DNA of 44,991 nt from Chloroflexota bacterium. Its GTDB lineage: Bacteria; Chloroflexota; Anaerolineae; Anaerolineales; Villigracilaceae. Position numbers and translations under genes: made by a program. This document shows, one piece after another, positions 1-44,991 of the stretch. The stretch lies in NCBI GenBank assembly GCA_013152325.1, contig JAADGN010000131.1:1-44991 (forward strand), in the 5' to 3' direction. The notes beneath the pieces were generated by a model that was not told the origin of the DNA, made no database searches, and saw only the letters and a list, made by a program, of their open reading frames with translations. Each line of letters starts with the position of its first letter. Position 1 is the first letter of the stretch.

Positions 1-375
1 TCTTTTTACTCATTCATTGCTCAAAGTTGGTGGCTAACTCTCAATTAGGCGTAGACGGAAAAAATATCTGCTTTTATCCCAAAATTCCTGAAAACCCGAA
101 AATATTCGATATAAATCCCGCCTCGGGGGGATGTGGAAAAGATGCCGTCTCGCGCCCCTCATTGTCACCAGTATATAACAAACGAAATCAAAAAGCAACG
201 CCCGCACCTCCGGAGCAGCAATGCCTGATATGACGATAAGCCGCTTCCTGGCCTCGAAACACGACTAAAGTCGTTACTACCAAACCGAAACGAGAATTGC
301 CGCCCCCGGAGCGGGGACTTGACGCGGCTGGTATACTTGTGTGTTGCAAAAACCGCCCACAAAACAGAACAAACG
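1..375. other. Non-coding region upstream of uvrA
   Basis: No convincing gene is seen here; the short reading frames lack family features and good start sites. The stretch is more AT-rich than the genes. It contains one copy of a dispersed palindrome (positions 261-274, ACGACTAAAGTCGT) that recurs near 3441 and 20746, and a small GC hairpin (CCCCGGAGCGGGG) near 304-316. Confidence 0.5.
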
Positions 376-384
376 TGCTATAAT
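376..384 (+). promoter_or_regulatory. Extended -10 promoter of uvrA
   Basis: TGC followed by a perfect TATAAT (379-384) forms an extended -10 element 27 nt before the uvrA ATG. No good -35 hexamer lies 16-18 nt upstream. The expected transcription start near 391 gives a leader of about 20 nt containing TTTGGAG as ribosome binding site. Confidence 0.6.
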
Positions 385-411
385 TCGAGCACCTTTTCCC
401 TTTGGAGTCCT

Positions 412-3312
<2,901 letters not shown>

Positions 3313-3323
3313 GGGAGCAAGGG

Positions 3324-3351
3324 GGGGAATGGGTGATGGAGAATGGGGAAT
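3324..3351. repeat. Degenerate 7-bp tandem array (GGNGAAT)
   Basis: Four consecutive heptamers (GGGGAAT, GGGTGAT, GGAGAAT, GGGGAAT) start 11 nt after the uvrA stop codon, with a weaker continuation to about 3365. This is one of at least seven heptameric arrays in the window. Confidence 0.6.
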
Positions 3352-3370
3352 AGAGATGGGGAAAACTTCA

Positions 3371-3404
3371 GGTGGCCGTCGCTTTCAAAGCGGCGGCCAC
3401 CTTT
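3371..3404 (+). terminator. Terminator-like hairpin after uvrA
   Basis: GGTGGCCGTCGCTTT pairs with AAAGCGGCGGCCACC (one G-U pair) across a minimal loop, forming a stem of about 15 bp followed by TTT. It lies 59 nt after the uvrA stop. The T-tract is short, but the stem is very stable. Confidence 0.6.
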
Positions 3405-3440
3405 GCAATGTGTTTTGTTTCGTGCGGCACCCTGCATAAC

Positions 3441-3523
3441 AGCGACTGAAGTCGCTACTACGTATTTTTCGACTGCCCAGTCCTGACGGGTTGGGTCGGG
3501 AAAGTCGCCGCTACGTATTTTTT
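3441..3523. repeat. Dispersed palindrome GCGACTGAAGTCGC, one full and one half copy
   Basis: A full palindrome AGCGACTGAAGTCGCT at 3441-3456 is followed by ACTACGTATTTTT. A second, half copy at 3501-3523 repeats AAGTCGCCGCTACGTATTTTTT. The same core occurs at 261-274 and 20746-20759. The element looks like a REP-type intergenic repeat. It also lies just downstream of the cupin pseudogene, which ends at 3533 on the minus strand. Confidence 0.6.
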
Positions 3524-3532
3524 GGATAGAGT

Positions 3533-3854
3533 CTATGCCCGGATCATCGTCAGCAGCATCTTGAATTTTTGGGTCGCCTTGACGGCGTGCGGCTCATCCG
3601 CGGGCAGGATGATGGCTTGTCCGGCTTTCTTGGGACGAATTGCCGGAGATGATGACCTCGGCCTCGCCATCCAGCACGTGGACCAGGGCGTCGAACGGCG
3701 CGGTATGCTCGCTCAATTCCTGTCCCGCGTCGAAGGCGAAGAGCGTCACGTTGCCGCTCTCGGCCTTGACGATCTGACGGCTGACGACCGCGCCGTCCTG
3801 ATAGGCGGCCAGGTCGGCAATCGCCAGAATTTCAGCTTTTGGTGCAGTGGACAT
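3533..3854 (-). pseudogene. Cupin-domain protein, frameshifted
   Basis: The frame starting at the ATG at 3854 (MSTAPKAEILAIADLAAYQ) encodes a small single-domain cupin up to EVIISGN and then leaves the family pattern. The continuation is in another frame (KAGQAIILPADEPHAVKAT, ending LLTMIRA then TAG at 3533), which is the expected second cupin motif and C-terminus. The break lies near 3628-3634; adding two bases or removing one would restore a product of about 106 residues. Family members are small beta-barrel proteins that often bind a metal or sugar-like ligand; the substrate is unknown here. A GGAG ribosome site precedes the ATG, and the gene lies 69 nt downstream of the metalloprotease gene on the same strand, so co-transcription is possible. 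A sequencing error would explain the break equally well. Confidence 0.8.
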
Positions 3855-3923
3855 GGGTTCTCCATTCTTTGTCGGGGCGGGCAGCTCGTCACAGCACGCT
3901 GGAAGGGCGCCCGCCCGGACGTA

Positions 3924-5927
3924 TTATCGGATTTCAATCGAATAATTGGCCAGCTCGCGCGTGAAACGTGTCGTCCCGGCGACGACCAGCGTCGCCTCGC
4001 GGACGTCGCCGCCCAGCGAAAGCGGGATTTCGGCGGTCTGCCCATCAGAGACGGGGATCATTTGCACGGTCGTGCCGCCGCTCCCCTTCAGGATCAGCGC
4101 CAGACGGAAAGTCTGCGGCAGGGCATTCTGCACGCGGACGAATCCGGCCGCTTCCCAGCCGCCGTCGTCGGACTCGAAATCGGACTGGTAGCCGATCTCC
4201 GGGATGGAGACGTCGTCCAGCAGCAGCCCTTCCCCGTTGACGGCCGCGTCGGTCACGTACTCGAAGCGGACCTGCACCTTTTTCCCGGCATAGGCCGAAA
4301 GGTCGACCGATTCCTGCATCCAGCCATCCGTCGTGCCGTTGTAGGCCCAGCCGTAACTGTTGCCGGAGGGGTCTTCCCCCGTGCCGGAGGGCGTGGTGAT
4401 GATCTGCCAGTGCTCGCCGTCCTCGGAGACCTCCAGGTAGAGATAGTCGTAATCTTCCTCCAGGTCGTACCAGGTCCAGAAATTGAGCGTGACCGGGCCG
4501 CTGACCTGGCTGAAGTCGAAGGCGCGCGTCAGGGTCATGTCCGACTCGTCGCCCTTGTTCGACCAGAAGGCGTAATCGCCGGAGTACGGGTCGACGGGCA
4601 GCAGGCCGGTCAGGGTCGCGCCTTCGAAGGAAAGCGTGTAATCGCCCGCGCAGGTGATCTGGATGTAGTCCACGCCGTACTGGTGGACGGTGTACTGCTC
4701 CTGCGCGGGGCAGGCGGACAGCGTTTCGGTCGCCCTGGTCTGGGGGGCGGCGGCGTAATTGTGATAGACGTAGCGCCCGTCGCCGACCGAGCTGTCCTGG
4801 AGGTAATTCGTGACGATCCAGTCCACAAAAACGTCATCGGCGGTGATCGGCTGGCCGCTCTGGGGGTCGGTCGCGGCGATGGCCCGGAGCGTGTCCTCCA
4901 CGCTGTCCAGGCCGTTCTGCGGGTTGGCGGCCAACGCCTGCGTGGATTGCTCGCCGAAGCGGTCGAGGAAGTAGGTCACGAACAGGAATCCCGCGCCGTA
5001 ATGCGGCGTGGTGGCGGATGGGTCGTTGGGCCAGTCGTTCAGCTGCAGGTCGGGGTTTGTGGTGTACGCCCAGTCGAAGCCGCCCACATCGTATCCGTTG
5101 AGGAAAGCCGCCAGCTCGGAAAAACCCTCGTTCATCCAGGACGACTCGTTGCGGTCGAGATACCAGTGGATCATGTGCTGGAATTCATGCGCCAGCACGC
5201 CGTACGTAAAGTCGTCGCCCAGGCGGGTGTTATCCGCATTGAACAGGAACATCTCGTGAGCGTTGGAATACTCGTGCGCCAGGGGGTGGTACTCGTCGGC
5301 TGAGGAGTAATACCCGGCGATGGAGAGTCCCAGCCCGCGTGCGTACAAAATATAAATGTGCACATCCCCGTCCACGCCGGGCGACCACTCGCTGCCGAAA
5401 AATTCCCGGTCGGTGGGGTAGATTTTGTTCTCGAAAGCGTCCACCAGGGATTTCATCTCGTCGTCGTCATATAAAACGCCGTCCTCGACCCAGAAATAGA
5501 CGTGGTCGGTGACGTACTGCAAGGTGGCGTCGACCTGGAAGTTCTCGTTGGTGTCTATGTTGGTCACCCAGAAGGTGTCCGTATCGCCGGCCTGGCGCGG
5601 GGCGGCGGGCGGCTCGAGGGTCAGCGGAATGTCGCATTTTCCGTCCAGGCGGCAGGCCAGGTCGGGCAAATTGTTGGGCGGGACGATCGTGTTCTCGAGC
5701 AAGGTGAGCGTATCGACCGGCACATCCTCCACCGGCGGACGTGTGACCACGACCGGCGCGCTGGGCGTATCCGTGACTGTGACCGGGGGGATCGCGTCCA
5801 CAAGCTGGCTGCCGTACTGGTAAAGATAATAGGCGCCGGCGCCCAGCACGATCAAACAGCAGCACAGGATGGCTATGATAATGCCGGCAATGGTCAGGCC
5901 TTTCTTGGATGAGGGTTTTTCTTCCAT
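3924..5927 (-). CDS. Membrane-anchored M6-like (immune inhibitor A-type) metalloprotease
   Basis: The 667-residue product is predicted to be an extracytoplasmic zinc protease held by one N-terminal helix. Residues 1-9 are charged, and about 10-35 form a membrane segment (GLTIAGIIIAILCCCLIVLG). The zinc motif HEFQHMIHW lies near residue 247, with a downstream glutamate in MNEGFSELAAF, the arrangement of gluzincin/M6-like enzymes. The C-terminal part (about 420-600) holds a jelly-roll domain of the kind seen in immune inhibitor A proteins (LNFWTWYDLEEDYDYLYLEV, then LLLDDVSIPEIG). An AAGGAG ribosome site precedes the ATG. There is no recognisable propeptide or secretion cassette. The family assignment rests on motif and architecture; the substrate is unknown. 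Confidence 0.82.
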   Translation of the reverse strand: MEEKPSSKKGLTIAGIIIAILCCCLIVLGAGAYYLYQYGSQLVDAIPPVTVTDTPSAPVVVTRPPVEDVPVDTLTLLENTIVPPNNLPDLACRLDGKCDIPLTLEPPAAPRQAGDTDTFWVTNIDTNENFQVDATLQYVTDHVYFWVEDGVLYDDDEMKSLVDAFENKIYPTDREFFGSEWSPGVDGDVHIYILYARGLGLSIAGYYSSADEYHPLAHEYSNAHEMFLFNADNTRLGDDFTYGVLAHEFQHMIHWYLDRNESSWMNEGFSELAAFLNGYDVGGFDWAYTTNPDLQLNDWPNDPSATTPHYGAGFLFVTYFLDRFGEQSTQALAANPQNGLDSVEDTLRAIAATDPQSGQPITADDVFVDWIVTNYLQDSSVGDGRYVYHNYAAAPQTRATETLSACPAQEQYTVHQYGVDYIQITCAGDYTLSFEGATLTGLLPVDPYSGDYAFWSNKGDESDMTLTRAFDFSQVSGPVTLNFWTWYDLEEDYDYLYLEVSEDGEHWQIITTPSGTGEDPSGNSYGWAYNGTTDGWMQESVDLSAYAGKKVQVRFEYVTDAAVNGEGLLLDDVSIPEIGYQSDFESDDGGWEAAGFVRVQNALPQTFRLALILKGSGGTTVQMIPVSDGQTAEIPLSLGGDVREATLVVAGTTRFTRELANYSIEIR

Positions 5928-5999
5928 TTTGTCTCCTTAAAAAACAGATGGTTCCGGCGTTCAGCGTCAGGGAAACCACCTGGAAAGCAAAGATATGCA

Positions 6000-6005
6000 A
6001 TTGTA
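6000..6005 (-). promoter_or_regulatory. Possible -10 box of the metalloprotease gene
   Basis: On the minus strand TACAAT lies 72 nt before the ATG at 5927 and downstream of the clpC terminator, so a promoter is expected in this interval. No good -35 is visible. Confidence 0.3.
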
Positions 6006-6057
6006 TCCTGAAAACCCGAATTCGGACGATAGGACAAAAGATGGGCAGGGCTGTCAT

Positions 6058-6094
6058 AAAAAAGCAGGAACGGTCTTTCTTGGACCGTTCCTGC
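6058..6094 (-). terminator. Rho-independent terminator of clpC
   Basis: A perfect 12-bp stem (GCAGGAACGGTC, plus-strand 6064-6075, with its complement at 6083-6094) and a 7-nt loop are followed on the minus strand by six T residues. It sits 37 nt after the clpC stop codon. Confidence 0.92.
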
Positions 6095-6131
6095 CTGTAT
6101 TGCGCCAAGATGTGCCTGCCTCCTGCTGCGA

Positions 6132-8609
<2,478 letters not shown>

Positions 8610-8644
8610 GGGCTTTGTCCTTTCAAAACATGATACCCGGCATG

Positions 8645-8653
8645 ATTATAACA
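8645..8653 (-). promoter_or_regulatory. Extended -10 promoter of clpC
   Basis: On the minus strand TGT-TATAAT gives a perfect extended -10, ending 35 nt before the clpC ATG. There is no clear -35 and no recognisable CIRCE or CtsR operator. Confidence 0.6.
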
Positions 8654-8747
8654 AACGCGCGTTGACGAAATAGAGATACAGTATTAGAGATACGTTAGAT
8701 TTCCAAGAGTCTGCCCGAAGAACAAGCTCAGATGGACGCTTTCCTCG

Positions 8748-8798
8748 CCGCCGGGTAATGCGCCCTGTGGGTAGGGCGCTGCCGGCGGGAGCATTTTT
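8748..8798 (+). other. Long hairpin followed by T6, possibly the end of a lost gene
   Basis: CCGCCGG (8748-8754) pairs with CCGGCGG (8782-8788), and inside it GCGCCCT (8760-8766) pairs with AGGGCGC (8773-8779) around a 6-nt loop. A run of six T follows after GAGCA. On the plus strand this resembles a terminator, yet both neighbours read the other way. It could serve the DUF389 gene as a 3' hairpin, but no T-tract follows in that direction. Confidence 0.4.
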
Positions 8799-8804
8799 TG
8801 GAGG

Positions 8805-10247
8805 CTAGGGCGTAGCCGTCACTGGCGGAGTCCGGGAAGGCGTCAGCGTGACTGTCGTCAGGCAAACTTGCGGAAGCCAGCCCACACGCCCGTCGTCATC
8901 CTCCACCTCCAGCCAGACCAACCCGTCTGCCGTCTCCTGTCCGTACAGAACGGTGACATATTTCCCTATGCCCAACCTGCCAATGTTCGGCCCATCGTAG
9001 CCTGGATTTTGGCGTATCTCCAGACATTGGGTGTAGGTGTTGAACGGGTTGACGATGCGCGCCATCGCCGGCGTCGGCGTTGACGTGGCTGTTGGGGAGG
9101 GTGTCGGCGTCGAACTCGGCGATGGCGTCAGGCTGGGCGTCGGGGTGAAAGAGGGAGTCGGGGTAAGGGTGGCGGGCGTCGGCGTAGGCGTGAACGTCGG
9201 CGGGACAAGCGGATCAAGGCGCGCCGCGACGATCTGATTCACGATGATCGAGACCGGCCGCTGCAAGCGAAAGGCGATGTCACGCTGCAAAGTGTTCACG
9301 TCGTTGTACGAGAGCTGTTTCGACGTACGCAGTGTGATATCCATCAGCAGCGTATCGCCATCCGAGTTGACCTGCAGCTCGGTCAATTCGGCATCATACT
9401 TGCTGACTTCCTCCGTCACGACGGTGTTGATCTGACGCGTCTCGTTGGCCTGTTGGAAGAAATAGGCGCTCAACCCGGTCAGCGGGATCAATAACATCAG
9501 CGTGAAAAGCGCCGAGGCGACCAGGCTGCGCGGCAGGCGATTCTCCCCCCGCCGCACCGGGCTGAATCCCAGCACAAAGAAGATCAGCGTGGCCGCGAAT
9601 GCGATGGTCACCGCGTTGGTGATGAAGAGCAGCAATGCGCCGCCAGCCACATCCCAACGCCCCATGGCGACGCCAACCCCGATCGTGCCCAACGGCGGCA
9701 TCAGCGCGGTCGCGATGGCCACGCCAGGCAGCGCCGCCGAGAGGCTGGGCTGCGCCAATGCGAAAGCGGCCGCCAGGCCGCCGGCAAGGGCGATCAACAG
9801 GTCGATCGGGCTGGGACGTGTGCGCGACAAGACCTCGACAGGCAATTCCTGCAAGGTGACGAAAGGCAGAAAGCGATTGATCCAGGTCAGCAAGGTGGCA
9901 ATGACCACCGCGATCAACGCGCCGCGGATCAATGCCGAGCCGGAGTCGCGCAGCAATTTTTCGTCGCCGGTCAGCGAAGCCAAACCCAGGGCAATGATCG
10001 GCGACATCAGCGGCGCGACCAACATGGCGCCGATAATGACCGCCGCTGAATTGGTCAGCAACCCCAGCGTGGCGATCATGCTGGAAAGCACCACCATCAG
10101 GAAATAATCGAAGTCGGGATGTGCTTCCTCACGCAGCTGCACCTGCACTTCGGCGCGGCGCTCCAAGGTTACTGGCTTCACCAATTTGCGAAGCCAGTAG
10201 CGTATCTGTACACGTAAAGAAGGGGTAGTCGGTTCGGGGAGAGTCAT
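8805..10247 (-). CDS. DUF389 membrane protein with Thr/Pro linker and SH3-like C-terminal domain
   Basis: The 480-residue product starts with a short soluble stretch, then a DUF389 (TIGR00341-like) membrane domain of about six or more helices (residues ~46-265, with NSAAVIIGAMLVAPLMSPII and PLGTIGVGVAMGRWD). A soluble segment follows, then a Thr/Pro/Ser-rich linker (~344-395) and an SH3-like domain (~397-465) with NIGRLGIGKYVTVLYG and GRVGWLPQVCL. DUF389 proteins usually end after the membrane part, so the linker and SH3-like module are an added and probably extracytoplasmic piece. The same SH3-like design appears in the lipoprotein at 36907. The function of DUF389 is not established; wall or polysaccharide binding by the tail is inference. 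Confidence 0.85.
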   Translation of the reverse strand: MTLPEPTTPSLRVQIRYWLRKLVKPVTLERRAEVQVQLREEAHPDFDYFLMVVLSSMIATLGLLTNSAAVIIGAMLVAPLMSPIIALGLASLTGDEKLLRDSGSALIRGALIAVVIATLLTWINRFLPFVTLQELPVEVLSRTRPSPIDLLIALAGGLAAAFALAQPSLSAALPGVAIATALMPPLGTIGVGVAMGRWDVAGGALLLFITNAVTIAFAATLIFFVLGFSPVRRGENRLPRSLVASALFTLMLLIPLTGLSAYFFQQANETRQINTVVTEEVSKYDAELTELQVNSDGDTLLMDITLRTSKQLSYNDVNTLQRDIAFRLQRPVSIIVNQIVAARLDPLVPPTFTPTPTPATLTPTPSFTPTPSLTPSPSSTPTPSPTATSTPTPAMARIVNPFNTYTQCLEIRQNPGYDGPNIGRLGIGKYVTVLYGQETADGLVWLEVEDDDGRVGWLPQVCLTTVTLTPSRTPPVTATP

Positions 10248-10266
10248 TTTCTAAGGTCCTGACCCA

Positions 10267-10294
10267 ATTCTACACTGTTAATATGGAAATGCAA
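10267..10294 (-). promoter_or_regulatory. Promoter of the DUF389 gene
   Basis: On the minus strand TTGCAT (10289-10294) and TAGAAT (10267-10272) are 16 nt apart, and the -10 lies 19 nt before the ATG at 10247. Both hexamers are near-consensus. Confidence 0.45.
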
Positions 10295-10454
10295 ACAGAG
10301 ACAATGGGGGCATATCCATAAAGGTGCTGGCATCTTTACTGAGCCCCCCGGGATTTTATGTGGTGATGGCAGTAAAACAGAGGCTTTATGAATGTGATAC
10401 GTCTATTGCTGGACAGATTCGGGAAATCTCGGAGGTCTTTCCCGCAGAAGCGGC

Positions 10455-10460
10455 TATAAT
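10455..10460 (+). promoter_or_regulatory. -10 box predicting a leaderless GNAT mRNA
   Basis: GGC-TATAAT ends 7 nt before the ATG at 10468, so transcription should begin at or next to the A of the start codon. No ribosome binding site can fit. The arrangement matches that of ligA. Confidence 0.6.
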
Positions 10461-10467
10461 TACCCTG

Positions 10468-11451
10468 ATGTCCTCCATGACCATTTCTGTGCCTGCCGGC
10501 GAAAGCGACAGGCTTCGCCCCCTGAACGTGACACGCGATCTCTCGGCGGTGGCCGACCTGATCGAATTGTGTTTTCACAAAACGATGGACAGTGAAGGCC
10601 AGCGTTACATTCAGCAGATGCGCCGCGCCAGCCAGGACAGCCGCTTCCTGCGCTGGGCGGTGAACGCCATCGAGACCACGTCCCTGCCGCTTTCCGGTTA
10701 CGTGTGGGAGGAAAAGAACCGCATTGTCGGGAACATCAGCCTGGTTCCGTTCAACAAAAACAAACAGCGCATCTACTTGATCGCCAACGTTGCCGTCCAT
10801 CCCGACTATCGGCGCAGGGGCATCGCCCACATACTGACCCAAAAAGGCCTGGAACACGCCCGCCGACGTCAGGTCGACTCCGTTTGGCTGCACGTACAGG
10901 ATCACAACCTGGGCGCGATAAAACTATATGCCGATCTGGGATTCCAGGAACGCGCCCGCCGCACCACCTGGGCCGCGGCCTCCACGCCGACACTCGCGAG
11001 AGACTCTCGCCGCGTCGCCGTCACCCCGCGCCGGCCCCACTTCTGGCCCCAGCAGCACGACTGGCTGCAACGCGTCTATCCGGACGAGATCACCTGGTAT
11101 CGTATGCCCGATTGGGATGTTTTCGGGACGGGCGTCCGCTACTGGCTGCATCGACTCTTTGTGGAGAGCAACATCCGTCAGTGGGCGGCCCAGAAGGACG
11201 GACAACTGCAGGCGGTCGTCTCGTGGATGCCGGCGCACGGACGCACGACCCCGCTCTGGCTTGCCGCCGCACCGGACGCCGACGAGGAGGCCCTGAGCGC
11301 GCTCCTGCTGCACGCCCGCAGGCATCTCATCACGCAGCGGCGCAGCCTGTTCATTGACTATCCTGCCGGCGAGATGGCCGCGGCCATCGAAGCCGCCGGA
11401 TTCCAGCCGCACCGCACGCTGGTCTGGATGCGCGCCGACGGCACGGCCTGA
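10468..11451 (+). CDS. GNAT-family N-acetyltransferase
   Basis: The 327-residue product has an N-terminal GCN5-related acetyltransferase domain (about residues 10-165). The acetyl-CoA site VAVHPDYRRRGIAHILT lies in motif A and is followed by the motif B region (DHNLGAIKLYADLGFQE). A C-terminal half of about 150 residues, containing repeated Trp-rich segments, does not match a family I can name. The substrate is unknown. An in-frame extension starts at the GTG at 10324, but the TATAAT at 10455 would lie inside it and the extension lacks conserved character, so ATG 10468 is preferred. The gene is convergent with none and divergent from the DUF389 gene. Confidence 0.85.
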   Translation: MSSMTISVPAGESDRLRPLNVTRDLSAVADLIELCFHKTMDSEGQRYIQQMRRASQDSRFLRWAVNAIETTSLPLSGYVWEEKNRIVGNISLVPFNKNKQRIYLIANVAVHPDYRRRGIAHILTQKGLEHARRRQVDSVWLHVQDHNLGAIKLYADLGFQERARRTTWAAASTPTLARDSRRVAVTPRRPHFWPQQHDWLQRVYPDEITWYRMPDWDVFGTGVRYWLHRLFVESNIRQWAAQKDGQLQAVVSWMPAHGRTTPLWLAAAPDADEEALSALLLHARRHLITQRRSLFIDYPAGEMAAAIEAAGFQPHRTLVWMRADGTA

Positions 11452-11510
11452 CCCGTCCGCGTCCGCAGTTCACCCCCTTATCTTGCCGGGACGTTCTTTG
11501 ACTGGCCCCG

Positions 11511-11627
11511 GTTGCGAATAAGGTATTCAGCATGTTTTTTGCCGCCGAGTTTGCGGATTTTCGCGGAAAAAGCTTCGGAAATCCGTGGCCCAGAAAGGCA
11601 GGCATCAAAAAATGTCTTATTCGCAAC
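11511..11627. repeat. MITE-like element with 12-bp terminal inverted repeats
   Basis: GTTGCGAATAAG (11511-11522) is repeated exactly inverted at 11616-11627. The 93 bp between them are AT-richer than the flanking genes and hold a further partial inverted repeat (CATGTTTTTTG against CATCAAAAAATG). There is no coding content. A non-autonomous insertion element is the simplest reading; target-site duplications are not obvious. Confidence 0.35.
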
Positions 11628-11665
11628 GAGGGTTTGACCACTATTTTTTACAAGGAGAAAGGATT

Positions 11666-12040
11666 ATGGCTCGCAATTTTTTTATTTGGGGCGCGATTTT
11701 TGGCGGCCTGGCTGTGGCGACCGGCGCGTTTGGCGCGCACGGCCTGACCAGGATCGTCTCGCCTGAACGATTGATCACCTGGGAAAAGGCGGCCCGTTAC
11801 CAGATGTACCATGCGCTGGCGCTCTTGTTCGTCGCCTGGGCGTTGACCAATTGGCCGCAGCAGGCCCGGTACCTGACCATTGCCGGCTGGGCGTTCGTCA
11901 TTGGCATTTTCCTGTTCTCTTTCAGCCTGTACCTCCTGGCGGTGAGCGGGAAAACGTTTTTGGGCCTTGTTACGCCTTTCGGCGGCGTATCGATGGTCAT
12001 CGGTTGGTTTTATTTGATGTTGGCGGCCTGGAAATCATGA
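11666..12040 (+). CDS. DUF423-family small membrane protein
   Basis: The 124-residue protein has four predicted helices and the DUF423/YgdD pattern: an N-terminal GAIFGGLAVATGAFGAHGL, then KAARYQMYHALALL, and a C-terminal TPFGGVSMVIGWFYLMLAAW. Members are inner-membrane proteins of unknown role. The ATG at 11666 follows AAGGAGAAAGG and gives the expected family start; the longer upstream frame runs into the MITE-like element. The stop overlaps the next ATG (ATGA), indicating translational coupling. Confidence 0.9.
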   Translation: MARNFFIWGAIFGGLAVATGAFGAHGLTRIVSPERLITWEKAARYQMYHALALLFVAWALTNWPQQARYLTIAGWAFVIGIFLFSFSLYLLAVSGKTFLGLVTPFGGVSMVIGWFYLMLAAWKS

Positions 12041-12663
12041 AAACGAAAACACCCCTGCGCTGGTTCTTCGTTGTCCTGGTAGTTATCGCCCTGGTGGCGC
12101 TTTTCGGCCCGGAGGAAAAATCGCTCGGATCGAATGTGCGCATCGTCTACCTGCACGGGGCCTGGGTCATGGCGGCGGAAATAGCCTTCATCGCCGCGGC
12201 CATCGCCGGTCTGATCGGTCTGGTCGGCCGGCGCGCGGCCTTCCATAACTGGTCTGCCGCGCTGGGACGCACCGGCATCACCTTCTGGGTGACGTACCTG
12301 CCGCTCTCGCTGTGGGCCATGCAGGCCAACTGGAACGGACTCTTTTTGGCCGAGCCGCGCTTCCGCCTGGCGCTGACCTTCGCCGTCGTCGGCGTGCTGC
12401 TGCAAATCGGCCTGTGGCTGTTCAACATCCCCTGGTTGACCTCGCTGGCAAATATCGTCTACATTGTCGTGCTGCGGATCGCCTTCGCTGCGGCCTCCAA
12501 CGTCATGCACCCGCCGCCCTCGCCCATCTTCAGTTCGGGGCTGTGGGATGTCATCTTCTTTTTTGTGACGATGAATGTCCTGGCTCTGTCCGCGGCATAC
12601 TTCTTGACGCGCTGGTGGATTCGAGTCAGCGAATCAGCGGGTCAACGAACGCCGAATCGCTGA
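12037..12663 (+). CDS. Multi-pass membrane protein, remotely CcmC-like
   Basis: The 208-residue product has about six hydrophobic helices. Its second segment, NVRIVYLHGAWVMAAEIAF, is reminiscent of the RIxYxHVPxAW region of cytochrome c assembly proteins (CcmC/CcsA), but the tryptophan-rich WWD motif is absent and haem ligands are not clear. The assignment to that superfamily is therefore tentative. The start overlaps the stop of the DUF423 gene by 4 nt, so the two are probably translated together. The last codons (…TPNR, stop) are built from the first unit of the 8-bp repeat array that follows. Confidence 0.6.
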   Translation: MKTKTPLRWFFVVLVVIALVALFGPEEKSLGSNVRIVYLHGAWVMAAEIAFIAAAIAGLIGLVGRRAAFHNWSAALGRTGITFWVTYLPLSLWAMQANWNGLFLAEPRFRLALTFAVVGVLLQIGLWLFNIPWLTSLANIVYIVVLRIAFAAASNVMHPPPSPIFSSGLWDVIFFFVTMNVLALSAAYFLTRWWIRVSESAGQRTPNR

Positions 12664-12701
12664 ATCGCCGAATCGCTGATTCGCTGACTCGCTGAATCAA
12701 A
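12623..12701. repeat. 8-bp tandem array and 18-bp inverted repeat upstream of the four-helix gene
   Basis: Six consecutive octamers (GAATCGCT, GAATCGCC, GAATCGCT, GATTCGCT, GACTCGCT, GAATCAAA) run from 12654 to 12701. The sequence CGAGTCAGCGAATCAGCG at 12622-12639 is the exact reverse complement of 12674-12691, so RNA or single-stranded DNA could form an 18-bp hairpin. The array begins inside the preceding gene's stop codon. Confidence 0.85.
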
Positions 12702-12710
12702 GGAGACGCC

Positions 12711-13121
12711 TTGAATTACGAAGAGTGGGAAGCCAGTGTGTCCCAGCGCATCAAATCTGAGCCAATTTGGAAATTTGCCGGGTATCGTAAAGCATCATTT
12801 CTACACGACCTTGTCTGGCAGGATACTGAAGTTTGGATGAAAGATGGTCGCGGTCGGGTGCTTGCCAAGCAGATTATTCGTAGTTCGTCATCTACCCCTG
12901 CCAACCTCGAAGAAGGATTAGGACGAGGCTATGGCAAAGAATTGCTCTATCACTATCGTGTTGCGCTTGCCTCTGCACGTGAGACGAAGGGATGGTATTT
13001 TCGCGCCCGTCGTTACTTGACCGCAGAAACCCTTGAAGATCGTCTTGCCCTGATGGACGAAATCATAGCCCTGATCGTCACCGAAATTTCCTACCAGCGC
13101 AAGCGTCTCAAGAATCGCTGA
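12711..13121 (+). CDS. Four-helix-bundle protein (23S rRNA intervening-sequence protein / Avd-like)
   Basis: The 136-residue, strongly charged, helical product matches the four-helix-bundle family (TIGR02436 type): a variant of the first-helix motif ([15 protein letters not shown]), the conserved [10 protein letters not shown] and the later [19 protein letters not shown]. Relatives occur in 23S rRNA intervening sequences and as the Avd subunit of diversity-generating retroelements; neither context is present. The start is TTG, chosen because AAAGGAG lies 5 nt upstream at 12699-12705. The gene is visibly less GC-rich than its neighbours and is bracketed by 8-bp arrays of the same unit, so it looks inserted between the membrane-protein and MFS genes. 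Its function is unknown; other family members bind nucleic acid. Confidence 0.82.
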
Positions 13122-13183
13122 TCTGCTGACTCGCTGACTCGCCGAATCGCTGACTCGCTGAATCGATAAATCGATGAATCGCC
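13112..13183. repeat. 8-bp tandem array downstream of the four-helix gene
   Basis: Nine consecutive degenerate octamers of consensus GAMTCGCT, from GAATCGCT (13112) to GAATCGCC (13183). The first unit supplies the last codons and TGA stop of the four-helix gene; the last two supply the ATG and second codon of the MFS gene. It is the same unit as at 12654-12701. Confidence 0.88.
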
Positions 13184-14304
13184 TCATCCTCCTTTTTACC
13201 GCCATCCGCACGCTCTTCAATACCGCCTACCGGATGGCCTATCCTTTTCTGGGCGTCTTCGCACGCGGCCTGGGCGTGGATATCGAGACCATGTCCATTG
13301 CCCTGACCGCCCGCTCCGTTGTCGGCGGCATAACGCCCCTCCTGGCCCCCGTCGCGGACAATCGCGGCCGCAAATTTGGCATGCTCTTCGGGCTGGGCCT
13401 GTTCACCGTCAGCACAGCGCTGGTGGTCTTCTGGCCGACTTTCCTGGTGCTGACAATCTCGCTCGCGCTGACCACGCTGGGCAAATACATCTTCGACCCG
13501 GCCATGCAGGCCTATCTCGGCGACCGCGTGCCCTACACGCGGCGCGGACTGGTGATCGCCATTACCGAAGCGGGCTGGTCGATGGCCTTCATCTTTGGCG
13601 TTCCGCTGATGGGGTTCATCATCGCCCGCGGCGGCTGGATGGCTCCCTTCCCGCTGCTGACGCTGCTCGGCGGGCTGTTGTTCCTTGGCCTGTTCATCCT
13701 GCTCCCGAAAGATGCGCCGCCCGCGTCGGCCAACGGGCAATGGGACAACTTCCACACGGTGCTGACCTCCGTCCCCGCGCTGGCGGGACTCGCGGTCGGG
13801 TTTTGGGCCAGCACCGCCAACGAGGTCGTCAATCTCATCTTCGGCGTCTGGCTGGAAGATTCTTTCGGCTTGCAGATTGCGGCTCTGGGCGCTTCGGCGG
13901 CGGTGATCGGCCTCTCGGAGTTTGGCGGCGAGGGGTTGGTCGCGTTGTTCTCTGATAAACTTGGCAAAGAACGCGCCGTCGCGCTGGGGCTGGTCGCCAA
14001 CTCGCTGGCTGCGCTGCTGCTGCCCCTGCTCGCGCAAAGCGAGGTCGGCGCGCTGACGGGACTGTTCCTGTTCTACATCACCTTCGAATTTACGTTGGTC
14101 AGTTCCATTCCGATGATGACCGAAGTGCTGCCGTCCACGCGTGCCACGTTAATGGCGTTCAACGTTGCATCCCTTTCGCTGGGACGCGCCCTGGGCGCGC
14201 CGCTGGCGCCCTTCTTGTATAAGTTTGGCTTTCCTGTTGTGGCGCTGGGCGCCGTCGTCTTCAACGTTTGCGCGCTGTTTTCCTTGCGAAGGATGGAAAG
14301 ATGA
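13174..14304 (+). CDS. Major facilitator superfamily transporter
   Basis: The 376-residue protein has about 11-12 predicted helices. The MFS motif A region between helices 2 and 3 appears as APVADNRGRKFGML. It probably moves a small molecule across the cytoplasmic membrane by ion coupling; the substrate cannot be read from sequence. The ATG at 13174 lies inside the last units of the 8-bp array, with no Shine-Dalgarno motif in front. The stop overlaps the following ATG (ATGA at 14301-14304). The gene is GC-rich like the genomic background, unlike the four-helix gene just upstream. Confidence 0.85.
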   Translation: MNRLILLFTAIRTLFNTAYRMAYPFLGVFARGLGVDIETMSIALTARSVVGGITPLLAPVADNRGRKFGMLFGLGLFTVSTALVVFWPTFLVLTISLALTTLGKYIFDPAMQAYLGDRVPYTRRGLVIAITEAGWSMAFIFGVPLMGFIIARGGWMAPFPLLTLLGGLLFLGLFILLPKDAPPASANGQWDNFHTVLTSVPALAGLAVGFWASTANEVVNLIFGVWLEDSFGLQIAALGASAAVIGLSEFGGEGLVALFSDKLGKERAVALGLVANSLAALLLPLLAQSEVGALTGLFLFYITFEFTLVSSIPMMTEVLPSTRATLMAFNVASLSLGRALGAPLAPFLYKFGFPVVALGAVVFNVCALFSLRRMER

Positions 14305-14891
14305 CAATGAGTCCGCTCCAGTGGACGCTGTTGGGTATGGCGGCAGCGGTTGCGCTGCTGTACGGGTTGTGGGTGGTGATACCTGTGCTCCATGGCTTGC
14401 CCTGGATCCCGACCGGGCGCGAGCGCATCCGCAGGGCGTTGGAAATGGCCCGCGTGCGTCCCGGGGAAATCGTCTACGATCTTGGCGCGGGGGATGGACG
14501 GGTGCTGGTTATGGCTGCCCGCGAGTTTGGGGCGCAGGCTGTGGGCATCGAAGCCAGTCCGCTGCATTGTGCTGTCGCCTGGCTGCGGGCCTTGTTTAGC
14601 GGCAGCCTCTCGCGGGTCCGGGTTCGACGCGGCAATTTTTTCCGGGCCGACCTGCGCGACGCGGACGTCGTCTTTGCTTATCTGACCTCCAGGCACGTCC
14701 TCCGTTTGCAGCCCCAATTGGAGCGGCAGTTGCGTCCCGGTACGCGCGTCGTCACGATTTCGTTCGATTTTCCGGATTGGCAGCCGGCTGCCTTTGACAA
14801 GAAAGATTTGATCTTCCTTTACCGGATGCCGCCTGATGCAGGCGGCCTGGGAACATTTTTGGCGAAACAGGATTTGCCCCTGTCTCGTTAA
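14301..14891 (+). CDS. Membrane-anchored class I SAM-dependent methyltransferase
   Basis: The 196-residue product starts with one hydrophobic helix (about residues 7-28), then a Rossmann-fold methyltransferase domain. The SAM-binding motif I is EIVYDLGAGDGRVLVMAA, with the acidic end of strand two in VGIEASP. The substrate is unknown. Small methyltransferases with an N-terminal helix are common in Chloroflexota-like genomes, and lipid or quinone-like substrates are possible, but nothing here proves this. Translation is coupled to the MFS gene by a 4-nt overlap, which suggests a functional or at least regulatory link. Confidence 0.8.
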   Translation: MTMSPLQWTLLGMAAAVALLYGLWVVIPVLHGLPWIPTGRERIRRALEMARVRPGEIVYDLGAGDGRVLVMAAREFGAQAVGIEASPLHCAVAWLRALFSGSLSRVRVRRGNFFRADLRDADVVFAYLTSRHVLRLQPQLERQLRPGTRVVTISFDFPDWQPAAFDKKDLIFLYRMPPDAGGLGTFLAKQDLPLSR

Positions 14892-14912
14892 CTGTAGCTG
14901 AGGCAAACACGC

Positions 14913-14918
14913 TATAAT
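14913..14918 (+). promoter_or_regulatory. -10 box of the DNA methyltransferase gene
   Basis: CGC-TATAAT lies 40 nt before the ATG at 14959 and 22 nt after the preceding stop codon. There is no good -35. Confidence 0.5.
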
Positions 14919-14958
14919 GGGTCAGGAGAGAACCTGTTTTGGCGCACGTTGTAACGCT

Positions 14959-15840
14959 ATGAAAAAAACAAAAACTTCATCGTTCGGGACAGGAAAACGC
15001 GAATCGCACGATGCGTCCACGTTTTACAGCCGAAGTTTGTATCGGGGGATTTTTGCCGAGGCAGCGTCAAAGGCCGAACTCGAGGTGGAAATTCCGGGGC
15101 ATGGGAATTGGGCGGATAAGATATATTGTCACTCGGCGGAAGACATGCACATGCTCCCTGATAATGGCGTCGCCCTGGCCTTTACCTCGCCGCCTTACAA
15201 CGTGGGTAAAGATTACGACGACGACATGAGTTTGCGCGACTATCTGGCCCTCATCAAAGACGCAGCCCAGGAAGTCTACCGGGTGCTCAGGCCGGGCGGG
15301 CGCTACGTGATCAACATTGCCAATTTGGGACGCAAACCGTATATCCCCTTGCATACGTTTTTCTACGATATTCACATGGACGTTGGCTTCCTCCCGATGG
15401 GGGAGATCATTTGGCGGAAAGCGAAAGGCGCGAACAACAGTTGTGCCTGGGGTAGTTGGATGAGCGCCAAGGCGCCGCGCCTGCGTGATATTCACGAATA
15501 TCTGTTGGTTTTTGCCAAAAAGGCTTTTTCACGGCCGGACGCGGGGACGTCAGACATTGGGCGCGATGAATTTATGGAAGCCACCTTGTCTATTTGGGAC
15601 ATTCCGCCCGAGTCGGCGAAGCAGGTGGGGCATCCTGCGCCGTTTCCGGTCGAGTTGGCGGCCAGGGTCCTGAGATTGTATTCGTACGTTGGGGATGTCA
15701 TTCTGGATCCGTTCGTCGGCTCTGGCACAACTTGTGTGGCGGCTGTGCAGAACGATCGGCATTACGTTGGCTTTGACATTGCCGAAGGATATTGTCAGCT
15801 GGCCGAAAAGAGAATTGCGGCGGCAGTTAGCGGAATTTGA
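14959..15840 (+). CDS. Site-specific DNA methyltransferase, beta class (probably N4-cytosine or N6-adenine)
   Basis: The 293-residue product has catalytic motif IV TSPPYN near residue 76 and, after it, the SAM motif I region [11 protein letters not shown] near residue 250. This catalytic-before-SAM order defines the beta class. SPPY is typical of N4-cytosine enzymes but also occurs in some N6-adenine enzymes, so base specificity is uncertain. No restriction endonuclease or specificity subunit lies beside it, so it is an orphan, possibly regulatory or part of cell-cycle methylation. The ATG at 14959 ([15 protein letters not shown]) is chosen because an upstream in-frame ATG at 14917 overlaps the -10 box. 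No clear Shine-Dalgarno precedes it. Confidence 0.88.
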
Positions 15841-15852
15841 CGACTCTACGTT

Positions 15853-15858
15853 TATAAT
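15853..15858 (+). promoter_or_regulatory. -10 box of hutI
   Basis: A perfect TATAAT lies 49 nt before the hutI ATG and 12 nt after the methyltransferase stop. The leader consists largely of a heptamer array. Confidence 0.5.
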
Positions 15859-15876
15859 GGGGGGCAATTGCATACC

Positions 15877-15904
15877 GATCACTATTCACCGTTCCCTGAT
15901 AACT
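15877..15904. repeat. Degenerate 7-bp tandem array before hutI
   Basis: Four heptamers (GATCACT, ATTCACC, GTTCCCT, GATAACT) run up to the hutI start codon, which follows after GAT. No Shine-Dalgarno motif is present between array and ATG. Confidence 0.6.
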
Positions 15905-15907
15905 GAT

Positions 15908-17185
15908 ATGCTCATTCACTCTGCCACCCAACTCCTGACACTCTCTGGCGGCCCGCAGCGCGGACGCGACCTTGGCAACCTCGGCGTCATCGAGGGCGGC
16001 GCGGTGCTCGTCCGCGACGAGAAGATCGTCGAGGTCGGCTCCACCGCCGACCTGCGCGCGGCCCATCCGCACGAACCGACGCTCGACGCGTCCGGCTGCG
16101 TCGTTATGCCCGGATTTGTCGACCCGCACACGCATCTCATCTGGGGCGGCGACCGCGCCAAGGAGTTCGAGATGCGTCTCGAAGGCGCGAAATACCTCGA
16201 CATCCTGGCCGCGGGCGGCGGGATCATCTCTACCGTCCGGGCGACGCGTACTGCATCCATCGAGTCGCTCATCGCCCAGGCGCGCCCCCGTCTGCTGCGC
16301 ATGTTCGCCACCGGGACGACCACCGCCGAGGCCAAGACCGGCTATGGCCTGCAGACCGCGACCGAGCTGCGTCTGCTCAAAGCCCTGCTGGCGCTCGACC
16401 GCGAAGGCCCGCTGGAGTTGGCCATCACCTTCCTCGGCGCGCACGCCATCGCCCCCGAATTCAAGGATGATCCGCAGGGTTACACTGACCTGCTGACCGA
16501 AACCATGCTGCCGCTTGTCCAGGGTTGGTGGGAAGTCCACGCCCCGCGCCGCCAGTCGCTGCCTTTTGTGGATGTCTTCTGTGAAACCGGCGCCTTCGAC
16601 CTGGCCCAGTCGCGCCAGATCTTGACGAAAGCGAAGGAACTTGGCTTCCCGCTCAAGATCCACGCTGATGAGTTCGATAACCTTGGCGGGGCCAGCCTGG
16701 CTGCCGAACTGGGCGCGGCCTCCGCCGACCATTTGGTGGTCACCTCGGATGCGGACATCGCCGCGCTCGCGGCCTCCGAGACGGTCGCCGTTTCGCTGCC
16801 CTGCACGCCCTTTGGGCTGGCCGAACGCGACTACACTCCCGCGCAGAAGATTCTCGACGCGGGCGGCATTCTGGCCCTGGCCACCGACTGCAACCCCGGC
16901 ACGGCCTGGAACGAGTCGATGCAATTTGTGCTCGCGTTGGCCTGCCGCCAGATGGGATTGACGCCGGCGCAGGCCATCGCCGCTGCGACCATTAATGCCG
17001 CGTACGCCATCCGCCGCGCCGACCGGGTCGGTTCGCTTGAACCCGGCAAACTCGCCGACCTGCTGGTGCTCTCTGTGCCCGATTATCGTCACCTTGGCTA
17101 CCGCTTCGGGACGAATCTGGTCAAACAGGTTGTCAAACGTGGCCGCGTCTACTCCGTGGACGTGGGCTACTATCGTACGGCCTGA
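15908..17185 (+). CDS. hutI: Imidazolonepropionase (HutI)
   Basis: This amidohydrolase opens the imidazolone ring to N-formimino-L-glutamate in histidine degradation. The 425-residue product has the metal-binding PGFVDPHTHLIWGGDR near residue 75, the substrate-loop region AAGGGIISTV, TTAEAKTGYGL, the HADEF histidine, and ALATDCNPGTAWNESM near residue 330, all characteristic of HutI. The ATG at 15908 gives the normal N-terminus (MLIHSATQLLTLSGG); the longer in-frame extension overlaps the methyltransferase gene. The other hut genes (hutH, hutU, hutG) are not in the window. A diguanylate cyclase gene follows after 27 nt and may share the transcript. Confidence 0.95.
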   Translation: MLIHSATQLLTLSGGPQRGRDLGNLGVIEGGAVLVRDEKIVEVGSTADLRAAHPHEPTLDASGCVVMPGFVDPHTHLIWGGDRAKEFEMRLEGAKYLDILAAGGGIISTVRATRTASIESLIAQARPRLLRMFATGTTTAEAKTGYGLQTATELRLLKALLALDREGPLELAITFLGAHAIAPEFKDDPQGYTDLLTETMLPLVQGWWEVHAPRRQSLPFVDVFCETGAFDLAQSRQILTKAKELGFPLKIHADEFDNLGGASLAAELGAASADHLVVTSDADIAALAASETVAVSLPCTPFGLAERDYTPAQKILDAGGILALATDCNPGTAWNESMQFVLALACRQMGLTPAQAIAAATINAAYAIRRADRVGSLEPGKLADLLVLSVPDYRHLGYRFGTNLVKQVVKRGRVYSVDVGYYRTA

Positions 17186-17212
17186 CATACGTTCGAAGAA
17201 GAAGAGAAAGAC

Positions 17213-18874
17213 ATGGACTTACAATGGATTGCCTTTGCGGGGGTGCTCATCCTGAATACGCTGGCCGCGCTCAGCATCACAGCGCGCATGGCGCGTAGAC
17301 GCCGTGCGCCCGGCAGTCGAACGATTGCCTGGATGTTTGTCGCCCTGGCGGTATGGACTTTTGGCTATGCCATGATCACGCTTTCGCCCTCGTTGGAAGC
17401 CAAACATTTTTGGCTCAAGATCGAAAATGTGGGCATCGTCAGCGTGCCGGTTTTGTGGTTCATCTTTGCGATGAAATATACCAAGCTGGATAAAAGGATG
17501 ACGCCCCCTGCAAGGTTCGTTTTTTGGGTCGTCCCTTTTGTTACGTTGGTTTTGCTCTTCTCCGAGCGCTGGTTCGACCTGTATTACACCTTCACCAAAC
17601 TCTATGCCGAAAATGGCGGGCCGTTGACCATCGGGCGCGGACCGTGGTATTGGGTGCAGCTGGTGCAAAACTACCTGCTGATTGCGGTCGGCACGATTCT
17701 CCTGCTCTGGCACATTTTCCTTTTTCGGGATGTTTATCGCAAACGTATTTTTACCGTGCTGGGCGCAATCGTCATTCCCTGGATACTCAATACTTTCTAC
17801 CAACTCGGCTCCAACGTATTGCCGTCTTTTTACATTCCCATCGACCTGACGCCCATCGCTTTTACGCTCTCGGCCGGGCTGATCAGTTTTTCCATCTTTG
17901 GGCAGCAACTTTTCGATATCATCCCGGTTGCCCGGCATACCGTGATGGAAAATATTCCGGAGATGGTGCTGGTCATCGACGCCCAAAATCGCATTCTGGA
18001 CGCGAACCGTGCTGCTCTGGCATGGATGGGAAAATCTGCCGAAGAGATCATCGGGCAGGATGTTTTACAGGTCTTCAGCGCCTGGCCGAAAATCGCCGCG
18101 TATTACGAAGCGGAGAACACGACGCGCGAGGAATTCCAGATACTGGGCGACTCGCAGCGTACCATCGAATTGGTCATTGCTCCGCTCTACAGCCACTTTG
18201 GCGACCAGGATGGACGCGTGGTCGTCGCGCACGACGTCACCAAACGCAAACAGATGGAAACCGCGTTAAAGGCTGCCAACGAATCGCTTAAAGCCCAATT
18301 GTCCAAAATCGAATCGCTGCAGGCCCAGTTACGCGAACAGGTCATTCGCGATCCGCTGACCGGACTTTTCAACCGCCGTTATCTGGCCGAAGCGCTGGAC
18401 GTGGAGGTGGCCCGCGCGGAACGCGACAAGACTCCCATCTCCGCCATTATCATGGACGTGGATTATTTCAAGGATTTCAATGATACCTACGGACATAAAT
18501 GTGGCGACCAGGTGTTGCAGTACCTCGGGGAACTGTTGCTCGAGAACACTCGCCGCGGCGACATTGTCTGCCGTTACGGGGGCGAGGAGTTTGTGATCCT
18601 GATGCCGAAAGTTGATTTGGAAGTGGCGGCCAGACGCGCCGAATCCTGGCGGCAGGCTTTTGAAACGGCAGTGATCGACTATGAAAAGCAGCAGCTGAGT
18701 GCAACTTTCTCCGTGGGGGTAGCCAATTTTCCGTTACATGCCAAAAACGGTGAAGATCTTCTGAAAGCCGCCGATCAGGCGCTTTATCGATCTAAAGCCA
18801 ATGGCCGCAACCGGGTGACCGTGTGCCAGGGCGCGGAATCAACATTGATCAAGACAAAGGAATATAATGACTAA
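17213..18874 (+). CDS. Diguanylate cyclase with 7TM sensor and PAS domain
   Basis: The 553-residue protein is predicted to make cyclic di-GMP at the membrane. The N-terminal ~230 residues form about seven helices (histidine-kinase-type 7TM sensor region). A PAS domain follows at ~240-350 (NIPEMVLVIDAQNRILDANR), then a short coiled linker and a GGDEF domain at ~375-540. The domain has DPLTGLFNRRYL, MDVDYFKDFNDTYGH and the active-site GGEEF near residue 456. The inhibitory I-site RxxD (RRGD) sits five residues before it, so product feedback is likely. The stop codon lies inside the start of proC (8-nt overlap, ATGACTAA), which couples their translation. Confidence 0.93.
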   Translation: MDLQWIAFAGVLILNTLAALSITARMARRRRAPGSRTIAWMFVALAVWTFGYAMITLSPSLEAKHFWLKIENVGIVSVPVLWFIFAMKYTKLDKRMTPPARFVFWVVPFVTLVLLFSERWFDLYYTFTKLYAENGGPLTIGRGPWYWVQLVQNYLLIAVGTILLLWHIFLFRDVYRKRIFTVLGAIVIPWILNTFYQLGSNVLPSFYIPIDLTPIAFTLSAGLISFSIFGQQLFDIIPVARHTVMENIPEMVLVIDAQNRILDANRAALAWMGKSAEEIIGQDVLQVFSAWPKIAAYYEAENTTREEFQILGDSQRTIELVIAPLYSHFGDQDGRVVVAHDVTKRKQMETALKAANESLKAQLSKIESLQAQLREQVIRDPLTGLFNRRYLAEALDVEVARAERDKTPISAIIMDVDYFKDFNDTYGHKCGDQVLQYLGELLLENTRRGDIVCRYGGEEFVILMPKVDLEVAARRAESWRQAFETAVIDYEKQQLSATFSVGVANFPLHAKNGEDLLKAADQALYRSKANGRNRVTVCQGAESTLIKTKEYND

Positions 18875-19715
18875 ACAAAAAATTGCTTTTATTGGCTCCG
18901 GCGCGATGGCCGAAGCCATGATCGCTGGCCTGCTGCGCCAAAAATTGGCTGACAGCGAAAACCTTCTTGCCAGCGGACCGCGGCCCGAACGCGGCCAGGT
19001 GCTGCACGAGAAATACGGCGTCCAGCCCTTCACGGACAACAGCGCCGCGGTCGCTGACGCGAACGTGGTTGTGCTCTCCGTCAAGCCGCAGCGGCTGCGC
19101 AGTGTGCTGGAAGAGCTGCAGGGGCGGATCCCCGCAGATGCGTTGGTCTTGTCCATTATCGCGGGCGCGACGATCGAGAAGATCGGCGCGGGGCTGGGAC
19201 ACGACATGATCGTGCGCACCATGCCCAACACCCCGGCGCGCATCGGCGAGGGGATCACGGTCTGGGTCGCGTCTGATGCGGTGTCCGAATCGCAAAAGGA
19301 GCAGGCGCGGCAGATCCTGTCGGCGTTGGGGGAGGATGTCTTTGTCGAGGACGAGGGCTATCTTGATATGGCGACCGCCCTCTCCGGCACCGGCCCGGCC
19401 TACGTCTTCATGTTCATGGAAGCGATGATCGACGCCGGCGTCCACATGGGATTTTCGCGCCGCATCGCCGAGAAACTGGTCGTGCAGACCATGCGCGGTT
19501 CGGTCGATTTCTACGACCAGAACAACGTCCACGTGGCCGCGCTGCGCAACCAGGTCACCTCGCCGGGCGGTACGTCCGCCGAGGCGCTATACTACCTGGA
19601 GAAGGCCGGATTTCGCACGGCCGTCTCGCGCGCCATCTGGGCGGCCTACCAGCGCTCGCTGGAGTTGGGACGCGAGAAGACGGTTCACATTCCGGATGCG
19701 GGAAATGGACGATGA
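18867..19715 (+). CDS. proC: Pyrroline-5-carboxylate reductase (ProC)
   Basis: This enzyme performs the last step of proline synthesis, NAD(P)H-dependent reduction of pyrroline-5-carboxylate. The 282-residue product has the Rossmann motif IAFIGSGAMAEAMIAGL at the start, VVLSVKP, the TMPNTPARIGEG substrate region, ALSGTGPAYVF and the C-terminal dimerisation signature VTSPGGTSAEAL. Length and order match the family. AAAGGA precedes the ATG, and the gene starts within the last codons of the diguanylate cyclase gene. No proA or proB is nearby. Confidence 0.96.
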   Translation: MTKQKIAFIGSGAMAEAMIAGLLRQKLADSENLLASGPRPERGQVLHEKYGVQPFTDNSAAVADANVVVLSVKPQRLRSVLEELQGRIPADALVLSIIAGATIEKIGAGLGHDMIVRTMPNTPARIGEGITVWVASDAVSESQKEQARQILSALGEDVFVEDEGYLDMATALSGTGPAYVFMFMEAMIDAGVHMGFSRRIAEKLVVQTMRGSVDFYDQNNVHVAALRNQVTSPGGTSAEALYYLEKAGFRTAVSRAIWAAYQRSLELGREKTVHIPDAGNGR

Positions 19716-19718
19716 GTA

Positions 19719-19748
19719 TTGACAGTGTGTATGGTAGGTGTGTATAAT
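19719..19748 (+). promoter_or_regulatory. Consensus promoter of the toxin-antitoxin pair
   Basis: TTGACA (19719-19724) and TATAAT (19743-19748) are both perfect and lie 18 nt apart, 23 nt before the antitoxin ATG. It is the only promoter in the window with both hexamers perfect. The -35 begins 3 nt after the proC stop codon. Confidence 0.85.
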
Positions 19749-19771
19749 AGTTGCGCAAAGGAAGGTGCGCG

Positions 19772-20023
19772 ATGTTGAATACAGGAAACAAACTCAAACG
19801 AATTCAATTTCTAATCCCTGAAAACCAAAAAGATTTTTTGGATTCAGTCGCCCGGCACGAGGGGGTGAGCTTTTCCGCATTGGTGAGAGAAATTTTTGCT
19901 CAATACCAGCAAGAAATGGCGGAGCAGGAATTGGCGGAAGCTGCTCGTTCCCTTTATGAGGAATACGAAACGAACCAGGAGTTGATTGCCTTTACGGCAA
20001 TCGATGGAGATGACTTCGCGTGA
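19772..20023 (+). CDS. Ribbon-helix-helix antitoxin of a MazF-type module
   Basis: The 83-residue product has an N-terminal ribbon-helix-helix pattern: a strand (LKRIQFLIPENQKDFL) followed by SVARHEGVSFSALVREIF, then an acidic, helical C-terminus (EEYETNQELIAFTAID) of the sort that blocks a toxin. Antitoxins of this type bind their own promoter as dimers and are degraded by ATP-dependent proteases such as ClpC/ClpP; both roles are inferred from the family. AAAGGAAGG precedes the ATG. The stop overlaps the toxin's GTG start by 4 nt. The sequence is AT-richer than its neighbours, as expected for a mobile module. Confidence 0.8.
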   Translation: MLNTGNKLKRIQFLIPENQKDFLDSVARHEGVSFSALVREIFAQYQQEMAEQELAEAARSLYEEYETNQELIAFTAIDGDDFA

Positions 20024-20364
20024 AACGGGGGGAAGTGTGGCGCGTCAATCTTGACCCGACCATTGGCGCAGAGATCAAGAAGAGCCGCCCCTGCGTGATC
20101 GTCAACAGGGATTCGATTGGCATTTTGCCGCTTAAGATCGTTGTCCCCATTACAGGTTGGCAGGAGAAGTTTGCAAAAGCGGACTGGTTAATTCCAATCG
20201 AAGCCTCGCCGCGTAACGGATTGAGCAAAAAGTCCGTCGCAGATACGTTCCAGGTGCGCTCGCTTTCCCAGATCAGATTTGTTGAAAAGATCGGTGTTTT
20301 GACGGAAAACGAGATGAGAGAAATTGAGCGAGGCTTGTCGCTTTCTCTGCATTTGGAGAAATAG
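20020..20364 (+). CDS. mazF: MazF/PemK-family toxin (endoribonuclease)
   Basis: The 114-residue product has the family start MKRGEVWRVNLDPTIGAEI followed by KKSRPCVIVNRD, the region carrying the catalytic arginine and the RNA-binding loop, and the later PLKIVVPITGW strand. Relatives cut mRNA or tRNA at short specific sites; the target here is unknown. It begins with GTG overlapping the antitoxin stop codon (GTGA), the usual translational coupling that keeps antitoxin in excess. Length is normal and no frame damage is seen, so the module is probably active. Confidence 0.9.
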   Translation: MKRGEVWRVNLDPTIGAEIKKSRPCVIVNRDSIGILPLKIVVPITGWQEKFAKADWLIPIEASPRNGLSKKSVADTFQVRSLSQIRFVEKIGVLTENEMREIERGLSLSLHLEK

Positions 20365-20662
20365 GGGAATTGGCGCGCGAAGAGAAAGAACATATTCCGG
20401 ATACCGGTAGTCAGTAACCAGTGACGAATGAAACGTGAGCTAAGGACAAATGACAGGGAAATCTTTTTCATACCGTGATGAAAAACTTGCTGAAACCGAA
20501 TTTTTCTTATAGGAGATGACATCGACAGAGTCAAATAATTTTTAAATCCTGCGGTATTTCAGCGCTTTTGTCTCTGCGGGCAGGAGTGTTACGTTTGGGT
20601 TGCAGGCAACCCTGAAAAGGGTTTCGGATTTTGATCAATGGTATTTGGCACGACTGGATATC
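20365..20662. other. Non-coding spacer after the toxin-antitoxin pair
   Basis: No gene is supported. A degenerate 7-bp array occupies 20407-20455 (GTAGTCA, GTAACCA, GTGACGA, ATGAAAC, GTGAGCT, AAGGACA, AATGACA). A short hairpin GGGTTGCAGGCAACCC lies at 20597-20612 without a T-tract. The rest is AT-rich and featureless. Confidence 0.45.
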
Positions 20663-20693
20663 TTGCATAAGTTGTAATAAGACCTTGTATAAT
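20663..20693 (+). promoter_or_regulatory. Probable promoter of the ABC-F/arfB operon
   Basis: TTGCAT (20663-20668) and TATAAT (20688-20693) are 19 nt apart. The predicted leader is about 110 nt and contains a stem AACGGCT/AGCCGTT (20694-20700 with 20723-20729), the dispersed palindrome at 20746-20759, and a heptamer array. ABC-F genes are sometimes controlled by leader attenuation; here that is only a possibility. Confidence 0.45.
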
Positions 20694-20745
20694 AACGGCT
20701 TCGCACGGCGCACTTTCGTGTTAGCCGTTGTTGCCCGGCGAAACT

Positions 20746-20809
20746 GCGACTGAAGTCGCTTCCCACTCACATCTTGACTCTTATCCCTACTTTCCACTTT
20801 CTAATCCCC
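20746..20809. repeat. Dispersed palindrome followed by a 7-bp array
   Basis: GCGACTGAAGTCGC (20746-20759) matches the element at 3441. Seven consecutive heptamers follow from 20761 to 20809 (TCCCACT, CACATCT, TGACTCT, TATCCCT, ACTTTCC, ACTTTCT, AATCCCC), ending 1 nt before the ABC-F start codon. Confidence 0.65.
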
Positions 20810-20810
20810 C

Positions 20811-22813
<2,003 letters not shown>

Positions 22814-22817
<4 letters not shown>

Positions 22818-23236
22818 GCGAGCGAAGATCTCCGCCCCGGATCGGACGGGAAGACGTGAGTTTCGAGTTTTTCCGCGCCTCCGGCCCGGGCGGGCAGAAC
22901 GTCAACAAGGTCTCGACCGCCGTGCGTCTGCGTTTTGACCTGCGCGGCGCCGGGAATATCCCGCCGGAGGTGAAAGCGCGCCTGGTTCGTTTGGCGGGCA
23001 AAAAAGTGACTGCGGATGGCGAGTTGATCATCGAGGCCAGCCGTTTCCGGACGCAGGAGCGCAACCAGCAGGATGCGCTGGCGCGCCTGAACACCTTGAT
23101 CGCGCGCGCCTGGCAGCCGCCCAGGCGCAGACGCGCCACCCGCCCGACGAGGGCATCGGTGCGAAGGCGGTTGGAGATGAAGAAGAAGAGGGGGAACGTA
23201 AAGAGGCTGCGGGGAAAAGTGCGTTCGGACGATTGA
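22814..23236 (+). CDS. arfB: Peptidyl-tRNA hydrolase ArfB (ribosome rescue)
   Basis: The 140-residue product has the release-factor GGQ motif (FFRASGPGGQNVNKVST, residues ~19-35) that hydrolyses peptidyl-tRNA, and a basic Lys/Arg-rich C-terminal tail (PRRRRATRPTRASVRRRLE) that enters the empty mRNA channel. It lacks the codon-recognition domain of full release factors, so it is an ArfB/YaeJ-type factor freeing ribosomes stalled without a stop codon. The start is taken as TTG at 22814 overlapping the ABC-F stop (TTGA); GTG at 22796 is an alternative that adds six residues. The overlap couples both genes. Confidence 0.9.
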
Positions 23237-23266
23237 CCGTCCACTGTCTATCGTCTACGGTCTATC
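23232..23266. repeat. 7-bp tandem array covering two convergent gene ends
   Basis: Five heptamers (ATTGACC, GTCCACT, GTCTATC, GTCTACG, GTCTATC) span the stop of arfB and the stop of the CDF gene, so the last residues of the CDF protein (DRP) are encoded by the array. Confidence 0.7.
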
Positions 23267-24157
23267 CAGGTGAATATCCTGGTGCGAAAGCTCATCCTCG
23301 ATCGGCTCGATGTGGGTGAAGACGACGGCGTCGTGGATCACGGCGCGAATATCCCCTTCCACGTCTTCGGCGATGTGGTGCGCGTCATGGACGGTCCACT
23401 TGCCGGGCACGAGCACATGGACCGAAACGAAATGCCGCGAGGCTGCCTGGCGCGTGCGCAGCGCGTGGAAATCAATGCCGCGTTGGCGATATTTTTCCAG
23501 CACCTCTTCGATTGCCCGCTGTTCTTCGGGAACGAGCGAGGCATCCATCAGTCCGGCGACGGAGCGGCGCAGCAGCCGTATCCCCGTCCAGACAATGTTG
23601 ACGGCGACGGCCAATGCCACCAGCGGGTCGAGTATCTCCCAGCCGGTCGCCGCGACGGCGGCCACGCTGATGATCACGCCTACCGATGTCCACACGTCGG
23701 TCATCAGGTGTTGCGAATCGGCTTCGAGCGTGATCGAACGATATTTCTTGCCAACCGAACGCAGGATGCGCGCCACGACAAAATTGATCAGTGTTGCCGC
23801 GAACGAGATGGCCAGTCCGATGCCCATTTGTTCCAGCGGACGCGGGTGGAGAAAACGGTCTATGGCGGTGATCGAGATCCCGCCCGCGGCGACCAGGATC
23901 AGCACGCCCTCCACGCTGCTGGCAAAATATTCGGCTTTGCTGTGGCCGTACATGTGACTCTCATCTTCCGGGCGGGCGGCAATCGTCAACATGCTGAGCG
24001 CCATAGCCGCGGCGAGCAGATTGATGGTAGCTTCAATCGCATCGGAGAGCAGGCCGACCGAACCGGTCAGCAAGTATGCGCTGCTCTTCAAGGTGATGGT
24101 GGTCAGCGCCGCGCCGATGGAAAGCCAGGCGTAGCGGGTGAGGGATGTACGGTTCAA
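23255..24157 (-). CDS. Cation diffusion facilitator (CDF) metal exporter
   Basis: The 300-residue product matches CDF antiporters, which export Zn, Fe, Co or Mn from the cytoplasm in exchange for protons. Six helices are predicted, with the site-A-type motif [13 protein letters not shown] in helix 2 and [13 protein letters not shown] (HxxxD) in helix 5, then a C-terminal ferredoxin-like domain with histidines ([18 protein letters not shown]). The metal is not clear. A TTG start at 24157 is preferred because AAAGGA lies 7 nt upstream and it gives the family's usual length; a longer frame from 24316 would extend past the -10 box at 24225. Confidence 0.9.
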
Positions 24158-24224
24158 GAGTCTGTCCTTTGTATTGCTGTTTCCCTTCGTTTGTTGGGTG
24201 CAAACCGGCGATAAAGGTTCCTGA

Positions 24225-24230
24225 ATTATA
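24225..24230 (-). promoter_or_regulatory. -10 box of the CDF gene
   Basis: On the minus strand CGG-TATAAT lies 67 nt before the proposed TTG start. This supports the shorter CDF reading frame. Confidence 0.5.
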
Positions 24231-24300
24231 CCGTGCGCGCGCAGCGGGGGCGTATCTTGGAAGGCCGGGGAGACCTGCGGTCGCGCGTGCAGCGGGGTCA

Positions 24301-24421
24301 GGAGACCGCGCTGCATCCGCCGGGAGACCGCGCCGCATCCGTGGTCACATCCTTCAAGATACTTGATGGTTCAACCCGCTCGACCAGATGCCTGATGGTT
24401 CGACCTGTTCAACCAGATGCC
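24301..24421. repeat. Two short tandem duplications (22 bp and 29 bp)
   Basis: A 22-bp unit (GGAGACCGCGCTGCATCCG…) is repeated at 24301-24322 and 24323-24344. A 29-bp unit (TGATGGTTC…CCAGATGCC) is repeated at 24364-24392 and 24393-24421, differing by four transitions. Each 29-bp unit is itself nearly palindromic (TGGTTCGA against TCAACCA). No gene is seen in the 360-bp spacer. Confidence 0.75.
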
Positions 24422-24450
24422 GATGCCCGACAGTTCAACTGTCGGGCATC
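24422..24450 (-). terminator. Palindromic hairpin after kbl (GCCCGACAG element)
   Basis: A perfect 12-bp stem (GATGCCCGACAG with CTGTCGGGCATC) closes on a 5-nt loop. A third half copy, CTGTCGGGCAG, lies at 24471. On the minus strand it is 68 nt beyond the kbl stop. There is no T-tract, so it may be a repeat element acting as a 3' hairpin rather than a classic terminator. Confidence 0.5.
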
Positions 24451-24517
24451 CATCTTGTTATCTCCACTTGCTGTCGGGCAGCACCGTTTTTTGTGGATAT
24501 TCGTGTGTTTCGCAGCC

Positions 24518-25699
<1,182 letters not shown>

Positions 25700-25751
25700 G
25701 GGTTCTCCGTGTTTGGTAGATTGGGGGTGTGTTTGTGCTTGTTGTCACGAC

Positions 25752-25757
25752 AATTAT
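25752..25757 (-). promoter_or_regulatory. -10 box of kbl
   Basis: On the minus strand CGA-TATAAT lies 52 nt before the kbl ATG, within 10 nt of the upstream gene's stop codon. Confidence 0.5.
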
Positions 25758-25761
25758 ATCG

Positions 25762-27423
25762 CTATTCGTGTTCTTTTGAATGCTTTGTGGACTTGTCCTC
25801 GGCCAGGAAGCCCATCTCGACCAGCGCGGCGACGACCTTGGAAGCCGCGCCTGCCTGGACGGTCACCGCGCTTGGGCCGAGGGCCTTGCCCAGAAATCTC
25901 CCCGCTTTTGAGCGGCGCAGCGCTTCCAGGGTTTTGGGGCTGCTGAGGCGTAAAACGACCAGGTTCTCGACCCGGGCCTCGGTCCCGTTTAAATCCCAGC
26001 GTTGGAGGGCGCGTACCAGCGAGGGGGGAATCGGCGTCGCGGCGTGTTTTTCCAGCAAGCCCAACAGATGCGACACTTTGAGTCCCTGCCCGCGGGCGCG
26101 TTCCAGCGCGGCGGGCGTGATCCTGTAGACATATTCATCTTCGCGTTCGGCCTCCCAGTCACAGAAACGGGCGATGAGATAACGTGCCACGCGTGGCGCG
26201 AGCCTGGCAACCGTGATGCGTCCGTTGGAGGCGACGATCAGTTTGCCATGCTCATCCTTGAAATCGAGATTCGTTTTGCCGCTCAGCAATTTGTCGCTCG
26301 TCAGACGGAATGCCGCCGCCGGCCCGTTTTCGCTTGCCGACGCCAGATCCACGATGCCCAGCCAATGCAGCGGGCCGCTGATGAGATAGCGGATCAGCGC
26401 GCCGTCCACCTCGTCCCAGTGTTCGAAGCCGCGCAGGTACGCATCGTTGTCAGCGCGGCGGATGAACCATGAATCATAATCGCCGGCCGGACGCTGGAAA
26501 TCGGGCTGTTCTTCCTTGACGGCCTGTACGAAGGCGTTCAGATTCCACCATTTGCCGCGCGGGATGGCGGTCAGGCGGTCGAGGATAAAGTGGCGGGCTG
26601 CGTGCGGGTCGTTGGTCCATGCGCCCTCGCAAACCAGGCCGGGGATTTGGCGCAGTTCGTTGAGCGTTTCGCTCTCCAGCCAGGCGCGGATGAGCTGCGT
26701 CAGGGCGACGCCGCGCTCCGCTTCGAGGAAGGATTTGACGGAACCGGGCTGAAGGCCGGAGTCGCCAATTAAACGCGCGGCAGACAAAATATCCCGCATG
26801 AAGCGGACGGGGATTTCCAGGGGGTGGGGCGGTTCTGTCCAGCCCAGTCTCAGCGCGGCCAGGTACGTCGTCGCGTCGTCCAAAATATGGTCGGTGGCGG
26901 GAATGTGATGGGCGTGCTCGTCGGGACGCGCCAGCCGTCCAAGCGGTGCAGGGGCGGACGCTTTTCCGGAGCGCTTCGCGGGTTGTTTGCCCTCAGGCTG
27001 CAGAAGATGCAGCAGATCGTCAGGGATATAGGCGAATTCCTGTGCTCCGTTGGGGGTGTCGAAAAAGGCGCGGGCCAGCAGGGCGCGGTAGAAGAGCATC
27101 TCGGCGGCTGAGACCGGGTTGAGATGCGGGCGTGCACGGTCGCGGCGGCCGGGGCCCATTTCGCGCACATCTCCAAAGCGGCGTACGAAGCTCACCCAGG
27201 GGAGGCGTCCCTCGTTCTGTGTGAGCGCATCCAGCGCGCTGCGCGCTTCTTCCGGCAGTGTCTCGACCACTTCGGCCACCAGCGCGCGGTCAAGCAGGGC
27301 TGTGGCGAGTTCTTCGCGGGCCGGGTTGGCTTCGCCTGCCTGTAGTTCTACGCCCCACAGTTGGGCGATGATGCGCAGGTGACCGAGGTCGTGACCGTGG
27401 AGGCTTTGGATGATGGAGGGCAT
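25762..27423 (-). CDS. Helicase-associated (XPB/Ssl2 N-terminal-like) domain protein without motor
   Basis: The 553-residue soluble protein has no Walker motifs. Its C-terminal third (about 400-545) resembles the helicase-associated domain found with XPB/Ssl2-type proteins (PF13625-like): KVSHLLGLLEKHAATPIPPS, ALQRWDLNG, then NLVVLRLSSPKTLEALRRS and FLGKALGPSAVTV. The N-terminal part is helical and winged-helix-like, beginning LHGHDLGHLRIIAQLWGVEL. Proteins of this build in Actinobacteria and Chloroflexota are annotated only by this domain; their role is unknown, perhaps DNA binding. No Shine-Dalgarno precedes the ATG; a heptamer array ends 4 nt upstream. Confidence 0.7.
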   Translation of the reverse strand: MPSIIQSLHGHDLGHLRIIAQLWGVELQAGEANPAREELATALLDRALVAEVVETLPEEARSALDALTQNEGRLPWVSFVRRFGDVREMGPGRRDRARPHLNPVSAAEMLFYRALLARAFFDTPNGAQEFAYIPDDLLHLLQPEGKQPAKRSGKASAPAPLGRLARPDEHAHHIPATDHILDDATTYLAALRLGWTEPPHPLEIPVRFMRDILSAARLIGDSGLQPGSVKSFLEAERGVALTQLIRAWLESETLNELRQIPGLVCEGAWTNDPHAARHFILDRLTAIPRGKWWNLNAFVQAVKEEQPDFQRPAGDYDSWFIRRADNDAYLRGFEHWDEVDGALIRYLISGPLHWLGIVDLASASENGPAAAFRLTSDKLLSGKTNLDFKDEHGKLIVASNGRITVARLAPRVARYLIARFCDWEAEREDEYVYRITPAALERARGQGLKVSHLLGLLEKHAATPIPPSLVRALQRWDLNGTEARVENLVVLRLSSPKTLEALRRSKAGRFLGKALGPSAVTVQAGAASKVVAALVEMGFLAEDKSTKHSKEHE

Positions 27424-27427
27424 CGGG

Positions 27428-27525
27428 GTGGTTGTCGGTGGTCAGTGATCGGTATGCGGCAGCCAGGTGTCGGTCGTTCACCGCTTTCCGATCACTGATC
27501 CCTGGTTAAGGTTTACTGTTCACTG
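27428..27525. repeat. Longest 7-bp tandem array (14 heptamers)
   Basis: Fourteen consecutive degenerate heptamers fill the spacer: for example GTGGTTG, TCGGTGG, TCAGTGA, TCGGTAT, then TTCACCG, CTTTCCG, ATCACTG, ATCCCTG, TTTACTG, TTCACTG. The array runs from 4 nt upstream of one start codon into the last codons of the next gene (stop at 27513-27515). A 10-bp inverted repeat (CAGTGATCGG/CCGATCACTG) lies within it. Confidence 0.7.
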
Positions 27526-28448
27526 TCGACCGGGCCGCGCACTACTTTGAGCGCGTTCGGGACGATCTCGAACGACAGGCCGTGCAGATTGGAGCCGAAA
27601 CTGGTGTAAATTTCGCCATCGGTGTGGATGTAAAGCGGCTTGTCGGAGGTCAGGGTCAATTTGCGGAAAGTGCCCATGCGCACAGCGTCGAAGCGGCCGT
27701 GTGTGCCGTTCATCACTTCGGGGATCAAGCGGAACATCATCGGGCGCGAAACCTTTTGGATGGTGGTGTAGTGCAGCAGACCGTCGTCGACGCGGGCTTC
27801 GGGGGCCACCTGGAACCCGCCGCCCTCGCGCGGACCGTTGCACAGGGCGAGCATGAGGGTCGATAGATCCCAGCTTTCCTGGTCGGTTTCGATGTGCAAT
27901 TGGGCCGGGTCAAAGTTCAACATGATGGTCTGGATGACGGCGGTCAGGTACATCAGGAAGCCGCGTACGACAGGCAGCCGATGCGAACGGATGGTGACGA
28001 CCGCGTCGAAGCCGATGCCGATCGTGTTGTCGACGTACTCCTGGCGGCCGTTTTCGTCGGTGAGCAGGCCCAGGTCGATGGGCGAGGCTTCCCTGTGCAG
28101 CGCAAGGGCAAGCGCCTGGTTGGGGCTGTCCGGCAGGCTGAGCGCGTGCGCGAAATCATTTCCGGAGCCGATGGGCACGACGCCGAGTTCGGGGCGTTTC
28201 TCCTCCGGAACCTGCATCAACCCGTTGACCACTTCGTGGACGGTCCCATCGCCGCCCAGGGCGACCACCAGATCGTAGCCTTGTTCTCCAGCCTGGCGGG
28301 CCAGTTCTGTGGCGTGACCGGGATAGACCGTGCCGCTCCAGTCGGCGTTGCCGTATTCGGTGACGATTGGGCGCAGGTCGCGGGCTGCTGTCCAGGCGCG
28401 TCCCATGTCGGCCATGGGGTTGAGAATCAGTTTTGCTTTGCGGGGCAT
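27513..28448 (-). CDS. Diacylglycerol/lipid kinase family protein
   Basis: The 311-residue product has the lipid-kinase catalytic domain (DAGK_cat; YegS/DgkB type): the start AKLILNPMADMGRAW, the ATP-site DLVVALGGDGTVHEVVNG near residue 75, then VVPIGSGNDFAHAL, and a C-terminal beta domain with DDGLLHY and HTDGEIY. It phosphorylates a lipid such as diacylglycerol at the inner membrane face; specificity cannot be decided. The ATG at 28448 follows GGAGG at good spacing, so the 14-residue upstream extension is rejected. Its last codons fall in the heptamer array, and the helicase-associated gene follows on the same strand. Confidence 0.88.
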   Translation of the reverse strand: MPRKAKLILNPMADMGRAWTAARDLRPIVTEYGNADWSGTVYPGHATELARQAGEQGYDLVVALGGDGTVHEVVNGLMQVPEEKRPELGVVPIGSGNDFAHALSLPDSPNQALALALHREASPIDLGLLTDENGRQEYVDNTIGIGFDAVVTIRSHRLPVVRGFLMYLTAVIQTIMLNFDPAQLHIETDQESWDLSTLMLALCNGPREGGGFQVAPEARVDDGLLHYTTIQKVSRPMMFRLIPEVMNGTHGRFDAVRMGTFRKLTLTSDKPLYIHTDGEIYTSFGSNLHGLSFEIVPNALKVVRGPVDSEQ

Positions 28449-28500
28449 CTTGGCTCCTCCAGGGGGCTGAAAAAAATAGGATTTTTGCAAATGGCTTGCG

Positions 28501-28537
28501 GGAGGTCTTACCTCCGTGGTGGATCTATAAAATTATA
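28501..28537 (-). promoter_or_regulatory. -10 box and 5' leader hairpin of the lipid kinase gene
   Basis: On the minus strand GGT-TATAAT (28532-28537) lies 83 nt before the ATG. Within the leader, GGAGGT and ACCTCC (28501-28515) form a 6-bp stem with a 3-nt loop. The promoter directly abuts the terminator of the upstream gene. Confidence 0.45.
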
Positions 28538-28550
28538 ACCCCCGACATGC

Positions 28551-28576
28551 AAAACGGAGGCCGTTATCGGCCTCCG
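28551..28576 (-). terminator. Terminator of the GAF-GGDEF gene
   Basis: A perfect 9-bp stem (CGGAGGCCG/CGGCCTCCG) with a TTAT loop on the plus strand is followed on the minus strand by TTTT. It lies 19 nt after the stop codon. Confidence 0.75.
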
Positions 28577-28595
28577 CTGAAAATCTTCGTGGTAT

Positions 28596-29843
28596 TTATT
28601 GCTTTGGGCTCAAAGTCAGCTTCCCGGTGGGAGCTTTTGCGATCAAGAAGGCGCCGCGGCGATGCTTCTTGGCGCGATAGAGCGCTTCATCCGCAGAACG
28701 CAGCAGTTGAGAGGCTGTTTGTCCGTGGATGGGATAAATGGCTATCCCGCCAGACATGCTGACCTTAAGCTGGGCGCCATCAGGCAGGTCGAACGAGAAT
28801 CTGTGCAGTTTCTCCAGGAGTTTGTCGGTGACAACTTTGGCTGACAGCATGTCCGTTTGGCTCAGGATCAAGGTGAGTTCGTCGCCGCCGTAACGAGCGA
28901 GAAAGTCGCTGGTGCGTAGTCCCTGCGCCAAGTAATTGAACAGCACGCGCAGCACCTGATCGCCGACGGTGTGTCCGTAAGTGTCGTTGATGGATTTGAA
29001 GCCGTCCAGGTCCATCATGACCGTCGCGAACGTGTACCCGGTGCGGCGCGCGGTGCGAACTTCATTTTCGAGGTGTTCATCCAGCGCGCGCCGGTTGGGC
29101 AAACCGGTCAGTGTGTCACTGTGGGCTTGCTGGCTGACCGTTTCGTGCAGGCGGGCATTCGAAATGGCGATTGCAGCCTGGTCGGCCAGAAGCTGGAGAA
29201 GTCTCATATCTGATTCTGCAAATTCTCCGACCGACGAACTGGAGAGGTTCATGACGCCAACTACGTTCTCATCTGTTTTCAGGGGGATGCCGACAATTGA
29301 GCCTGTCCAGGATTTTGGAGCATTTTTGTACAAGGGATGCTTTTGCATGTCCTCGACGATGATCGTCTTTCCCCCGCGGGCGACGTTGTACGTCAGGCCA
29401 TCGGGACGCGGTTCAGCCCATATCTTGTTCCGGTTGCCTTCTTCATCCAGGGCAGCGCCGAACTCGAGTTTGTCGTTGTCTGCATCGTACAAGAAAATGT
29501 GGGCGGTGCGCGCATTTTTTGGCAAATGCATGGCGTTGCTAACGACCGCATCCAGTACTGTCTTTAAATCCAGGCTGGACGTCAGGTGCAGGCTTAATTT
29601 TTTCAGTGCGTCCAATTCAGCTGCCTGCTGTCTTAGCAGGATCAGCAGTTGGTGGTTGGAAAGCAGGTTTCGGGAAATCTCGCGAGTGATAGTAACCATA
29701 TTTTCTTGATCGACGGCCTCTGATATATTGGAAATTAAAAGATCGAGCAGGTTGAGCAGGAATTCTTGGTCGGCGGGAGCGACGCCGCGCTTTTCCAGGG
29801 ATTGTCGAACCGCTTTTTGTGTTTCAAGCCGGACATCCAGCAT
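28596..29843 (-). CDS. GAF-domain diguanylate cyclase
   Basis: The 415-residue soluble protein has a helical N-terminus (~1-70), a GAF domain (~75-235; HLTSSLDLKTVLDAVVSNA, then VGIPLKTDENVVGVMNL) and a GGDEF domain (~245-405). The latter has DTLTGLPNRRALDEHL, MMDLDGFKSINDTYGHTVGD and the active site RYGGDELTLIL. The fifth residue of the signature is Leu instead of Phe; such GGDEL variants can be active, and all metal and GTP residues appear intact. The I-site RxxD (RTSD) precedes it by five residues. GAF probably senses a small ligand. It is transcribed alone and ends with a clear terminator. Confidence 0.92.
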   Translation of the reverse strand: MLDVRLETQKAVRQSLEKRGVAPADQEFLLNLLDLLISNISEAVDQENMVTITREISRNLLSNHQLLILLRQQAAELDALKKLSLHLTSSLDLKTVLDAVVSNAMHLPKNARTAHIFLYDADNDKLEFGAALDEEGNRNKIWAEPRPDGLTYNVARGGKTIIVEDMQKHPLYKNAPKSWTGSIVGIPLKTDENVVGVMNLSSSSVGEFAESDMRLLQLLADQAAIAISNARLHETVSQQAHSDTLTGLPNRRALDEHLENEVRTARRTGYTFATVMMDLDGFKSINDTYGHTVGDQVLRVLFNYLAQGLRTSDFLARYGGDELTLILSQTDMLSAKVVTDKLLEKLHRFSFDLPDGAQLKVSMSGGIAIYPIHGQTASQLLRSADEALYRAKKHRRGAFLIAKAPTGKLTLSPKQ

Positions 29844-30094
29844 ATTTTTTGTCCCTACAGGGTTTCACTGAATACGATACTACAAAATACCTTAAATTAA
29901 CAATCACACGTTTGTCCCATTAGGCGCAAAGGCACTTTGTGGCGTTAACCAGCTTGTCGTCAGTTCGGGATAATACTTCGGCTTTGAAGATGGGAGGGGG
30001 AAGGGTGGTGGGAATGGGAGATGAAGACGATTCTTTGTCAAATTGTCTTATCCCGAAGCTACGCTTATTATGCCATGCATATTATAAGGGATTT
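29844..30094. other. Non-coding spacer upstream of the GAF-GGDEF gene
   Basis: No gene is supported. The stretch is AT-rich (an A/T-rich block near 29880-29910 probably holds the promoter of the leftward diguanylate cyclase gene) and then purine-rich (GGGAGGGGG near 29991). It runs into the transposase remnant at about 30095. Confidence 0.4.
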
Positions 30095-30251
30095 TTCATT
30101 GCTTTGGTACTGTTCAGTCCTTTGGTTGCAACTACGATTGGGACAATGCCCCCATGGACAACTTCTTTGGGCGCTTCAGGAAGAAGCCTTGCGCCGATTC
30201 GAGACGCCTGCTTTTGGACAAGCCGGGGAGATTGTCGACAGGGTGCTCTAA
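30095..30251 (+). mobile_element. IS3-family transposase C-terminal remnant (copy A)
   Basis: The stretch encodes the end of an rve-type integrase core in two frames: WDNAPMDNFFGRF (from about 30139), then EEALRRFETPAFGQAGEIVD (about 30182-30241). A single missing A after the GRF codons explains the shift. The N-terminal domain, catalytic Asp residues and inverted repeats are gone. A related piece, copy B, lies at 41590-41770 on the other strand. Confidence 0.7.
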
Positions 30252-30373
30252 AACGCCGTAGATTGAGAAAGCGAACAGCCCGCAGGCTCATCGCTTTACG
30301 AGCATTTTTGTGCTGCGACATTCTGGTCAATCAATCCTGTATCCTGTCCCTTGTGAGCGTACCCGTCGATGCA
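30252..30373. other. Spacer between transposase remnant and HD-GYP gene
   Basis: Nothing recognisable as a gene or terminator. It lies at the 3' side of the large HD-GYP gene and may be further IS debris. Confidence 0.3.
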
Positions 30374-33300
30374 TTACTGCTCCTCCGCCAACATTTTCAG
30401 GAATGCATCGACCACCTGCGGGTCAAAATGTGTGCCGGATTGCTTGCGGATGTACTTCAACGCTTTCTCTTCCGGCCAGGCTCCACGGTAGGGACGGTCG
30501 GAGGTCAGGGCATCGTAAACGTCCACAACGGCAAAGATGCGCGCCGCCAACGGGATCGCATCTCCCTCCAGCCCGCGCGGATAGCCTGTGCCGTCCCATT
30601 TTTCGTGGTGAAAATAAGGGATGTCCAACGCAGGCCGCAAATAATCGATCTTCGTCAACAACTCGTACGCGGTCCGGGGGTGATGACGCATGATAACCCA
30701 CTCTTCCTCCGTCAGGGGGCCGTTTTTGCGCAGGATACTGTCCGGAACACTGATCTTGCCGATATCGTGCAAGGACGCCCCGCGGCGGATGTGAACCAGG
30801 TCCGATTCGCTGACGCCCATGCGGCGCGCCAGCCGCTCGGTCAGCTCGGTCACCCGCCGGGTGTGGCCCTCTGTCTCCTTGTCGCGCAATTCGAGCGCAT
30901 GTCCCCAACTCTCAACCGTCGCATCGTAAGCCCGTGTCAGTTCAAGGTTCGAGCGCTGCAACCCGTCCAGGAGCTGTGCCTTGTCGACCGCGATGGCCGC
31001 CTGTCTGGCCAATGCTTCCAGGAACTCAAGCCAGTCCGGCCCGGGTTCGAGCGGTGCGCGGTGATAGATCTCCAGCACTCCCTTGATCTGTCCGCTGGCC
31101 ACCAGGGGCAGGCCATAATACGCCACGAAGCCCTCCCGTTCAATCCAGTCCGCATGAGGAAGGTCGGGCGCCTGACGCAAGTCAGGAATATGCAGGGGCA
31201 CGCGCTCCAGCGCAACTCGTCCGGCGTAGCCTCTGCCAAGCCGCCAATGATAATCATCCGGAATAGTGCCGCGGAAGCCGAGTTCCGCAACCGGTTCGAG
31301 CGTCTGCAAATATGTTTGGAACAACAACACATCGACTGCATCCACGCCCAACAGCGAAGTCACCTCGCCGAGCAGGATCCTGAGCGTGCTGTGCAGGTCG
31401 AGACTGGCATTGATGGCCTGGTCCACCGAACGCAAGGCGGCCAGTTGGCGCACACGCTGCTCGGTTTCCGTATGCAGACGTGTACGGTGTATCGCCACGC
31501 CGCCAATGTCGACAACGGAAGTCAGCAGTTTGATCTCGGCCACAGTCACTTTGCGCGGCAGGGGTACGGAGACGAGCATTACGCCGATCGGTTCATCGCC
31601 GACGCGGATGGGGATGGCCGCGCCGCCAAAACCGGCGGGGATCTGGTCGCGCACAGCCGCAGGGATCAGCGCATCCCGGGCAAATTCCTGCACAAAATAC
31701 ACATCCCCCGAAAGGAACACGGACCCAACAAGCCCCTTGCCCGGGGTGATCTCCGCTATGTCCACCCTGTCCATCCAGCCGCGGGCGATGGCTTTTCGCA
31801 AGCGGTCGGTGGACAGATCGTGCAGCCAGATCATTCCGCTGTCTGTATCCAGCGCGGCGAGGGTTTCATCCAGCAGGATGGGCAGCAGCTCGTCTACCGT
31901 TTTGGCGACGCGCAGGGTATAGGAGATCTTGTTGACCGCTTCGAGTTCGGTCAACTGACGCTGGGCTTCATCGAACAGGCGCGAGTTCTCGATTGCCACT
32001 GCCGCCTGTTCCGCGAAGGCGGTCAGCAGGGTCAGGTCCGCGGGCGAAAAAGGACGCTCTTTACCCTGGCGGCTGATGGTCATCACGCCAATGATGCGCT
32101 CATGCACCTTCAACGGGACCAGCGCCAGGGTTTCGGGCATATTCGGCATCCCCGACGTCTGAACGATCCGCGAATCGCTCAGGGAATTGTTGATGATCTC
32201 CCCGATGCCGGTCTGGGCAACGTGCCCGGTTGCCCCCTGTCCCAATTTCAGGGGCAGGGCCATGGCCTCTTTTTCGTCCATGTGGAATACGACAGCGCAG
32301 CGCAGCGTCTCGCCGTCCGGATCGAGCAAATGGATGCGGCTGCCGTCCGCGTCGAACAGTGTTTTGACCTGGCGGGCGATGGTTTCCAGCACCGCATCCA
32401 GTTCGAGGGTGGAAATGGCGCGGCTGGTGGCCAGCAAGGCGGCCATTTCGTCGGCCCGGCGGCGGGCTTCCACGAACAGGCGGATATTTTGCAGGGCGGC
32501 CGCAGTCCGTTCGGCCAACAAGCTGTAGGCCGCGGCCTTGGTTGTGGAAGGCTGCTCCGGCGACAACGAACTCATGGTCAAAAAGCCCAGCAAACGGTCC
32601 TTGACCATCATCGGGTAGGCAAAGAAGGACTTGATCCCCGGCTGGACGAACAACTGCTGTAGTTCCGGCGCGTCACGATCGACATTCGAGACAACGAGCG
32701 GATCGCCGGTCTCTATCATCTGTCGCAAGATGGGCAAACTCAGGGGCACACGCAGGTTCAGGGTGTCTTCCGCCAGGCCGCTTTGTGCGGCCACAACAGC
32801 CTCATTGGTATTTTCATCCAGCAGCATCACTGTACAGGCGGCGCTCTTCGTCAGCGTGGCGGTTTGGGTAACCAGGTGTTTCAAAAGGGAATCTTCGTCC
32901 TGGAACGAGGAGAGTTCGGTACTGAGACGCAAAATTCCGGCCAGGCGCACCGCGCGCCGATATTCGGCTGCGAAAAGGCGGGCGTTTTCGAGCGCGGAGG
33001 CCATCTGCCCCGCGACGATGGAAAGCAGGCGTTCGTCCGCTTCGCTGAAGGCGTCCGGTTTTTCGCTTTCGATGCTGATCACACCCAAAACGCTCTCGCC
33101 GCTCTTAATGGGCACATAGAGTCCGGAACGGATATCAGGATAGGTCTCGACGTAACGGGGATCGCTGGTCACGTCCCCGCTGCGGATGCTCCGGCCGCTT
33201 TGAACAGCCAAGCCGCTCAAGCCCTGCCCCGGCGTCGAGATCATCCTCTGGAAATGTTTTTCCGTGACCTGTCGTTGGCGTGCGTTTTTCAACCCGGATT

Positions 33301-36244
33301 GGTGAAAAGCCAACAGCTCGAACGTATCCGTTTGCGGGCGGTACAGACGAATGGCGGCATGGTGCCAGTCCAATTCCCGGGTGAGCACTTTGATGACCTT
33401 TTGCGCGATTTTCTGCGGCTCCCGCGACTGGCCGATGGCCTGGCTGTTTTCGTAGAGCACTTCCAGTTCCGCCAGCCGGCGGCGGAGATCGGCGTCAGCC
33501 TGCACGCGCCCGGTAATGTCCAGCAGCGTCCCGATCACTGCCGGTTGGTCGCCAAGCGTTGTGCGCGTTCCGAAGGCTTCGGCAATGATCTGCTCGCCGT
33601 CTTTTCTCAACCCGTCAAAGACATAGTGAAGCGTGTTGGCCTCCCCGGAGAGACGTTTGCGCAGATTCTCGTTGACAGTGGGCCATGCTTCCGGCGTCGT
33701 CAGGTCTTTCGGCCCCAACCGGTCGATCAGTTCGTCGGTTGTGTAGCCGAAAATTTCCGCAAGCCTGGGATTGACGTACCGAAACAGGCCATCTTGGATA
33801 ATATAAATGCCCACCAGGGATTTTTCGGCCAGGCCCTTGAATTTGGCTTCCGCTTCTCGCAAGGCGTTTTCCGCCCGTTTGCGCTCGGTAATATCGACGA
33901 AGCTTTCGATGCCTCCTATGATCTCTCCTGAATGGTCTGACAATAGATCGAAGTTTTTGAGCGTTATTATTTCTCTTCCGTCCTTGCCAACAATGACGCA
34001 TTCCCTGTATTTCCCCGGTTTTTTGAAATCATCATTGAACAAACGGCATTCCTGATGGCACGTGCTCGATGCCAATATGTCGCAGCGCTTGCCCGTCACC
34101 TCTTCTGCTTTATAGCCGGTAATGCGCTCGGCCATCAGATTCCATCCGGTGATACGCCTCTCCGTATCCACGGTAAACACGGCGCTTGGCGTTGTGCGCA
34201 AAATATTTTCCAAAAGCATTTTCGATTGCCGGGTCTCGTTTTCCGCTCTCACCCGTTCCGTAATGTCAATCAAGATTCCCTGGATAGCGGGCTGGCCCTG
34301 GTAAGAGATCTTTTTCCCCAGTACTTCGACATCGATGATCGACCCATCCGCCCTGACAGCCTGGAACTCGTAACGGCTGGCGTCCGTTTTGCCCGACATC
34401 CGCAGCCGGACTTTGTCGTCCACCTGCTCCCAGTGGTCAGGCGCGATCAGTTTCTGGACATGCATGCCGATCATTTCATCCGGCGTCCGATAGCCAAAAA
34501 GGTCTGCAAAGCCCTGATTGCAGAATTTGAGAACGTGCCCCTGCATAATGTAGATGCCCACCAGTGAGTTATCCACCAACTCCCGATATTTGGTTTCCGA
34601 CGAGCGCAAGGCTCTCTCTGCCTGCACCTGCTTGGTGATGTCGCGCAGGACAGTTACCCGAACCGTACGCCCTTTATACGACATCATCTTGCCTTGTATC
34701 TCGGCAGGGAAAGTCGTCCCGTCTTTGCGCAATGCCGTGGCCTGGTAGGGTTCTTCGTAGCCGGAGGTGATGTTTTTCATCATCAGGTCGCGGTCTTCCG
34801 GAACAACCCACTCTGTGCTGAGCCTGCCGACAGCTTCCGACAGTGTGTAGCCAAACATTTTCTCTGCTGTCAGGTTCTGTTCCAGACAAACGCCTTTTTC
34901 AGAGATGAAGACAGCTTCGAAAGCGGCTTCGGATAAAGCACGAAACCGTTCTTCAGCCCGTACCCGTTCGGTAATGTCGATCAGCACGCCCTGGATGGCC
35001 GGCTGACCTTGATAATCGATCTTCACCCCCAACACTTCGACATCGATGATCGTTCCGTCCACCCTGACAGCCTTGAACTCGTAATGGCTGGCTTGTTCCT
35101 CGCCCGATTCCCGCAGGCGGATTTCGTCATCCACGCGCGTCCAGTTTTCGGGAGCAACCAACTCCCGAATGTGCATGCCGATCATTTCATCCGGGGTTTG
35201 GTAGCCGAAGAGATCCGCCAACCCCTGGTTGCAAAACTGGAGGATATAGTTTTGGGTGATATAGATGCCCACCAGCGAACTATCCACCAATTCCCGGTAT
35301 TTTGTCTCGGATTCTTGCAGCGCGCGAGTACGCTGTTTTACCAAAAATCCCAGACGTTCTTGACGCCTGGACAATTGGTAAACGACCAGCGTCGAGGCCC
35401 CCACAACGCACAGCCCCAGGAATTGATACAGCCACAGTATATGCTGATAGCCTGCGTCCCAACCGTTGGTGGGAACACCGGCCAGTTCCCAGGTCCCTTC
35501 GGGCAAAAAAACGGAATACGTCACCGGATCCGCGTCGAACACATCTTCCAGGCCATAGAACACCCGGCCAGACTGATCTTTGATCGCCAAATTCAACTCG
35601 TTCCGGGCGAAGACAATCCCGGCGTCTTCCAGCATGGGCGCCACATCAACCACAATATTTGCCAGCCCCCAGTACGTATCTTCCACGAAAATGGCTTGGC
35701 GGGCAATGACCCCCGTACCGCCCTGGATCAACTCATAAGGCAAACTCAAGACGATCTGACGCGTTTCAACCGCCCGTTGGACTTCGGACCGCACGTTGGG
35801 GCGCACATCTTTCGCGGGTTCGTACCCCAAAACAGATTTGTTTTCTTCATAAGGGTAGACGAATTGCATTACCCCGTCTGGGGCAAGGGCGATGTCCCGA
35901 ATACCGTCCATACTGTCGTAAAGGCCGGCCGCAAAAATCGCGAATTCTTCTTTGTCCAGGGTTGCATGTCCAAAAAGTTCGGCCTTGACAAATGAATGCA
36001 GTCCGCTGACCAGGGACAGCCTGCGATTAACCGCCTGGGTGAGGCTGGCGCCATAGGAATCGATTTGGGCAGTGACCTGTTTTCGTATCTCGTTCCGAAA
36101 ATTGTCTTCCAACAAAAGACCGACTTGCCACCATAACAGCAACAGCCCGGCCATTGCCAATAGTGCGTATCCATATGCAACTCGCCGAGTTTGAAAATAC
36201 TCTGTTTGCCAGAACCTAAAGAATCTTGAGAACTTGAGCTTCAT
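30374..36244 (-). CDS. Giant CHASE-PAS(5)-GAF(5)-HD-GYP cyclic di-GMP phosphodiesterase
   Basis: The 1956-residue membrane protein is predicted to sense external and internal signals and to hydrolyse cyclic di-GMP. Order: helix ~24-44, CHASE-type external domain ~45-260, helix ~264-284, five PAS domains (centred near 355, 480, 590, 735 and 845), five GAF domains (~925-1090, 1098-1258, 1261-1421, 1428-1588, 1595-1765) and HD-GYP ~1768-1956. The catalytic HD-GYP residues are present: ASLHDIGK near 1824 and YFHHEKWDGTGYPRGLEG near 1877. PAS1 and PAS3 are close duplicates. The ATG at 36244 follows GGAG; a longer frame to 36325 has no good ribosome site. No receiver or kinase domain is present, so it is a one-component sensor. 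Confidence 0.93.
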   Translation of the reverse strand: MKLKFSRFFRFWQTEYFQTRRVAYGYALLAMAGLLLLWWQVGLLLEDNFRNEIRKQVTAQIDSYGASLTQAVNRRLSLVSGLHSFVKAELFGHATLDKEEFAIFAAGLYDSMDGIRDIALAPDGVMQFVYPYEENKSVLGYEPAKDVRPNVRSEVQRAVETRQIVLSLPYELIQGGTGVIARQAIFVEDTYWGLANIVVDVAPMLEDAGIVFARNELNLAIKDQSGRVFYGLEDVFDADPVTYSVFLPEGTWELAGVPTNGWDAGYQHILWLYQFLGLCVVGASTLVVYQLSRRQERLGFLVKQRTRALQESETKYRELVDSSLVGIYITQNYILQFCNQGLADLFGYQTPDEMIGMHIRELVAPENWTRVDDEIRLRESGEEQASHYEFKAVRVDGTIIDVEVLGVKIDYQGQPAIQGVLIDITERVRAEERFRALSEAAFEAVFISEKGVCLEQNLTAEKMFGYTLSEAVGRLSTEWVVPEDRDLMMKNITSGYEEPYQATALRKDGTTFPAEIQGKMMSYKGRTVRVTVLRDITKQVQAERALRSSETKYRELVDNSLVGIYIMQGHVLKFCNQGFADLFGYRTPDEMIGMHVQKLIAPDHWEQVDDKVRLRMSGKTDASRYEFQAVRADGSIIDVEVLGKKISYQGQPAIQGILIDITERVRAENETRQSKMLLENILRTTPSAVFTVDTERRITGWNLMAERITGYKAEEVTGKRCDILASSTCHQECRLFNDDFKKPGKYRECVIVGKDGREIITLKNFDLLSDHSGEIIGGIESFVDITERKRAENALREAEAKFKGLAEKSLVGIYIIQDGLFRYVNPRLAEIFGYTTDELIDRLGPKDLTTPEAWPTVNENLRKRLSGEANTLHYVFDGLRKDGEQIIAEAFGTRTTLGDQPAVIGTLLDITGRVQADADLRRRLAELEVLYENSQAIGQSREPQKIAQKVIKVLTRELDWHHAAIRLYRPQTDTFELLAFHQSGLKNARQRQVTEKHFQRMISTPGQGLSGLAVQSGRSIRSGDVTSDPRYVETYPDIRSGLYVPIKSGESVLGVISIESEKPDAFSEADERLLSIVAGQMASALENARLFAAEYRRAVRLAGILRLSTELSSFQDEDSLLKHLVTQTATLTKSAACTVMLLDENTNEAVVAAQSGLAEDTLNLRVPLSLPILRQMIETGDPLVVSNVDRDAPELQQLFVQPGIKSFFAYPMMVKDRLLGFLTMSSLSPEQPSTTKAAAYSLLAERTAAALQNIRLFVEARRRADEMAALLATSRAISTLELDAVLETIARQVKTLFDADGSRIHLLDPDGETLRCAVVFHMDEKEAMALPLKLGQGATGHVAQTGIGEIINNSLSDSRIVQTSGMPNMPETLALVPLKVHERIIGVMTISRQGKERPFSPADLTLLTAFAEQAAVAIENSRLFDEAQRQLTELEAVNKISYTLRVAKTVDELLPILLDETLAALDTDSGMIWLHDLSTDRLRKAIARGWMDRVDIAEITPGKGLVGSVFLSGDVYFVQEFARDALIPAAVRDQIPAGFGGAAIPIRVGDEPIGVMLVSVPLPRKVTVAEIKLLTSVVDIGGVAIHRTRLHTETEQRVRQLAALRSVDQAINASLDLHSTLRILLGEVTSLLGVDAVDVLLFQTYLQTLEPVAELGFRGTIPDDYHWRLGRGYAGRVALERVPLHIPDLRQAPDLPHADWIEREGFVAYYGLPLVASGQIKGVLEIYHRAPLEPGPDWLEFLEALARQAAIAVDKAQLLDGLQRSNLELTRAYDATVESWGHALELRDKETEGHTRRVTELTERLARRMGVSESDLVHIRRGASLHDIGKISVPDSILRKNGPLTEEEWVIMRHHPRTAYELLTKIDYLRPALDIPYFHHEKWDGTGYPRGLEGDAIPLAARIFAVVDVYDALTSDRPYRGAWPEEKALKYIRKQSGTHFDPQVVDAFLKMLAEEQ

Positions 36245-36859
36245 TGTCTTTTCTCCAGGCCTATTGCTTTGTTGCCAATTCAACGATGCTGACAATTTTC
36301 CACTTACAAGATTCACCTGCCACAAACTCTAGAACAATTTCACTGCAATACCATCGTGATGACACAAGAATCTATCAGGAACGGTCATCGTATAACGGAC
36401 TTTTTGGTTTTCTTCAGGATTTGACCGGGAGCCCCCCCAAAAGGGTAGCTAAATGCCTTTACATATTAGCACTGAAACGTTGTTTGGACAATTACAAATC
36501 AATGATAGCCCAGCTAAACCGGCAGACAGTTTTCCAGGCAGATTCTTGCTGTGATGCAACTCGTCACAAAACAAAAACCACATCTCTCAGTAGAAATATC
36601 ATATTCGCAAAACCTTCCTGATTGCCGCCAACGTGGCTTGTTGCCAAGTCTTGTACGCCGGACACAAGATATCCAAAATCTCCTTTGCAATAATGTTGTT
36701 GTGATAAAACCCCCAACAAATCCCTTCACCTGCCAACAACAGGAACCCGAAGAGCCATCTTTTCCCTTTACATAGTAGCACCAAATTGTTGTTTAGACAA
36801 CTGCTTCAATGGCACACGACGCCCGTTCACGATGCCCTGTGTCCGTGAGCAGGGGTAGA
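36245..36859. other. AT-rich spacer with 40-bp direct repeats
   Basis: A 40-bp sequence at 36456-36495 (CCTTTACATATTAGCAC…) is repeated at 36765-36804 with 32 of 40 positions identical, same orientation, 309 bp apart. Between them lie Thr/Lys-poor AT-rich bases and short reading frames (e.g. minus-strand 36599-36784) that show no family features. The promoter of the HD-GYP gene must lie here but is not obvious. The composition differs from the genes, suggesting acquired or decayed sequence. Confidence 0.5.
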
Positions 36860-36888
36860 ATGACGTTTTCAGAAAAAAACGTTACAAT
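36860..36888 (+). promoter_or_regulatory. Promoter of the SH3/FecR/CHASE2-cyclase operon
   Basis: ATGACG (36860-36865) and TACAAT (36883-36888) lie 17 nt apart, 18 nt before the lipoprotein ATG. GAGGAAA serves as the ribosome site. Confidence 0.45.
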
Positions 36889-36906
36889 AGAACAGAGGAA
36901 AAGATC

Positions 36907-38034
36907 ATGCGCTTCTTATCCAAATCCAAACCCACCCTTTTGTTCATTGCGTCGACCCTCCTGCTCAGCGCCTGCAGCCTGAGCCTCTCAACGGACAAAG
37001 AGACGACCCCTTCGGCGATCCCCATTATCACAGCCACCCTGCCGCCGACGCTGACGCCGCGCCCCTCCGCGACGCCGCTGCCGCCGACCCCTGTCCCGAC
37101 GATCCCGCCCATCGGTGGGATTGCCACCACCCAGGTCAACATACGCAGCGCGCCCAACACCGCCAGCCAAACGCTGGGGATGCTCAACAACGGCGCCAGC
37201 GTGCAAATCATTGGCAAGGACGTCAGCGAGGCCTGGTATCAGATCATCTATGCCGATGGGCCGGAGGGCATCGGCTGGGTGTCGGCAGCCTACATCCGCG
37301 CGACGGCCGGGGCGGAGATTCCCGTCATCGGCGCGGGAGCAGGCCCAACGTCCGACGGGGGCAGCGGGCTGGTCACCCAGAAAATCAACGTGCGCAGCGG
37401 GCCGGGGACGAACTACGACGCCCTCGGCATGCTCAATCCACAAGACGTGGTTACGCTGACCGGCAAGAACGCCAGCGGCACCTGGCTGCAAATCGAATTC
37501 GCCGACGGGCCGGACGGCAGGGGCTGGATTTCGGCGGGGTATATCCAGGCCAGCGGGATGGAGAACCTGCCCATTGTCGGCGAAACAGGCCAGGTCATCG
37601 GAACGGGCACGCCGACCACCGTCCCGGCCACGCTCACGCCAACCGTTGTCCCCGCGCCGTCTGATGATGATTCGCGGCAGTCTCCGGCCATCGACATCAC
37701 TTTCTCGACGACCGAATCGCGCGCGTTCAGCTATTCCAGCGACGTTTCGTCCCCGGAAGGCGACCCCGAAGACTGGATCGCATTTACGCCCAACAGCACC
37801 CAGTCGGATATCGTGACGCTGTACCTCGACCTGACCTGCGCCGGTAACGGAAAGCTGCTGGTTGAATTGTGGCAGGGAAATGAAAAACTGGACAACTGGG
37901 GGGCACTGACCTGCGGCGCAAGCGACTACGAACTGGTACTTTTCAGAAATGAAACCTATCAATTTCGTATGCGCGCCAAATCTGGCAACGCGTTACAATA
38001 TGTTAACTACACGCTCACTATCAGCACACAATAG
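36907..38034 (+). CDS. Lipoprotein with two SH3-like domains
   Basis: The 375-residue protein has a lipoprotein signal peptide ending in the lipobox LLSAC (Cys 23). Next come a Thr/Pro-rich linker (~33-70), two bacterial SH3-like repeats (~72-132 and ~155-215, with NIRSAPNTASQTLGML and NVRSGPGTNYDALGML, and GIGWVSAAYI/GRGWISAGYI), a second Thr/Pro stretch and a C-terminal beta domain (~255-375) resembling pre-peptidase C-terminal domains. It should be anchored outside the membrane and bind wall or surface polymer; that role is inferred. It heads an operon with a FecR-type lipoprotein (15-nt gap) and a CHASE2 cyclase, suggesting a shared sensory function. Confidence 0.88.
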   Translation: MRFLSKSKPTLLFIASTLLLSACSLSLSTDKETTPSAIPIITATLPPTLTPRPSATPLPPTPVPTIPPIGGIATTQVNIRSAPNTASQTLGMLNNGASVQIIGKDVSEAWYQIIYADGPEGIGWVSAAYIRATAGAEIPVIGAGAGPTSDGGSGLVTQKINVRSGPGTNYDALGMLNPQDVVTLTGKNASGTWLQIEFADGPDGRGWISAGYIQASGMENLPIVGETGQVIGTGTPTTVPATLTPTVVPAPSDDDSRQSPAIDITFSTTESRAFSYSSDVSSPEGDPEDWIAFTPNSTQSDIVTLYLDLTCAGNGKLLVELWQGNEKLDNWGALTCGASDYELVLFRNETYQFRMRAKSGNALQYVNYTLTISTQ

Positions 38035-38049
38035 TTTTGAAGGCCATTT

Positions 38050-38973
38050 ATGTTAAAACGCGCTGCTTTTATCATGTTCAGCCTGCTGTTGCTGGCCGCC
38101 TGTACGCCAAGCGTTTTTTCGCCGTCTGAAGCGGCGTTTGCCACAGCCACATCTTCGCCGAAACCAACCGCGACCATAACGAGTACGCCCATGGCGCTAA
38201 GCGCCATACTGAGCGAGGTGCAGGGGGAGGTGGAAGCCAAGCAGCCGGAGCAGGTTTCATTTACGGCTGCCGAGAACGGGTTGACCTTGCAGGAACAGGG
38301 GCAGGTGCACACGCTGGAAGACGGCCAGGCGCGCGTAAATCTGTCTACCGGCACGTTGATCCGCATGGCGCCCTCGTCCCTTTTTACCGTTGCGTCGAAC
38401 GAGCCTGTCCAGGGCAGCCTGCTGACGCGCATCCAACTGGAACTCGGCAAGTTGTGGGTCATCCTGCGCAGCGGCGTCGTCGAAGTGGAGACGCCCTCCG
38501 GCCAGGCCTCCGTACGCGGCTCCTACATGATGGTTGAAATAGAGCCGGAAACCCTGAACGTGCTGGTGACCTGTCTTGAAGGAACGTGCGAAGTTGTCAA
38601 TCCGGCCGGAAGGATCATCCTGGGGACAGGGGAACTGGCGCAATTGCTGCATCCGGACCAAACCGGCGGCAGGTATATTACGCCGATCCGGGATAGGATG
38701 AGCGAGCGCGACATCCTTGAATGGGTGGAATTCAACCCCGAAGCAGAGGAAATTCTGCCTCTCGTGCGCGCTACGCTGGCCGCCCGCCCCACACGCGAGC
38801 CTGTTCTCCAGCGCACACCCACCCCTGGCCAAATCCTGACCCAATTGCCCAACCCGACGCTGCCCGGCATTCTGCCCACCCTGTCCGGCATTTTGCCCAC
38901 GCTGCCCGGTATCCTGCCGACGCGTCCCGACATCCTGCCGGACGCCACCCGAACGCCGCTCTTCAACCGCTAA
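38050..38973 (+). CDS. FecR-domain lipoprotein
   Basis: The 307-residue protein has a lipobox (LLLAAC, Cys 18), a short Ser/Thr-rich linker and a FecR-type beta domain (~55-200) with VNLSTGTLIRMAPSS, GKLWVILRSGVVEVETPSG and SVRGSYMMVEI. The C-terminus holds four heptad-like LPGILPT repeats (~278-300; 21-bp DNA units). Classic FecR proteins relay an outer-membrane signal to an ECF sigma factor; isolated FecR domains without the cytoplasmic part are common beside CHASE2 cyclases, and such a partner follows here. The role of sensing or passing a signal to CHASE2 is inference. The ATG follows GAAGG. Confidence 0.85.
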   Translation: MLKRAAFIMFSLLLLAACTPSVFSPSEAAFATATSSPKPTATITSTPMALSAILSEVQGEVEAKQPEQVSFTAAENGLTLQEQGQVHTLEDGQARVNLSTGTLIRMAPSSLFTVASNEPVQGSLLTRIQLELGKLWVILRSGVVEVETPSGQASVRGSYMMVEIEPETLNVLVTCLEGTCEVVNPAGRIILGTGELAQLLHPDQTGGRYITPIRDRMSERDILEWVEFNPEAEEILPLVRATLAARPTREPVLQRTPTPGQILTQLPNPTLPGILPTLSGILPTLPGILPTRPDILPDATRTPLFNR

Positions 38974-38980
38974 CGCCCCC

Positions 38981-40810
38981 ATGCCGCCCACAAAAAGACG
39001 ATTTTCACTGCATCTCGTCCTGCTCCTGGGGACAGCCCTGCTGCTGGCGATCGCCGAAGTCGCATCAGTCTACCCGTCCCTCATCACACCCGTGGAACGA
39101 TTTGACCTTGCCGCCCGCGACGCGGCCACGCGCCTGCGCGGCGTCCGCCCGCCAAATGAGAATATCGTCATCGTGGCGATTGACGACTTCTCCTTCAACT
39201 GGACAGGATATCGATGGCCCTGGCCGCGCGCCTACCTGGCCGAGATCGTTGACTGGCTGAACGATGCCGGCGCGCAGGTCATCGGCCTGGATGTTTTCCT
39301 GTTCGAAGCAGACCAGGACCCTGGGGGTGATCCCGCGTTGGCCCGGGCATTGGACAACGCCCCAAGCGCAGCCACTGTCATCCAAAAATATACCGACCAG
39401 CAAGGCGTGATCTCGCTCAGGCTGCCGCTGCCAATCTACCGCGAGGTGCTCGACGGCATGGGCATCACCCCGGTGCTGCTCGACGATGACGCCATCGCCC
39501 GCAGCATTCTGGCGTACGACACATATCTGGACCAAACCTACTACAACTGGGCTTTTGAACTGGCCCGCCTGTACACAAACGGTGGACCACCTTCTGCTCC
39601 CACCCCAAGCAGCCTGGTGCTGGGCAGTACGACCGTCCCGCTGCAAAATCGTCGCTTTTTGGTAAATTTTGCCGGCCCGTCGGAGACTTATCCGACCTAC
39701 TCCGCGGCCCGCGTGGTGCTGGGCGATTATCCGCCCGAGGCCTTTCGCGACAAAATCGTGCTGATCGGCGCGACCTCGGTCACGCTCCAGGACATTTACC
39801 CGACGCCGTTTTCCAGCCGCATACGCACGCCTGGGGTGGAGATCGTCGCCAACGCGGTGGACACCATGCTGCGCGGCGCGTATCTGCGCGTGACGCCTCC
39901 CGGAGTAAACATTCTGTTCATCATCGCGGCGGCTCTGCTGTCCAGCCTGATCGTCCGCTCGCCGCGTCCAGGTCTGACGATCACCCTGATGACCGCTGCC
40001 ATGCTGCTCTACGGCGTACTCTACTATGCCGCCTTCGTCCAAAGAGCCATCTTTCTGCCTTTCACCGGGCCGGAGGCGATGCTCTTCCTGGGCGTCGTTT
40101 TGCCTACGCTGGAACAGGCCATTTCGCAAGAAATCGAAAAGCGGCGCGTGCGCAACCTGTTTACCCGCTTCATTTCACCGGAGATGGTGGACCAGCTGCT
40201 CGCCATACAGGATATCAACGCCCTGAACAAACGCGCCGACCTGACCATCCTGTTCGCCGACATACGCAACTTCACCACCCTCTCGGAGAAGTTGACCCCT
40301 GAAGAGGTGGTAACGCTGCTCAATTCTTACCTGGAGGCCATGACCGCTGTCATCCACAAACATGGCGGGACGGTGGATAAGTACGAGGGCGATGCCATCG
40401 TGGCATTCTTCGGCGAACCGGTTCCCCATCCCGACCACGCGCTGAGGGCGGCGCGCGCCGCGGTCGAGATGCGTCAGGCGCTGGACGGACTGAAGGAACG
40501 TTGGGCCGCCGAAGGTCGTCTTCCCAAACACTTCGACATCGGAATTGGGCTGAACAGCGGGGAAGTTTTCGTCGGCCTGCTCGGCTCGGAGCAGCGCATC
40601 AACTACACGGTCATCGGCGATAACGCCAACCTGGCCGCCCGCCTGCAAGACCTGACCAAAGTGTACGCTTGTCCGATCATCGTCAGCGAGAGCACATGCG
40701 AGCGCATCAGGGATGAATTCGAGACCGCGTTCATTGACGCGGTGATCGTCAAGGGCAGGACGGAAGCAGTTAAGGTATACAAAGTGTTGGGGTGCAAGGC
40801 GGGCAAGTGA
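38981..40810 (+). CDS. CHASE2-domain class III adenylate cyclase
   Basis: The 609-residue membrane protein has an N-terminal helix (~10-28), an extracytoplasmic CHASE2 domain (~45-300; NIVIVAIDDFSFNWTGYRWP, VIGLDVFLFE), three helices (~307-385) and a cytoplasmic class III cyclase domain (~415-609). Catalytic features are ILFADIRNFTTLSEKL (first metal Asp), KYEGDAIVAFFG (second Asp and the adenine-binding Lys) and YTVIGDNANLAARLQ (transition-state Asn and Arg). Lys and the Thr/Asp set favour ATP over GTP. It lies 7 nt after the FecR gene with no Shine-Dalgarno, so translation may depend on the upstream gene. A cAMP receptor is not in the window. Confidence 0.92.
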   Translation: MPPTKRRFSLHLVLLLGTALLLAIAEVASVYPSLITPVERFDLAARDAATRLRGVRPPNENIVIVAIDDFSFNWTGYRWPWPRAYLAEIVDWLNDAGAQVIGLDVFLFEADQDPGGDPALARALDNAPSAATVIQKYTDQQGVISLRLPLPIYREVLDGMGITPVLLDDDAIARSILAYDTYLDQTYYNWAFELARLYTNGGPPSAPTPSSLVLGSTTVPLQNRRFLVNFAGPSETYPTYSAARVVLGDYPPEAFRDKIVLIGATSVTLQDIYPTPFSSRIRTPGVEIVANAVDTMLRGAYLRVTPPGVNILFIIAAALLSSLIVRSPRPGLTITLMTAAMLLYGVLYYAAFVQRAIFLPFTGPEAMLFLGVVLPTLEQAISQEIEKRRVRNLFTRFISPEMVDQLLAIQDINALNKRADLTILFADIRNFTTLSEKLTPEEVVTLLNSYLEAMTAVIHKHGGTVDKYEGDAIVAFFGEPVPHPDHALRAARAAVEMRQALDGLKERWAAEGRLPKHFDIGIGLNSGEVFVGLLGSEQRINYTVIGDNANLAARLQDLTKVYACPIIVSESTCERIRDEFETAFIDAVIVKGRTEAVKVYKVLGCKAGK

Positions 40811-40840
40811 AAGCGCGTCCGGAATTTGGTGGGTGATGAA

Positions 40841-40870
40841 TTGTACAAATCTGCTATTTTATGGTAGATT
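40841..40870 (+). promoter_or_regulatory. Promoter of rex
   Basis: TTGTAC (40841-40846) and TAGATT (40865-40870) are 18 nt apart; TGG before the -10 makes it an extended box. The -10 ends 37 nt before the ATG. A classic Rex operator (TTGTGAAnnnnTTCACAA) is not seen. Confidence 0.5.
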
Positions 40871-40907
40871 TAACGGCAGTTTCACATACCCAGCGCGAGG
40901 AAACCAG

Positions 40908-41525
40908 ATGAATTCCAAAAAGATCCCTGACATTATCATCGGCCGCCTGCCAATCTACCTGCGTGCGCTGCAGCGGATGAAAGAAGAAGGCATTCAAACT
41001 ACTTCCTCGCAAGAACTGGGCAGGCAGGTGGGAATCTCCGCCGCACAAATCCGCAAGGATATCTCCCAATTCGGTGAATTTGGCAAACAGGGAACCGGCT
41101 ACAATATTTCCTTTTTAATCGAAAAGTTGAGTGAGATTCTCAAGGTTGATCGTGTTTGGGAAGTGGCCGTCGTTGGAGCAGGCGACATGGGTCATGCGCT
41201 GGTTAACTACCAGGGCTTCCTGCATCGCGGCTTCAGGATCACGATGATCTTTGACAACCATCCATCCAAGATCGGACAGAAAATCGGGGATTTTGTCGTT
41301 CAGGATGTCGCCCGTTTGGGCGAAGCCATTCGCGAGGCGGGCGTCAAAGTGGCCATGATCACTGTACCGGCCTCCGTAGCCCAGGAAGTGGCCGACCAAC
41401 TGGTGCAGGCTGGCGTGAAGGCCATTCTCAATTATGCCCCCATCAAGCTCAAGCTCTCGCCAGACGTGCAGGTGCAATACATCGACCCATCCAGGCATTT
41501 GCAGCGAATGACGTATTATTTGTAG
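40908..41525 (+). CDS. rex: Redox-sensing transcriptional repressor Rex
   Basis: Rex senses the NADH/NAD+ ratio and represses fermentation, respiration or reductant-consuming genes when NADH is low. The 205-residue product has an N-terminal winged helix (LPIYLRALQRMKEEG, SSQELGRQVGISAAQIRKDI, FGEFGKQGTGYN) and a Rossmann domain with VAVVGAGDMGHALVNY near residue 88 and FDNHPSKIGQKI. Both match Rex closely. The ATG at 40908 follows GAGG. It is monocistronic by position; the flanking region is an IS remnant. Confidence 0.96.
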   Translation: MNSKKIPDIIIGRLPIYLRALQRMKEEGIQTTSSQELGRQVGISAAQIRKDISQFGEFGKQGTGYNISFLIEKLSEILKVDRVWEVAVVGAGDMGHALVNYQGFLHRGFRITMIFDNHPSKIGQKIGDFVVQDVARLGEAIREAGVKVAMITVPASVAQEVADQLVQAGVKAILNYAPIKLKLSPDVQVQYIDPSRHLQRMTYYL

Positions 41526-41589
41526 CTGCGTTAGACTCGCCCCCGCTGTTCAAAAGGTGTCCGTCTCGTTTTCAACGGCATCCTCGTTG

Positions 41590-41770
41590 TGGGAGCAAGA
41601 CATAACCAGCGATGATCTCCCTGGCTTGCTCAAGGACGGGGGTCTTGAATTGGCGTATGGCTTTTTTCCTTGAAGCGTCCAAGGAAGTTTTCCATGGGGG
41701 CGTTGTTCCAGCGTACAGGGTGCACGAAGATTTTATGGGGGTTTCTCTGCGAACTCCGTGGTGGTGCAAC
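41590..41770 (-). mobile_element. IS3-family transposase C-terminal remnant (copy B)
   Basis: On the minus strand the sequence encodes VRWNNAPMENFLGRFKE, then in another frame AIRQFKTPVLEQAREIIAGY. The break coincides with a run of six A near 41667, one base longer than required. It is homologous to copy A at 30095 and covers the same short part of the integrase core. No ends or target duplications are seen. Confidence 0.7.
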
Positions 41771-41806
41771 TTGTCCGTTCCCTTCGCAGCTTAATGGTGA
41801 AAAACT

Positions 41807-44975
<3,169 letters not shown>

Positions 44976-44991
44976 AAACCTGTCCGAAAAA

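What the first reader, a model, noticed from the sequence alone, without database searches (positions are those of the whole stretch)
12623..13183. Four-helix-bundle (IVP/Avd-like) gene embedded between matching 8-bp repeat arrays
The gene at 12711-13121 has six GAMTCGCT-type octamers before it and nine after it. The upstream side also forms an 18-bp perfect inverted repeat. Upstream stop, own stop and downstream start codons all lie in repeat units, and the gene is less GC-rich than its neighbours. Four-helix-bundle proteins of this family are otherwise known from 23S rRNA intervening sequences and as Avd in diversity-generating retroelements. This looks like a mobile cassette that entered an octamer array between two genes, or that made the arrays.
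Basis: partly seen in the sequence, partly recalled or inferred. Interest (0 to 1): 0.68.

Follow-up and report, generated by a model that had tools for sequence, protein, structure and literature searches.

The report
IVS-like mobile cassette with matched arrays
The small gene and the short repeats on both sides of it form one insertable unit; the same kind of unit, each with its own repeat word, sits between genes in many bacteria and, in one case, inside a 23S ribosomal RNA gene, which suggests that the long-puzzling rRNA 'intervening sequences' belong to a much larger, mostly unnoticed family of mobile elements.

Summary
The gene at 12711-13121 is an IVP/S23-family four-helix-bundle gene (PF05635) with arrays of a degenerate octamer, GANTCGCY, on both sides. 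In relatives the upstream array is the reverse complement of the downstream one. Across 103 PF05635 loci (nearly all from the same bacterial family) and 16 plasmid loci (mainly Cyanobacteria), most genes carry their own pair of 7-8-nt arrays. The word matches between the two flanks and follows the protein subfamily. The neighbouring membrane-protein and MFS genes abut without the gene in most relatives (empty sites). At a second site, the pyruvate dehydrogenase E1beta|E2 junction, close relatives differ: a cassette of one type, a cassette of another type, a gene-less hairpin array, or a deletion scar. One plasmid copy lies inside a 23S rRNA gene. I conclude that this is an intergenic, IVS-like mobile cassette whose arrays are part of the element. 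Gene-less arrays with the same word look like non-autonomous derivatives. How it moves, and that the protein binds the arrays, is inferred. Reverse transcriptase is not required: the window's assembly (92% complete) has none. I found no paper describing this in the open-access library searched.

The parts
12622..13183 (+). Whole cassette (approximate limits): upstream arrays, four-helix-bundle gene, downstream array
   Evidence: absent from most mem|MFS junctions. Exact ends not resolved because the nearest empty sites are only about 70% identical in the MFS protein.
12622..12648 (-). Outer upstream arm: reverse-complement octamers (CGAGTCAGCGAATCAGCGGGTCAACGA), complementary to the downstream array and to the inner upstream units
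   Evidence: pairs I1-I4; 18-bp perfect core
12654..12699 (+). Inner upstream units GAATCGCT GAATCGCC GAATCGCT GATTCGCT GACTCGCT GAATCA
12700..12705 (+). Shine-Dalgarno-like AAGGAG before the TTG start
   Evidence: Read directly
12711..13121 (+). Four-helix-bundle gene, PF05635 (23S rRNA IVP) / TIGR02436, 136 aa, TTG start, stop inside a repeat unit
   Evidence: AlphaFold model pLDDT 94, closest to 2rld and 2gsc
13112..13183 (+). Downstream array: GAATCGCT GATCTGCT GACTCGCT GACTCGCC GAATCGCT GACTCGCT GAATCGAT AAATCGAT GAATCGCC
12037..12663 (+). Upstream host gene (membrane protein); its last residues and stop are encoded by the array
   Evidence: homology to gene-less relatives ends near residue 195-208, before or at the array-coded residues
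13174..14304 (+). Downstream host gene, MFS transporter, start codon in the last array units

Best explanation
The feature is an intergenic, IVS-like mobile cassette: one IVP-family (four-helix-bundle) gene between two arrays of a degenerate 7-8-nt word, arranged as inverted repeats. Shown: (1) the two arrays of a cassette share a word that is specific to that cassette; (2) the word follows the protein subfamily to unrelated genomic sites; (3) the same junction in related species may be empty, hold different cassettes, hold gene-less hairpin arrays or hold deletion scars; (4) the cassettes usually sit between tandem genes in sense orientation, and where boundaries are best seen, between the upstream stop and the downstream Shine-Dalgarno sequence; (5) a copy with the same anatomy sits inside a 23S rRNA gene, so classical rRNA intervening sequences fit as the special case that landed in rRNA; (6) reverse transcriptase is not needed. 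Inferred: the protein, a pentameric ring in its solved relatives, binds the array units, probably one per subunit on single-stranded or hairpin nucleic acid, since a 7-8-nt period does not match the DNA helical turn. The arrays are then the cis-acting ends on which protein and host enzymes act for insertion, exchange or loss, and gene-less arrays with the same word are mobilised or maintained in trans, as REPINs are by RAYTs. The gene probably has no promoter of its own (not tested) and would be expressed by read-through of the host operon.
For: Paired arrays: upstream versus reverse complement of own downstream, mean local score 17.9 against 9.47 (sd 0.33) for permuted partners, maximum 10.96 in 10,000 permutations, n=103; own median 17 against 9 for same-spaced windows beside the elements, p=3e-29. 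Best period 7/14 or 8 in 82 of 103 loci, 89 of 103 above the control 95th percentile. Word follows protein at different sites: mean score about 11 below 0.4 protein similarity, 13.9 at 0.5-0.6, 20.4 at 0.6-0.8, 30.5 above 0.8; Mantel 0.110 against permuted sd 0.024. All 7 genomes with a focal-type protein (about 65% identity or more) have GANTCGCY arrays, against 22 of 145 others, Fisher p=4.8e-6. Gene-less arrays of the focal word in the same genome (L001, L002) and back-to-back inverted gene-less arrays at a thiB|thiP-like junction. Empty sites. At E1beta|E2, 15 state changes on the tree; sister pair L233/L230 is 97.9% and 94.1% identical on the two sides but differs in the insert; L225 is a deleted version of the type in L236. 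Orientation: 68 of 78 scored loci between two sense genes, none between two antisense genes. Cross-phylum copies and 23S copy. No RT in the window's genome or in G004 with 22 copies. Coxiella's rRNA IVS has tandem heptamers GACAGAT and terminal inverted repeats (PMC4990558).
Against: No transposition has been seen, no target duplication was found, and the exact ends are unresolved. The protein has no known catalytic motif, and no recombinase travels with it. Not all pairs are inverted: L209 and L217 have direct arrays, and the window's inner upstream units are direct. 14 of 103 loci do not exceed the array control, and only 55 of 103 exceed the 99th percentile of the inverted-pair control. Some genomes have GANTCGCY arrays but no focal-type gene, which fits loss or incomplete assemblies but weakens the coupling. 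Protein-array binding is untested. The RNA fold of the window element is no more stable than dinucleotide shuffles (z -0.39), although the minimum-energy fold does pair the two flanks.
Confidence: 0.75

Rival explanations
1. The cassette is an Avd-like partner of a reverse transcriptase: it moves, or its arrays are rewritten, by reverse transcription supplied in trans by a host RT (DGR-like or group II-like).
For: The fold resembles Avd (4dwl, TM 0.66/0.80). The sense-strand orientation bias would fit an RNA-level insertion. RTs occur in 34 of 61 related genomes.
Against: No RT in the window's genome (92% complete, 7 copies), in G004 (22 copies) or in G052 (15 copies); copy number does not differ with RT presence (means 5.8 and 5.4, p=0.32).
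Confidence: 0.1
2. The cassette is mainly an RNA-processing or regulatory module: transcribed arrays form a stem that RNase III cuts, uncoupling the two genes of an operon, and the protein regulates this; its spread is a side effect of occasional recombination.
For: rRNA IVSs are excised by RNase III at their terminal stem (PMC4990558). The cassettes sit between tandem genes in sense orientation. Conserved flank pairing is expected for a functional stem.
Against: Presence is patchy even between sister species; unrelated host operons are used; arrays also occur without a gene and inside coding regions; some cyanobacterial copies are antisense to both neighbours.
Confidence: 0.2
3. The arrays are ordinary microsatellites produced by polymerase slippage, and the gene is a bystander inherited with its neighbours.
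For: Array length varies between species (L106 and L122 differ by a unit). Heptamer repeats are common in some bacteria (PMC4692102, PMC4679880).
Against: Slippage does not explain inverted matching of two flanks separated by a gene, word-protein coupling at unrelated sites or empty sites.
Confidence: 0.02
4. Junction states differ because operon alleles carrying different cassettes are swapped by homologous recombination between species; the cassettes themselves are no longer mobile.
For: The same few junctions are re-used (PDH E1beta|E2, mem|MFS, after a 3-hydroxyacyl-CoA dehydrogenase-like gene); the last residues of E1beta differ right at the junction in L233/L230.
Against: Flanks of L233/L230 stay 94-98% identical almost up to the junction, so the exchanged piece would be very short. 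Close protein relatives with the same word lie at different sites (for example L004, L022, L077). Copies also occur on plasmids, in cas operons and in rRNA.
Confidence: 0.15

Closest known systems
23S rRNA intervening sequences (IVS) encoding IVP/S23p (Coxiella, Leptospira and others)
   Same: Same protein family and fold; terminal inverted repeats with the ORF in the loop; Coxiella's IVS also has tandem heptamers before the ORF with strain-variable copy number (PMC4990558). L220 here is such an IVS with the array anatomy.
   Different: The window's cassette, and nearly all others found, lie between protein-coding genes; many different array words and several copies per genome; gene-less array derivatives.
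Avd of diversity-generating retroelements
   Same: Four-helix bundle of the same fold (PMC10053308); pentamer and nucleic-acid-related role from general knowledge.
   Different: No reverse transcriptase in the genome. Template and variable repeats were not looked for.
REPIN/RAYT systems
   Same: A chromosomal gene flanked by short inverted repeats, with gene-less repeat pairs of the same sequence elsewhere in genomes. RAYT features are from general knowledge.
   Different: The protein is a four-helix bundle, not a Y1 HUH transposase; repeats are tandem 7-8-nt words, not 20-40-bp palindromes.
Heptamer repeat arrays of unknown origin: TAACTGA in Beggiatoaceae, Cyanobacteria and Bacteroidetes (PMC4679880); GGGAATC in Xanthomonas and GGGGA(C/T)T in Nostoc (PMC4692102)
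   Same: Same period, a similar pattern of constant and variable positions, intergenic; TAACTGA is the word of the type-B cassettes here (ATAACTGATAACTG); Xanthomonas campestris has the IVP-family protein Xcc0516 (2gsc).
   Different: In the passages found, neither paper links the arrays to an IVP-family gene; the Xanthomonas link is my prediction and was not tested.

Membership tests
23S rRNA IVS (IVP element) | Encodes an IVP/S23-family protein (PF05635/TIGR02436) | tested here: met
   51.1 bits vs cut-off 33.8; 59.8 vs 24; fold match to 2rld and 2gsc
23S rRNA IVS (IVP element) | Terminal inverted repeats bracketing the ORF | tested here: met
   12622-12648 pairs with 13115-13141 and 13131-13157 at 85%; general for the family
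23S rRNA IVS (IVP element) | Located inside a 23S rRNA gene | tested here: not met
   The window element lies between a membrane-protein gene and an MFS gene; only L220 meets this
23S rRNA IVS (IVP element) | Excised from the precursor RNA by RNase III | not testable with these tools
   Needs RNA data
Diversity-generating retroelement (Avd) | Reverse transcriptase in the same genome or locus | tested here: not met
   No PF00078 match in G000 (92% complete)
Diversity-generating retroelement (Avd) | Avd-like four-helix-bundle fold | tested here: met
   4dwl TM 0.66/0.80
Diversity-generating retroelement (Avd) | Template and variable repeats | not tested
   Not searched for, since no RT was found
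REPIN/RAYT | Y1 HUH transposase encoded between the repeats | tested here: not met
   The gene is PF05635; Y1 proteins are elsewhere in the genome
REPIN/RAYT | Gene-less repeat pairs of the same sequence dispersed in the genome | tested here: met
   Gene-less arrays L001, L002 in the same genome; paired gene-less arrays L137, L147, L148 in relatives
Classical insertion sequence | Recognisable transposase and target-site duplication | tested here: inconclusive
   No transposase domain in the cassette; ends too diverged to test for a duplication

The most novel reading that the evidence does not exclude
A widespread class of prokaryotic mobile element whose only gene encodes a pentameric four-helix-bundle ring that reads tandem 7-8-nt words, one unit per subunit, with protein and word co-evolving into many private pairs. 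The ring mobilises or maintains its arrays, with or without the gene, through host DNA enzymes and no transposase or reverse transcriptase of its own. rRNA intervening sequences and the orphan heptamer arrays of Xanthomonas, Nostoc and Beggiatoaceae would be products of this class.
Probability: 0.35. Interest if true: 0.9.

Novelty: new variant of a known kind. Interest (0 to 1): 0.78.

Why it matters
It connects three things so far treated apart: the rRNA intervening sequences, whose origin is described as unclear (PMC4990558); the abundant heptamer arrays of unknown function in several phyla (PMC4679880, PMC4692102); and the many chromosomal 'four helix bundle' or 'S23 ribosomal protein' genes without a role. 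It gives a direct test: does each protein bind its own word? It also warns that gene-neighbourhood statistics can mislead. [quoted passage not shown] cassette insertion is a possible reason.

Tried and rejected
Reverse transcriptase as a required partner: rejected as a requirement. Y1 transposase as a correlated partner: uninformative, present in 60 of 61 genomes. Vertical inheritance with coincidental repeats: rejected by empty sites and word matching. A first orientation count by longest ORF was unreliable (it called the window's own MFS gene antisense) and was replaced by a codon-usage model. The focal protein alone found nothing on plasmids; other subfamilies did. A test of Xanthomonas Xcc0516 flanks was not possible. 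In the open-access library, term searches found no description of intergenic IVP cassettes with word-matched arrays; subscription papers and preprints were not searchable.

Full report
Observation. Between a membrane-protein gene and an MFS gene (12037-14304) lies a 136-codon gene, 12711-13121, with a TTG start after AAGGAG, flanked by degenerate octamers. The octamer counts, the 18-bp perfect inverted repeat, the stop and start codons in repeat units and the lower GC (49.6% against 62%) are all confirmed. The protein belongs to PF05635/TIGR02436. An AlphaFold model (pLDDT 94) matches 2rld and 2gsc, solved members of the S23/IVP family, then Avd of a diversity-generating retroelement. Both 2rld and 2gsc entries hold five chains; Xcc0516 (2gsc) is described as a homopentamer (PMC4990558).

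The anatomy is general. The window's genome has seven PF05635 genes, and 56 of 61 genomes of the same family have them, up to 22 per genome. I read the flanks of 36 of these loci and then 60 more. Most carry short arrays on both sides, and each has its own word: CAGTTAT, GGTTGAA, CACGTTGA, GATAACCG, GAGTCGA, TCAGCNNT and others. Quantitatively, the upstream flank matches the reverse complement of its own downstream flank far better than that of other loci (17.9 against 9.47, sd 0.33; maximum 10.96 in 10,000 permutations; n=103, which includes a few loci) and better than same-spaced windows next to the element (median 17 against 9, p=3e-29). Flanks show period 7 (often seen as 14) or 8; controls do not. 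In the window's word, positions 1, 2, 4 and 5 of GANTCGCY are at least 94% constant while the others vary (68 units; units were collected by similarity to GAATCGCT, which favours constancy somewhat).

The word goes with the protein. For pairs of loci at unrelated sites, word similarity is at background (about 11) below 0.4 protein similarity and rises to 13.9, 20.4 and 30.5 as protein similarity rises. In 152 genomes of the family, all seven with a focal-type protein also have GANTCGCY arrays, against 22 of 145 without it (p=4.8e-6). That comparison does not correct for relatedness. Gene-less arrays of the same word exist in the window's own genome (L001 and L002). In three relatives, back-to-back inverted arrays without a gene sit at one and the same junction, between a thiamine-transporter-like substrate-binding gene and a permease gene (gene names are my reading of the translations).

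It behaves as an insertable unit. The membrane-protein and MFS genes are neighbours in most relatives with nothing between them but a short spacer; the gene is present only in the window's genome, G039 and a few others. On the MFS tree the filled state needs at least three changes on well-supported branches; repeated gain and ancient gain with losses cannot be told apart there. A clearer case is the pyruvate dehydrogenase E1beta|E2 junction in one genus (30 loci). Seven carry type A (word CAACYACC), eight type B (word ACTGNTNA), twelve no intact gene (several of them with a gene-less hairpin array of another word), and three have other neighbours. The tree needs 15 state changes. L233 (type B) and L230 (gene-less hairpin) are 97.9% identical upstream and 94.1% downstream of the junction. 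L225 keeps only the 3' end of a type-A gene and its array, next to intact L236. The insert lies between the E1beta stop codon and the E2 Shine-Dalgarno sequence.

Placement. With a codon-usage model, 68 of 78 scored loci lie between two genes in sense orientation, 9 have only the downstream gene reversed, 1 only the upstream gene reversed, and none lies antisense to both. Orthologous loci in this set are not independent. Among 14 annotated plasmid loci, 10 are sense to both neighbours and 4 antisense to both. Read-through expression is therefore the likely default; whether the bias reflects selection or an RNA-level step is open.

Beyond this family. PF05635 genes on plasmids of Cyanobacteria, Azospirillum, Gemmatirosa and Treponema mostly show the same matched arrays (own inverted score 21.8 against 12.5, none of 20,000 permutations as high). 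Two, L209 and L217, have direct rather than inverted arrays. Insertions split cas6|cas4, cas10|cmr3 and the two ribonucleotide reductase genes. The Azospirillum copy lies within a 23S rRNA gene (RF02541, 2558 bits) and its ends are the same kind of 7-nt arrays. The published Coxiella IVS also has tandem heptamers and terminal inverted repeats (PMC4990558).

Mechanism. Shown: paired arrays, protein-word coupling, occupancy changes, gene-less derivatives, spread across phyla and into rRNA. Inferred: the pentameric protein reads tandem units; a 7-8-nt period is awkward for side-by-side binding on one face of B-DNA, so single-stranded or hairpin nucleic acid is more likely; movement uses host enzymes. 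Reverse transcriptase is not needed: it is absent from the window's assembly (92% complete), from G004 (22 copies) and from G052 (15 copies), and does not correlate with copy number. Y1 transposases are nearly universal here and remain possible helpers.

Relation to known kinds. By protein and anatomy this is the 23S rRNA IVS kind, but the defining location is not met, so it is filed as a new variant, not as a member. It works somewhat like REPIN/RAYT without the Y1 protein. Novelty is limited by what could be searched: open-access full texts only, by term.

Noticed in passing
window 44680-44750: A short period-7 array (GCCCGTTGCCCGTTGCCCGTCGTCCGTCGTC) lies inside an ORF that reads as NAD-dependent DNA ligase (42888-44975), in the stretch before its last domain: a gene-less array that encodes linker residues.
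   Followed up: partly
L046/L224, E2 gene downstream of the cassette: The E2 protein's linker reads SQLPITNLQSPITNH, which looks array-encoded; arrays may add interdomain linkers to proteins.
   Followed up: no
L140 1495-2616: GANTCGCY arrays in inverted arrangement flank a 1-kb insert with a HEAT/DNA-alkylation-repair-like gene and ends resembling integron attC (TTAGGCGGC...GCCGCCTAAC), instead of a four-helix-bundle gene.
   Followed up: partly
L237, L238, L241-L243, L246, L250: Gene-less hairpins with word ACCACAAAGG.../...CCTTTGTGGT or similar (period about 9-10) occupy the same E1beta|E2 junction; their source element is unknown.
   Followed up: partly
L053, L054, L056, mem|MFS junction: Longer tandem repeats of about 26 bp (CCCCGTCCGGGTACCGGGACTACCACG-like) lie at the start of the MFS gene, a different repeat type at the same junction.
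   Followed up: no
L217 and L219 (cyanobacterial plasmids): IVP genes are inserted between cas6 and cas4 and between cas10 and cmr3; a published CRISPR survey lists 23S rRNA IVP in a figure of novel associations (PMC10910872), which insertion might explain.
   Followed up: partly
L123 and PMC4692102: L123's array (GGGAATCGGGGGTCGGAAATTGGGAATT) resembles the GGGAATC heptamers of Xanthomonas, a genus with the IVP-family protein Xcc0516; prediction that Xcc0516 is flanked by such arrays.
   Followed up: no
window focal octamer GANTCGCY: The constant core GANTC is palindromic and is also the CcrM/HinfI recognition sequence (general knowledge); possibly coincidence, since other cassettes have unrelated words.
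   Followed up: no
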